Shown here: positions 1 to 64,000 of the stretch, in pieces
Layout: each line of letters begins with the position of its first letter
Numbering within the stretch: the stretch's first letter is position 1
NCBI GenBank assembly: GCA_900095095.1
Contig: FMBT01000353.1
Span: forward strand, 62,001 to 126,000
DNA length: 64,000 nt
Reading direction: 5' to 3'
Source: Fragilariopsis cylindrus CCMP1102
Lineage: Eukaryota > Bacillariophyta > Bacillariophyceae > Bacillariales > Bacillariaceae
Made by a program: the position numbers and the translations under genes
Notes under the pieces: generated by a model
What the model was told of the DNA's origin: nothing
The model's input: only the letters and a program-made list of their open reading frames with translations
The model's database searches: none

Positions 1-752
1 GAATTAACACTGTGCATGATTGGAGTCGGTTGCCATCTTCTTTACTGATACTGGATCTTTCCGAGAACGCGATCGAAGACATCGAACCACTTGTGGTCCT
101 TTTGTCAGCATACTGTCCTGAATTCCAACGGCTGTCGTTGATACATAATCAAATCAAACGAATTCCTTTGAGTATAGGTCTACTAAAAGAATATGTACCT
201 CGAATTGTTTCACTAGACCTGCTAGGTAATCCACAATTTGCCATTCGGGGTGACATATTGGAACTTCCATGTTCTGAATTATTAAGCTATCTTGCGAATC
301 GATTAACATCCGAACAACGTCAGGCGGCTATCGCTAAGATCCAAAAACTACAAGAACCAAATCGTGAAGGAAAAGAAAATGACACGGAAAATATAAGCGT
401 TCAGTCCGTATTGTCCGTTACTGACAGCAATCACCGGGAAGAAACTCCAGTGACATTAACAGATACGAAAAAGAAAGAGCACCAAGATCAGCAGGGTGGT
501 GGATCTTCCTCAAGTAGTAATAGTAATAATAATATTGACGTTGGTACGAATACTGATACTGATACTGATACTGATGCCTATATCGATGATAATAAAGTGC
601 TGGACGAGCTCAAGCAAAAAGTTGAAGAGCTGAAGATCCAATTGGAAAATTTATCCCTCACTCAGGCCAAGAAATATGCGCTGAAAAAGTCTTTGGCAAT
701 GGAACGATCGAAATTGATCCGGGAAGAACGTCGATTAGGACTTCGCAAATAG
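1..752 (+). CDS. Leucine-rich repeat protein, C-terminal part (5' end outside window)
   Basis: The reading frame is open to the left edge, so only the C-terminus is present. No start codon should be assigned; the first in-frame GTG at 12 is not a convincing start. About two and a half LRR units are visible (LLILDLSENAIEDI, FQRLSLIHNQIKRIP, IVSLDLLGNPQF), followed by a short cap helix (LLSYLANRL). This order recalls the end of LRRC40-like proteins. A low-complexity Ser/Asn linker with a TDTDTDTD run follows, then a basic coiled coil of about 55 residues (DELKQKVEELKIQLENL to the C-terminus). The LRR part is a protein-protein interaction surface; no enzymatic domain is seen. The gene is convergent with the sterol reductase, with only about 100 bases between stops. 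The LRR class is fairly sure, the LRRC40 comparison is an inference. Confidence 0.75.
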   Translation, partial: INTVHDWSRLPSSLLILDLSENAIEDIEPLVVLLSAYCPEFQRLSLIHNQIKRIPLSIGLLKEYVPRIVSLDLLGNPQFAIRGDILELPCSELLSYLANRLTSEQRQAAIAKIQKLQEPNREGKENDTENISVQSVLSVTDSNHREETPVTLTDTKKKEHQDQQGGGSSSSSNSNNNIDVGTNTDTDTDTDAYIDDNKVLDELKQKVEELKIQLENLSLTQAKKYALKKSLAMERSKLIREERRLGLRK

Positions 753-853
753 AAGCATAATTTATATAGAAATATCATATGATGTAATGGTTTTGTTTTA
801 TACAAATAATATATCTAAACTAATGTTAAATACAATTCAAATCAAATTCATTT

Positions 854-2590
854 TTACATGATGACGCTCATTTTGTCATATACTTCCTTGAATGCGCCAC
901 CGTCTGCTTTGTACTTTTTCCTTAATGCTCTGTACGTAGTATGATCAAACATCTCTTCAAATTCCTCTCGAGTGTTAAATACGTCAGCGTATAACATCTG
1001 GAATCCATCCATCTTAACCAATTCCTTAAGGACGTGACGCATCGATTTCTTCATATCAAACTCATCTTCGCGTTTCTCGTGGACACATCTAGGGAGGCCA
1101 TAAACACCAATATCGATGTACATCTCATGTCCATTTACAGTATTTGGTACAGCAGGATCCTTCAATAACGAACCGGGCATAGGAGAATGATCGTGCAAAC
1201 ACAACCATAATGGATAGATCTTGTCATATTCATCGTCACATAGTTCTAAGAATTCTGACATTTTACGTGTCGGGACGAGGAAATCTTGTGCAACATGGGT
1301 GCGTTCCGTCAATTGCCTTGTCATTTCCGTTTGAGAAATCTTAAGGAAGGACACCTTCGGTGGCATAAGCCATCCTAACAACCATCGGAAGATTGGATTG
1401 TTTCCGATAGGAATCATGAGTTCCATTTCCCAAAATAAAGACTGGGTGTGTCTGTGATAATAATCCGTAAGAGGAATGTATTCAACTTTTTCTTTATTGG
1501 AACGAAGAATTTTTTCAACATGTTTGTAAAACCATGGTTTCCACCATAAACTTAAACGATTTGCAGCAAACCGTGGTACGTCCTTCGCATCGATAAATTC
1601 ACCTGCCATAACAACTGCAGTTTCTAACGAATACGAAAGTCCCTCAACGAACATAGGTGTCTCTGTAGACGAAAACGATTTGGCATGTGCTGCTTCTATG
1701 TCTTTGTAGTTATATTCTCCAGACAATTGTCTCATATGTTCCACGTACCCATCCTTCGTATGATGTGGAGTATATGTTAATTTCACATAGTTTTTACACG
1801 GGATTAATTTGAGTTTAGCACTCAACAACAATGCTAGAGTCCCGTACGACCATGGAATTGCATGGAACAAGTCCTTGTGTTCGTTAGTAGCAGTTGCAAT
1901 GACGATAGTACCATCACCCAATAGTAGTTCTAATTCAGTAACGATTTCATGGAATAGACCGTACTTGTGACTAGAACTTTCAATTCCAGTCCCATTGATA
2001 AGCCCTCCAACAGTAAGATCGTCCATCTCAGGAACAACCGGTAGGGTGTATCCCTTTGGATTTAACTCATGAGTTAATTGTCCGATTGAAACACATGGTT
2101 CAACACGAACAATCATCGATTCGGTATCGACGTCTAAGATATCATATAGAGGCATCTCGATAGCATTCCATTTCTTTTTGTATGTCCGATACGATAACGA
2201 TACAGACATCCATCCAGGCCGTGCAGTACAAAGTGGTGCATTCTTATCAGGACGATCACGGACCTGTTTTTGAATCTTAGCAACTCGTTCATCGTGTAGA
2301 TGAGGTGCCGAATGGAATAAATGGATATATTTACTGCGAGTGTTCATAGCGCAATTCCATAACAATGACATCGGTAATCCAAATACAGTAACAACAGCAG
2401 ATCGGTGATACGTTAAGACGTACAATGCCAAGTCATTTTTTAAATAATGTCCAATTTGTTTACGTTTCTTTGCAATGACAGCAAGTGAAATAACCGCACC
2501 GGCAGCCGCAACAGCAGCCGCAGCAGAAGACGTCGTCGTCTTCTCGACGTCGAAAGGAACAAATTTCATCCTACTAACACTGCCTCCCAT
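854..2590 (-). CDS. DHCR24: Delta(24)-sterol reductase (DHCR24/DWF1-like), FAD-dependent
   Basis: Single exon, 578 aa, close to the animal and plant enzymes (about 516-561 aa). The enzyme reduces the C24 double bond of sterol side chains using FAD and NADPH in the ER membrane. After an Ala-rich hydrophobic stretch (residues about 20-40) and a second hydrophobic segment (about 55-80) comes a VAO-type FAD-binding domain. The family-typical stretch near residues 180-210 is clear (EMDDLTVGGLINGTGIESSS, then HKYGLF), and a second FAD-domain block reads ELELLLGDG. The C-terminal half carries family blocks such as LWLCLHDHSP and YIDIGVYG. The start is the ATG at 2590; no upstream in-frame alternative is needed. 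The gene is intact, with no frame problems, unlike several neighbours. Confidence in family is high; substrate specificity in a diatom is inferred. Confidence 0.93.
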   Translation of the reverse strand: MGGSVSRMKFVPFDVEKTTTSSAAAAVAAAGAVISLAVIAKKRKQIGHYLKNDLALYVLTYHRSAVVTVFGLPMSLLWNCAMNTRSKYIHLFHSAPHLHDERVAKIQKQVRDRPDKNAPLCTARPGWMSVSLSYRTYKKKWNAIEMPLYDILDVDTESMIVRVEPCVSIGQLTHELNPKGYTLPVVPEMDDLTVGGLINGTGIESSSHKYGLFHEIVTELELLLGDGTIVIATATNEHKDLFHAIPWSYGTLALLLSAKLKLIPCKNYVKLTYTPHHTKDGYVEHMRQLSGEYNYKDIEAAHAKSFSSTETPMFVEGLSYSLETAVVMAGEFIDAKDVPRFAANRLSLWWKPWFYKHVEKILRSNKEKVEYIPLTDYYHRHTQSLFWEMELMIPIGNNPIFRWLLGWLMPPKVSFLKISQTEMTRQLTERTHVAQDFLVPTRKMSEFLELCDDEYDKIYPLWLCLHDHSPMPGSLLKDPAVPNTVNGHEMYIDIGVYGLPRCVHEKREDEFDMKKSMRHVLKELVKMDGFQMLYADVFNTREEFEEMFDHTTYRALRKKYKADGGAFKEVYDKMSVIM

Positions 2591-3316
2591 GGCTCTTGAT
2601 GCGTTGTTCTAAACGTTGAACAATGAACTTTTTATTTGTACTTGTAGAGTCAGTCGACTTTAATAATTATTGTGGGCTAGACAAATGATACTAACCTCAA
2701 CAAATGAAATGGAAATAGAGTGTAACAATATAATATGTTCATCACACAATCCTACCATTTTTTATTACATTCTTTCTTGAATTTTGTTTTGTGAGTTTAC
2801 CGGTGGCAATAAAAAATGCTGACTGGACTGCGCGCATGGCTCGTGCATTTGCCGACGAGGCAGGACGGACCACGACTTTCTTCTTTATATTTTCATTAAA
2901 GTTTGTACTTCAGTAGCTACAGTAAGTTACTCAATTCAATTTCAATTCAATTATTACAATGAAAAGGAGCTGATACATCTCTATAGCTACAAGTCAAAAA
3001 GATCCACAAAGAATGGAATCATGTTTTCAATATTCATATATTATTCATATATTATATATATATATATATATATACATATATATGTGAATAGAGTTGAGGG
3101 TAGCTAGATGGTATTATCAGCTACAATACTGTAGTAATGAATTTAGTAGCCTGATACATGGTATAATAGTATGAGACTAAGAACATTCTAACACACACTC
3201 CTATCTTGTCTTTGATGTTAGTTATTATTCATTGATGGTATAAAATAAAAGAAAGACAAGTGAATAGAAACCAACGAAAAGGATAGAATAGAATAGAGTT
3301 TGATTAGTATTATTAT
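2591..3316. other. Intergenic, no gene seen
   Basis: AT-rich. It holds a TA dinucleotide tract at about 3049-3083 and short CAATT/TTCAA repeats near 2930-2955. It is the upstream region of the sterol reductase and the 3' flank of the coiled-coil gene. No ORF with coding character was found. Confidence 0.6.
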
Positions 3317-6300
3317 TTAAGTCAAGTTCGCAGAAATTTGACCGTATCGTTGTCCACCTCTTGCAGAGCTCCGTCTAGTTGAGTTTGTTCCACCGGGTGT
3401 AGCGTTCCCGTTGGTAATAGTACCACCACCACCACCACCACCCATCATCAGTATTGATGAAAGCGCAGCATCGACACAGTTTCGTGTTCCAGCACCATCC
3501 AAAAGACCATTCATACGCTCGACACTAGATGAAAATGCTAATACATTCCTACTAACACGTTGTGTCTCATTTTCTAATTTTTGAACAGCACGATTTGTGT
3601 GATTTCGGATAGAGTCACCATACCGGATGAGATGTTACTACCTTCCTCGCCATCATCACCTTCTCCTGTTCCATTCATTGAATTGATACCGATCGATCCA
3701 TCGTCGTCCAAGCTTTGGTTATCAACACTACTGCCACCCATCATAGAATCATTAGTATTTGGTGCCAGAGGACGACCAAGACGAGCCGACAATTTCTGCA
3801 ATGCGCCCTCAAAGTCATCTAAAGCCTCTTGGATGGTCTGTTGTTGTGATAGGGCCTTCGGTGTAAACGTCATTTTGATCGATTCTTGTAACCGAGTATT
3901 AACAGCCCGTTCCGCCTCTAGCTGTCCCAAAACTGACATAAGTTCATTTCGTGCATGTATACGTTTATTCTTATGGTCTTCAGATTGTTGCGCAGAACGA
4001 GACAGGCGTGCTTCCAGTGAGCCTCCTACCTTGTTCATCTTTTCAGAATCCTTCTTTATCTTCATCATATCGCGTTGCAGTTCTCGATTACGTGTTTGCG
4101 ATTGTACCCACTGTGCATGTAGTTGCTTATATCGATGATTCAATTCCGTGAGAGAAGATGTATTCTGATCTAATTCCGTTTGTAACGATAAGTAATCTGC
4201 CTTCGCGGAGCGAACCTCTTCCGTTTTGGCCTCAACGAATCCCTTCATTTTTGTTTTCCGTTCATTATTGAGTTTCTTCTCGTCATTCAGAGCCGTTTCA
4301 AGTTGCTTGGTGCGCTTTTCGGCATACTGTTTCCATTCCTCTAGTTCTTCTTGCAATTGGTCACGTTCGATCGTTAACGTTTCCAATTGAGACTTGTAGT
4401 CTTTTACATACGATTCTAATTGGTCTACTTGTTCCTCATAATGTTCTGCAGCATTAGCCTTCACTGCCTCCTTCTTTTTGGCTCCATTCAGACGAGTAGT
4501 CAAGGCCATTTCCTTTCGAGCCTGTTCGTCGCGTTCCTCACGTATTTGTGTGAGTTCCTTCTTCATATCATCCTTTTCTTTGTTCAATATTTCGTATTTG
4601 CACGTTAACTCGTCAAGGTTCTTTGTCGATTCAATTTTGAAAGTCTTGTATTCCTCTCCAACTGTTTGGGATTTAGCCATTACAACTCGAGCCTTTTCCT
4701 CTGCTTCGGCTCTCCGATTCATTTCCTTTTGTAGGTTAGCTTGTATTTCGACCATAACTGCATCTCCTGGACGTTTTTCTTCAACATCGTCATGGTGCTG
4801 TAGTTGCATAATCGTGGTATGTGCAGCATGGAGTTCCTTTTGAAGCAATTCAACCTGATGGGAAGTATCTGGTAGAGGTTTTGATATCGTTTGTAGTGGC
4901 TGTGGTGCAGTCGTCGAAGATGTGGCGGAGTCACTTTCGGGTTCGGCCGCAAGAGGAGGAGTGTCGTCCGCGCTTTCTATTGCAATTGCTGATTCGAAAG
5001 GTGATGTTTCGGAAGAAGTGGTAGTGATGCGATCGGGGGTTATAGAAGAGGCAGTATTCTCGTTGATGTCGACATTGATGGGGTTCGTTTCACTCGAGTC
5101 GACTGCTGCCTTTGATATATCGTGTGCTGTGGTAGCATTGGATTCTTTGGATGGTGATTCAGTTTTACTAGAGATAGGGGAGGTAGCACTACTTTTTGAA
5201 TCGTTACTGTCCTTATTTGTCTTCTCTGCTTCAGTAACACTACTTTCTGCTATATCGCTCATTTTTTCCGTTTCATGGTTTACCGCATTGTTAGCTTCTA
5301 TAGTATTTTCAGATGGTATTATTTCTCTGTCAGAAAACGATCCTTCTAATTCATCACCGACCGAATCATTTGTATTGGATACCGTTGCTGGTACTTGAGA
5401 GTCGGTCGATTGAGATTTGGGGTTTACAGATGGAATGGTAGACTTTTCTGATGTACAGTTATTATTACATGCGTCATGGTTAAACGGTATAGCTTCGGAG
5501 GAAACAGTACTAGTAGCTTGCACTTCGGAATTAGGAACAGGAGTAGATGACTGGGGATTGTTAACAACATCATCGGCGGTTATCGTCTTTGCTGTGTCCT
5601 GTTCTTCTACTGGTGGCTTTATATCATCACTAGCCTTGTTCCCACCACCGAAAAAATTCTTTCTGGAAAATCGTTGTGGAACTTGTACATTTTGGAAGCG
5701 TTGTGGTACTTGTACATTTTGAAATCTTTGTGTTTGTCCAGCGACGGCCCCGGCTGCTAAATTCTTGAAGTTTGCGAATCGTTTTGTAACTTCCGACCCA
5801 GGTATACTCCTCCCTCCCACGAGAATTTGTTCATCGGACGTCGTCGTCGTCGTCAGTGTTAACGCATCAGCATTGACTACGCGTTCCTGTTCCTGTTCTT
5901 TGTCTTTTTCTTCGTTCTCGCTCTCTACTGGTAACGTTTTACCCTTATTACTATTGTTCTCTGTATTTATCTCAGTCTTGTTGTCGTTACGGACAGAATA
6001 ATCCTGATCCTCCTTTTCCGCTGTTTTCGGTACATTATCTTGATCTTGTTTGGTCTCATCCTCGTTGTTATCGTCTAGTATATCGTCTAGTAGGGACACA
6101 GACTCAAACAATTCTTCCGATATTTCTGGTTCTGAAGTTGGCGCTACAATCGTCGTCGTCGTTGACGTTGATGGTAGAACTTTTGGTGTTTCATCTTCCT
6201 TTTTTTCTTCCTTATTGTCGTCGTCGTCGACACCGTCATCATCTTCTTCTTTGTCTGAAGAAACATCCACAGACTCAAATAATTCTTCCGATACTTCTGG

Positions 6301-7968
6301 TTCTGGAGTTGGCACTACCATCGTCGTTGTCGTTGACGCTGGTGCTTCATCTTGCTTTTCCTCTTCTTTACTGTTGTCGTCGTCGATACCGTCATCACTT
6401 TCTTCATTGTCTTTTGTCCTTTCCACCGGTTTAACTATCGATGGCGAAATTTCGGATGCATTATCATCATGTACATTTTGTTCCCTTTCCTTCCCTATTA
6501 TATCTCCCATTTTCCCATTATCTGGAACAACAATTGAAGGTTTATCAGCATCACCATCCCGGTTAGTGTCGTTTTGATTAATGTCGGCAGTATTATTACT
6601 GTCCGATGATACTACTATCACGTCATCATGAGATTCGGTTACAGTATTTTTCTCCACTACCGTCGTTGCACTATTCGTAGCAGCATCTGTTATTGAATTC
6701 AATGTAGGTATTTCTGACGATGTTGTCGTGGTCGTCTCTGCTTTCTCTATATCGTCGGTCGCTGTATCCAATGATGGTTGAATGCTACTATCTTTAGTAC
6801 TAGTAGTAGTAGTGGGGGTAGATATATTCAGAAACGGATCGGAGATTAATGTTCCTGCCGGTTGTTGTTGTTGTGACTGTGGTTTTGTTGGGTGCATGAA
6901 TACTCCGAAAGGATCCTCATTACCACTTTTTGGGACAGTAGTGATAGTAGTAGCAGCTGCAGGTGGAATTGCATCTGTAGCAGCCATCATTGTACTATCC
7001 AAAACCGTCGATTGCTGTTGCGAAGGATCGACGGGCGCGAAACTATCTCGTTTTGTTGTTACTGGCATTGAAGTGGTATCATTATTACCAGCAAATATGT
7101 CCAATAGTTGTTCTTGTTCTTGTTGCTGCTGCGTAGGATGAGGCTGAGGATCCAAAACATCAACAAATGGTGACTGTTGAGTATTCTGTGTTGATTCTAC
7201 GGTACCCTCATTATTATTATTACTATTATTGTCAATGCCTTCACCACCAAAGTCTAGAAGATTGATTGATGCTTGTCGTTGAGGTTGCGATTGCTGCTCT
7301 CGTTCATTTGGTTCTGAATGCTGCTGCTGCTGCTGCTGCTGCTGTTGTAGATCTGCGTCTTCAACGCCGTTGACAGCACCAAAGTGTAGCAGATTAATTG
7401 ATGCTTGTCGTTGAGGTTGCGATTGCTGTTCCTGCTCATTCGGTTCTGAATGCTGCTGCTGCTGCTGTTGTAGATCTGCGTCTTCAACGCCGTTGACAGC
7501 ACCAAAGTCTAGCAGATTGATTGATGCTTGTCGTTGAGGTTGAGGTTGCGATTGCTGTTCCTGCTCATTCGGTTCTGAATGCTGCTGCTGATGTAGATCT
7601 GTGTCTTCAACGTCGTTGACAGCACCAAAGTCTAGAAGATTGATAGATGCTTGTCGTTGAGGTTGAGGTTGTGGTTGAAGTTCCTGTTCCTGTTCATTTG
7701 GTTCTGAATGCTGCTGCTGTTGTAGATCCACATCTTGTACGTCGCTTGCAATATCTGCTGAAGATGGAGGAGGCAGAGCGAAGTCCATCGATCCCGACGG
7801 CGGCGGCGGCGACAACGACGACTGTTGATGGAGATCATCAGTATTCGCAGGAATCGAAGATGTTGTGTTGTTGTTGGTGTTGGTATTATCAAATGCAGAT
7901 CCATCATCATCATCATCGAGCAAATCACTATTCGCCATATCAGACAATTTTTCGAAATAGATATTCAA
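3317..7968 (-). CDS. Large acidic coiled-coil protein with repeated clathrin/AP-type motifs
   Basis: One frame runs from the ATG at 7968 to a stop at 3574 (1464 aa). The coding signal then continues in the next frame down to 3317 (DSIRNHTNRAVQKLENETQR, then VSRNVLAFSSSVERMNGLLDG). One extra base near 3620 (GG read as GGG) joins them into about 1550 aa with a Gly-rich tail, so the apparent stop is probably not the true end. The N-terminus has four tandem copies of RQASINLL(D/H)FG separated by Gln-rich linkers, plus LLDIFAG, DPFGVF and DPFLN. LLDF/LLDIF resemble clathrin-box peptides and DPF is an AP2-ear ligand. A long acidic, Ser/Thr-rich middle follows. The last ~400 residues form a coiled coil (about 1070-1370). 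No enzyme domain is seen. An endocytic or Golgi tether/adaptor role is inferred from the motifs only. Confidence 0.7.
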
Positions 7969-8698
7969 TTTAATTTCGTTATCGAAATGGACTTTTCTAT
8001 TCTATGGCGTAGCTATTAGCTATCGTGTGTGCTGTGATGTTTTTATGTTGTCTGTTGGATCGTTCTACAGTAGTTACATCATTTTTTATTTTATGTGAAT
8101 GTTGTTAACGTTATGGTCATTCATTTATTTATTTTATTACACGATGAAATAAATAATCTTAGATACCGTATCCGGTATCAACGATGGATGATTATTATGA
8201 GTCACGAGTAAAGTATACACGACTGAAAAAAAAAATGGATTGTGTCATTGTCGACCATACATAACGCGCCAGCGCGCACTCTTTTCTTTTCTTTTTCATT
8301 AGGGTTAAGCTTCACAAAAGGAGGACCAACGCTTTCTTGAGATAACGTGAGTGTTTTTTTGAGTGAAATTAAACCCCCCATTACTACGGCAACATCGTAA
8401 TCGAATCTGAACAGGAAACCATTCGTAACCGAAAAGCAACAAGAATAGAACGTGAAAGCTAGAAGAAATACCATAAACTACCGAAGCTGGACAACAATAA
8501 CTGAAAAAAATTGTTAACCTCCACCACAATAGCTTCCTATTTGTCAGTCTAAGCATCTCATTTTTAAAAACGAAAGAAGGCCAGTATTATTTATTATAAA
8601 ATAAAAAAATACGCACGGTATTAAATAGACATTATTTGTCAAATATAGATTTAAATTTAAACAACAACAACAAAAAGTATAGATCTATATATAAAATC
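7969..8698. other. Intergenic, divergent promoter region
   Basis: It separates the coiled-coil gene (minus) from a two-exon gene (plus). It is AT-rich with several A/T runs. Two short overlapping minus-strand frames at 8202-8556 have no recognisable motif and look random. Confidence 0.5.
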
Positions 8699-9632
8699 AT
8701 GTTCCTTCCTGAATCAGTAGATGAAACGAAAGTGGCAGATGAAAGACGTAAATTAGCATATAAACATATTGAAGAATGGTCGTTAGAATTAGTACCAGAA
8801 AATATTCGATCGGATGTCACAATTTCATCTCAAGAGGTAATATGTGGTGATCCAGAATGTTCTCCTATCGATACTGCTGTAACAATTATATTTACAAGGT
8901 ACGTGTACGTTTTTTGTGTTGAGTTGAGTTGAGCGTGTAGTGAAGTGAAAGTGAAAATGAAGTAAAACATTACATATTTATTTGAATTACATACAACAAG
9001 TACAGGAGCTATATTTTCAGCACTGTATTTTAAAAAAGTCAGAAAGAAAGAAACAAGTGCTTGTTTCCTGCGATACTGCTACTACTACGGTACTTCAAAA
9101 ATGTTTCACGCTAATAATATTGCTTTTCCTTGATGTTCGTTCCTTCTGTTGTTGTCGTTCCGCCATTACACGTATACCCGTTATCTTGATACTTTTGATG
9201 ATACAAAATATTACCGTTCCGTTCTCTTCTATACATAAACATATATATATATATATATATATATATAGTGGTGGAGATGGAGTATTGGGTTTTCCAATGG
9301 AGGCATATGAGGTAACTCAAGAGGAATTAAAAGCTAAATTTCCAACGAAGGATGTATTAGAAAAATGGCATAAGGGTGAAGAAGCCGAATGGCCACCATT
9401 TGAAGAAACAGAATTACCAGAATTACGATTTGCAATTGGTACAAAAGTATTCTGTCGAATCGGACCGGATGCAGAAACAGATTGGGCCAAAGGTGAAGTA
9501 GTTCAACTTTGGTATACAGAAAAGAATTGGCCACCGGGTTCATTTGCACCGTACAAAATCAAACTGGATGATGGACGACAAATTTTTGCACCAGGTGATA
9601 TGGATGCTGTCATAAAGGAACGAATAGAATAA
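8699..9632 (+). CDS. Small two-exon protein with C-terminal FCRIGPD/QLWY module
   Basis: Exon 1 is 8699-8898 (ATG, FLPESVDETK). The intron is 8899-9268 (370 nt, GTACGT donor; the acceptor AG ends a TA dinucleotide tract of about 28 nt). Exon 2 is 9269-9632. The spliced frame is exact (200+364 nt, 187 aa), with the join reading TIIFT-SGGDGVLGFPMEA. The N-terminal module contains a CGDPECSPIDTAV block. The C-terminal module (FAIGTKVFCRIGPD, WAKGEVVQLWYTEKNWPPGS, FAPYKIKLDDGRQIFAPGD) is a small beta-rich domain of a type I have seen repeatedly in algal proteins, often with ankyrin or zinc-finger partners. I know of no biochemical function. There is no signal peptide or membrane segment. Gene structure is well supported, function unknown. 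Confidence 0.8.
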
Positions 9633-9634
9633 AA

Positions 9635-9671
<37 letters not shown>

Positions 9672-10267
9672 ATCATCATCATAAATAAGCGACCAGGCAA
9701 TACCTAGCAGAGATCAATGCAAAGGATGTAAAGTAGAGGTATTAATTATTTTATTAGCAATATGGATGTTTCATTTTCCTTTTTTGAACTATTCTACTTT
9801 ATCTGAAAAATAAATATTGACTTACTTCTCTAGTAGTTATATGATCAATATTATTTTGGACGTTTTTCGATTATTTTCCATCTGAAAACTAAATAATAAT
9901 ACCACAGTATGTATGGACGAAAATCTTTTCGTAAGATAAATAATATTATACCGTACGAACGTGAAAGTCGAATTGTAGCAAAATTGAATCTTGAGAATAG
10001 TTCTTTTCTACAACATGCTAGTACGTGTATGGAAAAGTACTTCTGCGATTGTATGAATTTAGAACTATAATGCACCCTCTATACAAAAATGCAAGATCTA
10101 CTTTTTGAAAGACTGGTACCTTAAGCGTATTTCTCTTCTTTCTTTTCGGTTATTATTTATTATCAATTATGATACTACGAGGCGAAAGCAATATATAATT
10201 TTAGGATTTTATCTTATAAAATCGATTTGTAGTAAAAGCTTATTATATTGGAGCGTTACTATAAAAT
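9633..10267. other. Intergenic, no gene seen
   Basis: Convergent 3' flanks. A TA dinucleotide tract lies at about 9640-9666. The rest is AT-rich, with short frames lacking coding character. Confidence 0.6.
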
Positions 10268-11980
10268 TTAGACCAGAGCCGTTTCCCAATCTTCTCGAAG
10301 AACGGGCATGTAAAAGGCTGGACCTTGACACCAATCGAGTTCTTCGATTTCTGCACAGAATTTCTTCACACTAGATAATGGAACCTTTTCTGTAACGATA
10401 GCAAATGCGGCATCGTCACTCTTGGTAGTAGGATTCTGTAACATAGAATGGATTGAAACTCCATACTTCTCGCAGACTTCACCACATTGTCGGGTGATAC
10501 CAAGTGCGTCCTTGTACTTAAGACGAATGAAGAAGTTCGATTCGTAGTTGTTCACAAATTTAGCATCCTTTGATGGTGGATTGAACGGGAGTGGTGTCTT
10601 GTCACCCTTTGCCAATGAAATAATATCATTGATGCAACTGTTCGCGGTTGGATAACGTCCGGCACCCTGTCCGATCAAGGTTGTTGTTTCTAAATTCTTC
10701 GAAATTAATTCAATAGCGTTGGTGCACCGGTGACTGCATACAAGGAATCATTCTGTGTTACGTATGCAGGTGAAACGAAGGCTGCAACCTTTCCATCACC
10801 TACGGCCTTGGCCACACCGATCAATTTGATGGAACCACCCATCATCTTCGCGTATTGGAAGTCCAACTTGGTAAGATCCGTAATACCTCGACAACTAATG
10901 TCTTCTTCTTCTACGTCGATTCCGTATGCCAATCGAATTAAAATCTTGAGTTTCGATCGTGCGTCGAATCCACCGACATCAAGAGTAGGATCAGCTTCAG
11001 CATATCCCAAGTCAGATGCTTCCGACAAGGCTTCGTCATACGATTTTCCATGCACGTCCATTGCAGTCAACATAAAGTTGGTACACCCGTTGATGATTCC
11101 ACTAATCATTGTGATGTCATCTCCAACGAAATCACTTTGAAGTGATCGAATGATAGGAATACCACCACATACGGCGGCTTCGTATCGGAATTCGACCTTC
11201 TCGTCTTTACCTTCATTGACTTTATTGATCAAGGCTTCGATATCTGGTAAGTTCGCAGCAATCAAGGCCTTGTTGGCCGTGACGACATCTTGTCCATTAC
11301 TGAGAGCTTTGCGGACAACGTCATTTGCTAATGTAGTTCCACCCATTACCTCAACAATAATATCAAGAGAATCATCCCCTAGAATATCATCGAAGTCTGT
11401 GGTGATGACACATCCCTCAGGAACGGTAAAATCACGGGCTTTGTCTAAATCGCGAACAACAATTTTCTTTACGTTAATAGATTTTCCAGTCATTTTTTCG
11501 AAATGTTCTCGTTTCGATTCAATGATCTCCACGATTCCTCCACCGACAGTACCACCTCCAAAGATACCAATGTTAACCTCGGGAAGAGCAGCCATATTTA
11601 GTGTAGGTGCCGTGCGCTTTCGTTGTTTAGATTTACATATTTGTTTGATAAGATTGACATTATATACGGATGGAGATGGGATAAGGTGAGACGACGGCAG
11701 ACACACCAATACGTACAAGGTCGACAGTATGACGAGGACAATAAGAAATGAACACAACCATCAGACTAAAATCCAAAAACGACACCAGGTATATATCGAA
11801 CTATTTCTCTGAGCGCTGGTACGGTAGAATCTCAAACGTTTTTTCTTCTTTTCTTTTCCTAAATACGGTATCACTTCACTAATTCATGTCACTCACCTGA
11901 ACTGATTGTGAAGGACGCACAAAAGCTAGCGAAGGTGTCGCTGCTGCCAGCAAAACTAGCGTCGATAGAACAAACTTCAT
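10268..11980 (-). CDS. Homoserine dehydrogenase, plastid-targeted
   Basis: It catalyses the NAD(P)H-dependent reduction of aspartate semialdehyde to homoserine for Thr, Met and Ile synthesis. Exon 1 (11897-11980, 28 codons, starts MKFVLSTLVLL) encodes a signal peptide ending in SLA-FVRP, an ASAFAP-type motif, so the protein should enter the plastid. The intron is 11617-11896 (GTGAGT...AG). Exon 2 is 11616-10268, with the Rossmann motif IGIFGGGTVGGG, the catalytic-domain block GIINGCTNFML and GYAEADPTLDVGG, and a C-terminal ACT-like domain (SNFFIRLKYKD, CGEVCEKYGVSIHSM). The frame is broken near 10717: one extra A (CCAACGC read as CCAAACGC) restores GAPNAIELISKNLE and the rest, giving about 477 aa. 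The ACT domain suggests allosteric control, probably by an amino acid. The break looks like a missing base, not decay. It is not fused to aspartokinase. Confidence 0.9.
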
Positions 11981-12718
11981 AGTGTTGTATATTTTTATTG
12001 TCTTTCGTTGTAATGAATACTATTGTATGTGTTGATCAGGGGTTTGTCTACCTCAAAGTCTTTTACTTTTGTCGTTTGTTGTAAAATGGATGCCAATACA
12101 GTACAGTAGATAGCAGCAGCAGATCCCAACAAGATCAAAGTGATGGATCTCGAGGACGGGGGACCTCGTCAAAAACTATCCGATGCCCATTTTTCTCCCC
12201 TTGTGGTCTTCCAGATGGTGTAACTGTAACTGCAAAATCGTTTTCTTCGGCGCACTACACGCACGCATGAAGCACAAATAATGGAATCTTGGTGTTTTGT
12301 TTTTGAAGGAACGAAAATACTGTAGAAAGAAATTGATAAAATTCGAAAATGAGATTCCGTTTTTTTCAAAAACGAATCAGACCCGCCCAGTCGTGTGAAA
12401 AACAGTATTTTTGTTACCTCGCCGTTGCTGTGTGTGGAGAATGTCAAATAATGGGGAGATACACGCGAACACCTTTTGATATGATTTTTATGACAGTCGG
12501 AATTCAGAATAACACAAGATAAGGCAACACAAGAATCGAATCCAAGAGGAGATCATCAGAGCTGGAGTCGTACAACATAGCAAATACACAAACGACAAGA
12601 GCAATAACGACAAACAAATTGGCTGGTCATTGTTTACAGTACAACCATAACGAAAGAAACACCATACACGGAAAACGAGACACACTCTTGTGACATACGA
12701 ATAAATAATAACGGTAGG
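11981..12718. other. Intergenic, divergent promoter region
   Basis: It lies between homoserine dehydrogenase (minus) and the J-domain gene (plus). Minus-strand frames at 12169-12447 and 12488-12793 have no family resemblance and unnatural composition. No RNA gene is seen. Confidence 0.55.
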
Positions 12719-15700
12719 ATGGCCAGCCATAATGGAAATCATACAACGAAAGGTAAAGAACATTATAATAACACCAATCGAGAGATTAATCATCAGGAGT
12801 TGGCGAGCATGTTGAGGGAGAGTGCCAATTTAGTAGAAAGAGGTGAATTCGGTTCTATTTTGTATGAATCCCTACAAGACTTTCGTGTTTATTACAAACA
12901 AAATTATCCCAAGACTAGTAGCAAGAAAAAGAAAAAAACGAAAGAAAAAGAAAAGGGTGGTTCCGATGTTGCTGTTGCTGTTGAAACCAAAAGAATAGAC
13001 ACGGTAACAACATCATCATCATCTGCGGTAGAAAATAATGATGATCATAATAATAATAATAAGAAGAAGAATAATGCGGATATCGCTGTTGCTGGTGCTA
13101 CGATTTTGAAAGATCAAAAACAATCTGAAGATGTGAATGTCGAACATACGTCCGAAAGGACGACTGGAACTTCTGGAGAATTCACGCTTAATAATGAGCA
13201 TGAATATGAACACGATATTAGCAATGATGGTAATAATGATAATGATGTTGATGAAAATCGTGATACATCTAATAAATCGGAAATAGATACAACTGCCATG
13301 GAAAAGGAGGAGGAGACATCAGCAGCAGCAGCAGCAAAAGCAGCAATAGACCCACCATCAGATACAGTACCGGACGATTCATCGACAAAAATAAACGGAA
13401 TTCCTGTGGCCGTACCTATCTTTACGGCCGACGTTTCGGTAGCTCCCCCGTCACCCATTGTCGCAAAAACTACTGCCACAACTATTCCAATAGAAACGGC
13501 TGTTCCTATTCCATCAAAGCTTGTCCCTGCCGCGGCTTCAGCTTCGGCGGCGATCAGTACAACCCCGGCTCCGCGTCGCACAGAAGCACCTTCAACTCCT
13601 TCATCTAACCATAGAGGAGCTGCCGTTTTTGGAAAATTCAAAGTTGCTCTTCCAGCTGTCGGAGCGGCACTCAATAATGTGAAAAAAGCCGCATTGAACG
13701 TAACTGGTAAAGATCATCATAACAAGAACAACTCTGCTACTCGAGAAGAATTAGAGAATTTCGGTGGGAGTGGTGTTGCTATGGCTGAATCCTCTGGACG
13801 TAGAACTTCAGCGGATGGCCCTACTAGTAGTAGTACTAGTCGTAGTAATAGTGGAAGTTCAAATAGTTTCAAAAATAATAATGATAATATCAACAAAACC
13901 CAAACCTTAGCGGGTATGACCGGCGCGGTAGATGATGCGCGGTCACGCAGCAACGACAATTATGCACCAAACAACGAATTTAATAATTCTTATGGAAATT
14001 CAAACAGCGTCAATGACCACGACCATGATGGGAATGGCAAACCTCCTCATCGATCACTTGCGGACCAGAAACAACAGGGAGGAACAGGCCTATTCGAATC
14101 TAAACGCTTCGTGAATCAACAGCAGAAACAAAATCAGCAGCAGCAGCTGAATACTTTTGTGGAAGAGCCCAGTGAAAGTAACGACACGCACGATTCATCA
14201 GCATCACGACAAACTACGGCAGTGGATCCCGTCATGGAGGGTGGGGTCGGTGACAAACCTTCTTTTCAACGACCAGTCAATAATGGTTCATCGTTGGTTG
14301 CCAATGGATGGATTGAACAATTCCGACGATCGAAATTCCGTCACACGTGGAAGGAGGTACTGGCTAGTCTTGTGGAGGGTCAGAAACCTGGTGAGGTAAC
14401 GACGTTGTGGATTCAACGAGAAACCGTTAATCCTACAACGGGGAAAACAGAGTTGGAGGCCCTTCATCGGATACCACTCAAGGGATTAGAAGATGTTTCC
14501 TTCCAAGACAATTCGACAGATAATCAATTCCGTTTGAAATTATACAATTCCACTGACGAATTTGTATTCCGTTGTAATGATGCACCGAATGACGCGTTGA
14601 GGTGGGTACAAACACTTAAGAAACACGAACGATTAGCAAAAGGGGTGAAGGATGAAGAAGAAAAGAAAGGTTCTGAAACATCATCCTCGTCGCATACTTT
14701 TTCACAGCAACAACAAAATCAAGATACATATAATCAAACACCATCCACAAAAGGGATGGCTATTCGTGATTTACGTGCTATTTGTCACGGAGCCGGAGTC
14801 AACACATCAGGAATGATAAACCGTTCCGAATTAGAAGCGGCAGCAGAAGAAGTCCAACAAAGGGGAACCTATTTCGATCAACGTGGTACGGCCACTGCAG
14901 CAGCGCAATATCCTCAGCAGCAGCCGCAACAGTATGCACAAAATCACGGTCAACCGCGAAATACATCTCCTGTACCACCACCACAGCAACATCAGCAGCA
15001 ACAGCAACAGCAACGACTTGGAGTAAAGGAATTACGTGCTATTTGTCACGGTGACGGAATCAATACAGCTGGTATGGAACGGAGTGAATTAGAAGCGGCA
15101 GCAAAAGAAGTTCAGAGTCGCGGAACATACTTCGATCCACCTACGGGAATGCATGCGCCGTCTGAAGGTGATGAAATTCGAGCCCGTCAGGAAGAATATA
15201 GAAGACAGCAACAGCAACAACAACAGAACGACGAAATCAAAAGACGGCAGGAACAAGAAGCGGCAGCTGCATTAGAACATCGTCGACGAGAAATAGATGA
15301 GTCTCGTCGTAGAGCCGCTGAAGAAGAAGGACGTCGTAGAGTAGCTGAAGAGGAAGCACGTCGAAGAGCAGCGGCCGAGGAAGAAGCGAGGCGGAGAGCT
15401 GCAATGGAGGATCAACAACGACGACAAGGAGAAGCTCAGGCGCGATATGCACAGCAACAGGCTGCTTGGCAAAAGCAACAACAACAAGACGATCAACGTC
15501 GGCATGCGGCAGAACAAAAATCTGCCGAAGAACGAAGACAGCGTGATGAAGCGTTACGAAAGCAGCAAGAATGGGCGGCCCCCGCGCCAGGTGCTCGTCC
15601 TCCTCAACAACAACAGTATCATCATCAACAACAACAACAACAACAACAACAGCAGCATCACCAAGCCTATCCACAACAGCAGCAGCAGCAACAACAACAG

Positions 15701-16219
15701 CAATGGCATCAACAGCAGCAGCAGCAGCAACCCCGAAATCAAACGCCTCCACCACCACCGCAGCAGCAGCAGAGAGCGCATTCTATTTCTGACGATAAAT
15801 ATGCTAAAATGGCTAATCTATCGACTGATGATGGCCAGGCTACCATTACTAAAATTAAGCATGGTATTTTGATTCAATGGGCATTACAACCTCCGCAACT
15901 TCAGATGCTACGACCCATTGCCGCCTTGGTAACAACCATTCACAATGTCTTTCCTCCTGCTCTCGGTGTTCTCGGACATGATTACTTTAAAAAGTGGAAG
16001 TCCATTGTCCGAAACGATATCGCGGGTGCGGCTGGTCTACCGGACGAAGACAAACTGAAAAAGTCTGTTCGTAAAATCCGTTTCTTTTTGCACCCAGATA
16101 AACTTCCTCATGATTTGAACGAGGAACAAAAGTTTACGGTCAAAATGTTGTGGGATATAACCTCAGATGCATGGGAGGAACACCAAAAGCATGCTGAGGA
16201 TTTAGACTGGGTCAAATAG
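12719..16219 (+). CDS. PH-like / SAP-like repeat / J-domain protein, Q-rich
   Basis: Single exon, 1166 aa, ATG at 12719. Order: a short helical N-terminus (about 25-70), a long Ala/Ser/Thr/Asn low-complexity region, and a PH-like domain at about 525-640 (GWIEQFRRSKFRHTWKEVLA, FRLKLYNSTDEFVFRCND, ALRWVQTLKKHERL). Two copies of a SAP-like motif follow, at about 680-720 and 765-805 (IRDLRAICHGAGVNTSGM / VKELRAICHGDGINTAGM, each ending RGTYFD). Then come an Arg/Glu/Ala coiled coil at about 820-950, a poly-Gln region, and a C-terminal J-domain (about 1085-1166) with an intact HPD motif in RFFLHPDKLPHD. The J-domain should recruit and stimulate Hsp70, and the PH-like domain may bind lipid or protein. 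The combination suggests a membrane-associated co-chaperone, perhaps auxilin-like, but no clathrin-binding motif was seen. The domain calls are by eye. Confidence 0.8.
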   Translation: MASHNGNHTTKGKEHYNNTNREINHQELASMLRESANLVERGEFGSILYESLQDFRVYYKQNYPKTSSKKKKKTKEKEKGGSDVAVAVETKRIDTVTTSSSSAVENNDDHNNNNKKKNNADIAVAGATILKDQKQSEDVNVEHTSERTTGTSGEFTLNNEHEYEHDISNDGNNDNDVDENRDTSNKSEIDTTAMEKEEETSAAAAAKAAIDPPSDTVPDDSSTKINGIPVAVPIFTADVSVAPPSPIVAKTTATTIPIETAVPIPSKLVPAAASASAAISTTPAPRRTEAPSTPSSNHRGAAVFGKFKVALPAVGAALNNVKKAALNVTGKDHHNKNNSATREELENFGGSGVAMAESSGRRTSADGPTSSSTSRSNSGSSNSFKNNNDNINKTQTLAGMTGAVDDARSRSNDNYAPNNEFNNSYGNSNSVNDHDHDGNGKPPHRSLADQKQQGGTGLFESKRFVNQQQKQNQQQQLNTFVEEPSESNDTHDSSASRQTTAVDPVMEGGVGDKPSFQRPVNNGSSLVANGWIEQFRRSKFRHTWKEVLASLVEGQKPGEVTTLWIQRETVNPTTGKTELEALHRIPLKGLEDVSFQDNSTDNQFRLKLYNSTDEFVFRCNDAPNDALRWVQTLKKHERLAKGVKDEEEKKGSETSSSSHTFSQQQQNQDTYNQTPSTKGMAIRDLRAICHGAGVNTSGMINRSELEAAAEEVQQRGTYFDQRGTATAAAQYPQQQPQQYAQNHGQPRNTSPVPPPQQHQQQQQQQRLGVKELRAICHGDGINTAGMERSELEAAAKEVQSRGTYFDPPTGMHAPSEGDEIRARQEEYRRQQQQQQQNDEIKRRQEQEAAAALEHRRREIDESRRRAAEEEGRRRVAEEEARRRAAAEEEARRRAAMEDQQRRQGEAQARYAQQQAAWQKQQQQDDQRRHAAEQKSAEERRQRDEALRKQQEWAAPAPGARPPQQQQYHHQQQQQQQQQQHHQAYPQQQQQQQQQQWHQQQQQQQPRNQTPPPPPQQQQRAHSISDDKYAKMANLSTDDGQATITKIKHGILIQWALQPPQLQMLRPIAALVTTIHNVFPPALGVLGHDYFKKWKSIVRNDIAGAAGLPDEDKLKKSVRKIRFFLHPDKLPHDLNEEQKFTVKMLWDITSDAWEEHQKHAEDLDWVK

Positions 16220-16591
16220 AATAATAATATATTCAATTGATCAGTTTCAATCTCATTGAAGTTTAGTTACCATTCGTTGTTGGATGAAATGACGATATGC
16301 GTATCGTGTAGGTATAAACGGTACTGACTCTATTTTTGAAAGTTGGACTTGTCGAAAAAAAGAGTTGGTACCAACATTCAATTATTTTTAATATTGTAAT
16401 AAATACAAAACATTTTGTATTATTACTTCTTAAAAACTATATTGATTTATGTAAATAGATTATTTTCAAATAATCATACAATGACATAACACAACTATTT
16501 TTATGGCACACATTTTAATCGAGTAAACCACTAGAAGATAAAAATAATTATCATAAATAAGGTTGTTATAATAAGTCAAACTCCATCAGGT
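16220..16591. other. Intergenic, no gene seen
   Basis: Convergent 3' flanks of the J-domain gene and a small minus-strand gene. AT-rich, no structure noticed. Confidence 0.55.
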
Positions 16592-16861
16592 TTATTGCAA
16601 AGATTTCAACTTTTCTGCCCATTCGTCTGAACCCCACGCACTCTCTGTACCTTTGACTAGTTTATCGTCAATCACGCTCTTTGGTGCGCCTATTTGAGAG
16701 AAAGAAACAATGAATGAATGTACGAATGGATGAGAAGAACAAAAAAGGCACGTAATTAAAAAAAAGGAAATTAATTGTATATTTTTACTTTTTTTCGACT
16801 CACCGAACACACCATAACCAAGAGCAATTTTATGCTCAGTGTAGGCTGGATTTACCGCCAT
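16592..16861 (-). CDS. Small two-exon hypothetical gene, possibly longer at its 5' end
   Basis: The conservative model has exon 1 at 16804-16861 (ATG, AVNPAYTEHKIALGYGVFG) and exon 2 at 16592-16689 (APKSVIDDKLVKGTESAWGS then DEWAEKLKSLQ stop). The intron is 16690-16803 (114 nt, GTGAGT...CAAATAG). The frame closes at 51 aa. The same frame stays open upstream to about 16955 with protein-like sequence (ESFTKGNFLQDLHKWEMAV), but without an ATG, so a further 5' exon or a missing base is possible. I do not recognise a family. Oddly, this 5' extension overlaps the beginning of the oxygenase frame on the other strand. The good splice sites and natural composition argue for a real gene. Confidence 0.45.
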   Translation of the reverse strand: MAVNPAYTEHKIALGYGVFGESKKSKNIQLISFFLITCLFCSSHPFVHSFIVSFSQIGAPKSVIDDKLVKGTESAWGSDEWAEKLKSLQ

Positions 16862-16868
16862 TTCCCAT

Positions 16869-17714
16869 TTGTGCAAATCTTGTAGAAAATTTCCCTTAGT
16901 GAATGATTCACGATTGGTTGGTGCAGCTGATCCATTTGATTACAAAACACTCCTTAAATTCGTGGATACATACGAGGGTGAAGGCGACGACGTTGTGACG
17001 ACAAAACCAAACAAACTATCAACTAGTATCGATGGCGCCTTTGATCGACCTCCCAGGGGACGGTTTGAACCAGAAACTCCAATAGATTTTGATTTTAAAG
17101 TTATTGATGATGATATTTTCGTAGGACAACTCTTTACCGCGGAGCAGTGTGGACAATTGAATCGTATGGCTGAATATCACTGCTATCGTGGAGTTGGCAC
17201 AATGGGTTCTGGTTGGACGAATACAGTTTACACACTCACAGCACAGCACTTGCAATGCAAGTTTATTCCAGGCATGGTACAGACTACCAAACCTATTTTC
17301 GATCAACTTATACGTGCAATTTATGACTTGTATCCAGGTCGGATACGACCAGGTTCGATTGTTTTCGAGAATGATGGAGAACCTCATTTAGTTAAGTACA
17401 ATGGAAAGGCAAAAGGGACGCAACTGCATACAGATAATTCCGAATTTGTTTACATTACAGTTAATGTTATGCTGTCTGAGCCAACCGACTTCGGTGGAGG
17501 TGGGACATATATTACAACTATCGATAAAACTATTCAGTTGAAGGAAGGAGAAATGCTCATCCATCTGGGTGACGTGGAACATGCTGGAGCAGAAATCACA
17601 TCTGGTGTACGACGTATTTTGATTGCATTCTTGGCCTGTGAATGGATGGATGAATCTTTGAATATTGAAAAAACAGATCAATCTAGAGAAAAGATGTCAC
17701 ACACGCAAACATAG
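16869..17714 (+). CDS. 2-oxoglutarate/Fe(II)-dependent oxygenase, prolyl-4-hydroxylase type (5' end unresolved)
   Basis: The double-stranded beta-helix domain is in the C-terminal half. It shows the iron-binding HxD (QLHTDNSEFVYITVNVML), a Gly-rich turn (DFGGGGTYI), the distal His (HLGDVEHAGAEI) and the 2OG-binding Arg (GVRRILIAF). The protein probably hydroxylates a protein or small-molecule substrate; the substrate cannot be told. No ATG precedes the conserved part in this frame: it is open from about 16845 and the first codon usable as an alternative start is TTG at 16869. The true start therefore lies in an undetected upstream exon, or a base is missing near the ATG at 16903. No signal peptide or membrane anchor is visible. 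The domain is secure, the gene start is not. Confidence 0.8.
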   Translation: MCKSCRKFPLVNDSRLVGAADPFDYKTLLKFVDTYEGEGDDVVTTKPNKLSTSIDGAFDRPPRGRFEPETPIDFDFKVIDDDIFVGQLFTAEQCGQLNRMAEYHCYRGVGTMGSGWTNTVYTLTAQHLQCKFIPGMVQTTKPIFDQLIRAIYDLYPGRIRPGSIVFENDGEPHLVKYNGKAKGTQLHTDNSEFVYITVNVMLSEPTDFGGGGTYITTIDKTIQLKEGEMLIHLGDVEHAGAEITSGVRRILIAFLACEWMDESLNIEKTDQSREKMSHTQT

Positions 17715-18512
17715 ATGAATGAATTATATCTACGCGTAACAAACAAAGAACATTCATGACATGTTTTCTCCGATTTTTCGATTAATTGAGTGATTTATCT
17801 CTAGCCAAAAAAAAGTAATTATAGTCGAAGTTCTAGATGGATTGGGATCGATCCTATCATCTTCAAAAATAGTGAACATAGAATCCTTACCATCATATAG
17901 TCGAACTTCCATATGATTACATTGGTTTCTAATTTATTTGAAGTATATGTAGATATATGCTGAAGTCCATTGTACCAGTATGTTGTAATTTTGTAATATA
18001 ATAGCAGTAGTAAAGTAACGCCAAAGTGAAATATTGAACAAACGGTACATGTAGCCCTTTCCCAATCTTCCTTTGTTTCTTTGCTTTATTTCCGTACCCA
18101 ACTACCACCAATACATTTGTGTGCTGAATGGCGTATTTTATCAAATACTGCCAGCTGGACCATAGTGATTGCTTGTTGTCATCGTTTTCAGTATTGTTCC
18201 TCCCTCCAGTCGAAGCCGTCGAAAAAAAATGGGCCCAGTCGTGCAATTGTTGCGAACTAGCAAATATTCCGTTCGGAGGAGGATTGGCGTCACACTTGTA
18301 GTATCCACATCGCCCATTCGGCAGGCCACCAAAAATCATGGGAAATAACACGGCGTCAAGAATCTTCCATAGTTGAACTTGGGAATTGCCCTCTGCATCA
18401 AATTGTTTTTGGACGATTCATTCGTTCATTCGTTTTGTTTACGGAGGTTTGCTCGCTTCGATTCTTTTCTCTCCGAATGGTTTTATACTTTGGCACGGAT
18501 TTGGTTTGCCAG
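17715..18512. other. Intergenic with a coding-like fragment on the minus strand
   Basis: A minus-strand frame from about 18420 to 17929 reads partly like protein in its first half (LWKILDAVLFPMIFGGLPNG, RCGYYKCDANPPPNGIFASS, QLHDWAHFF), then turns into AT-rich, low-quality sequence. No start codon precedes the good part. It could be an exon of an unrecognised gene or a gene remnant. The remainder shows nothing. Confidence 0.35.
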
Positions 18513-19955
18513 TCATTCCATTTCTTCGTCGCATCCGTCCATTTCGGCCACTGTGTAATAATCGGAACACTCCTTAAGGGTCAGGTCTCGCCCCAGGACG
18601 GTCCAGCGGTGTCGAATCGAAATCGAAGCGGCCGTCTCGAGAACCGTTTGACGGGGGGTGCGAGGCTTGTATCCCTTCGTTTGGAATACCAAGATCGGAT
18701 CGCTCCAGGTGGTTGTGTTTTGTTCGGCCGTGTCCCATTCCGAAACACCGTAGGAATCTTCCGAGCAACACGACGACGATGACGAGCTGTCGTCATCCTT
18801 GTCATCCGACTCTTCCCCACAGCTGCTACCACTATCGCTATCGCTGCTGCTGTCATCTTGGAGCAAGATGGGAGCAAATCGCTTTTCATCTTCAAAATCT
18901 TCGTGATGAGCAATGTAGTCGAGCATGTCGGATACTTTCCAGCCCGGATCGGTTCCGTTCCAGAACCTCGTCCCATTGACTAGATCGATGGCTTCGGCAG
19001 CGAGACGATGGGTCTCGGCGACGTCCCGGACGTCGGTTACTTCCCAATTCTGACGCAATGTGTACCTTCCCCGGAGCATGTCGCCAAGCCGGTGGGGGTA
19101 GACCGTGTCGTGGAGCGGTGGTGTTCCCATCATTGGGCCGAGCACAATGCACGGGCAGACCGATACGCCGACTACTATCTTGCTGTTGTTGTTGTTAATA
19201 TGGTTGCTCTTTTCGTGTTCGCTGTTGTCGTTGCTGATGTTCCTGCAGAACTCATAGAGCATGGCCTCACAGTCCCGTTTGGCCCGGCCGTAGGAATTCT
19301 CCACGATTTTCTCGTCATCGGCCACCGGTGGACCGGTGATGGTGCCACCGGCGGCTCCCGAGCTGGTATAGACAATTCTACGAATTGTGTCCTTGTGCTT
19401 GGCTACCGATTGCAGGAGCCACTCCATCGCTACCACGTAGCTCTCGTACACTGCGTGGTCGTACGAATAATAGTTCTCGTCGTCATTATCATTATTGTCA
19501 TTATTTTTGGATGTTGCAATTGCCTCTTTGTGAATTTCCTTCAAAAGCTCATCGATCGGTGGCAGTCGTCCCTTTTGGTAGTTCTCGTGATTTTTGTTGT
19601 GGTGATTGTTCTTGTTGTTGTTCTTATCTTTCGATTCCGATTTCCAGAGGTGATAATCGGTGCCGAAATTCCCCGCGACGTGAAAGACATAGCCACACCC
19701 GTTGCCAAAAATGTCGTCGTAGGCACCTTGGATGGACATGTCGGCGACGCAGACCTCTAGAATTCCACCGGCGGTTCGTGTGGCCTCGGATGTTGCCAAG
19801 GCACGGAGGTGATCTACCTTGGAGGGGATATTGGCTCGAACACAGGCCCGCACCAAATATCCGTGTTCCAAGAGATTCCGACACAGGTACGATCCAATGA
19901 AGCCGGACGCCCCCGTGACGGCGGCAATTGGTCGTAGTTGTAGTTGATCGTTCAT
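18513..19955 (-). CDS. Extended short-chain dehydrogenase/reductase, dihydroflavonol-reductase-like
   Basis: 480 aa, ATG at 19955. The Rossmann motif is at the N-terminus (AAVTGASGFIGSYLCRNLLE). The catalytic Tyr-x3-Lys is in SYGRAKRDCEA, with the upstream Ser in RRIVYTSSGAAGG. VSVCPCIVLGPMMG and VTDVRDVAETHRLA are typical of the DFR/cinnamoyl-CoA-reductase branch of NAD(P)-dependent epimerase/reductases. The substrate is unknown; similar sequences act on flavonoids, sterols or hydroxy-ketones. Two acidic/Ser/Asn-rich insertions (about 105-155 and 365-400) are unusual. Base composition is clearly more GC-rich than most of the window, with many C/G third positions; the NicO transporter gene shares this. 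This could mean high expression, a different isochore or later acquisition. It is intact and has no intron. Confidence 0.82.
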   Translation of the reverse strand: MNDQLQLRPIAAVTGASGFIGSYLCRNLLEHGYLVRACVRANIPSKVDHLRALATSEATRTAGGILEVCVADMSIQGAYDDIFGNGCGYVFHVAGNFGTDYHLWKSESKDKNNNKNNHHNKNHENYQKGRLPPIDELLKEIHKEAIATSKNNDNNDNDDENYYSYDHAVYESYVVAMEWLLQSVAKHKDTIRRIVYTSSGAAGGTITGPPVADDEKIVENSYGRAKRDCEAMLYEFCRNISNDNSEHEKSNHINNNNSKIVVGVSVCPCIVLGPMMGTPPLHDTVYPHRLGDMLRGRYTLRQNWEVTDVRDVAETHRLAAEAIDLVNGTRFWNGTDPGWKVSDMLDYIAHHEDFEDEKRFAPILLQDDSSSDSDSGSSCGEESDDKDDDSSSSSSCCSEDSYGVSEWDTAEQNTTTWSDPILVFQTKGYKPRTPRQTVLETAASISIRHRWTVLGRDLTLKECSDYYTVAEMDGCDEEME

Positions 19956-20572
19956 TGATTACAGCGATAGCGGTGGTAGTACTGTTAGCTTGTTGCTGTT
20001 AGGGACGAGTGACGAGAGGACAGGATGTGCAATAAAAAATAGTAGAAATTGAACTTTTAAAAGAAAAAATCATTAGACCTGTCGAGAGAATCAAGAATTA
20101 AGAAGTCCAGTCGTACAATGTGGAACACGACTGGATGACATTCGTTCTGTCTTTCATGTGCGCGGGATTGAAAAAAAGCGATCAAAACAACTTAAAAGAG
20201 GAGTGTAAGCGCTTTTGTTTTTTTTAAATGACACTATCTGCCTAACCTACTTCTATTATTGTATGTAGGACCTAACATGCGTGTACAAGTAATGAATTGT
20301 TTCTTAAAATAACTTTTATACTATAAACAGGAACATAATCTGAATGCCTGCTCAACAAAATTCTGTCGGTCAATAATCGTCGAGCAATTCTATTTTGAAA
20401 GTGCCATCACGTTTCATACTTTTTTCTTCTTTCATATCCAGCATGGATGTCGGCCCCCCGGTAGTTGCATTGAGACAATTATAGTTACATAATTACTGCC
20501 GTATGCATTGGTATTATCGTGTTATCTATTTTTTCTCGATGAGATTTGATTTGACCTTTTTTCTTCCAACAC
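19956..20572. other. Intergenic, no gene seen
   Basis: Upstream region of the SDR gene and 3' flank of the ketoacyl-CoA synthase. No ORF or RNA signature was noticed. Confidence 0.6.
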
Positions 20573-22236
20573 TTAAACCTTGAGCCAAACTCCCGAAGTG
20601 CATTTGAATCCAGATCCGAACGCTACCTGCATAATCCGATCTCCTTTCTTCAGTGGATTGGTTTTTTGTTCGTAATGAATATATTCAAGCTCGTACCAAA
20701 TCGATGAGGAGCTAGTGTTACCATAATTGTACAGAGCCTTTCTGGAGGGTTCCGTGTGATATTCTTCTAATTTAAGATTTTTTTCGATACCTGTTTGTGT
20801 GATAAACAATGATGAAGAAAGAAGGGTGAGAAGAAAGATATTGTGAATTCGTTGAAGACAAGTGCTTTCGGTCGTATGGTAATAGCTACCAAAAGAAGAA
20901 CAACGACACAAAAAAAGATCTACTTACCATCAATAACGGCACGTCCACCAGCATGGATACAGAAATGATCAATACCACGTTTGAAATCTGGTACGTATGG
21001 CTTAACCTTAGGTAATTTCGCGGCGGTTTCCTCTCCAACAGCATTTCCGATCGATTTCAATAAGAATCGAACAACGATACTCCAAACGACTAATGCTTGT
21101 TCAGTGACCGGTAATACCGATGGACCTAACATGGTAAAGTTCTTCTCCATTGTCTTACCAGCCACTTTAACAATATCTTTCGAAAGACGGACACCTCTTT
21201 GTCCATTGGTATCTTCCGTTTCGTATACACATTCGTATGCAGCCTGTCCACTACCTTGAACACGAACAGTATGCAATAACTTGTACCACGCTCGACGTCC
21301 ATCTAACCAATTATTAGAGAGAACAATAGCGGCACCACCACAACGAAATAATGTATTTTGGATCAAAAATCCGCGTTCATTACCATGATATAAATTGGGT
21401 GTGATAACCTCAGTTGATACAACTAATGCCTTACGAGAACCTTTCCTTCCTAATAATTTCTTTGCTAAATCGACACTAATAAGTGATGCACTACATCCCA
21501 TACCAGATAAGTTGTATGTTTCAACATCACTACGCATACCGAATTGAGAAACGACCATAGCACATAGAGATGGTGTCGGTGAAAACAATGAGCAATTGAC
21601 AATTAAAACATCAATGTCACGGGGTTTTACATTTGCCTCTTTTAATGCCTTCTCTACAACGTCAAAGATAACAATTTGTGCCTCCTTTCGACTTGCATCA
21701 ATGGATCGATCTGCCATCAAATGATCACTCGGATTTTCTGGATCGGGTTTTAAGCATTGTGTAATACCTGGTGGCCATGCAGTTGCTGGTCCAGTTCCTG
21801 ATCGATCTAATATACGCCTCATGAAATTTAAAGATTCTTGTGTGAAACATTTTTGACGTTTCATCATTGTCATGATCTCATCTTGATCACATTTCCAATC
21901 CTCAGGTGCCTTGAAGGTAGCAAAACTCAACATGTATATAGGTGAATCCCGACGAATCATCCATCCTCCGACCACTAAAATTAATGCAGTTGTTTTCACA
22001 GCCGGTGAAAATATATCAAATCCATCACTTTCTGCAATAGAAACATACAATCGTACCAGTAATTCCTTCACTGCCAGTGCAACAACTGAGACAGTTTCAA
22101 TAGAAATAGGAACACCCTGATCACCTGGGAATAAGTCCGTAACGACCTGATAAACCACTTGAGAAATAAGAACGACGAGACCCGCTATGAGAAAAAACGG
22201 TGCATTCGTAAAGATAACGTGCACCCAATTGATCAT
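20573..22236 (-). CDS. 3-ketoacyl-CoA synthase (FAE1/KCS type fatty acid elongase)
   Basis: It condenses malonyl-CoA with long-chain acyl-CoA in ER fatty-acid elongation. Exon 1 is 20928-22236 and exon 2 is 20573-20790. The intron is 20791-20927 (137 nt, GTAAGT...ACAG). The join reads [14 protein letters not shown] and the spliced protein is 508 aa, the usual KCS length. There are two N-terminal membrane spans (about 10-30 and 80-95). The thiolase-like fold has the catalytic Cys in [17 protein letters not shown], His in [13 protein letters not shown] and Asn in [16 protein letters not shown]; the His and Asn flank the intron. The C-terminus has the family blocks [20 protein letters not shown]. 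This is the plant/algal KCS class, not the ELO class. The gene is intact. Confidence 0.95.
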
Positions 22237-22538
22237 TCTGTATTATATTATATTTGATTTGATTTCGTGTGTCGAAAGATTCGATTCGATGGTTTGATTC
22301 ATATTATTCATACGAAGACAACGACAAAAGTAAAGATTTGGAAAAAAAGGGCGGAAAAAGCAGAGATATCCGTGAGTTCACTCATTTATTCTACTACCAT
22401 AAAAAAGATAAGGACATTTGAAGTAATGCCATCATATAAACAAAGCTTTTTTCAGGCTCTTTGCCAAATAGATGATAAGGCAGAGAGACAAGAGAGATAA
22501 ATTGTGTAAAAACTTGTTCTGCACCAACTACTCGATTG

Positions 22539-22703
22539 TTATTGTTGTTTATTTATAAATACGTACCCAATTAGTGTCGACTTTCGGACTTGGTAGTCTC
22601 TAGCAACTGCAGCGCTAGTATTAGCACCTGTAACAGTTATGTTACCCATCGAACCTACTCTTTTAATGGTAGAACCATTTTCGTCTGTTGCTTGTAGTGC
22701 CAT
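22539..22703 (-). CDS. Possible small protein gene or first exon
   Basis: A 54-codon frame starts at the ATG at 22703 in good context (AAAAGATGG), with natural-looking composition (MALQATDENGSTIKRVGSMG, NITVTGANTSAAVARDYQ). Inside it, GTACGT at 22566-22561 could be a splice donor. Splicing to a pyrimidine-rich acceptor near 22457 would end the protein a few residues later (about 53 aa) within the 22237-22538 gap before the KCS gene. I do not recognise the family. Nothing else is visible in 22237-22538. Confidence 0.35.
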   Translation of the reverse strand: MALQATDENGSTIKRVGSMGNITVTGANTSAAVARDYQVRKSTLIGYVFINKQQ

Positions 22704-23731
22704 CTTTTCCTTTATTTTTGTGGTATCTTCCTGTCGTTCGTCGTTCGTCGTCGTCGTCGTCGTATCGTTGGGTTCTTGACCGTTTGTGTTTTACTTTGTC
22801 TCCTGTCGATGTTACTTTTTCTCTTCCCACTACGTTGGATTGATGGGTTGTTTATTTGTTTGTTTGCTTCGATAGAAATATGTTTATATTCGTGGCTCCT
22901 GCTACACAATATAATCTGGGACAGAGATCTGGTGAGCGAGGATGTACAGTATCCAGAATTGAGGTGAGCAGGTTTCAAGTTGAGACGACGTGTCGAAAAC
23001 TACAAGCGTACGAATGGTGATGGAGATAAAAGATCGATTATTTGTGGGTCGAAAAAAAATGATGTCGATGAAAAGTATGATTTACGTCATCGTCTCAAAA
23101 GTTTCACGCGGTGACACCTTAAAATTTGGATTTGTTGCTTATGCCATGCATGGGAATCAATCAACATAATGAGACGAACCGTGACTGATCATAATATGTG
23201 GCATGACATCATGAATACGTGATGACGTGTATCTTCTAGCGACTCCTCGACTCGTTCGACTAAAATCGAAGTTGAAGATGCTTTACTGTACCGTATTGTA
23301 CAATTGTCGTAGTAAAAAAATATAGTATAATATACAATTGTGACATTATATTTGGTTGGTAATTCATGGTATTACTAGAAGTACTTTACAGTCCCTTGCT
23401 TTTTAAGAATTTCATATTATTTATTGCTGCAATAGCAGTGTGCAACGTCTTTGCAGGAATAGTATAGCGAAGCCAAATGAGTGATTCATTATTATAAGTA
23501 TTGCACTACTATAATTATAATGAAGAGGATTACTATTTTTACATGGATTCGATTTGAATTTTTGTCTAATGTATTACTATTGGTGGTTTGGATCATCAAC
23601 TTCGTGTAGTTAGTAATGTTATACATAGCATATGTTCCAGATGATTCGACTGGGTAACAATAACTACAAACTAAAACTAATACAGTAGTCTTGTCACAGA
23701 CTACTATATGTACCGTGCTTGCAACAACAAA
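22704..23731. other. Intergenic, no gene seen
   Basis: It holds a (CGT)n-like run near 22743-22763 and CRE-like hexamers, ACGTCA at 23084-23089 and TGACGT at 23223-23228. These resemble diatom CO2/cAMP-responsive elements but are common by chance. No coding signal. Confidence 0.5.
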
Positions 23732-24625
23732 TTAAGATAGTGTGGCAATGACGTTCTTTTTGTAGTTCGCAATCCCGTCTTGATTTTTTGATTTTCGTTT
23801 GTCGCTTTCAAGGAATGCTTTTATACATTCATGTTGTTTCGTTTGTTGATGGAAAGCTTTTAAAAGAGGGTAATCATTTTCAAATGACGATGAAAGATGA
23901 TGCGGTTCGATTTCTTCAAGGAGTTCCCATAGTCGAAAATCTGGATAAGTGTAATCATTCCCAACTAAGAATAATGATGATCCATCCTTCTGTTGCTGTT
24001 GTTGTTGTTGACATTTCAAACGTCGTTCAAATAAGGGAAGATACTTTGCATCAGCTTTATGGAGTTTCGTTAATTGTTCTTCAGTCGGTTCGTACGAAAG
24101 ACAAAATTCGAAAGCATAAACACTCATTTGACGCCAGTCGGTTATACTTTCATTTAACATATCACACATGACTTCTTGTTCCGCATCACTCCCACATAGA
24201 TTATGTTTTTTCGCTAAGTAACGTATGATAGCACCAGATTGGACGAGTTTTAATCCATCAATACAAAGTAACGGTAATTGATTCACTAACAAATATCCAT
24301 TTTCACGGAGCGTATCGACCTGTTTCTTCTTGGTGATATGAGTAATATCTGGTTCATAATCCGGAACGTGCTCCTTGTAATCTTCATCGCACACGGCTAA
24401 CAAAATTCGAATACTTTCCGCCTTCCCACGTCCGTTCCAGTAAGTGAATGTAGTAGTCGTTTTAGCTTCGACTTCTGATTCTGATTCGACTATAATGCTT
24501 GATTGACTGAATCTCTTTATATTAGAGCTGGCGGACGACTGATGAGATCGAGTAGGAATGCACGGGAGTCGGTTGAGATTATTAGGGCTGATAGAAATAA
24601 AGGAAGTTAAGAACAACAAACGCAT
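23732..24625 (-). CDS. Glutathione S-transferase, alpha/mu/sigma-like fold
   Basis: 297 aa, ATG at 24625. It catalyses glutathione conjugation or related redox/isomerase reactions. The N-terminal thioredoxin-like domain starts near residue 55 with FTYWNGRGKAESIRILLA, where Tyr is the likely catalytic residue. It contains the cis-Pro loop LVNQLPLLCIDGL and the glutathione-binding QSGAIIRYLAKKHNL. The all-alpha C-terminal domain has the N-capping region YTYPDFRLWELLEEI. A short Gln run near residue 215 is a lineage-specific insertion. The ~50 residues before the domain include a hydrophobic start (MRLLFLTSFISI) that could be a signal or transit peptide; no clear ASAFAP motif is seen. The gene is intact and intronless. 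Confidence 0.9.
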   Translation of the reverse strand: MRLLFLTSFISISPNNLNRLPCIPTRSHQSSASSNIKRFSQSSIIVESESEVEAKTTTTFTYWNGRGKAESIRILLAVCDEDYKEHVPDYEPDITHITKKKQVDTLRENGYLLVNQLPLLCIDGLKLVQSGAIIRYLAKKHNLCGSDAEQEVMCDMLNESITDWRQMSVYAFEFCLSYEPTEEQLTKLHKADAKYLPLFERRLKCQQQQQQQKDGSSLFLVGNDYTYPDFRLWELLEEIEPHHLSSSFENDYPLLKAFHQQTKQHECIKAFLESDKRKSKNQDGIANYKKNVIATLS

Positions 24626-25308
24626 CTGTGCGATAGCAAAGGCGCGCTAATCTATTGGATCAACACAATTGCAGTCTCTACCCGGCAGAAAAACTAAGAC
24701 CTTGAGCCGTGTTAAGAAAACAGCTATTAAAGTAGTCAAGAGAAGAGACAAGACTTGTGATATCTTCTGTCAGAGCAAATAAATATTTTTTGATTTCAAA
24801 TTGACATCGCGTTTGCGTCGTGAATAAATAACAATAATGATTGGATGACAAAGTGTGACACAGTGTATTTTGTACGTGAAAATAAACAATATGGCCTAAA
24901 ACTCTCAAGACTCGGCTCAAGAAGCCAAAAACATCGACAGAATCAGATCCAGTAAAATTGTCTTTTTCTTTCAGCATCTTAGTTGTAGATCTTTACAGAA
25001 AATCAAGAATACGAATACACCGTACCTAAAGTTCTCGTCAGTAATAGTTTCCTAGAGTGGCATACATCGAATATATCAAAGAAAAAATTATCTTTCAAAA
25101 TTTATAAGGAAAGGAAAGCGACACTTCATTTGCTATATTGCCACAACAATGTCTTGCATGCTATTGTTATATCTGATTGTTCTACAAGGACCGTACAAGA
25201 TATACTGAACTTGTTTCCATTCTTTTCCCGATCTTTCTGCTTCTCGTTACGTTTAATTTTTCTTCTTTTCTTATCATATACATTGTAAAGAACTTTATAT
25301 TAGTTAAG
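24626..25308. other. Intergenic, no gene seen
   Basis: AT-rich. A 99-codon minus-strand frame at 24678-24977 has no family resemblance and is probably random. Confidence 0.5.
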
Positions 25309-26334
25309 CTAGCTAAAAAGATCGTCCGTTAAATCATCGGAACCAAACAAATCATCCAACGATGATTCGATATCCGCCTCCAGATCAAGAAGATCGTCGC
25401 TGCTATTACTAAGAGAAGAATCCGACGATGAACCATCTTCATCGTCAGCTTCTGCATCCGCTATAATTCCAGCAGCAGCAAGCTCCTCTGATACAGCCTT
25501 CTTCTCTTTCAATCGTTCTTCTCTTTTCTTTTTCTTTTCTTTATCTGATGCTCTACGATCAGCACCAACTTGCTTAACAACCTCAGGACGGGGTGTAAAA
25601 ATCAAAGACAAATTCCGTCCTTCGCGTTTGGGCCGTCCTTCTCTGACACAAGTATCTTCCATTTCCATTGCAAGTTTGTCTAACAATTCGAATCCTAACT
25701 TGTCGTGTTGTATTTCCCTTCCACGAAACGCTATAGAACATTTAACACGATTTCCTTGATTTAAAAATTTCAATGCAGCCTTTTTACGAACTTCATAATC
25801 ATGTACGTCAATCTTGTAGGACATTTTAACTTCTTTAACTTCGGTTGCCTTTGAATTCTTCTTAACTTCCTTTGCTTTCTTTTCTTTCATGTATCGGTAT
25901 TTGGAATAATCAACAATTTTAGCAACGGGTGGGTCCGAATTGGGATTAAGTAAAATAACATCAAGTCCACCCATTTCTTTTGCCTTGGCCAGTGCCTCTG
26001 CCTTTGTCATTACACCTAATGCTTCATCCTTACCCTTTGCGTTGGGTGTTGTCACACGAAGTTCATCGAATTGAATTTCATCGTTCATTGGTGGTTTCTT
26101 TTCTTTTACAGGTGCACGTCTCATCATGTTCATGTTACGTCGAGCCATGAATAATGCCGATGATGTGGGGGACAATTGCTGCTGTTCTGGAATACTTATT
26201 TGTTGTAGAGAAGAAAGTCCGATACGAGGTACGAACCCTTGAACAACAGCAACGACCGAAAAAGTTGTAGCAAGTACAAGGAGGAGGGCCGATGGTCCCC
26301 CTATCCTGGATGCTCCTACTGGTCGACAATTCAT
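25309..26334 (-). CDS. infC: Translation initiation factor IF-3, plastid
   Basis: 341 aa from the ATG at 26334; the frame is open further upstream, but this ATG begins a classic targeting sequence. The signal peptide (MNCRPVGASRIGGPSALLLV onward) ends at VVQG-FVPRIG, the diatom ASAFAP-type site, so the product should work on plastid ribosomes. The N-terminal IF-3 domain is at about 90-165 (NDEIQFDELRVTT, GVMTKAEALAKAKEMGGLDV, NPNSDPPVAKIVDYSKYRY). The C-terminal domain is at about 170-260 (EVKMSYKIDVHDYEVRKKAA, FLNQGNRVKCSIAFRGREI). A basic then acidic Ser/Asp-rich tail of about 75 residues is added, as in other plastid IF-3 proteins. The factor prevents premature subunit joining and proofreads start-codon selection. 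The gene is intact. Confidence 0.94.
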   Translation of the reverse strand: MNCRPVGASRIGGPSALLLVLATTFSVVAVVQGFVPRIGLSSLQQISIPEQQQLSPTSSALFMARRNMNMMRRAPVKEKKPPMNDEIQFDELRVTTPNAKGKDEALGVMTKAEALAKAKEMGGLDVILLNPNSDPPVAKIVDYSKYRYMKEKKAKEVKKNSKATEVKEVKMSYKIDVHDYEVRKKAALKFLNQGNRVKCSIAFRGREIQHDKLGFELLDKLAMEMEDTCVREGRPKREGRNLSLIFTPRPEVVKQVGADRRASDKEKKKKREERLKEKKAVSEELAAAGIIADAEADDEDGSSSDSSLSNSSDDLLDLEADIESSLDDLFGSDDLTDDLFS

Positions 26335-27597
26335 TTTCAGTATATTATATATTCTTGCCTTTGGAGGTTTATTTGTCTGGGTGTTCTGGAACTGCTTGAT
26401 AACAATAGTCTGGGAAAGGTGATGTTTGTGAAGCAAGCAGTAACGGACACAGTCAACAGGGAAAAGCAGTTGGTGGAGAATGAAAGAAAATGAAAGGTAG
26501 CGATGAGTGACGTTACGCGTGACACAGTGTGATTGCGTGTTAAATAAATCATTTTAAAAACGCCGGAAGAGGCAAGACGGCGTGATTTAAAAAAAATGAA
26601 AAATATGGTCAGAATTCCATTCCTTCCTTGTAAAATCGAGCATACAATCAAATTGGGCTATTCAATTGCTAATCCTTTTTTCTTGCATGTTGACACTTAA
26701 TTTTAATTGCCTCCTTCTTGCCACAATGTCAATATGCTGTCCATCAGAGTGCAGTGAGCCAAAGCTTGAGTACCAACTGTTAATACAATATGCTTACTAG
26801 TTTTACATAATATATGATCATCTGCGTTTGATTAGATTTTACTGTAAAGGCTCCATGAGCACCTTATTTTCCAACAGAAGCAAGAAGATCTCTCTCATTG
26901 TCTATCATTCATTACAAATGAATAAGCCACTTGGATTGAATGGAGCCTTATTTCATTGCAACTAGAAATTGCTGGGTCAATGGTAGTAATTATACATGAG
27001 ATACCATCTTTGTGGAGTAGCACCGGTCCCATACAAGCATCACTGCATGTGTAGTAGTAAAAGCATCATTAAATACCGTAACCCTTATGTGCACTATGCC
27101 ACAGCAGGAGGGTAGATACCTTACAACAACATTGTCTTTCTCCTCTCCTCATAATATTTTGATACCATTAATTTGTCATAAATACAAGACTGTTGATGAT
27201 CGATCTATCAGTTATTCTTGGTGTTATTGTTCTCAAATGTTATACTTGTATGGCAATACTTGTATTGCGTAAATGTGCATTTTCTCCAGGTTTTTTTAGT
27301 GCAGGGGGCATACATAAAATATAAAAGGAATTTGCCGTATTCTTCGGTTATTTTTACCATAATAAACAAAAAATTTGAAACACGACAGCTGGCGTTGTTA
27401 GTACTGGTAAACACGCGCTTAATGCGTTTAACACGACAGATCGTGAGAAGATGAACCCTTTTGGTGCGAGGATACGAAAAGAGTGGAAAGACTCGTCGCA
27501 AGTGATGTTTATTTTTAATTTTTATTGAAGTTACACTAATTAACTCCGTTACGGTTCGCACGACACTTTCATTATTGCTTACCATTTATCATCAACC
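26335..27597. other. Intergenic, divergent promoter region
   Basis: It lies between IF-3 (minus) and the DUF6824 gene (plus). Only short frames without motifs occur. No RNA gene is recognised. Confidence 0.55.
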
Positions 27598-28901
27598 ATG
27601 TCGGACCAAATCAAGGAACCACATCCTCATGATGTGTTATCGGGGAGAGGAAATTATGTAAACTATCACGATGGGAATGAGTATTTTCGTAAGATGGTTC
27701 GAGATCACAAAGTTGATTACGTGAATTGTCCTAAGCAACAGAAGGGAAAATTCTCAAAATTGATTGTTGATAAAATAAAACAACGTAATCCTCCCGGTCG
27801 CTTTCTCAAACAAGTTAAGGATTCAAAATTATGGTATGATATCGGAGAGAAGAAGGCATTAGATAAAACACGACAAGCTCTTCGAGAAGGAGCACCAGAA
27901 CTCATGCAGAATGATTCGCCGGGATAGAGGATGGAAGCGGCCATAATCTCGTACAAAGTGTAGGTGAAACGTCTGTCCGACCATCAGCAATTTCGGTTTT
28001 TTTTTATTTTTCGACGATAATAATTCTTACTGAATGAACTTTCTTTCTTTCTTTCACTGCTGTACTTATACTTTTTCTTTATTTAGCGACATTCACCATC
28101 AGAACAACAGTTCCAAAACAGTGAACTTTCTATCTTACAACAATCGATTATGAGTGGTAACTTTGATGGGAGTGGGTTCATGTCTAACGTATCCCCCGGC
28201 GGCGGTGGCGGTGGCGGGATGATGTCTCAAAATGGTTTGATTGCGGCAGGGTTGTCACCACAAATAATGGCATCTCCCCTATATGCTTCTCCTGGAATGA
28301 GTATGTCAAATAGTGCAACGCCGTCATCAAATAACTTGATGAGTCAACGATTCGGTAATCGAACGGGCGGGATGAATTTATCACAAGTCATACCACCACC
28401 CCAAGTCCATCCACCGGATCAAAACACGAGTAATATTAATTCGATGTCGATGATGCAACAACAACAGCAGCAGCTTCAGCAACAACAAGCACTACAACAA
28501 GAAAGGGAGAAACTTATTATACAACAACAGCGACAGGAGCAAAAAAAACAACTACGGCTTCTTCAGCAACAACAATACCTACGACAGCACAGCAACAGCA
28601 GCAACAACAACAACAAGCACGACGTCAATCATATACATCACAGCAGCAACAGGAAATACTTCTGAATGCCACGGCTGTGATGGGTAATAATCAATTAGGT
28701 ATGACGAGCCCACAGCAGCGGCAACAACAACAACAACAGCCGGAACAAATACATATGGATCAACTAAGAATAAATAAACTAAAAGAGAAACAACAGCTGC
28801 TGCAACAACAAATCAATGAACATAAACAACTTGAAGAACAACTGAGAAAACAACAACAAATGGATCAGCACAGCAGAATCAGCAACAGCAACAGCAAACA
28901 A

Positions 28902-28932
<31 letters not shown>

Positions 28933-29645
28933 AACAACAACAACAGCAAAATCCATCCGAAATGCAAAAACTTCAAAGTAGGTTGGGAGAAATTTATAAC
29001 ACGGACGCATTCTTGGATCCGACACCCATTCATAGCAACGAAATGTCGGGAGTACAGTCGTCGTCTTCATATCAACATCGTCAACAACAGCAGCAACAGC
29101 AACACAATGAAGAAGGTAGCGATAACGACTCAGAACGTTTTCGAACGTTAAAACGAGAAAATAGTCTCAAAATGGAAAGCGTATTCGATCCGGAGGATAC
29201 TGTAACACTTACTGAGGGGAAGAAAAAATTCGATGCAAGTGCAATGAGTATGTCAGGAACGAGTTTATCAATGGGGGATTTTGGCGAAGAGAGTGAACTT
29301 AGTGCTCTATTTGATGCATCGATGCAAATTACTCCTGGAAATTATGTCGTCGGTCTGAACGATAGAGGAAATCGATCTCAATCAAATTCATTGTCACCAA
29401 AGCGAGAGAGGGTTATGAAATCATCATCGACGCCGTCGACCGAAGGTAATAATTATAAAGATAAACATGCAGCTCTTCTTGGTATGAGTCTTGCAACTAT
29501 TGGTTCGTCGTCAGGATTTGATTATTCAGGATCACTTAAGACACCCTCGACTGCCGGAGAAAAATCCAGTAGTAGTGGTAGTATGAATATGAGTTGTGAC
29601 AGTTCCTTAAGTCATCTATTTGAGGACTCTATTAAAGAAAGATAG
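27598..29645 (+). CDS. DUF6824-type domain protein with long poly-Gln region
   Basis: Residues 8-105 form a domain expanded in diatoms, which I match to DUF6824: HDVLSGRGNYVNYHDGNEYF, GKFSKLIVDKIKQRNPPGRF, LWYDIGEKKALDKTRQALRE. Exon 1 is 27598-27959, the intron 27960-28086 (127 nt, GTAGGT...TTTAG), exon 2 28087-29645. Two places need one extra base: near 27921 (GGG to GGGG, giving GIEDGSGHNLVQS before the intron) and near 28545 (within an A8 run, giving KKTTTASSATTIPTTAQQQQ). With them the protein is about 640 aa. The rest is Gln/Ser/Asn-rich, with an acidic C-terminal region (LSMGDFGEESELSALFDASM, SCDSSLSHLFEDS) resembling activation domains. The domain and composition suggest a nuclear regulator, but DUF6824 has no proven activity that I know of. 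Confidence 0.8.
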
Positions 29646-30131
29646 GAAAAGAGCGGGGGTGTATTAAATAACGGTATTGTATAATATTTTATCGATTTTA
29701 TCATAGTAATTTCCGTTGGGAATAATGTTATTATCTGTCCTTTGGTGTAGTTCAAAATATTACGGTGTGTTTGTATGGAATCGGCAATGATTAATTCTTT
29801 CTCTTTAATAATCTTTTCCGATAGAAATGTAATTAGTAAAGAAAGAAATCTTTCAACTTGTGAATTGCCATTATTACTATTATTTCAGATTAGAAATGTG
29901 CCTCCCTCTGCTCAGACAATAAAATAAAAGCAGAGAGCAGTTACCGACACATTTTTTAATTGAAACATCACTACTAAGTACCGTGATAGAAGATGCCTTT
30001 CCTCCTTCTGAAACTCCACAGCGTACTAATACCATGTACTTTCTCGTGAGTTCAACATTTCGTCTTCGGTAGATCGACGTTAGTCGTAGGATTGTCGCCC
30101 CCATTATTGGTTTCTTGTAATTCAGCTATAT
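29646..30131. other. Intergenic, no gene seen
   Basis: 3' flanks of the DUF6824 gene and the 7TM-like gene. No coding or structural signal. Confidence 0.55.
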
Positions 30132-31160
30132 CTAACTTACTTCTGAATCATTTTTATCTTCAGTATTTTTCGCTCTATTCGTAGCCCAATAATAGGAAAA
30201 GAAATCGAGTACCGGTTTTCGAACATCGGGTTTCGTCATAGTGATACAGGTCGATACAATCGGCTTGGCGGAACAAAGTAACGTTCGAGTTCCGTAGAAA
30301 TAACCAGCAAAATTTGTAAGTATAATGGTTGCGAAAACATGAAGAGTGCCATTCCTGGAACCCATACTGCGACGAATCAGAAAAAGATTCGGAAGAAATA
30401 ACCTTCATCCTACTGTTCGGACACGAGCTCAATAAACCACACCTCCAGATCATAACACATACGAAGAGAACCAAACCGACTGGAATTCCAACACTTTGGA
30501 TGAAGGAAAGAGAAAAGTAGATATAACCAGGAGCAATATCTCCCAGAAAATGCCCAAGGACAGCCAAGAGCATTGCAGAGCAGTAAACTGGTATTGCTTG
30601 TATTGTCACTTTGCAGAGACTTGGTGGATTAGTCCTACATATCCAAGAGGTTTTCTTCACGAAATCATATACCTCATAGGCTATGTCTACATTCAAATAT
30701 AGATCTGCTGTCACAAACATTATCATTCATACAACATTCCCGGGATGTCTTTTCTCAGAAAAAGAGGCCATAGCAATATATCCACTAATCGCTTCATTCC
30801 AGTAGTCGCGTGCAAAGCATCCGTATGCGCCAGGCCAAAGAAGATTGAAAAGTGCATCGGGAATTGCCAGGTATACAGGTATTTATTGGAACTGGATGCG
30901 ACTGGCGTATCTTGTTGTCTGCACCTGGATACAATTGATGTTTGTTGGTGATTCCTTTTCTCCTTCATAAGTAATCGTGACAAAATTGGAAAGACCAAAG
31001 CAGATGATATTAGAACTAAGAGATCATCAATCCAATGGACGAAACAAAAAGTTGTATCACTAAGGTTAAGCTGTTTCGTAATCTTTTCTTTCTTTACTGG
31101 ATGACCAAACTTTCGATAGAGTGGTCGAAGCGCATTTGCTTTCTTCGCACATTAGCGAAA
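30132..31160 (-). pseudogene. Frame-broken multi-pass (7TM, GPCR-like) membrane protein
   Basis: Hydrophobic segments lie in successive frames on the minus strand: FVHWIDDLLVLISSALVFPI near 31030, VYLAIPDALFNLLWPGAYGC near 30850, then FVTADLYLNVDIAYEVYDFV, IQAIPVYCSAMLLAVLGHFL and GIPVGLVLFVCVMIWRCGLL at 30720-30440. A C-terminal part follows (FATIILTNFAGYFYGTRTLL ... FFSYYWATNRAKN). The pattern, with an IPDALFNL block and a TADLYLN...YEV block, resembles a large diatom 7TM family that I remember as GPCR-like. One extra base near 30870 would join the first two parts, and two further single bases near 30350-30250 would join the last. An in-frame TGA at about 30726 also interrupts it. It may be a pseudogene or a gene hit by missing bases plus one true stop. 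The start is not identified. Confidence 0.5.
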
Positions 31161-31685
31161 CAAAACTTTAATCAGTCGATACGTCTACGTGATGATAACT
31201 GTCAATCTTACATTGCATTTTTTGTCTGCGTGATTCAAATTGCAGATAAGTAAGCTATACGTTTTATTTTTTATGTGTTACTTGAGATTTGAGAGCATGA
31301 TACTGAATAAGCAATTTCGTCTTTAAGAACAATGATGCAAGAACTTGTGAGTGAGTGAGTGGAAGCCTTCGATTTTTATTTGTCATCGAATAAGTTCCGA
31401 AGTGTAATTTGTAATTTCGTAATTTCACTAGTACCATTATTTCGTACTTTAAGTAGCTTAAGTGAAATTGATAAGCCCCATCACAGGTGTTATAAATCTT
31501 TCTGAAAAATTCTTTGACACAGATGCTCGACATGTCACATAACGAACATACTGTACTAAGTACTAACGTTACGCATGAGAAGTAACACAGTATTCATCAC
31601 AACACAGCAGCGAGATTGTCTACTGTAGTACATTGTAGTACATTGTAGTAGAAATAGTAAAGGTAGTAGTACTAGTAGTAGATAT
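31161..31685. other. Intergenic, divergent promoter region
   Basis: AT-rich, with no gene seen apart from a possible 5' part of the 7TM-like gene. Confidence 0.5.
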
Positions 31686-34208
31686 ATGACCAGCTTCTTA
31701 TTACGGACACTGTCCGCTACCACTACGAGGAGACCAGCCGCAACCGGACGTCGATCCACTCTGGCTGTCGTACTATTTTCGATTGTGGTAGTTGTTGTGA
31801 CAGTAGCTCTAGTCGAAGCTTTTGTTCCTTCACAGATACCAACTCGTAACAGGAGCATACCGACGACGACTGCTGCTGCTGCTGCCAACACCGGAAGATG
31901 CGATTCAATGGTGTCTATTCAAGAGAGAAGAAGAAGTGGAAGTGGTAGTACAAATTTATTTTCCACAACAATAAATTCCTCTTCGGATGTTCCAATAACA
32001 CCTCCTCCAAAGCAACAAAGTTCTGCAAATAGCGTCATTTGTGGTGGCGGTCCAGCGGGTTTGCTGACATCAATTATGTTGGCTCAAAAGTTTCCCAATC
32101 AAAAGGTGAGTGAGTGGCGCGCATTGTAACTGTATATTGTAGTGTTGTAACATTATATTATACTGTACTGCATGCATATTATTGTTCACTTTGGCTTATT
32201 CGCTATGGATGTGACTGTGATTATGACTACTGGTTTAATTTGATAAAGCCTACAGCCATATCTTGTTCTTTTCCGCTAAAGAACAATCGTAACATAATCC
32301 AATGCCTACCGTACTTGCTCCTGACACAAAATCATGGTGACTAAAAAACTTTAAACAAAAATTACGAAATAAATAAAAAACTCTATACTGATATAGATCA
32401 AAGTGTACGAGCGACTACCCGCACCATATTCGCCTACCGATTTGACTGTTTGGAATGATTTTGCTAAGTTTTATTTAATTGGATTGGGTGGTAGAGGACA
32501 GACAGCATTGGGAAAATTTGGTGTGTGGGACGAAGTTGAGGAGGTTAGTACGGCTGTTGTTGGTAGGAAAGACTGGTCACCCGGATCGGAAGAAGGTGTC
32601 GAACGGATCTTTGAGGGACGGAATAAACGAAAGTTTACAACCCAGGTATTACCCCGAGATAAATTAGTATCAGTATTGCATCAACATATCGTAGATAATT
32701 ATTCAAATGAACAAATTGAATTAAATTACGGATTCGAAGTCATGCCTGTTAAGTTTGATAATGACGATGATGACAATCAAAGTCACGCTGTCGTCGATAT
32801 TTACCGATGTCAAGGAGAAAAGGGAGATGAAGTCGACTGTGAAATGGACCCTATCGAGCGTATCTCAACAGATCTTTTGATCGCTGCGGATGGAACATCA
32901 AGAACAATAGCGAACTACATGGCAGAAACTGATCAACGTGAACGCAAGTCGATGAATTTGATTCAGAGGCTATTCGCAGGAAAACCTTTCAGTGTGACCC
33001 GATACATTGACGACAATCGGCGTGTGTATAAATCAATTCCAATGAAATTGCCAAAAATTGGAGACCAGATTTAAATTATTCTGCTAGATCGAAGGATGGT
33101 GGTATGAACATTGATGCGTTACCAGCGAATCGTGATGGTAGCTACTGTGGTATATTGCTTTTGAAAGAAGATGATCCGATGGCACAGGCCAACGTCGACC
33201 CTGAAACGTTACGAGGATTCTTGATGAGAAACTTCCTCAGTTTTCACCAATGCTCGACGATGAGGTCGTTGCACAGGTAGCGAAGAAGCATCCCTCGTTT
33301 CTACCATCGTTTCGATCCGTTGGTCCAAGATTAAACCAAGGCGATCATATCCTGATTTTGGGTGATTGTGCGCATACCGTTAAGGTAAGGATATTGAAAC
33401 CAGAAAAGTTGAATGACATCCAGGAAAAGAATAGAATTTTCCAGGAAACTAGTCAAAAAAGTTTGAATGACATCCAGGAAAAGAATAGAATTTTCCAGGA
33501 AACTAGTAGTAACAGTCGAACTTGCTTGTTCATATTCCATTTGCTTTCCTCCATTACTCATACAACTCATTATTTCTTTGTTTTTTCCTTCCTTCCTTCT
33601 TGTCGTCTCGTTTTACTAGCCTTACTTTGGTTTGGGTGCAAATTCAGCACTAGAAGATGTTTCGATATTTTCTGATTGCATCGACGATTCCAATGAAAAC
33701 ATGATAGATGCTGTCATGAGTTTCTCGTCGTAGAGCTAAAGATTCCGAAACACTTGTCCGTATTTCGAGAGAACTTGATCGTCCTGGTATACTCGGTACA
33801 GTCACATTTATCATCCCGATAATACTAGACGCCATATTTAACAAAATCAATCCAAGATTATTCGCACCTAATATCATATCTATGCTTCAACGAGACGATA
33901 TGACATTCAATCAAGTTGCACGACGGAAACGTCTTGATCGGACCGTTCAGGTTGCTGTACTTGCTTCGTTAATGACCGGTGCAACGTGGATGGCAAAGTT
34001 TGTAGTTGCAGCAATTGCTAAAGCTATCGGACGTCGTTCTTCGACCGTATCATTGGTTTTGGCAGGAATTTCCGCTGGTATGATCTACTCAAAAAAATCG
34101 TTGACACAATATTTAAATTCTGATATGGCACCCGCAGATGTTCTTGCCAAGATGAAATCTCCCATTACCGAAGATGGGGAAACAATGGAAAAGGATGTAA
34201 AAGCTTGA
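31686..34208 (+). CDS. FAD-dependent monooxygenase, plastid-targeted (kynurenine-3-monooxygenase-like)
   Basis: Exons: 31686-32105, 32397-33384, 33620-34208, with introns of 291 and 235 nt (GTGAGT...TATAG; GTAAGG...ACTAG). The N-terminus has a signal peptide ending VALVEA-FVPSQ (ASAFAP type), so plastid. FAD-binding motifs: VICGGGPAGLLTSIML, then IKVYERLP; DLLIAADGTSRT; and the conserved RLNQGDHILILGDCAHTVK-PYFGLGANSALEDV, split by intron 2. This is the PHBH-fold aromatic hydroxylase group. The C-terminus has a hydrophobic region (about 570-620) that may anchor it. Four single missing bases, near 33050, 33220 and two near 33715, must be allowed for a 666-aa protein. All exon phases then close. 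The substrate is not known; kynurenine is only the nearest familiar relative. Confidence 0.8.
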
Positions 34209-34332
34209 AAAAAATAATGATAGAAATAGCTAGCTAGGAAGAATCATTTTTTTTTAATGTTTATTTTTTTGTTCTACTAATACTGTTGCCGATAATGTTA
34301 ATTTACAATCGAAGCAAACGACGTCGGTAATT

Positions 34333-35100
34333 TCAAACCATCAGTGTACTAGCGTTGTTGTTGCTACTAGAATTATAGTGGGAAACGGTAGTAGAAGCAG
34401 ATGATGATGAGGATGCGCCAGTTGGTTCGTCTGTGTATAATACTGATCGGAGTGGTATCGCTTCACTGTTTTGAGATAATTCTTCTCCTCCACCTCCTCC
34501 AGATACAAGAAGACGATAATACCGTGTAAATTCTTTTCGTGCCATCAATAACTGTATCATTACAAGTAATTGAAAAAAACACATAAATGAACTTATATAT
34601 GATAATGTATAAAGTATTCTCGTCAATGAATGATTAACGATCATATGTCGTCCACTTTCTTCGAATACATTACCATTGGGATTTAATTTTGATAAATTTA
34701 GTAATAAATTCGTTTCAGCCGACCAAACATATACCATATTCAATGACAGTAATGATGCACAGAATGTACAACCAGTAAATATTCCAATAACAAAATGTGC
34801 TTGATGTAATAATGATGACTCGTCTGCTGGTCCAGAAAATAATGCATAACCAAGTGCAGCATGGAATATAGCAAATACACCTGATGATTCTCCCGTGAAG
34901 GTAATACCTTTATTAACCTTCCATAATTCTTGTAATCCAGGACCTTCATAACATGGCATTACATAACATGCCTCAGCTGCATTCCAATATACTAATTTAC
35001 AATACCAAATTGAAAGTAATCCCAGTACTGCATGACTAATCGCTAATAATTTTCTCCATGGAAATAATGATGATGATGATGATGAAAAAATCGCTGTCAT
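34333..35100 (-). CDS. Hypothetical multi-pass membrane protein
   Basis: 255 aa, ATG at 35100, intact. About five hydrophobic helices lie near residues 15-38, 75-92, 100-125, 155-185 and before the Ser/Gly-rich tail. Sequence landmarks are WYCKLVYWNAAEACYVMPCY, ESSGVFAIFHAALGYALFSG and CASLLSLNMVYVW. The C-terminal ~55 residues are hydrophilic, Ser/Asn-rich and probably cytosolic. There is no signal peptide beyond the first helix. I do not recognise a family and assign no function. It is convergent with the monooxygenase gene, about 120 bases away. Confidence 0.7.
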   Translation of the reverse strand: MTAIFSSSSSSLFPWRKLLAISHAVLGLLSIWYCKLVYWNAAEACYVMPCYEGPGLQELWKVNKGITFTGESSGVFAIFHAALGYALFSGPADESSLLHQAHFVIGIFTGCTFCASLLSLNMVYVWSAETNLLLNLSKLNPNGNVFEESGRHMIVNHSLTRILYTLSYISSFMCFFQLLVMIQLLMARKEFTRYYRLLVSGGGGGEELSQNSEAIPLRSVLYTDEPTGASSSSSASTTVSHYNSSSNNNASTLMV

Positions 35101-35514
35101 AATATTATTATTTATTTGTTTTATTGTGTCTTATCGTCTTATCGTCTTATCTCATATCCATATTTGTTGGGTTCAAAATCGGAACTTGGCTTTGTTGTGG
35201 CAATTCGACCAGCCAGTGATGACAATCTCTTCGTCGTCCTCGAAGCAAGCTAAATGTTGACAGTAACCGATGTCGGCGTTTGATAATTGAGTTGTGTTGT
35301 AAGAGTTGTTGTCGTTGTCAAAGGGCAATGAATAAGATTTAAAGATACAAGTATTGGCGCGCATTTACCGCGCGCGTGTAGATGTCAACAACAACAAAAT
35401 AAAGCAAAAATCAACTTCCTGATGATCCGACACTAGTTTCAAATTATAAGTTGGGATGGATCACATAGCCATAAAACATAAAGCATAGAAAACCAACACA
35501 ACATCAAAAGCATC
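35101..35514. other. Intergenic, divergent promoter region
   Basis: Short upstream region shared by the membrane protein (minus) and the SDR (plus). A TTATCGTC repeat is near 35128-35150. Confidence 0.55.
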
Positions 35515-36576
35515 ATGCCACCTTCTTCAGCATCATGTTCTTCCGTGGTCGTCTTTCTTATCACGGGTGCATCGAAAGGTTTAGGACGTGCTATCGCAAC
35601 TGTCGCAAGTAAATATTATGCTCAACAACAACAACATAAACTACGATCCAATGACAAAGATGATTCCATTTCGTCGGCATTGCCATCGTCGACGTCGTTA
35701 TCGCAAAAATCAGCGCGATTTCTTTTAGTAGCAAGATCATCGGATGGTTTACAAGAAACAAAAAAGGAGATCATTTTAACAACCTCAACAACAACTGATG
35801 AGGATAATGAGGATGATGTCATTATTTGTCGAACGATGGATTTATCAGATCTAGATCGATTGGATGACAATATAGATGTCCTTTTAGATGACGTAAATCG
35901 TCTGATATGTTGTGGAGGAGATGACAAGGATGGCGACAACCAGCGACACGATAACGTGGATGTGGTATTTGTGAATAATGCGGGTAGTTTAGGACATCTT
36001 GGACCAACCATAACAAGTCCATCTCTAAAAGACATGCGTCAAACTATAGATTTGAATGTAACAAGTTCTTTGTGGTTAACGGTACGATTTTCCCAATACG
36101 TAAAACAACTTGAAGAACGACAATGTCAACGACGTCAACAACAAAAAACAATGTCACTAGCAGCAACAATTGTTAATATTTCATCATTAGCAGCAATTTC
36201 AGATGACTTTTTGAGTATGGGGATATACAGTACAGGTAAAGCAGCAAGAGAACGATATCATACGATGCTTGCCAAAGAAGAAATGAAATCAAAAACGATG
36301 AAACAAGAAGAAGAGCCATCGTTGACAAAAGATGGTTGTGATGATAATAACAAAAGTAGTAATATTGCTATCAAAACTTTGAATTATGCACCTGGACCAC
36401 TCGAAACTGAAATGACAACAGCAATTCGTAATGCCGATCAATTGGATATTGATTTAAAACCACATTTTCAAAAAGAATTACTTGATGCTAATGATAGTGC
36501 ACTTAAACTTATTAAGTTGGTAGATGAAAATACCTTTGAAAGTGGATCACATGTAGATTACTACGATCTTCCCTGA
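35515..36576 (+). CDS. Short-chain dehydrogenase, sepiapterin-reductase-like
   Basis: 353 aa, ATG at 35515, no intron. Classical SDR: coenzyme-binding LITGASKGLGRAIATVAS, NNAGSLG, active-site Ser in IVNISSLAAIS, and Tyr-x3-Lys in YSTGKAARERY. LNVTSSLWLTVRF and LNYAPGPLETEM are characteristic of sepiapterin reductases, which make tetrahydrobiopterin with NADPH. The protein is about 90 residues longer than the animal enzymes because of acidic and Gln/Lys-rich insertions (about 35-60, 75-90, 125-140, 260-285). These are typical low-complexity loops of this genome. There is no targeting signal, so it is probably cytosolic. The subfamily call is fairly firm; activity is inferred. Confidence 0.87.
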   Translation: MPPSSASCSSVVVFLITGASKGLGRAIATVASKYYAQQQQHKLRSNDKDDSISSALPSSTSLSQKSARFLLVARSSDGLQETKKEIILTTSTTTDEDNEDDVIICRTMDLSDLDRLDDNIDVLLDDVNRLICCGGDDKDGDNQRHDNVDVVFVNNAGSLGHLGPTITSPSLKDMRQTIDLNVTSSLWLTVRFSQYVKQLEERQCQRRQQQKTMSLAATIVNISSLAAISDDFLSMGIYSTGKAARERYHTMLAKEEMKSKTMKQEEEPSLTKDGCDDNNKSSNIAIKTLNYAPGPLETEMTTAIRNADQLDIDLKPHFQKELLDANDSALKLIKLVDENTFESGSHVDYYDLP

Positions 36577-36886
36577 TAATCAAAAGAAATAATATTGAAT
36601 GAAGGACTATGGAAAATAGGAGGTATGGTTTTGTAGTATATGATTTTATTCTATTAGTGATTTTTTTAATTATAAAGTAGTACAAAAGTTATGCAGTAAG
36701 AGAGTATCAGATGCAAGTAAAGACAAATATTTACAATTCTCTGGAGGACATTCAATGTCTCCATGCGTTGTGTATATAATTTTACATGCTAGCAATTAAA
36801 AAAGCCAGTGAAGAACCAGAACGGTTTAAATGTTCGATAGTACTTCCGTGCAACGCATAATTCACACGCGCTATCACGTTAAAATT
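36577..36886. other. Intergenic, no gene seen
   Basis: Convergent 3' flanks of two genes. AT-rich, nothing notable. Confidence 0.6.
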
Positions 36887-38568
36887 TTAATTCAATCTAG
36901 GTTTGACGGGTTTTGGAATTCCATTTTCATCCCATGGAAGTTCCATACCAGGAAGTGGCTCTAAATCGTCATACCAAACTGCCTTAGGATCATACTTAGC
37001 AAAGAATGGCCGGCCAATCCAATCTTCATCACGGCATTGAAGGAATCGTAACACAAATGCCTTATGTCCTAGAATTTCTTCAACACCAGTAACCTCAACC
37101 TTGCCTGGAGTGCACGACATAGAAGGTCCTCGGACGGTACGGATAAGTCCAGAACAATTGCGTATCGCATCACTATAAATACGTTGAGCCTTTTCAAGGG
37201 GAACCTCAAAGAAATGTTGCGCACCCGTATCACGAGCCATGAACATATAATAGGGGATAATACCCATCTGAACCTCCTTTTTCCATTTTTCGGTCCATAC
37301 GCTAGCATCATCGTTGATGCCTCTCATGATAGGAGATTGAGAACGAATGGTAGCGAATGCTTCCTTTTGGATCCGTTCAATTGCATGTTCGACTTTCTTG
37401 GTAGAAAGTTCACGTGCGTGACCTAAATGAGCCATAACAGCAAGATGACGTCCACCTTCTTCTCGGACACGTCGCATCAAATCAATAAGTTCATCTGCAT
37501 CCTTATCGGTGGTAAATCGTTGGGGCCAGAATGTTAAGCTACGAGTTCCGATACGGACATTCTGTACGTGTGGTAAAAAATTTGGATCGCACAATGGTTC
37601 TAGGTATTGTTCCAATGATCGTGTTTGCATAATCATTGGATCACCACCGGTCATTAAGATATCCGATACCTCCGAATGTTCTGCTAAGTAATCAAAGAGT
37701 GAAGTCGCTTCCTTTTGCGCAAACCTAAGTTCATCGTCACCAATAAATTGTGCCCAACGGAAACAGTATGTACAATACGCATGACACGTTTGTGCAGCAG
37801 CGGGGAAGACCAATACCGTTTCAGAATATTTATGCTGAACACCTGTTAATGACGATTGAGTTTCCTCACTTTCCGATTTAGGTGCGTTCAATGTTTTTTG
37901 TCCAGCAGGATGCGGATTCAAATCGGTACGTATCTCACCTACAACCTCCATAAGAGCAACTGGATCACCGTCTGCTTTTGCCTTGATGAGTTTCTCACGA
38001 TGTTCATTACTCAACATATCTAAGGTTGGAAAAACAAGACGATAAAATGGATCATCCTTAACTTTATCAGATCCAACGTCCCAATCGATAAGTTCATCAA
38101 CAAAGTACGGAGATGCCTTGAATGGGAATATGAGACCAGATAGACGAATATCATCCAGATGTGGGATGATTTCTGGGTGTTTTTCTGCAATCTTATCAAC
38201 AGCTTGAAGACTAATAGCCCTATACCGTTCATTGTTAGTAACTGGTGGTGGTTCTAATCCATTCATTCCAATCATATTACTCATTCCGTCAACGGACACG
38301 GCTTGAGATGACATCATTCGTTCATCGTCGACGCCGCCATTATTATTATTATTATCAGTGTTACTATTGTTTATTTGAATTCACTCAGCGACATTATTTT
38401 ATCGGCAACAATTTCTCTCGGTCGTTCCAATACACCAAGAGCCGATGACGAGGTACGACGGCGGGTGTTTGGAGTGAATGCATCGGAGAATCCGACAGTA
38501 GCACTTAATAGAAATGCACAAACAACATATTGACATCGAGACGAAGATAAGAATGAAGAGCTAACCAT
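36887..38568 (-). CDS. Radical-SAM lysine 2,3-aminomutase-like enzyme, plastid-targeted
   Basis: The main frame (36887-38317) holds the radical SAM centre CHAYCTYCFRW (CxxxCxxC binding a 4Fe-4S cluster and SAM), SDILMTGGDPMIM and the family blocks VQNVRIGTRSLTFWPQRF and MGIIPYYMFMARDTGA. PGKVEVTG near the C-terminus may contain the PLP-binding Lys. The sequence resembles KamA/EpmB-type aminomutases that move the alpha-amino group of lysine or a related substrate. The N-terminus lies in another frame (38371-38568): a signal peptide ending FSDA-FTPN, an ASAFAP-type plastid motif. One extra A near 38386 (GAATTC to GAAATTC) joins the two frames through an Asn-rich linker, giving about 560 aa without an intron. 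Without this the protein would lack targeting. The substrate is uncertain. Confidence 0.85.
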
Positions 38569-39335
38569 GGTGCTAGCTTAAATAGATGACACTGAACTGT
38601 GTATAATGTTATGGATTAAAATTGATAGTCGCAAATTTGATGTTTGTTTGAAATTATGAGAAGAATATCTGGGTGGTTATCTAGCTAGTACATTGTTGTA
38701 CGACAGACTAACCATATCACCTGCAGATTTAGCAACTCAGACGCGTTCCACTCGCAACTAAACTATGACGCACAATGAGGCCTCAATATATATAGGCCTG
38801 CTATTTCCTATTTTAAAGCGACGAAACGTATCTTCGATTTGTTTTTGATGTCTATCTGTGGATTGATAGCCAATCAAAAAAAAAAAAATATCATCATATT
38901 AAGTATTAGGGCGTGATTGAAAAGTAGCGTATTCTACTAAGTAGGGGGGGACAGGCTATGATGTGAAGAAGGACCTTTGAGAAAGACATTAAATCTCATT
39001 GTGGCTCAATAAACATTGTGTGATATTTTTCTGCTGACTGGATTTGCATTAATTTTACCTAAATTCGCAGGAATCTTTTTTAATGATTTGTCCGTGATCC
39101 ACTCTAGTCCCGTAAAGACGGATCTGCGAGCGACGTACGTACAAAAGTGCAGGAAAAAGGATCCAAGATTTTATCTTTTCGGCTATTTTCAAATTTCCCT
39201 CTTCCACGGAACGACAACAAGCCAACAACAACAACAACAACAACCGTCGAGAGAGAGAGCCAACAATTTCAAACACAATACAAAGTAATATATGAGATCA
39301 GTGTGCGCCCCTATACTCATCAAGATGTTGCAACG
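38569..39335. other. Intergenic, divergent promoter region
   Basis: An A-run at 38878-38889 and AT-rich sequence. No gene seen. Confidence 0.55.
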
Positions 39336-39957
39336 ATGATCGCTATATCCGGTGTGCTATTACTATCGTCGTCCCCATCATCGGTTGGGGTAAATGGACT
39401 TCAAATAACTATCGCGGGCGGTACGGGAAGACTCGGTAGATTACTTCTACCGAAATTATCAGATCATGATGTGACTGTTTTGACACGGAATTCATTCTTA
39501 GCATCTGCACCTAATAAAGTTACGGAAGCTTTTGGTTATCTTGGTAAAGGTTTTTACAGAAACATCCATATGTTACATTAAGAGATTGGGATGGTGGTGA
39601 TCTGTTAGAGATTGTTGGACAAGACTTTATAGGATGGCAAGATGATACCTTACCAAATGCCGATATTCTCGTTCATTTATGTGGTGGATATACAGAACAA
39701 CGAGAAATGGTGACAGAACGGTTAGTTAGAGAATCTTTACGAATGAATCCAAGTGTTGTCCATGTTACTGTGAATCCACTTGACGAAGAATCCCTAAAAT
39801 TTCACCAGGAATGGTTACACTCAAGACGAAAAGGATTAATGATTGTGAAAATATGGTTGAAAAAAATTGTAAGAATAGTCGTTGTTTACGATTAGAAGCC
39901 TTCCGAAACGAACAGGCAATCGAACAAATTTTTGATACCATCAAATCTTTGGAGTAA
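39336..39957 (+). CDS. NAD(P)-binding Rossmann-fold protein (epimerase/SDR-like)
   Basis: The start ATG at 39336 gives a hydrophobic N-terminus (MIAISGVLLLSSSPSS) and then the Rossmann motif ITIAGGTGRLGRLLLPKLSD. Later blocks read HPYVTLRDWDGGDLLEIVGQ and NADILVHLCGGYTEQREMV, the latter at the place where SDR-like proteins have their NAG/HLAG motif. Two single missing bases break the frame, near 39551 (T5 to T6) and near 39839 (TTAATG to TTAAATG). With them the protein is 207 aa and ends IEQIFDTIKSLE. At about 207 aa it is shorter than most NAD(P)-dependent epimerases and lacks an obvious Tyr-x3-Lys, so it may be a non-catalytic or atypical member. It may be secreted or organellar. Confidence 0.65.
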
Positions 39958-41422
39958 TAATAAGAGAAAGAAGAAGAAGAAGAAGAAAAATAATAACGAT
40001 GCTAAAATGCGGACTACTGGCTAATGTACGATCGGCTGACTAAAATAATGAATGCTACTTTAAAGTATATCAGGCGTTTTACCTTTCACAGCATTATTCT
40101 CTATCTACAATGGCATGATCGTAGTACAAGATACGTTTTGGTGCAGATGTTTTATCGCGTTGATGTGTTGCTTTTCGGCTTCTTTATTGATTCCTTTAAC
40201 GTAGATGACTTCATTAACCTTGGATTAAAGGTGGTAATTTTATCATAGGAGATTTTTTTCCTGCCATGATTGCCATGCATGATGATTGGATCATTTGATT
40301 ATTTTGAGCGGCTTGATTGATTATTAGAACAATGATTATGTTAGACTGCTTTTAATTTAGCGCAGCAAGGTTTTAATTTTTCTGTTGAGTAGCTCATTGG
40401 TCAAGATAATAGCAATAGAGTTCTTGGTTGCATGCTTGTTGGCTGGTGAAGTGTATCTATTTGATATCATCTCTCTATTCCTAATAGATTTTTCTAGAAA
40501 GCTTTACTATTCCTTAGTTGGATGCTTAATATACAGAGGTTAGTGGAGTTGCAATTTTTGAAGAAACTACAACAATCCATAAGAAATTATGGAGGACATG
40601 TTTAACAAAGTATATCTAAAGAGAAGGGCATTGTGAACTCAACTACAGTAATCATCACTTTTAAGAGTGATGATGAGCGTTGCATTGCCAAGTGTTTTGC
40701 TTAAAAAGTGCTACATATGTCTCAGATGTTGCTAGGACTAATGTGAGTATGTGTATTACTAATATCTTGCACATAGACTTAGACACACTACACACACTAA
40801 TGTGTACAATTACTATTGGCTTTATTGTTGTTGCCATCAAATAATGTCTTCAATGAGACATCATAAAAACAACAATTATAATTAGGCGTCCCGACATCAT
40901 GAATGGGGATTTGTCGAACAAAAGAATGCATTTTTGTACTGCTACCGGCTTTTTATGGTGTGTGCGTACGTAACAGCACAGCCAAGTACGACTTACGAGG
41001 TCGAAACACCCACACGTTATTACTAAAGGAAAAAGAGCACGACTGAGTACGCGTGTGACAGTAGCAAGCACCGGCGGGTCTGTGTCGACTAACATTCGAA
41101 CATAAAAGCCTAACATCTCTGTTTTAGAAACTTTCTAAAACAGAGGAGTTAGGCAAAATGAAAAAATGGATTTGTCATTTAAACAACTAAACACATACCG
41201 TACATACCGTGTTGCAATAGCAAGCCAAGTCCATCTTCCATCGATATCGGTACACACGACAAATAATAGTCAAAAAATCGGAACGTACTGGTGTGTGTGT
41301 GTGTGCAACGCTACCGCATTGTCTTCTATTTTATACTCATTCTTTATTTATAAAGTAAGTCTACTGTAGTCGGCGTCGAGTCAGTCATTTTTTTCCCAAA
41401 TAAATAATTATATAATATTAGA
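39958..41422. other. Long intergenic region, no gene seen
   Basis: It contains AGA repeats at about 39963-39990, an inverted repeat around 41118-41145 (GTTTTAGAAACTTTCTAAAAC type hairpin) and a GT tract at about 41289-41305. Short frames such as 40850-41116 (minus) and 41166-41369 (plus) lack recognisable motifs. A promoter for the kinase gene is expected at the right end. Confidence 0.5.
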
Positions 41423-44215
41423 ATGGGAAACGAAGGTTCTCTTCCGTCGAGCGATGAATCGGAGGGAATGGAATATAATCCCTCTACATTATCTCCCAGT
41501 GCCGTTGGTGGTCATTCTCGTAGCAGCAATAACAATACAAATAACAATGATCCTCGAGCTATGGTGAGTGGAAATAGTATAGTTGACGCCGGCGTAATAC
41601 CGGTAGGCGTTGGCGTTGGTGGCACTCAACAGCATCAAGGTAATAGTAGATCATCGGGAGGAGGAGGAGAACGATCGAATGGAAGTAGTGGTGGTGGACA
41701 TCATGGAGGAAGACTGAAGGGTAGTGTTTTTACGCGTAGGAGTCATGCCCATAACCAAAACTCGACCGGTATAGAACGAACAAATCAACAACAACAACAA
41801 CAACAATCTCCCGCAGAATCTGGGGCCTCTTATCCCCCGTCACAGTCGAGCGCGAATTCGTCATCGTCGGGTTTATCAGCATATCATACACCTATTCCGT
41901 CAATGGCAGGAGAAGAATTAGCATATATAAATCCCGGAAATATCACCACTCAACATCCTTATCAGAATACTAATAATATGAATGCACATCAACAACAACA
42001 GATGTACGCACAACAACAGCAGCAATATCAACAGCAGCAACAACAGCAACAGCAACATTATTACAATAATAATACCGTACCGATAAATAATAACCTGTCC
42101 GGTGCAACTTCTTCTAATACAACAACAACAACCAAAAAGACAATACCGGGACAACGTGCGGGTTCTGCAATCCTTAAAAGTATGCGAAATTTAAATATTG
42201 GTTCTGCCATGCATCGGATCGGTGGTGGTGGTGGTGGTGGTAGTAATGCTCGTAGTCCAGTTACTAGCCCCAGTCGAGGCAGTAGTAAACGACAGCAGCA
42301 GCAGCAGCAGCAACAACAAAACCGGCAACAGCAGCAACAAGTTAATGATTGGGAAACTAGATGGGATGAAGATTCAGAAGATGACGATGACGAGGATGAT
42401 CAGCATAACGAAGTTAATAATATAAATCAATCGAAAAGTCATCCATCACATAATCAACAACAACAACAACAAAATCAGCATCGGTCAACGACGTTACCAC
42501 CAACACAACACACTTCCAATACTATAACTAATAATCATATCCACAACAACACACTGTTACGACCTGAGTTGCGTCCTCCCGAAATGGATTCTGGTTATAC
42601 GGCTGCCGCAGCAGTTGCAGTGGCCAATATTAATATGACACCGACGACGCAGCAGCAACAACTTCAGCATCATCTAGCATACCCACCAGGTCAACCGACG
42701 ACGACAACAACAAAAATAGCGACACCTGATCCACCAATACAACAACAGCAACAACAAACACAAACACAACATGTCATCAATGATGATGACGATGAAGTTG
42801 AGTGGGATACAGGGATTGGCGTCAGTGATGCTGATATTGTTGCCAGTGATGGTGACGGTACAGACCTTGATGATACTAGACCCAACGTACAACAATTTTC
42901 ACCTTTACTTCGAGTGCTTGGAAAGGGATCATTTGGAAAGGTGCGTTTACTTACTATTATTTTCTATTACAATGATTGCAATTCGTTATTGAAAAGCAAT
43001 AATGCTATGTTACTACTATTCCCGGCTCTTATGTATCGTTTCTGACACAATATGCATGGATTTGTTTGTCTCCTTTTTCTGTATATTTTAGGTTGTATTA
43101 GTTCAGAAAAGTGTAGGAAGAGAACAAGGTGTTTTATTTGCAATGAAAATACTGAAAAAATCACATTTAGTCCGACGACGACAAATTGAACGTACCCGAA
43201 CGGAACGAAAAGTATTATCGGCTGTGAATCATCCATTTATTATGAAATTACATTATGCATTCCAGTCACCTGACAAATTATATTTAGTGTTAGATTATTG
43301 TCCCGGTGGAGAACTATTCTTTCATTTGTCACGATTTCGACGTTTTCCGGAACGTGTTGCTCGATTTTATGCAGCAGAATTGTTATTAGCGTTAGGACAT
43401 TTGCATAAACGGGGTATAATATACAGAGATTTGAAACCGGAAAATGTTCTGTTGGATGCTGATGGCCATGTGAAACTTGGTGACTTTGGTCTAGCTAAAG
43501 CTGGTATCCGTCATGCGTATGAGGGTGCAACCTCTATGTGTGGTACACCGGAATATATGGCCCCGGAAGTATTAGCGCAACAGGGACATGGATTCTGCGT
43601 CGATTATTGGGGTCTTGGTATGTTGACGTATGAAATGATGACCGGGTTACCACCGTGGTACACAACAGATAGAGCGAAACTCTTTCGGAGATTACGCAGT
43701 GCACCATTGGATATACCTCCATACTTTTCTGCTCAATCTGCATCATTTACAAGCGCATTGTTAGAACGAAATCCAAGAAGGAGATTGGGTGTAACCGGGA
43801 TACGTGCCGCAATGGAAAATGATTTTTTCAAAAGTATCAGTTGGAGAGCTCTATACGGACGCCGTGTGGAAGCACCCATCAGACCATGTGAGGGTGGTCG
43901 CCTCCAGCTGGTGGTGATGAAAACGAACAAACGTCATCGTCGCAACAGCAGTCTTCTCAAGTTAACAATGTCCCTACAGACTTGGATGCGGCAACGGCTA
44001 ATTTTGATAATCAATTTACACGAATGCCTGTAGAAACGGACGATAAAGGAAACGACGACAATGAGGACTTGGAAGAATTACACGAAGATACCTTTGTTGG
44101 ATTTACGTTTGACGATGACGACCGTGATGCGGCTGAGGCCGCCCATCAACAAAAGCAACAGAATTCTAGACAAAGGACTCAACATATCGCTCGGGAAGGA
44201 CACCATATAGACTAG
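41423..44215 (+). CDS. AGC-family Ser/Thr protein kinase with long Q/N-rich N-terminus
   Basis: Exon 1 is 41423-42940 and exon 2 is 43092-44215. The intron (151 nt, GTGCGT...TTTTAG) falls inside the Gly-rich loop (VLGKGSFGK-VVLVQ). Kinase motifs are complete: VAIK-type Lys in FAMKILKKSH, IIYRDLKPENVLLD (the YRD variant typical of AGC kinases), GDFGLAK, a T-loop SMCGTPEYMAPEVL, and VDYWGLGMLTYEM. The C-terminal extension has a turn-motif region (NFDNQFTRMPVE) and a hydrophobic motif FVGFTFDDDD, as in S6K/SGK/PKB. One missing base near 43905 (CGCCTCC to CGCCCTCC) must be allowed to reach it; the protein is then about 880 aa. The ~490-residue N-terminus is low complexity (poly-Gln, Asn, Gly) with no domain. 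Regulation by PDK1 and TORC2-like kinases is inferred from the two motifs. Confidence 0.9.
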
Positions 44216-45284
44216 CTACTAATATATAAGTTGGTGGTCATTGCCACAACATAGTAACGATGAAAAATGAAGGATATCTTCCTATATACTATATGTTTGT
44301 TCTGGTATTGATGTGTAGTACTAGTACGTAGGTAGATGAATTTTGAGCCAATTCATATTGTTTTGCTTTGTCTTCGGCCTTCCAAACTAAAGATCGATTT
44401 TTTTCTATCATTGTGGTAATCCTGAGCGTCCTACAATGCACGTAATACATATTGAATACACGCATTTCATTTACTCTGTGTTTATCTTATAGCCTTTTGC
44501 TGAATATAACATTTGTTGCCGTTGTGTTTTGCACAGTAAGAATTGCGACATCGGTCTGGATCCTTTCGCTGTTGAATTTTCTTCCTTCGCAGTATTGCTC
44601 AGTGTATCACATCCCAACAAGACCGACGATCTTTGAACTTGTCGTATTTGTCCGAAGGTTGATAGAATCATCCATTGCCCTATGGTACCGGTCACGACTA
44701 ACATCTGCAAATTTCCATCAAGAATGGAAGTGAGTGAGACATTTCTATGTCTGGGTTTCAATTCTACAAAAGAATATTCTGTCAAAACTGCCCCTCGAAA
44801 ACTCGGTCTATTGAGGAAAACAATACAACCTTCGTGCCGCTTGTTGTTTTTCGTTTCCGTCATTGCTGACGGAAATGGACATTCCAACTCTTGCGATTGC
44901 GCGTACTTGAAATGGTGAACCCATCTATTGTCAAACTAATTGTTAGTATCTAGAATTTACTACTCTAATGTAGTGTTGAAATAAACTGAATTTAGTTTTA
45001 AGAGCTTTCTCTTTGTACATTCGCTGAATTAAATATTTTTTATTTTTGGCAGTACAAACGACAGGAGAAAAGCCGTTTCATCGCCATCGTCGTTGCTGCG
45101 TAGTTATCTGTCGTGATGCGCGAGGAAGCAGCAGCAGAATCTGAAAACGATGATGATACATTATTTATTCATTGATCAGTTGATAAATTTGTTCTTCGTT
45201 CGAGAAGATAAAGGAGAGAAAAGGATTTCCATGGCCGTTGTTTCGTGTATTGATTGATTGATTGATTATATGTCACGCTTCTTA
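44216..45284. other. Intergenic, no convincing gene
   Basis: The minus-strand frame 44471-44887 (138 codons) has no motif and unnatural composition and was not called. A TTGA tetranucleotide run is at about 45250-45266. Confidence 0.5.
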
Positions 45285-46578
45285 CTACCGCCGCCCCATT
45301 ATGTCCTCCAGCTTCCCCGTGGCTAGCAACACGAGCCATGTCACACCCACCAGAAGGCTCATGGAGGCTGAAACACAACGGATCCAGAACTCCACGATCA
45401 CCAAGGAGGATACTTCCAAATCGTCGCGATCGTCGTCGTCGTCGCTGTTTTTCTCGCTTGTGGTGGTTGTGGTTAGGATTCTGGAGCTCCGTTCTTTTTT
45501 GTTATTGTGAGGCTTGGAAGAAATGCACCGCGCCAGAGAAGTTGTAAAGGTTCCGTATGCAGACGAAAAGGTCCCCATCGTGATGATAGAAGTGGTGCAA
45601 AAACTTAACAAATAGCAGATCGCTAGCCGAGGGTCGTGGAGCTGGATGGCGGGGACGACCCCCAGGACACCCCCCGGACCCGCCAGGCCGTGAAAGATCC
45701 CCGCACAGCATGCCAGAAAGGAGCTGTTGGAGTGGTCGTGATTGTGGCTGTGACGATGATTATTATTATTGAAGCCATCGCCGCCGGAAGCTTCGTTGGT
45801 GTTTGCGGTTTCCTCCGTGGACACAGTCCCGAACATGACCTGGATGTTGTACCGAAATTCTTCCAAATCATCATCGGGTTCTGTGTAGTCTTGGCGGCGG
45901 TGGGGACCACTCGAATCACCACCGTATCCGTCGTCACTATGGCTGTCGATTTCCGTGGCCTCCACCTCGAGGGGCCTCAGCTTGTTGATGTTGTTGTTGT
46001 TGTTGCTTATGGGATCATTCACAAAAACATCGTCGCCCTCGCCGGTGTTTTCGTTGCTGCTGCTGCTGCTGCTCCTATCGACTACGGTATACACGTTATA
46101 GCGGATCTTGCGGGCCTCATAAATGCCGTAGAATCCAAGCGTAAGCATGAAGATCCCCACAAAGGATTCGAACAAATGCGTAACCGCATCGGGAATCTCC
46201 AGCCTCTTGCCATCGCTATCGTCGCTTTCGTTATCGTCGTGGTTGTTCTGCAGGACATCTTTCATAATAAAAAAGCCTCCCACCAGCATCAATCCCGTGC
46301 TGTGCCCGATTCCCCATCGGGCACCGAGTCCGAAAAGGTAACACTTCGAGACAGAAGACGAGGACGACGATAGGGTGGCAAGCGCCTGCGTGTGGTTGTG
46401 AAGGAAGTGGCAGTGTTGAGATTCAAATGGAACAAACGAAAAAGGAAAAACGAGACAAACGAAGCAGAAGCAATGGTAGCGAAGATATCTTACTTACAGA
46501 TAGATGGTCAGGACCCGTCAGCACGTGCACGACGCCCATGGCGATTCCCGTCCAAACGAGATGGATTGCTGTCGCCAT
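45285..46578 (-). CDS. NicO/UreH-type heavy-metal (Ni/Co) transporter-like membrane protein
   Basis: Exon 1 is 46498-46578 (27 codons). The intron is 46386-46497 (112 nt, GTAAGT...CGCAG). Exon 2 is 45285-46385. The protein is 393 aa. Exon 1 supplies the family signature: MGVVHVLTGPDHLS, joined to ALATLS, giving H-x4-D-H in the first helix. A second His motif, WGIGHSTGLMLVG, follows, and GIFHGLAGPGGVLGVVPAIQ is in the C-terminal half. About six membrane spans are expected. A long hydrophilic loop (about 130-240) is Ser/Asn/Asp-rich with HRHSHNHDH, a plausible metal-binding cluster. Base composition is distinctly GC-rich against the window average, like the SDR gene at 18.5-20 kb. Transport of Ni or Co, or a role in metal efflux, is inferred from the family. 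Confidence 0.82.
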
Positions 46579-47296
46579 CGTTTAGTGTTCATTCACAAAA
46601 TCTTGCTCTTGTGGTTCTGGTTGTTTGTATTTATTATTAGGTGAATGATTGTTGCAGGTTTTTGTCGAAAGGGAAGTACGAGTACGCACTAGTAGTGTGA
46701 AGTTGAAGGGGTTCCTTCCATGTAGTGTTTGTAGTATCATCTATGTTTTCTCTCCCTTCTAAAGAAAAATAGATATTTTAATGAAAGCGTTTTCGAGAAT
46801 TCAATCATCTTCGAATCTCTACTAACTAGTCCCGTGGGACCTAACTTCGACAAGATCGATAGTCTTAACTAAAAGAAAGGTACGGGGATAAATAATTTTA
46901 TCCTGCAGTTTTCTGAAGAGAAAGCGAACGCAAAGTTGCCAAAACAATGGGTGTGTCTTTGTTCGGGATAAAAAAATCGCTGGTATTTTCATAATACTAA
47001 AGATGGAAGTACAAAGTGGAAGTGGCCAAACGTTTAATTTTTCAGGATTAGACTGAGATGGAAAACCATAAAGAAAAATAGTAGAGAAAACAATTATTCA
47101 CGTTTCACGTTGTTTTCTTTTCATGTAGATTTTTAATTCGATTCATTCATTCATTCATTCGGTTCAGGTATACAATTCCTTTATCTGATCTATCATTTCG
47201 TTTAATCGATTTATTCGGTTCAACAGATTTATTGCTCTACATATTAACTCCAGGCTGGTATCATTTCAAATTACTGTTCATGAAGTATATTCATGC
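46579..47296. other. Intergenic, holds one 34-bp direct repeat
   Basis: Upstream of the transporter and 3' of the ABC gene. It includes the 34-bp repeat (46808-46841) and an ATTC repeat at about 47139-47160. No gene seen. Confidence 0.55.
46808..46841 (+). repeat. 34-bp direct repeat, left copy
   Basis: The sequence begins TCTTCGAATCTCTACTAACT and ends CCCGTGGGACC. It is identical to 51157-51190 in the same orientation. The two copies flank the ABC transporter gene on either side, about 4.3 kb apart. Confidence 0.85.
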
Positions 47297-50200
47297 TTAA
47301 TGACCGTCAAGGTTAATTAGTGCCTCGTTAACATGTCTTTCGCTTTTAACCTTCTGCAGAAAACAGTCACGATCTAATAAGGGAACTGTACTATTTGATC
47401 TTTCGTTGTTCTTGCCATCAATATCAGTGGAAGAGCCGGCTTGCACCATGCTAAAAAAAATGCCATCGTCAATCTGGATCAACTCATGGTAGGTGCCATG
47501 TTCGGCAATAGTCCCGTGATCGAGAACGACAATCTGATCTGCATCCTTAGACGTAAATGTGCTGTGAGATATGGAAACTATGGTCAGTTGCTCCGAGTCT
47601 CGGAGCCTTACGATCGTTTTCACAATCGAAGCCGCGGTCTCGGGATCAAGCGCGGACGTTGCCTCATCCAACAGCAGAACGGAAGGCTTTCGATATAATA
47701 CTCGAGCCAAACAAATGCGCTGAATCAACGCCAGTTGCGACCAAATATATATAGCAAAGTAAATATTAGAAATTGAAGCAATTGAAAAAGAGAATGAAAA
47801 CCAAAAGATAGGAAAAAAATCGAACTTACCTGAAGCTGCCCCCCGCTCATGTTTATACGGCTGTCGCCCCCAAGAACAGTGTCATAACCATCTGGTAGCA
47901 TGGAAATTATGTCAGCTATTTCTGCCATGGTGGCGGCCTCAAATACCGCACCATCATTGTTGTCGGGTGAGCCAAAAAGAATGTTTTCTCGTATAGTCCC
48001 CTCTAGTATCATAGTTTTTTGAAACATCACCGAAACATATTGCCGGTAGCTCCTTAAAGAAGCACCAAATATTTCGGTTCCGTCCCACATAATAGAACCC
48101 TCATTGGGTTGCAGGTTTCTCATGAGCAAGTTGATCAGAGTGGTCTTTCCAGATCCACTAAGCCCACAAAGGACATTATAGGTCCCCCGTTTAAATGACA
48201 AATTGATACCTTTCAGCACTTCAACCGGCGAACCTTTATATCGAAATATGACCCCCTGTTTATCAGTATCAATGGTAAAACAACGCCAGTTGTGACCAAA
48301 TGTATAGAGCAAAGTGAATATTAGAAATGGAAGCAATTGAAAAAGAGAATATAAACCAGAAGATAGAAGAAATGTCGAACTTACCTTCATATCTATGCTC
48401 TCAGTAAGCGGGGATAACGACGGGTGATCAGCGCCATTGTAATTAATAACAGTATTTCCACTAGCAATCAAATCATCAACTTTGCGAATACAACCAGCAG
48501 AATTCGATGCTTCACGCATGAAACCACCTAGCCGATTGAGTGGTTCTGTCATACTGGCAGCCAAACTCACCAACGTGACAAACCCACCGACAAGTGTGGT
48601 ATTATCGTCGGAATCTAGTACAGCTTTGCCATAGGGTATGATGACAAACAAAGTATAGATCGCGCCACACATCAGATAGTAGACCGAAATAGCTCCACTT
48701 GAAAAAATAGACCGTTGTCGTGCCTGGCTGAGTTCCAAAAGCATGGGCTGAATGCGATCAGCTGCCCATACTCCGGTGTCAGACGTAATTAAAACCGGAA
48801 GACAGTTGACAAGGCTCGCAAAATTAGAGGCTAACTTGCCTTCCAATCGTGATGCCTTTTGAGATGCTTCCGAAACAATAATGCAGATCTTATTTAGTAA
48901 CAAAACAATCAATGAAATGTATGCAATGATAATAATCTTGCATAAAAAATAACAAGATTATTTCCTGTGAAACAACCAAGAACTTACCGTCCGTAGCTTT
49001 CTTGGTAAGATCGTCATTGCTATACATTACAGGCAATAGACAAATAAATGCTGCGGCCAAAATGATATTGACTTGTAAGCATGAAAGGCAAGCGATGGTA
49101 ATTTTCATTGTAGAGAACAACATGGTGTAAGTGGACGTGATGAGTGTCACTTCTACCCGACCCGTTTGACTTGTAAACACATCGACGATTTCTCCTGCGG
49201 AAGAACCATCACCGTCAACATTACTATTCACAACAGCACCCAGGGCTCGCTGCCGACACAATAGCATTGCTCGTGTATTCAGCTTCGATTGAGAATACGA
49301 CAATGCAAGCATGATCACGGGATTAATACCCGCTAGAAAAAAATACACAATTAAGGCTGTTCTGGCATCCTTTTGATTATAGCTCGCGTTGTTGACAAAT
49401 ATACCTAAAGCGATGGCCTGTACCGGCGCAATTGCTGCGGCCATCGACATGATGATTAGCGATACGATGAATTCTCGAGGACATTGGATCCACTTTTGAA
49501 GGATGGTCCAGACTAAGGCAAAGGAGGTGATCGGGACGGGGACCTTCTCGATGTTACAACCATGCTCACTATCGCAATACGACGAGAGGCAGTTGGCCAT
49601 TTGTTTCACGACTCGTCTGAATTCGGACGAACTCAAATACTGACTGTTGTTGTTGGATTTCCAACCGGGCCATATCGAAACATGTTCGGAAATGCGTTTC
49701 ACGATGCACCAATAATCGAGGGCACCATCGCCCGCCGCACGTACCCGTTGATCGAGATCTATTTTTACTTTTTTGCCACGTTTAATGTCCTCGGAGACAA
49801 TCAATACTTCCAACGCATGATTAAAAGCCTCTTGGACTTGCTCCTTGGTTATTTCGGTGGACGTTTTTCGGAAAGATTGCATAATCATACTCGTGTCGCT
49901 ATTTTCGTCGTCGTGATCATTAAATTTACCTGCTTGGTTGGTACCGAGGACATCTCGCAATTCATTCATCGGTTCATGATTTATTCGCAAAAAGAACAAA
50001 TAACATCCGAACATGATTAGAGTTACAGATAAGATTGCTGTTTCGGATCGGTTCAATTGCTCGCATCCCAATGTTATGTTGAATTTGTCTTCTACGACGA
50101 GCAAGCCAATAATAGCAATGGCCAGATGCAACACCAGCGATAAAACGCACTGGAATCCTCCCCAGCGAAAATATATCAAGCCTCCAAAGAACGGGAGCGA

Positions 50201-50401
50201 GTACTCCCATAAAAATCCCGTGGCGATCCACAACGAAACATGGACAACGGAAAACCATTTAAAGTGTTCTGAGTTGCACCATCCTGGAGCCGTTATCAGT
50301 TCTGATACAGCGAACAGAAAGAACAATAGAAAGGAGATGACCTGAACCGTATATCCAAGAGGTGTCGTGTAAGGTAGGATGAGCCGAAAAGTAGTATGCA
50401 T
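47297..50401 (-). CDS. ABC transporter, half-size exporter with extra N-terminal membrane region
   Basis: Four exons: 48988-50401, 48385-48866, 47830-48255 and 47297-47719. Lengths and phases close exactly at 914 aa. The N-terminal ~150 residues hold four or five hydrophobic helices resembling the TMD0-type extension of some exporters, then a linker and the six-helix transmembrane domain (about 310-600). The nucleotide-binding domain is complete: Walker A in CGLSGSGKTTLINLL, Q-loop in VSVMFQKTMILEGTIRENIL, signature NMSGGQLQ-RICLARVL (split by intron 3), Walker B SVLLLDEATSALD and H-loop TIVSISHSTF. It should be an ATP-driven exporter acting as a dimer; the substrate is unknown. Introns 2 and 3 are copies of one another (listed separately). 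Identical 34-bp repeats flank the gene. Confidence 0.9.
47720..47829 (-). repeat. Intron 3 of the ABC gene, near-identical to intron 2 (introner-like)
   Basis: 110 nt, GTAAGTTCGA donor, TTGATTCAG acceptor, phase 0. Over about 100 nt it matches intron 2 of the same gene with roughly a dozen differences, including the shared blocks TCTCTTTTTCAATTGCTTC and CAACTGGCGTTG. The flanking exon sequences are unrelated, so the copy is confined to the intron. Confidence 0.85.
48256..48384 (-). repeat. Intron 2 of the ABC gene, near-identical to intron 3 (introner-like)
   Basis: 129 nt, GTAAGTTCGA donor, GATAAACAG acceptor, phase 0. It shares about 100 nt with intron 3 and then has a unique ~20-nt 3' end. 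Both copies have the same strand and phase. Confidence 0.85.
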
Positions 50402-50728
50402 TATTTTGTATGTTGTTGTTGTGGGAGGGTGTGCTTTAATATTATTACTGAGTGTAGCTAGTACTTTCTCTATGCAGCTTGTATTCCTTTGTTATCATGT
50501 CCAAACTTGTGCACTGTGTCTTTTCTGCGTCGTATTGATTCGATTATTCCTCTTGTTTGATCGCGTTTCCTATCATATTTGCTACATGATTTTGAAGTAC
50601 AGTAGTAGAGAGTCCTCTCTCTCTAGCGAGTCTATCACCGGTACGATTGTCATGAATAGATATGACCTCCTAGGAAGAGATTTTGATTTTTTTTTCCCCA
50701 TGGTGCACAGCATACACACAACACATAT

Positions 50729-50891
50729 TTCCTCCGTGCAACGCAGGTTGTCCACGGGGTAAGCCATAATAATGAGACGACGGTTTCTTTATTTAATATT
50801 TTCCTCTCAAATCACTCACTCTCCGTGCTTTTGCGCACGTTAAAATATTATAGCGCTTATCCCTGTGGACGACCTGCGTTGCACGGAGGAA
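50729..50891. repeat. Inverted repeat of about 35 bp arms, MITE- or hairpin-like
   Basis: The left arm 50729-50763 starts TTCCTCCGTGCAACGCAGG; the right arm 50856-50891 is its reverse complement with about four differences. The loop is about 92 bp and AT-rich. No clear target-site duplication was found. It may be a miniature element or a structured RNA. Confidence 0.7.
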
Positions 50892-51156
50892 GTACTAGTA
50901 CAGCACTATTCATCGAGTCAATAATCAGTAACTTATGCTTTTAGGATGAATAAGATCATACTACTCACATGGAAATTGACAGCCATTAGAAATATTGAAT
51001 TTAGGTAGAACAAATGTAGCTGCTGTTAGTACTTTTTCTAGAAGTAATTTGGAAATTTCATTTAACATTTCTCATAAACATTTATTTTGTTTCTAAAGAT
51101 CTCTCTCAAAACAGTTTTGATTGTTTGTACATCCAAAAATAGTTGAGCAGTAGTAG

Positions 51157-51190
51157 TCTTCGAATCTCTACTAACTAGTCCCGTGGGACC
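51157..51190 (+). repeat. 34-bp direct repeat, right copy
   Basis: Identical to 46808-46841, same orientation, on the other side of the ABC transporter gene and just left of the calpain gene. Confidence 0.85.
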
Positions 51191-51680
51191 AACAGTCGTA
51201 TTTTACTTGAACTTGATTTGGACTTTGAACTTATCAACAAAACACAACAAACACAAACAAAACAGTCAGTCGAGCTATAAAAAAGAAAATCTAGAACAAA
51301 TCTAAAAATAAGCAAGAAAACCAAGCCTATCATTGCGAGAGGTATGCATTAGCAAAAGAGATAATCGGCGCTCTATCGATGTCTATCTTGCTTACGGCAT
51401 TGCAAACGATAACGTCGAACATTTGAATTCCATTTGCCTCCATCCATCATGCTACATGACATAATCGACAGCACAATTTGATTATTGCGTAAAAAATCAT
51501 TATCATTGAAATAGAATAGAATAGAATAGAATAGAATAGGCCGTGTCAGTTTCGATTCATTCGATTGTTGCCCATTACAGTATCGATTATCGAATCGTAT
51601 CTCACGACGGCACACAAGCAAATAAACACTCAACAGTTAGAATCTAGATTCAAATTTAATCTCATTATAAAATACATACA

Positions 51681-54600
51681 ATGGCGGAAACAAATAATAA
51701 CAAGAACAATGAAGTAATCGATTTATTGATGAGCGATAACGACGACGACGACGATCAAGACAATGTCAGTATCAATGATGCCAAGAATAAACAACAAAAA
51801 CAACGCCGTGTCATGAAGGATCCTCCTCCATCGGCCTCGTCATCGGCTTCGTCATCTGGCGCTACAAACAATAAGACCGAGGGTGAAAACAAGAAGAACG
51901 GTATATCGAACAGAAAAAACAATAATAGCAAAATCAATAACAGTAACAAGTATCGGACTACAGCTAAAACGACGATGGCAGCAACGAAAGCTAAATCTAA
52001 AACTAAAAAAACAACGAGTGATGGCCTACAAGCTGGATTGGTTCTAGAAGAAGATGTCTTCGCGTCGTCGGCAGCAGCGGCAGCCGTAAGAGGAAATGAA
52101 GGCGAAGACTACCACAGTAATGATAATGATAATATCAACAATAACAATAACAATAACAATAATACGTATTTCGAGTTGTTTGAAGATGATGAATTCGGTC
52201 CTGTCGCATCATCGATTATGGGAATTCATAAACCTTCCATCGTTGATATCAATCTTGATGATGATGAAGATGAAGATGACACTGATGAAGATGACGTGAA
52301 AGTTGAATCATTATCATCGTCGTCGGCATCGAACAAGAAGAAGACTACTAAGAATGATAATAGTAATAGTAATAATAATGATAATAATAATAATAATAAA
52401 TGGAATCCAAAATGTCGTTGTAAAATGTTAGCAAGATTATCGTATAAAGAAAAGGATGGTGCACCATATTTTGAATGCGGTAAGGTTACTTCTACGAAGA
52501 ATAATCCAAAGAATAGATGTAAATTCTTTACATATGCATTTAAACCAGAATTAACGGTATGGTACAGATTTGGTCATCATAATCGGCATGTATTGGTACA
52601 GCAGCAACAACAACAACAACAGTTACAGACATTACCATCATCGTTACTATTACCATCAAACACAAACAACAATAATAGCAACGACAATTCAATTCATTAT
52701 TTTCCGCACAAGATTTAGTCAAGGCACAGTAGGTGATTGTTGGTTTTTAAGTGCATTAGCAGTCGTTGCGGAACGTCCCGATCTTATTCGAAGACTATTC
52801 CAACAGCAATTACAACAACACAGCAGCAGCAGTAGCAGCGATGATTTACGAAATGGGATAATTCGTGTCAATTTATTCCTTGATGGGATATGGTCACAAT
52901 TCAGATGGATAACTTCTTGCCATGTTATATCCGTGGTTATGATAAAGATGATGACGCCTTACAAAAAGCACTTGAAGCAAGTTTATTATCAATGAACGGT
53001 GGTGACAATGAAAATAGTAACAACAATAACAATAACTCTACTATTCTTCGTAACCCATATAAGAAAAACAAGAATCCAAACAATAATATCCAACAATACA
53101 CAAAATTTCCACCAGCATCTTCACGAAATGATCCTAATGGCTTGTCAGAAAGGAATCGACAAATTATGATCAAAACAACAGAATTTATTGATCGTGATCG
53201 AAAAATGAAACAGCAACATAGAGGAGGAGGAGGATTTTACCGTCCCCGTTTAATAGGATTTGGTAATGCTAGTCGTGGTTCATCAGCACAAGCGCAATCA
53301 CAGTCACAAGTAGTACAAACACGTGATTTAGCATATTCGAAGGCACATAAGAATCAATTATGGGTACCATTTTTGGAAAAAGCATATGCAAAAATACATG
53401 GTTCCTATCAAGCAATTAGTGGTGGTCAGATCGCTGAAGCATTCTTAGATTTAACTGGGTAAGTAATGCATGTATGTGAGAAGAAGCACGTGAATTTTTT
53501 TCATAATCATTACGAAGTATTCTAACTTTTTTTTCTTGCTTTTTACTATTATCTCTCGTACTGTAAAGTGCTCCTACATTACAGATTGGGTGGCATGCAG
53601 GTCGTGCCGCTTCTGGTATGAATAGTACTTCATATGATGATCCGAAACGATTATGGTTTGATCTATTAAAATGGAGAAAACAACGTCTACCGATGGGATG
53701 TGGTACCGACAGTTCTTCGGAAGGATTAGTTGGAATGCATGCATATTCTATACTGGATATACGGGAAATTACCGATGTTGGTATAGATTTCTTTAAAGAT
53801 CATTTAATTCGTGGTACATTGGGGAATGTTAGTGGCTTTACGGAATATGATGGTAAAGTTCGACTATTGAGGATACGTAATCCACATGGACAAGTACGTT
53901 TTTTTTTTGCCTGCGTCGTGAAAAGAAATAAAGCAGATTTTGTTACAACCAACGACGGGAATATACAGTACTAAACCCCCATTCTTCTTCTTTCATGTGT
54001 TGTTGTTCTTATTTATACACTCTTTAATAGGGAGAATGGAAAGGTGAATTTTCGGATAAGTGTGCAATGTGGGAACAGTTGTTAACTAATAGTGGAATCA
54101 CATTACCTAGAAGCGGTATTAATGATGGAACATTTTGGATTGGTTACGATGATTTTCTTCTAGGATTTAGTAACATCGATGTTGTTCTGGCACATCAAGG
54201 GAATCATGCCAAATCATTTATTTCTAACTTTCCGCAAAAGATTAATAATCATCGATGCACTCGTGCCTTTGAAGTTAGTCTCATCGACCCACAACCAGGT
54301 CTCGAAACAAAGGAACGTGTGGAAGTTTATGTTATGGGGATACAAAAAAGCAAACGCGGCGCTCGACAAGGTCGCAAAGATCGAAAAAAATCATACAAAG
54401 TTTCTGACATGGGTATGTTGGTAGGAGAATATCCATTGAATAGTAATGGTGGTAGCGAGAATAACAATGACAATGACGATGGTGCAGACGCAAATTCTGT
54501 TCCATTCTCTTCAGTGCACGGACAAATGTTTGGTTTCAAACGCAACGGTCACTATAAAATAGTTCTTGATCGAAAGAAATGCAAACGACTAGGTAAGTCC

Positions 54601-56041
54601 CACACAATAAAAATTCTGAACGCCGCAATACAATACAATCAGCATTCCATCTAACGAAAAAATGATTATCATAGTTGTTATGCCCATTTCATTTGGCCAT
54701 CCCGCTGCAACCGATGCACTTTTGAGTTTCGTCGTACGGTTCAACGCCGATGCGCCTCTCATGATTCGCGAACTTGAGGAAGTTCCTCGTATGGATCGTG
54801 CTCTCTGCGACTTTTTAATCCGACCAAAGCCATCTGGACATTTTTCCGATACCCGTCAGGGTCAAAAAAAGATCCTGTGGCAAAATCCTCACTATCGAGT
54901 GGTGCAAATTAATTGTTTTGGGAATAGGGGTGGTACCGTTTTCGTTTATCTTTGTGCTTCGCCTTCCGCAGAAGATCCAGTTTTGTTGGGTGTAGAAGCC
55001 ACTTGCCGTGGTATGTCATGTCGAGTGGAAGCTGGACTACTTGATCATGAAACTTTAGCTAAAGGAAAAAAGTTTGAAGCTGCATGGAGAAAATTCAAGT
55101 GCGATATTATTGGGCAAACCAAGTCTCAACTCTTAATGGTTCTATATCAGTCTGGTCAGGATACGGAAATGGGATCGATTATTGTAAAACCAGTATATAC
55201 TCTTGGCAACGGTAGCAATACACGACCAAAACCAAAAATGGCATCGACTACCTTGGATCGATATTGGAAGACAAATACCACAGGAAATGGTGACAGCGCC
55301 AACAACGAAGAAGATACATATGAATACAAGCTACAAGGTGTATTCAATCCTATTCGTATTGATGACGACACCTTTCTACATTGTGGGGTGAATCGTGAAG
55401 TATTTGAATCGTCAAGCCGCGCAATATCAATGAGCGGACAGGGACAATATCACCCGGATGGAGAATTATTGGATGGAGATGCAGAACTTCAACAGGCTCT
55501 TGCATTATCCCGTCAGGGTCACGGCGTACCAGATGATAGCAAAGATTTGGAAGAAGCCTTGAAGCGCAGCTGTCAAGACAAAGAGGGGCGGGGAACAACA
55601 ACGGAAGATATCGATATGGAATTGGAGGACGCCTTGAGGCGTAGCCGTGAAGATGACTTCGGTAGAAATCAAGGTAGCAGTTTGAAACAAACAATCGACT
55701 TAACTATGAAGAAAGCAGCTAAATCTAAGAAGAACGACAATGCAATAGTGTTGGACCTGACTGATACGTCTGATAATCCTACTTATCTCACAATCGACGG
55801 TTCGATCAATAATAGTAAAGAGAATCCAGACCGTAGGGGAAATAACTGTGAAGAGGGGGACGATCAGGAAATTATTATTCTAGATAGTGACGAAGAAGAC
55901 AGTAGTGACACGAAGGCTGAATACGAAGAGAAGGGTAAACGAAAGGATATCGTGGAGCCTTCTTCATCTAGTCAAAATCGAGAAAAGAAAAGAAAATTGG
56001 CAGCAGAAGCTGCACTGAAGCGATTAGAAGGTCGGCTTTAG
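51681..56041 (+). CDS. Calpain cysteine protease with GRF zinc finger, three UIMs and SUMO-interacting motifs
   Basis: Exons: 51681-53458, 53569-53893, 54031-54592, 54675-56041. The introns are 110, 137 and 82 nt. Catalytic triad: Cys in GTVGDCWFLSALA, His in GLVGMHAYSILDI, Asn in RIRNPHGQ-GEWKGEFSD. A GRF-type zinc finger precedes it (about residues 239-288: PKCRCKMLARLSYKEKDGAP then YFEC and NRCKFFTYAF). After the protease core and beta-sandwich regions come three ubiquitin-interacting motifs (AELQQALALSRQ, DLEEALKRSCQDKE, ELEDALRRSRED; 55470-55655). Candidate SUMO-interacting motifs are VIDLLMSDNDD near the N-terminus, SIVDINLDDDED, IVLDLTDTSD and EIIILDSDEED. The tail is basic (REKKRKLAAEAALKR), suggesting a nuclear protein. 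Three single missing bases near 52690, 52720 and 52890 must be allowed; the result is about 1344 aa and all phases close. A protease acting on ubiquitin- or SUMO-marked proteins is an inference. Confidence 0.88.
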
Positions 56042-56812
56042 CTTTAAATTGGAACGAAACTATCTTCACCTCTTCCATAAGGTCTTATTAGTCATAAAAG
56101 AAAGGCTTCGTTTAGATCAGGGGATGATGATCTTTTTTAACTGACTTGAACTGCAAAAACTAAAAATACGATTTAGATTTAAAAACTATGTTTGAATTTA
56201 CAGTTAAGTACAATTTATTTATATTTAATAATGTGTTGGCCGCACTACTACCTACAGCAGTCTAGCTAGTTGCGGTATGTCAAACAACAATTGTAGGTTC
56301 TACACGATTATCATATGACTATTGAATATAATAAATAGAGTAGTGTTTAGTGGAAGTGCATTTTGATATACGGTAGTAAAAATAATGATTAATATGCATA
56401 TTATCTAACATTACAGTTCGTTCTTTATAATACAGGTGTGTGTGTGTGTGTGTGTTAACGTATGTGTGCCGTAGTTTTTCTCTTTTCCCCGAGCGTGTGT
56501 GTGACAAAGAGAGTTGCTGTAAACTCTCAAAACCACAGATATATTATAGTAAGCTAAAGGGATACAAGATAGCTTGATATTGATTTTGTGCGAGATTCTT
56601 TCTCGTTCGCTGTTTAAAAGTAAATGATATTCCCATAAATGATACAATATCAATGAATAAAATCTTGTGCAGGAACGAATAGCTTGAACTAATAAGAGAA
56701 GTCTCGTGTGTGAGAATTCTCTCAGTGTTTCTTCGTCTTAGGATACCATCCTTCCCGGTCCCGGTTACTCTCTCTACTCTCTCCGTTTGCTAGCTTCGCA
56801 TTAATATAATAA
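56042..56812. other. Intergenic, no gene seen
   Basis: Convergent 3' flanks. A GT dinucleotide tract is at about 56435-56455. Confidence 0.6.
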
Positions 56813-57367
56813 TTACTGTTCTTCATCAACAGGGACAATATCTGATACTATTCCTTGTTTATGTAACCCTTCATTGTATGTTTCCGCAATTTCAAAACAA
56901 AATACTCCAACACATGCGATACCATTCTGATGAGCTGTCATCATCGTTTGATAGGCAGTCATTTCTGTGATACCCGTAATCTGTACGAGTGATCGTGCCA
57001 CATGCTCTCTTGTATTTAATCCATCATTGTATATTCGGACCTCCCATTCTTCACCACCCACATGTTCACGTTCTTTTACAACAGAAGAGGATCGATCAAT
57101 GACCTTCTTTTCTGCTGGACGATCTAATACAGCCGGTCCGGTGGTTCTACCTGTTTTCTCTCTTTCAATAGTAGCCGGTCCTGCTGCTAATGCTGTGTTG
57201 AGTCTGTTATTGTGAGTCGTTGAAGCATGTCGTTGTTGTTGTTGTTGTTGATGTTGTACCGGTACATGTAGTTGTTGTGCATGGAAAGCGATACAAGTAC
57301 CAAACAAAGAAGAGCATAAAAATAGCGGAAGTACAGCAGACAGTAAAAATTTCATCGTGGAGATCAT
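56813..57367 (-). CDS. clpS: ATP-dependent Clp protease adaptor ClpS, plastid
   Basis: 184 aa from the ATG at 57367; the Met at residue 5 (MKFLLSAVLPLF) is an equally good start. The signal peptide ends GTCIA-FHAQ, an ASAFAP-type site, so the protein is plastid-targeted. The ClpS core is at about 100-180: EEWEVRIYNDGLNTREHVAR, with the N-degron pocket region VYNDG-like, LVQITGITEMTAYQTMMTAH and the segment GVFCFEIAETYNEGLHKQG. ClpS delivers N-degron substrates to the plastid Clp protease. The linker between signal and core is Gln- and Thr-rich. The gene is intact and intronless. Confidence 0.93.
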   Translation of the reverse strand: MISTMKFLLSAVLPLFLCSSLFGTCIAFHAQQLHVPVQHQQQQQQRHASTTHNNRLNTALAAGPATIEREKTGRTTGPAVLDRPAEKKVIDRSSSVVKEREHVGGEEWEVRIYNDGLNTREHVARSLVQITGITEMTAYQTMMTAHQNGIACVGVFCFEIAETYNEGLHKQGIVSDIVPVDEEQ

Positions 57368-58322
57368 CGTGCTAATTATATATGATTATTGTAGGTTGGG
57401 GTAGTTAGTTGAGCTGGTTAGTTGTGAAAGCAATAACAATTGATTTATGAGCTAATTCAATAATTATACGGAGCAAATCGGTTTAGATTGGAGGGAGACA
57501 ACAATATTTTAATGGTCAAAACTAAGAAGTATCAACACAAATGCAATACAGAAAGAAGCTGCAAGATGCACTTAATTCAAACTAAAATTTGGTGGATGAC
57601 GAACGACGAGTGATACACTGTACTTTAAGTACCGGAGGAGGATAGTTCTTTACGGTATTTAATTTTTGACACGAACAAATACTAAGTAAAATTGCGCGAG
57701 AAAAAGTGTGTAAGATTGTTAGTGAATTTGCTGTGTAAAGAGTGATGAGAGTGACGAAATTTATGTAATTTTTGATTGAAGATTGTGAATTGTGAGATTG
57801 GGGGAAAGATGTATATTTTGTGGTCCAAAAAATAAAATAAAAATTGTCGATCATTTTTAGATTTTCTTGGCGATCCCCTCAAAATCCGTTACTTTTGTTA
57901 CGATCGCAGAATACTGTAATCCTACGTAGTTTGATTGCAATATCATTTTTTGCGCGATGATTTAAACTTACATACAGTGAAACCACATACAAAATACGTT
58001 AAATGCGCGCGCCGAAAGTTGGTAGAGAGTTAACTACAAGTCTTCGAATTTTTTTCTAAATTCACCCATAAAGTAAAGGGGGGAGCAGATTGCGCGATGA
58101 TGTGTTAAAAGATTGCATCGTTGAACTTCAAGATCGAAAAACAAAGGGAGAATTGTGTCGTCCGAGAGAATGCAAGACTCATCAATTTCAAGTCCACAAA
58201 TATGTAATGCTATAAATCGAATGTAAAATGCATAAAAATCAACGAAGAAAATCGACCGTAATGCTTATCGGGGAACCACCCTATGCCATAACTTTATCAT
58301 AGCATCGAATTAATGTTCTAAC
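57368..58322. other. Intergenic, no protein gene seen
   Basis: AT-rich, between ClpS and the tRNA-Sec array. Minus-strand frames at 57582-57882 look random. Confidence 0.55.
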
Positions 58323-58409
58323 GTGTGCATGATATAGCCTGGTGGTTATTGCAGGCTTCAAACCTGTAGACGGCTAACGCCGTAGTTGTTCGATTCAACC
58401 TTGCGCACG
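58323..58409 (+). tRNA. tRNA-Sec (anticodon UCA), copy 1
   Basis: 87 nt including the discriminator G. The eukaryotic 9+4 form: a 9-bp acceptor stem GTGTGCATG/CTTGCGCAC with the U-U mismatch at pair 8 seen in animal tRNA-Sec. The 6-bp D-stem is ATAGCC/GGTTAT with a TGGT loop, the 6-bp anticodon stem TGCAGG/CCTGTA with loop CTTCAAA (anticodon 58358-58360). The long variable arm is ACGGC/GCCGT, and the 4-bp T-stem GTTG/CAAC has loop TTCGATT. It decodes UGA as selenocysteine. A short T4 run lies about 10 nt downstream. This is probably the main functional copy. Confidence 0.96.
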
Positions 58410-58541
58410 TGTTGGTATTATTTTGGTTTGGTTTGGGGGCAGAAAAAAAATCCAAGTTTATATTTGGGCGATAGGACGGTGACGGTGATACCTATGGTTC
58501 AAGTAGCCTTAATTTTATCTTTCAATCAATCAGTCTATTTG

Positions 58542-58628
58542 GTGTGCATGATCCAATTTGGTAATTGGTACAGGCTTCAAACCTGTAGACGGCTAACGCC
58601 GTAGTTGTTCGATTCAACCTTGCGCACG
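58542..58628 (+). tRNA. tRNA-Sec (anticodon UCA), copy 2 with a replaced D-stem
   Basis: 87 nt, 219 nt after copy 1. From the anticodon loop to the 3' end it is identical to copy 1. The D-arm is completely different yet fully paired: CCAATT/AATTGG around the same TGGT loop, in place of ATAGCC/GGTTAT. The anticodon stem has TACAGG, turning a G-U pair into A-U. The acceptor stem equals copy 1. No T4 terminator follows closely. The structure suggests it could fold and function. Confidence 0.9.
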
Positions 58629-58742
58629 TTGTATTATTTGGGGCAAATGATATCAATCAATCCAATATGGGGAGTACGTACCACTATATAGGAGTTCAAG
58701 TAGCCTTAATTTTATCTATCTATCATCAATCAGTCCTATTTG

Positions 58743-58829
58743 GTGTACATGATATAGCCTGGTGGTTATTGCAGGCTTCAAACCTGTAGATGGCTAACGC
58801 CGTAGTTGCTCGATTCAACCTTGCGCACG
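58743..58829 (+). tRNA. tRNA-Sec (anticodon UCA), copy 3, slightly degenerate
   Basis: 87 nt, 201 nt after copy 2. The body follows copy 1 (D-arm ATAGCC/GGTTAT), but the acceptor stem has A at position 5, giving an A-C mismatch. The variable arm has a G-U pair (ATGGC/GCCGT) and the T-loop starts with C instead of T. The upstream flank (AAGTAGCCTTAATTTTATCT) is shared with copy 2 but not copy 1. It may be a decaying or weak copy. Confidence 0.85.
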
Positions 58830-59470
58830 TATAACGTTCCTTTCCACTCTCTCAAGTCCAGAAAAATTCGGCTGTTTTTCGTTACATAAGCTGTTGCTTG
58901 CTGATGCATTATCATCAATCCAAGAGAACCCTGAAATAATTCGAACGCGACGACGGTCTTTAATACTTTTGTTTCTTCTGCGACATTGTTTCCCTTAAAC
59001 GAGTATCCGAGTTGAAATCGAAGATTTGTCTAACTGGTGTTCGTAGTTTTTTGATCCGAGCGATGCACCTAGTTCCATCCTAGTTTGTTGCCCAATTTGG
59101 AACCCAGTTCCATCGCGAGTGCTGTTCCAAGTAGGGAGCTGAGCAACTTGCTCAGATTGCGACCCAGCTTTATGAAGGGCCAAAACTACTTGTAAGTCAA
59201 GACAACAAATTCAATGGTCGTTAACGGTAACAACTAGTGAACTCGAACCTGTTCCGTTGTAACTGGAAAATAAGCACTGCCATGTATGTATTCAATACAC
59301 ACACGTAATTATTATAGTGACGAAATTATCCGTACGAATATAGTAGCATATACTATGTATGTGGTTAGTTAGGCATCATGTTTTAAAGTTCTTTCAAGTT
59401 ATTATTTACAGTTTTAAGTCAGTTAAATGATCATCCCCTGATCTTATAGTAGCATTTCGTATTTAGTTAG
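58830..59470. other. Intergenic, no gene seen
   Basis: A minus-strand frame at 58995-59183 is not coding-like. Right of the tRNA array no further tRNA-like unit is found. Confidence 0.55.
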
Positions 59471-61903
59471 TTAGGCATCGCCATCATCACCGGCTGGACA
59501 ACCCGGCCATTCAATTTGTTCTAAACAATTCAAGTATTCAAAGTTCATTGTAAAGTCAGCACCAAAATGATTGACCATAGCAGAACTAACAAGTGCACCA
59601 GTTGATATTAACCAGAAGAAAAAATACCAAAAATGATCCTTGAAGATATAAGATAATATCCGACCCAATGATAATTTTTTGCCTTCTCCTAGCCCTTGTT
59701 TGGAACTAAAGAAGACACTATAATTGATCCCAACTACCAGTAATAACATCAATACAATAAATATTGATCCGTATTTCTGTGCTTCAAACCAACGCTCATC
59801 ACTAATTTGGAATGATTCATTCAAATGCTGTGCTGAACTTGGTATATTCCGTACTGCAATAAAAATTAATTGTTGATTGATACGAACAATAATATTTACA
59901 CATAGTGACCCAGTTGAATCGACCATATGATACAGATCACGTTGTTCCCATATTTCCTTTCCTCTTTTAGTAGCAGTAGTAGATGGTGTTACTACTTTCT
60001 TCTTGCCCTCATCAGAATCATTACTATTATCGTTTGGTGTATCATCATCGAGTATGATATTCTCGAAGCCATCCGTTCGTCCTCCCATTGTTCCTATCCT
60101 ACTAGTAATAATCGAGTCGTCATCGCTGCCAAAGTTTATAGGGGCTTCAACATCGTACTCGTCATCGTCGTCGTCATTGGTGGTGGTGGTGGTGGTGGTG
60201 GTGGTGGTGCCATCTCCTACACCCCTCATGATGCTCGCGAAGTTATTCATCTCGATTGCCATACTAGAGTCGTCATCACTATCATCATACATCATTACAC
60301 GATTTGTGGCATTTTCGATGCTACCCCTACCCGCATCGGTAGAATATAAGTAAGCATGCTTGCTCACATTCCCTCCATTATCGGGAAAATACGTTCCGTT
60401 TTCTTCTTCTTCTTCTTCACCAACGGTCGTATCAAGAGTTGTAGAAGTATTGCATTTCGTTAAGCTCCGTACTACGTCTTGTCTGTCTTCGCTTAGACTC
60501 ATATTGATGATATATTGATTCGATCCAGTGAAGCAGGCTTCTGTGATACCTTTCATTCTACTTGATTTTGATGATCTCCCGCCCACGTCCACGCCAACAA
60601 CATTACCATTACCATCGGTATCGTGCTGTTCCTGGCCTTCTAATGCTGTTGCCTTTATAGCACCCCACCAAAGACCAATCCGGTCAACACCATTGTAGTA
60701 TCGCCATAGTACCACAGACGATTCACTGGCGAAGAGCGCAAGTAACGTAAAGGGACTATCGATGAAAGGCCACGTAGCAATTTGAACCCTCGTGAAAAGC
60801 ACATCAACTACAAGGTTGAGTTGAATGAGTCGCTTCGGATTGAGACGTACTGCGGTGTTTGCACATATCAATATCTTGCATATGAATCGTAAAATAGCAT
60901 ATGAGAATAAGACCAAGTATTGAAGCGGATTGCCCTGTAGTCGTTGGATACCAATAGCCCACCCGATTACCGCCGTCAGTGATACCCAATAAGCGAGTAG
61001 ATGAGTAAACATGAGACAAAAATTTCCACGCTCTCGATCCGGCTTGGGCGTCATCAAATACATGATGGGAACAGCTGGAAGAGTTCCCAATGTTCCCGTA
61101 ACGAAAATCGAGAAGGGAATCGGAAATATCGGCTCGTAGATAAATATTCCTTTCGTCAAAATTACATCAATAACTTTTGCAATGATCAAACCAACGGTTA
61201 ATGCAAGCATTCTTGCACGGACTGGAATCTTAGCTTCAGGCATAGCAAAGTTACATGTTTCTATCCATGGTACTATCATAAATAGTTGATAGAGTGTCAT
61301 GATACCATAGATAAAAATTCGATTTTCTTCAGGTCCGTCATCGACAGGGTTCATTGGTAGGAAGAACACAACCTCGCCAAGAAGTGGACAGAGAATCATT
61401 ATAATTAAAACCCACATTAGTTGTCTCCATCGGAATGTTGCTCGATGGGGAAGATCTTTAATAACATTAACAGTAGTTACGATAGATGCCGTTATTACAC
61501 CCTCAGCGCTTGATCCCCAGGAGATAATGGTCGTATGAAGTTCCGACAACGTCGACGGTAGGTTTCCTGCAATCTCACTTGCGTGAGCAGGTAATTCTAT
61601 CGCTATCTGCTTTATTACATTTGGAACTGTACGTAAATTTTCTGGTAGATCCACAATAATTTGTTGTAACTTCTCAACAACCTTTTTTGGGTCGGCTATG
61701 AAACCAGGAAGAGATATCTGTTGTAAAATTGATGGTAGTAGAGTCGTCGTATTCGCTGTGGCGTCGGAATCGTTGTTTTCGTTGTCGTTGTTATCATCAT
61801 CTCCATCTACATCTCCCCTATGTTTCTTGATGTCTTCCCCATCGTGAATAAGTTTAGGTACTTCATCTACGTCGATAATAAGTCGGGGGATAATACCGAC
61901 CAT
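59471..61903 (-). CDS. Hypothetical large multi-pass membrane protein
   Basis: 810 aa, ATG at 61903, intact and intronless. The N-terminal ~155 residues are hydrophilic, partly helical (VVEKLQQIIVDLPENLRTVP). Eight or so membrane spans follow between about 165 and 420 (for example WVLIIMILCPLLGEVVFFL, MTLYQLFMIVPWIETC, IPFSIFVTGTLGTLPAVPIM). Then comes a long acidic, Thr/Asp/Asn-rich loop (about 450-650) with a poly-Thr run, and two more spans near the C-terminus (IFIVLMLLLVVGINYSVFF and FWYFFFWLISTGALVSSAM). I recognise no family and assign no transport function. The long acidic cytosolic-type loop is typical of this genome. Confidence 0.75.
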   Translation of the reverse strand: MVGIIPRLIIDVDEVPKLIHDGEDIKKHRGDVDGDDDNNDNENNDSDATANTTTLLPSILQQISLPGFIADPKKVVEKLQQIIVDLPENLRTVPNVIKQIAIELPAHASEIAGNLPSTLSELHTTIISWGSSAEGVITASIVTTVNVIKDLPHRATFRWRQLMWVLIIMILCPLLGEVVFFLPMNPVDDGPEENRIFIYGIMTLYQLFMIVPWIETCNFAMPEAKIPVRARMLALTVGLIIAKVIDVILTKGIFIYEPIFPIPFSIFVTGTLGTLPAVPIMYLMTPKPDRERGNFCLMFTHLLAYWVSLTAVIGWAIGIQRLQGNPLQYLVLFSYAILRFICKILICANTAVRLNPKRLIQLNLVVDVLFTRVQIATWPFIDSPFTLLALFASESSVVLWRYYNGVDRIGLWWGAIKATALEGQEQHDTDGNGNVVGVDVGGRSSKSSRMKGITEACFTGSNQYIINMSLSEDRQDVVRSLTKCNTSTTLDTTVGEEEEEENGTYFPDNGGNVSKHAYLYSTDAGRGSIENATNRVMMYDDSDDDSSMAIEMNNFASIMRGVGDGTTTTTTTTTTNDDDDDEYDVEAPINFGSDDDSIITSRIGTMGGRTDGFENIILDDDTPNDNSNDSDEGKKKVVTPSTTATKRGKEIWEQRDLYHMVDSTGSLCVNIIVRINQQLIFIAVRNIPSSAQHLNESFQISDERWFEAQKYGSIFIVLMLLLVVGINYSVFFSSKQGLGEGKKLSLGRILSYIFKDHFWYFFFWLISTGALVSSAMVNHFGADFTMNFEYLNCLEQIEWPGCPAGDDGDA

Positions 61904-62559
61904 AGTGCGTCTAAGAGTTACGCTTGTTAAAATAATAATAATAAATATTATTGCATTTTTATGATGGTGTGTTATTATTGTTGTCGGCGTTGTCTAAACT
62001 TGCATTATCTTGATCCAAAAGATAGAGGTAGAGGTGGGCGGAAGCCCAGAGCTCAGAAGAGATATTTGCACATTCTAATTTGTGTAGACCAATATGATCC
62101 TATGGAGCAGCTTTGGTTTTGGTTCCGACTTTGTTGGTTTGCGAAAACAAGGAGAAGCGAGATTGATATTTCGATAAAAAATAAAACCTGAAAGAAAAAT
62201 CTGATCGTAGTTCAATCACATCCGTGACTGAATCTACTATCCATGACTGAAAAGTAGCCGTTAAACAACGATAACGCGAGGTTTGAGATACTACTGCAGC
62301 TGTCGTCTGTTGACACAAATCGATCGTGAGTTGACACGAATGAAATCAACGAATACTGCTCAAAAGAGCGAATTTGACATGTTTCAAATTGTTCTTATTC
62401 GAAAGCATGATGCAATCTTTCTTTCGAAATCGAACAATACAAAATTAGGAAGTCAGAGTCATTAGGAGTTCTCATAAAAATAATATCTAACAAAGTCAAA
62501 CGTTACTACTACTAATACTAATACTAATACTAATACTAAGAAAAACGAAAACATTAATC
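61904..62559. other. Intergenic, divergent promoter region
   Basis: Upstream of the membrane protein (minus) and the small charged protein (plus). An (ACTAAT)n run lies at about 62504-62538. Confidence 0.55.
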
Positions 62560-62955
62560 ATGGTTGCCGTCGCCCCGAATAACTCTAAGTTACAAGTCAC
62601 CGCTAATAATGCTGGTCTAGAAGAACAAGAAAAAGTGTCACCGAAACAATTGAAACGTCTGGAGGAACAAAAAGCTAATGAAGCGAAGAAGATGGCGAAG
62701 CGTCAAGCCAAGGCTCTACAAAAGGAAAGAAAGACCACCGAGAAAGAAAACAAGGAAGCCGATCGTGAACGTAAGGCTGAAGAAGATCGGTTGTTGAATC
62801 AAGGTTTGTGTGCGAAAGAAATGGAAGAGAAACAACGACAAGACGAAGAAGCTGTCTTACTGGAGGAATTTCTAAGAGAAGATCCGAAAAAAGTTCAAGC
62901 ACACACCAAGAAATCTGCTTCTGATAGCAACCGTCTTGGAGTTGTCTTGAAATAA
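62560..62955 (+). CDS. Small highly charged coiled-coil protein
   Basis: 131 aa, ATG at 62560. Almost the whole chain (about 20-110) is Lys/Glu/Ala/Gln-rich helix (PKQLKRLEEQKANEAKKMAK, KEMEEKQRQDEEAVLLEEFL), likely a single alpha-helix or coiled coil. It ends in a short polar tail. No domain, signal or membrane segment is present. Codon use is coding-like and there is a clear ATG, so it is probably real. No function is assigned. Confidence 0.65.
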   Translation: MVAVAPNNSKLQVTANNAGLEEQEKVSPKQLKRLEEQKANEAKKMAKRQAKALQKERKTTEKENKEADRERKAEEDRLLNQGLCAKEMEEKQRQDEEAVLLEEFLREDPKKVQAHTKKSASDSNRLGVVLK

Positions 62956-64000
62956 TTAAATAAATAGAAGAAAGAAATGATGCAACATAAACAACGATAC
63001 ATCAGTTTTCGTTGCTCAAAGAAAGAAAGGGACAACGGGGTTTAAGAGTAAAAAATAAAAAGAAGAAGAAAGAAAAAGACATCATCCGAAGGAAACTCTT
63101 ATCAAGATAGTATCTCTTTTATAAATAAATATACATAGACTAATAAACATCTTTTTTAAAGTAAAAAAATAAATATCACAAAGTATCGTGATCTGATCTA
63201 TAATAATAAAGAGATAGTCGACTTGTGTACAAGTTGCCGTGTCGTGCAAAGACAGAGTAGTGGTGAAGGTTAAGAAGACAAGTATTCGCCATAGCGTCAC
63301 AGTCGTGTAACATCAATAGTGCAGATGGTCAGATAGGGCGCAACAGCAAGGCATTTCGATGCGATCGAGAGAATTCGTCCGAGGCAACGTGATCTATTGA
63401 TAAAACAGATAGGAGAAAGAAAGATAGGCGATGCAGACAATCATTGTCGTCGACAAACAAACAGACAGACATCGATAGTAGGATGCACAGCTCTTCACAG
63501 ACCATAAACTTAAGGCATCACACTCTATGGTGCCTCAAATGAGGTGCTGTGCCTTCGTGGAAACGGTATTCGGTCATTTCCGGGAGGATCCAAGTTAGAT
63601 ATTTATATTAATTATTATCAGAAGGAGAGAGAAGATTAGATTATTGAACACCATTTATTGGCAAACTTCCTATAATCGTAACTTCCCTAGTAATTTCTTC
63701 TACGATGTTTTGTTGATACACTCGAATATCTTTGAGGTCATACAGTACATTACATCCCTTTTTTTAGATAAAAGCAGAAAGCAAACGCACCGCATGTGAA
63801 TATACATTATTCTTAATATTGAAAATACACCGTAGACTTTTCATTGTGAGAAATGTATTGAAACTACTACCCTCTCTCTCCCTACCATCCATCCCACTTC
63901 ACTAGAGGTAATACGTTTTCAAAACATATAAAGAATGCGATTTACTATTGCAATTTAAATGTTGATCTTGGTGAAAATTTAGATGGAACTCCATACAATA
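62956..64000. other. Right-edge region, no gene seen
   Basis: A/G-rich repeats near 63055-63085. A short possible hairpin lies around 63510-63560 (CCTC AAAT GAGG core). No frame with coding character reaches the right edge. Confidence 0.5.

Follow-up and report, generated by a model that had tools for sequence, protein, structure and literature searches.

The three selenocysteine tRNA genes that lie head to tail on one strand of the window, the whole 64-kb stretch of Fragilariopsis cylindrus DNA that was analysed (on contig C56 of the assembly), very probably belong to a genuine expanded tRNA-Sec family that has grown by tandem duplication, has been reshuffled between loci and carries interchangeable versions of the D-stem. 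In the mechanism that we propose, tandem duplication would have produced two triplets and a single gene, and the near-identical tRNA genes would have offered stretches of homology for exchange between loci. All copies would yield the same Ser/Sec-accepting tRNA; since the enzymes would read tRNA shape and D-stem length rather than letters, paired changes could have carried the D-stem into three interchangeable forms.

A tandem array of three tRNA-Sec genes

Searching the window with the Rfam model RF01852 (gathering cut-off 47 bits) returned three tRNA-Sec(UCA) genes, each 87 nt long with G73 counted, and no other Rfam match there reached the gathering threshold. Copy a (58323..58409, + strand) scored 75.6 bits (E = 1e-13; match 58323-58408), copy b (58542..58628, + strand) 78.0 bits (E = 2.5e-14; match 58542-58627) and copy c (58743..58829, + strand) 64.8 bits (E = 6.3e-11; match 58743-58828). 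All three have the UCA anticodon, a long variable arm and G73, and the predicted fold of each is the tRNA-Sec cloverleaf. Copies a and b are intact except for a mismatch at pair 8-79 and carry different D-stems, AUAGCC/GGUUAU (version D1) in copy a and CCAAUU/AAUUGG (version D2) in copy b, while copy c is of the D1 type with three changes relative to copy a. The genes are separated by spacers of 132 nt (a-b) and 114 nt (b-c). The initial annotation, which had read from the letters three 87-nt tRNA-Sec(UCA) genes arranged head to tail with spacers of about 130 and 115 nt, and had proposed folding them with a covariance model, was therefore accurate in its coordinates and description. A chance match is ruled out by scores far above the cut-off, and a misread tRNA-Ser was likewise rejected: two sub-threshold matches elsewhere in the assembly (C23 and C451, 41.1 bits) are tRNA-Ser(TGA) genes according to ARAGORN.

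ARAGORN detected copies a and b in the window and missed copy c, in agreement with the sequence changes in the latter. These are G5A, by which an acceptor pair is lost, C49U, which converts a variable-arm pair to a wobble, and U67C in the T-loop, which turns the B box from GTTC to GCTC. In the alignment, the B box GTTCRANNC is intact in copies a and b but not in copy c; among 33 distinct canonical tRNA gene sequences, it is present in 32 and GCTCRANNC in none. Copy c alone has a second mismatch, at pair 5-82, and its predicted folding energy is -23.8 kcal/mol, compared to -30.0 to -34.7 kcal/mol for the other nine gene positions described below. Copy c is thus probably a decaying gene, and copies a and b are probably working genes; at the position of copy c, C138 carries an intact gene with the D2 stem.

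The tRNA-Sec family across the genome

In the complete assembly (67.9 Mb, 818 contigs), at least 13 tRNA-Sec genes exceeded the RF01852 cut-off, distributed over five contigs, of which C56, C138, C69 and C547 carry three genes apiece and C678 a single one; a DNA search of the assembly with the C69 array recovered the identical five contigs. C138 is 98.7% identical to C56 over 9.6 kb, and C547 is 99.2% identical to C69 over 8.1 kb, including a 611-bp array stretch that is 100% identical. A 7-kb piece of the window flank has one other full-length match in the genome, on C138, the remaining matches being short repeats. C56/C138 and C69/C547 are apparently allele pairs, and, read as such, they reduce the family to two tandem triplets and one singleton, or about 3 + 3 + 1 = 7 genes per haploid set. 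In the published FALCON assembly of F. cylindrus, 745 primary contigs total 59.7 Mb and 288 alternate contigs 9.1 Mb (PMC5634323). tRNA-Sec is generally taken to be a single-copy gene (PMC5330540), and the unusual copy number that had been noted from the array is upheld by the genome-wide count. For comparison of the copies, C547 was counted with C69, giving ten gene positions and seven distinct sequences in a gapless alignment; the sequence of copy b is the same as those of C138c, C69b and C69c.

The assembly contains 27 silicon-transporter matches, confirming that the host is a diatom, as the initial annotation had supposed. The 6A8K chain, which we take to be an F. cylindrus protein, has a match on C307 that is 100% identical over 234 residues. 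A viral or prokaryotic origin is ruled out, as the silicon transporters and an ice-binding protein family are the signature of a polar diatom nucleus; a search for an exact 25-base tRNA-Sec pattern gave no matches in viral contigs, in a collection that may omit records of this genome. The ice-binding (PF11999) matches number 53 in the genome, on contigs C420, C439, C445, C674 and others, several of them clustered and a few with internal stops, as can be expected in a sea-ice diatom.

A mosaic array on an apparent allele, and exchange between loci

We aligned C56 and C138 over 9.6 kb and found the differences between these apparent alleles to be concentrated on the array. Two 500-base bins over the array hold 53 substitutions and 70 gap columns, with all 53 substitutions falling within 58206..58890 of the window, compared to no substitutions and six gap columns in the remaining 8,628 columns. 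The a-b spacers of the two contigs are identical at 130/134 positions. The b-c spacer of C138, in contrast, is identical to the b-c spacer of C56 at only 43/114 positions, and matches the C69 spacers at 73/76 (a-b) and 72/76 (b-c) positions, where a shuffled C69 spacer gave 34% identity on average and 49% at most in 30 shuffles. Additionally, the third gene has the D2 stem in C138c and the D1 stem in C56c. The alignment shows that one putative allele holds a piece like the second array locus, bounded by tRNA genes. A spacer resembling C69, together with the D2 stem in C138c, shows exchange between loci.

Within the window, a 32-nt direct repeat (repeat family D2) lies upstream of copy b (58497..58528, + strand) and again upstream of copy c (58694..58725, + strand), the second being 94% identical to the first. 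This repeated upstream block and the mosaic structure of the other allele back the earlier suggestion of duplication, together with unequal exchange, and tandem duplication combined with exchange between loci is well supported. Polishing has possibly erased allelic differences in the F. cylindrus assembly (PMC5634323). The substitution-free flanks of C56 and C138 could therefore partly be a polishing artefact; the foreign spacer of C138 would not be a product of polishing. The mosaic allele would represent an exchange between tRNA loci caught within one sequenced strain.

Scarcity of TTTT terminators downstream of tRNA-Sec genes

We measured the distance from each gene to the first TTTT downstream. 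For copies a, b and c of C56 it is 11, 81 and 45 nt, for the C138 genes 10, 208 and 45 nt, for the C69 genes 563, 400 and 237 nt (the same in C547), and for the C678 gene 43 nt. The sole T-run near a gene in the window array is that following copy a (58421..58424, + strand); the first TTTT past copy b (58710..58713, + strand) lies inside the block upstream of copy c, and the first run past copy c is a TTTTT at 58875..58879 (+ strand). A TTTT is thus found within 20 nt at two of ten tRNA-Sec positions, copy a and its allele, with the same two of ten within about 30 nt. Canonical nuclear tRNA genes have one within 20 nt in 44/45 distinct cases and within 32 nt in 45/45 (Fisher's test for the 20-nt distance, p = 3e-7; p = 2e-6 with each array position counted once, 1/7). 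The control sample comprised 52 loci among the best 63 canonical tRNA matches, including two tRNA-Ser genes, in which ARAGORN found 55 genes; three organelle-like genes on C419 were dropped, and the 52 rows left represent 45 distinct sequences (gene plus 60 nt). Eleven canonical matches were left out: six on C419, two of them inside the locus already excluded, and the five nuclear matches with the lowest scores. At background flank sites, a TTTT occurs within 20 nt in 14.6% of cases, and 6.9% have none for 563 nt. The tRNA-Sec distances resemble this background, which indicates that the usual signal is absent and leaves the use of another polymerase unproven.

A simple account in which the family is just more copies of an ordinary tRNA gene does not predict so few nearby TTTT, and it is tentatively possible that most tRNA-Sec genes are transcribed as parts of longer, perhaps multi-tRNA precursors, made either by Pol II or by a Pol III that stops at distant sites, from which the tRNAs are later excised. 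The comparison with canonical genes favours such terminator-poor transcription, as does the promoter evidence. Vertebrate tRNA-Sec genes have a U6-like (type 3) Pol III promoter, and tRNA-Sec of Trypanosoma brucei is transcribed by Pol II. Both U6 genes of the diatom have TTTATATA at -30 and a terminal run of seven T, and TTTATATA is absent at the U6-like -30 position from all tRNA-Sec upstream regions examined, although a divergent element would escape such a search. Accordingly, a promoter common to U6 and tRNA-Sec was rejected for want of a U6-like box at the expected place. Copy b has AAGTTTATAT at -88 and -90 on the two alleles. Several observations count against long precursors, however: each repeat unit has an upstream block of its own, in keeping with separate promoters; every gene but copy c has an intact B box; copy a has an ordinary TTTT; the background-like distances demonstrate the lack of the usual signal and nothing further; and the count covers TTTT and leaves aside non-canonical terminators. 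A bolder form of the idea, which we regard as unlikely, starts from the C69/C547 triplet, where no TTTT occurs from the first gene until 237 nt past the last. Here the diatom tRNA-Sec genes would stand outside the ordinary tRNA scheme, the triplet would be one multi-tRNA precursor, perhaps made by Pol II, and freedom from per-gene stops would let arrays expand and swap spacers. The missing T-runs in any case raise the question of how tRNA-Sec genes are transcribed and ended.

Selenocysteine machinery and a possible demand for more Sec-tRNA

The genome encodes a SepSecS homologue (220 bits, plus a 45-bit stretch with an internal TGA that is possibly intron sequence) and a selD homologue (187 bits, on two contigs). 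Eukaryotic PSTK gave a weak match only, at 27.7 bits against a cut-off of 382. The SECIS_1 model had no matches in the genome, and because its controls were silent too, this result is uninformative.

Selection for dosage, in which copies would be kept since the cell needs more Sec-tRNA, is compatible with an expanded family and would add a selective cause to it. Most copies are intact and have paired changes, 36 selenoproteins are given for F. cylindrus (PMC5330540, Table 3), and diatoms are reported to have 20 to 44 selenoprotein genes (PMC7539508), all of which is consistent with such selection. We nevertheless consider it doubtful, given that copy c looks to be decaying and that genomes with four copies, this diatom included, were described as not especially selenoprotein-rich for their taxa (PMC5330540).

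Variation in the D-stem

Returning to the expanded family itself, its variation sits mostly in the 6-bp D-stem, which occurs in three fully paired versions. D1 (AUAGCC/GGUUAU) is found in C56a, C56c and C138a, D2 (CCAAUU/AAUUGG) in C56b, C138b, C138c and the C69 genes, and D3 (CCUGCC/GGUAGG) in the C678 gene. D3 has the two outer pairs of D2 and the three inner pairs of D1, and so could be the older form. All ten positions fold as a 9/4 cloverleaf (9-bp acceptor, 4-bp T-stem) with a 6-bp D-stem and a 4-nt loop, and pair 8-79 is mismatched in all copies. In the seven distinct sequences, D-stem cells are paired in 42/42 cases, and five of the six D-stem pairs have changed on both sides, compared to one of six pairs in the anticodon stem and none in the other three stems, with the T-stem invariant. 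For the whole structure, 14 cells had changed on both sides; 500 shuffles averaged 5.5 and never reached 14, and slid versions of the structure gave 0 to 3. Pairs with both-sided change numbered 6 against a shuffled mean of 3.8 (6/500 shuffles as high), and further pair types ran in the opposite direction, at 11 against a shuffled mean of 12.6 (497/500 shuffles as high). As kinship of the sequences inflates covariation counts, we place weight on the tabulated D-stem pairs. The reversal of this one covariation measure, the mismatch at pair 8-79 and the weak PSTK match are among the points that speak against the expanded-family account.

According to a review (PMC7609411), the D-arm is a major identity element for eukaryotic PSTK, by its length, and SelA interacts with the structure of the D-arm and not with its sequence. 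Free drift of paired D-stem letters fits a D-arm that is read by structure and length, and we infer that the D-stem versions are equivalent. The D-stem is the arm by which PSTK separates tRNA-Sec from tRNA-Ser, and about seven genes with three sequence versions and one shape would amount to a natural mutagenesis of it. The suggestion in the initial annotation of a variant Sec-tRNA supply stands at the level of sequence, where three D-stem versions exist, but the versions look structurally equivalent. That the D-stem versions are functionally distinct isoforms, serving for example different temperatures or selenoprotein sets, would account for the coexistence of three versions and the concentration of variation in the D-arm, and yet appears very unlikely: the 6-bp stem and 4-nt loop are kept in every version, the predicted stabilities of the intact copies lie within 5 kcal/mol, and the SelA contact is structural while it is D-arm length that matters for PSTK (PMC7609411).

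Relation to known tRNA-Sec families

A survey with Secmarker (Santesmasses et al. 2017, PMC5330540) had predicted eleven non-identical tRNA-Sec genes in the same species, of which several carry compensatory changes and two a change that breaks the structure, and had listed 36 selenoproteins. Its copy number and compensatory changes agree with our analysis, and our ten positions fit its predictions closely, short of an individual assignment; its main text does not use the word 'tandem', and the arrays, the mosaic and the terminator distances seem not to be described there. Although the differing array between substitution-free C56/C138 flanks and several one-base indels around copy a might suggest that the tandem copies or the C138 mosaic arose from misjoined or badly polished long reads, such an artefact is extremely improbable, as allelic substitutions and a spacer from another locus are not creatable by collapse or polishing, and the eleven non-identical predictions of the survey, which presumably drew on an earlier Sanger assembly, approximate our ten positions (PMC5330540).

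The expanded family also has likenesses outside diatoms. Trypanosoma cruzi Dm28c has eleven tandem tRNA-Sec copies (PMC12421993; an earlier count was eight, PMC2695483), so that it is likewise a protist with many tRNA-Sec genes head to tail on one strand; these form one locus of eleven, whereas the diatom has two loci of three and a singleton, with three D-stem versions. In Leishmania and trypanosomes, tRNA-Sec genes are described as set apart from other tRNA genes by their promoter boxes and the polymerase that they use (PMC6463643, PMC2695483), with Pol II reported together with Pol III at Leishmania tRNA-Sec (PMC6463643). The evidence there consists of run-on work and changed A and B boxes; in the diatom it consists of missing T-runs only, with the B box mostly intact. 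Branchiostoma floridae and Parasteatoda tepidariorum were reported to have four tRNA-Sec genes with compensatory changes (PMC5330540), but with identical changes across the duplicates, where three D-stem versions coexist in the diatom. For the diatom Nitzschia inconspicua, a tRNA-SeC has been reported.

Copy number and compensation have thus been published already, and what seems to be added here is the tandem layout, the mosaic between apparent alleles and the shortage of T-runs; we found no description of a diatom tandem layout, allelic mosaic or terminators of this kind in the open-licence literature searched. In view of the earlier F. cylindrus copies and the tandem genes of T. cruzi, the novelty is modest, and the missing T-runs are the addition most worth testing.

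Genomic surroundings of the arrays

The neighbours of the tRNA-Sec genes were examined as open frames, not as gene models. Upstream of the window array, a ClpS-domain frame (56813..57367, - strand; Pfam PF02617, 51.5 bits) points away from it, and an 810-aa frame (59471..61903, - strand), for which Pfam gave no match at E 0.001, is convergent with it; neither of these two flanking frames is a recognised selenoprotein. About 1 kb upstream of the C69 array is a same-strand MBOAT frame, and the array faces a methyltransferase frame. On the same strand as the C678 gene, a ribosomal L7Ae-family frame stops about 200 nt before it (L012:3963-4973), and the gene possibly lies inside the 3' untranslated region of that frame; the gene also faces a WDR5-like frame. 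The divergent ClpS frame upstream of the window array rules out a same-strand host gene for all tRNA-Sec loci, so that there is no arrangement common to them.

Elsewhere in the window, two 109-nt stretches on the - strand (47723-47831 and 48278-48386), 88% identical and each starting AG followed by GTAAGTTCGA, lie within an ABC-transporter-domain (PF00005) open frame and look like two related, introner-like introns of one gene. A perfect 34-nt direct repeat (46808-46841 and 51157-51190), its copies 4.3 kb apart, flanks ABC-transporter frames. At 50726-50894, 34-nt inverted arms that are 91% complementary, with 101 nt between them, form a MITE-like element, and related stretches occur at many sites in the genome. 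Finally, a Gln-rich - strand open frame contains a 123-nt tandem repeat of 3.7 copies (7245-7719).
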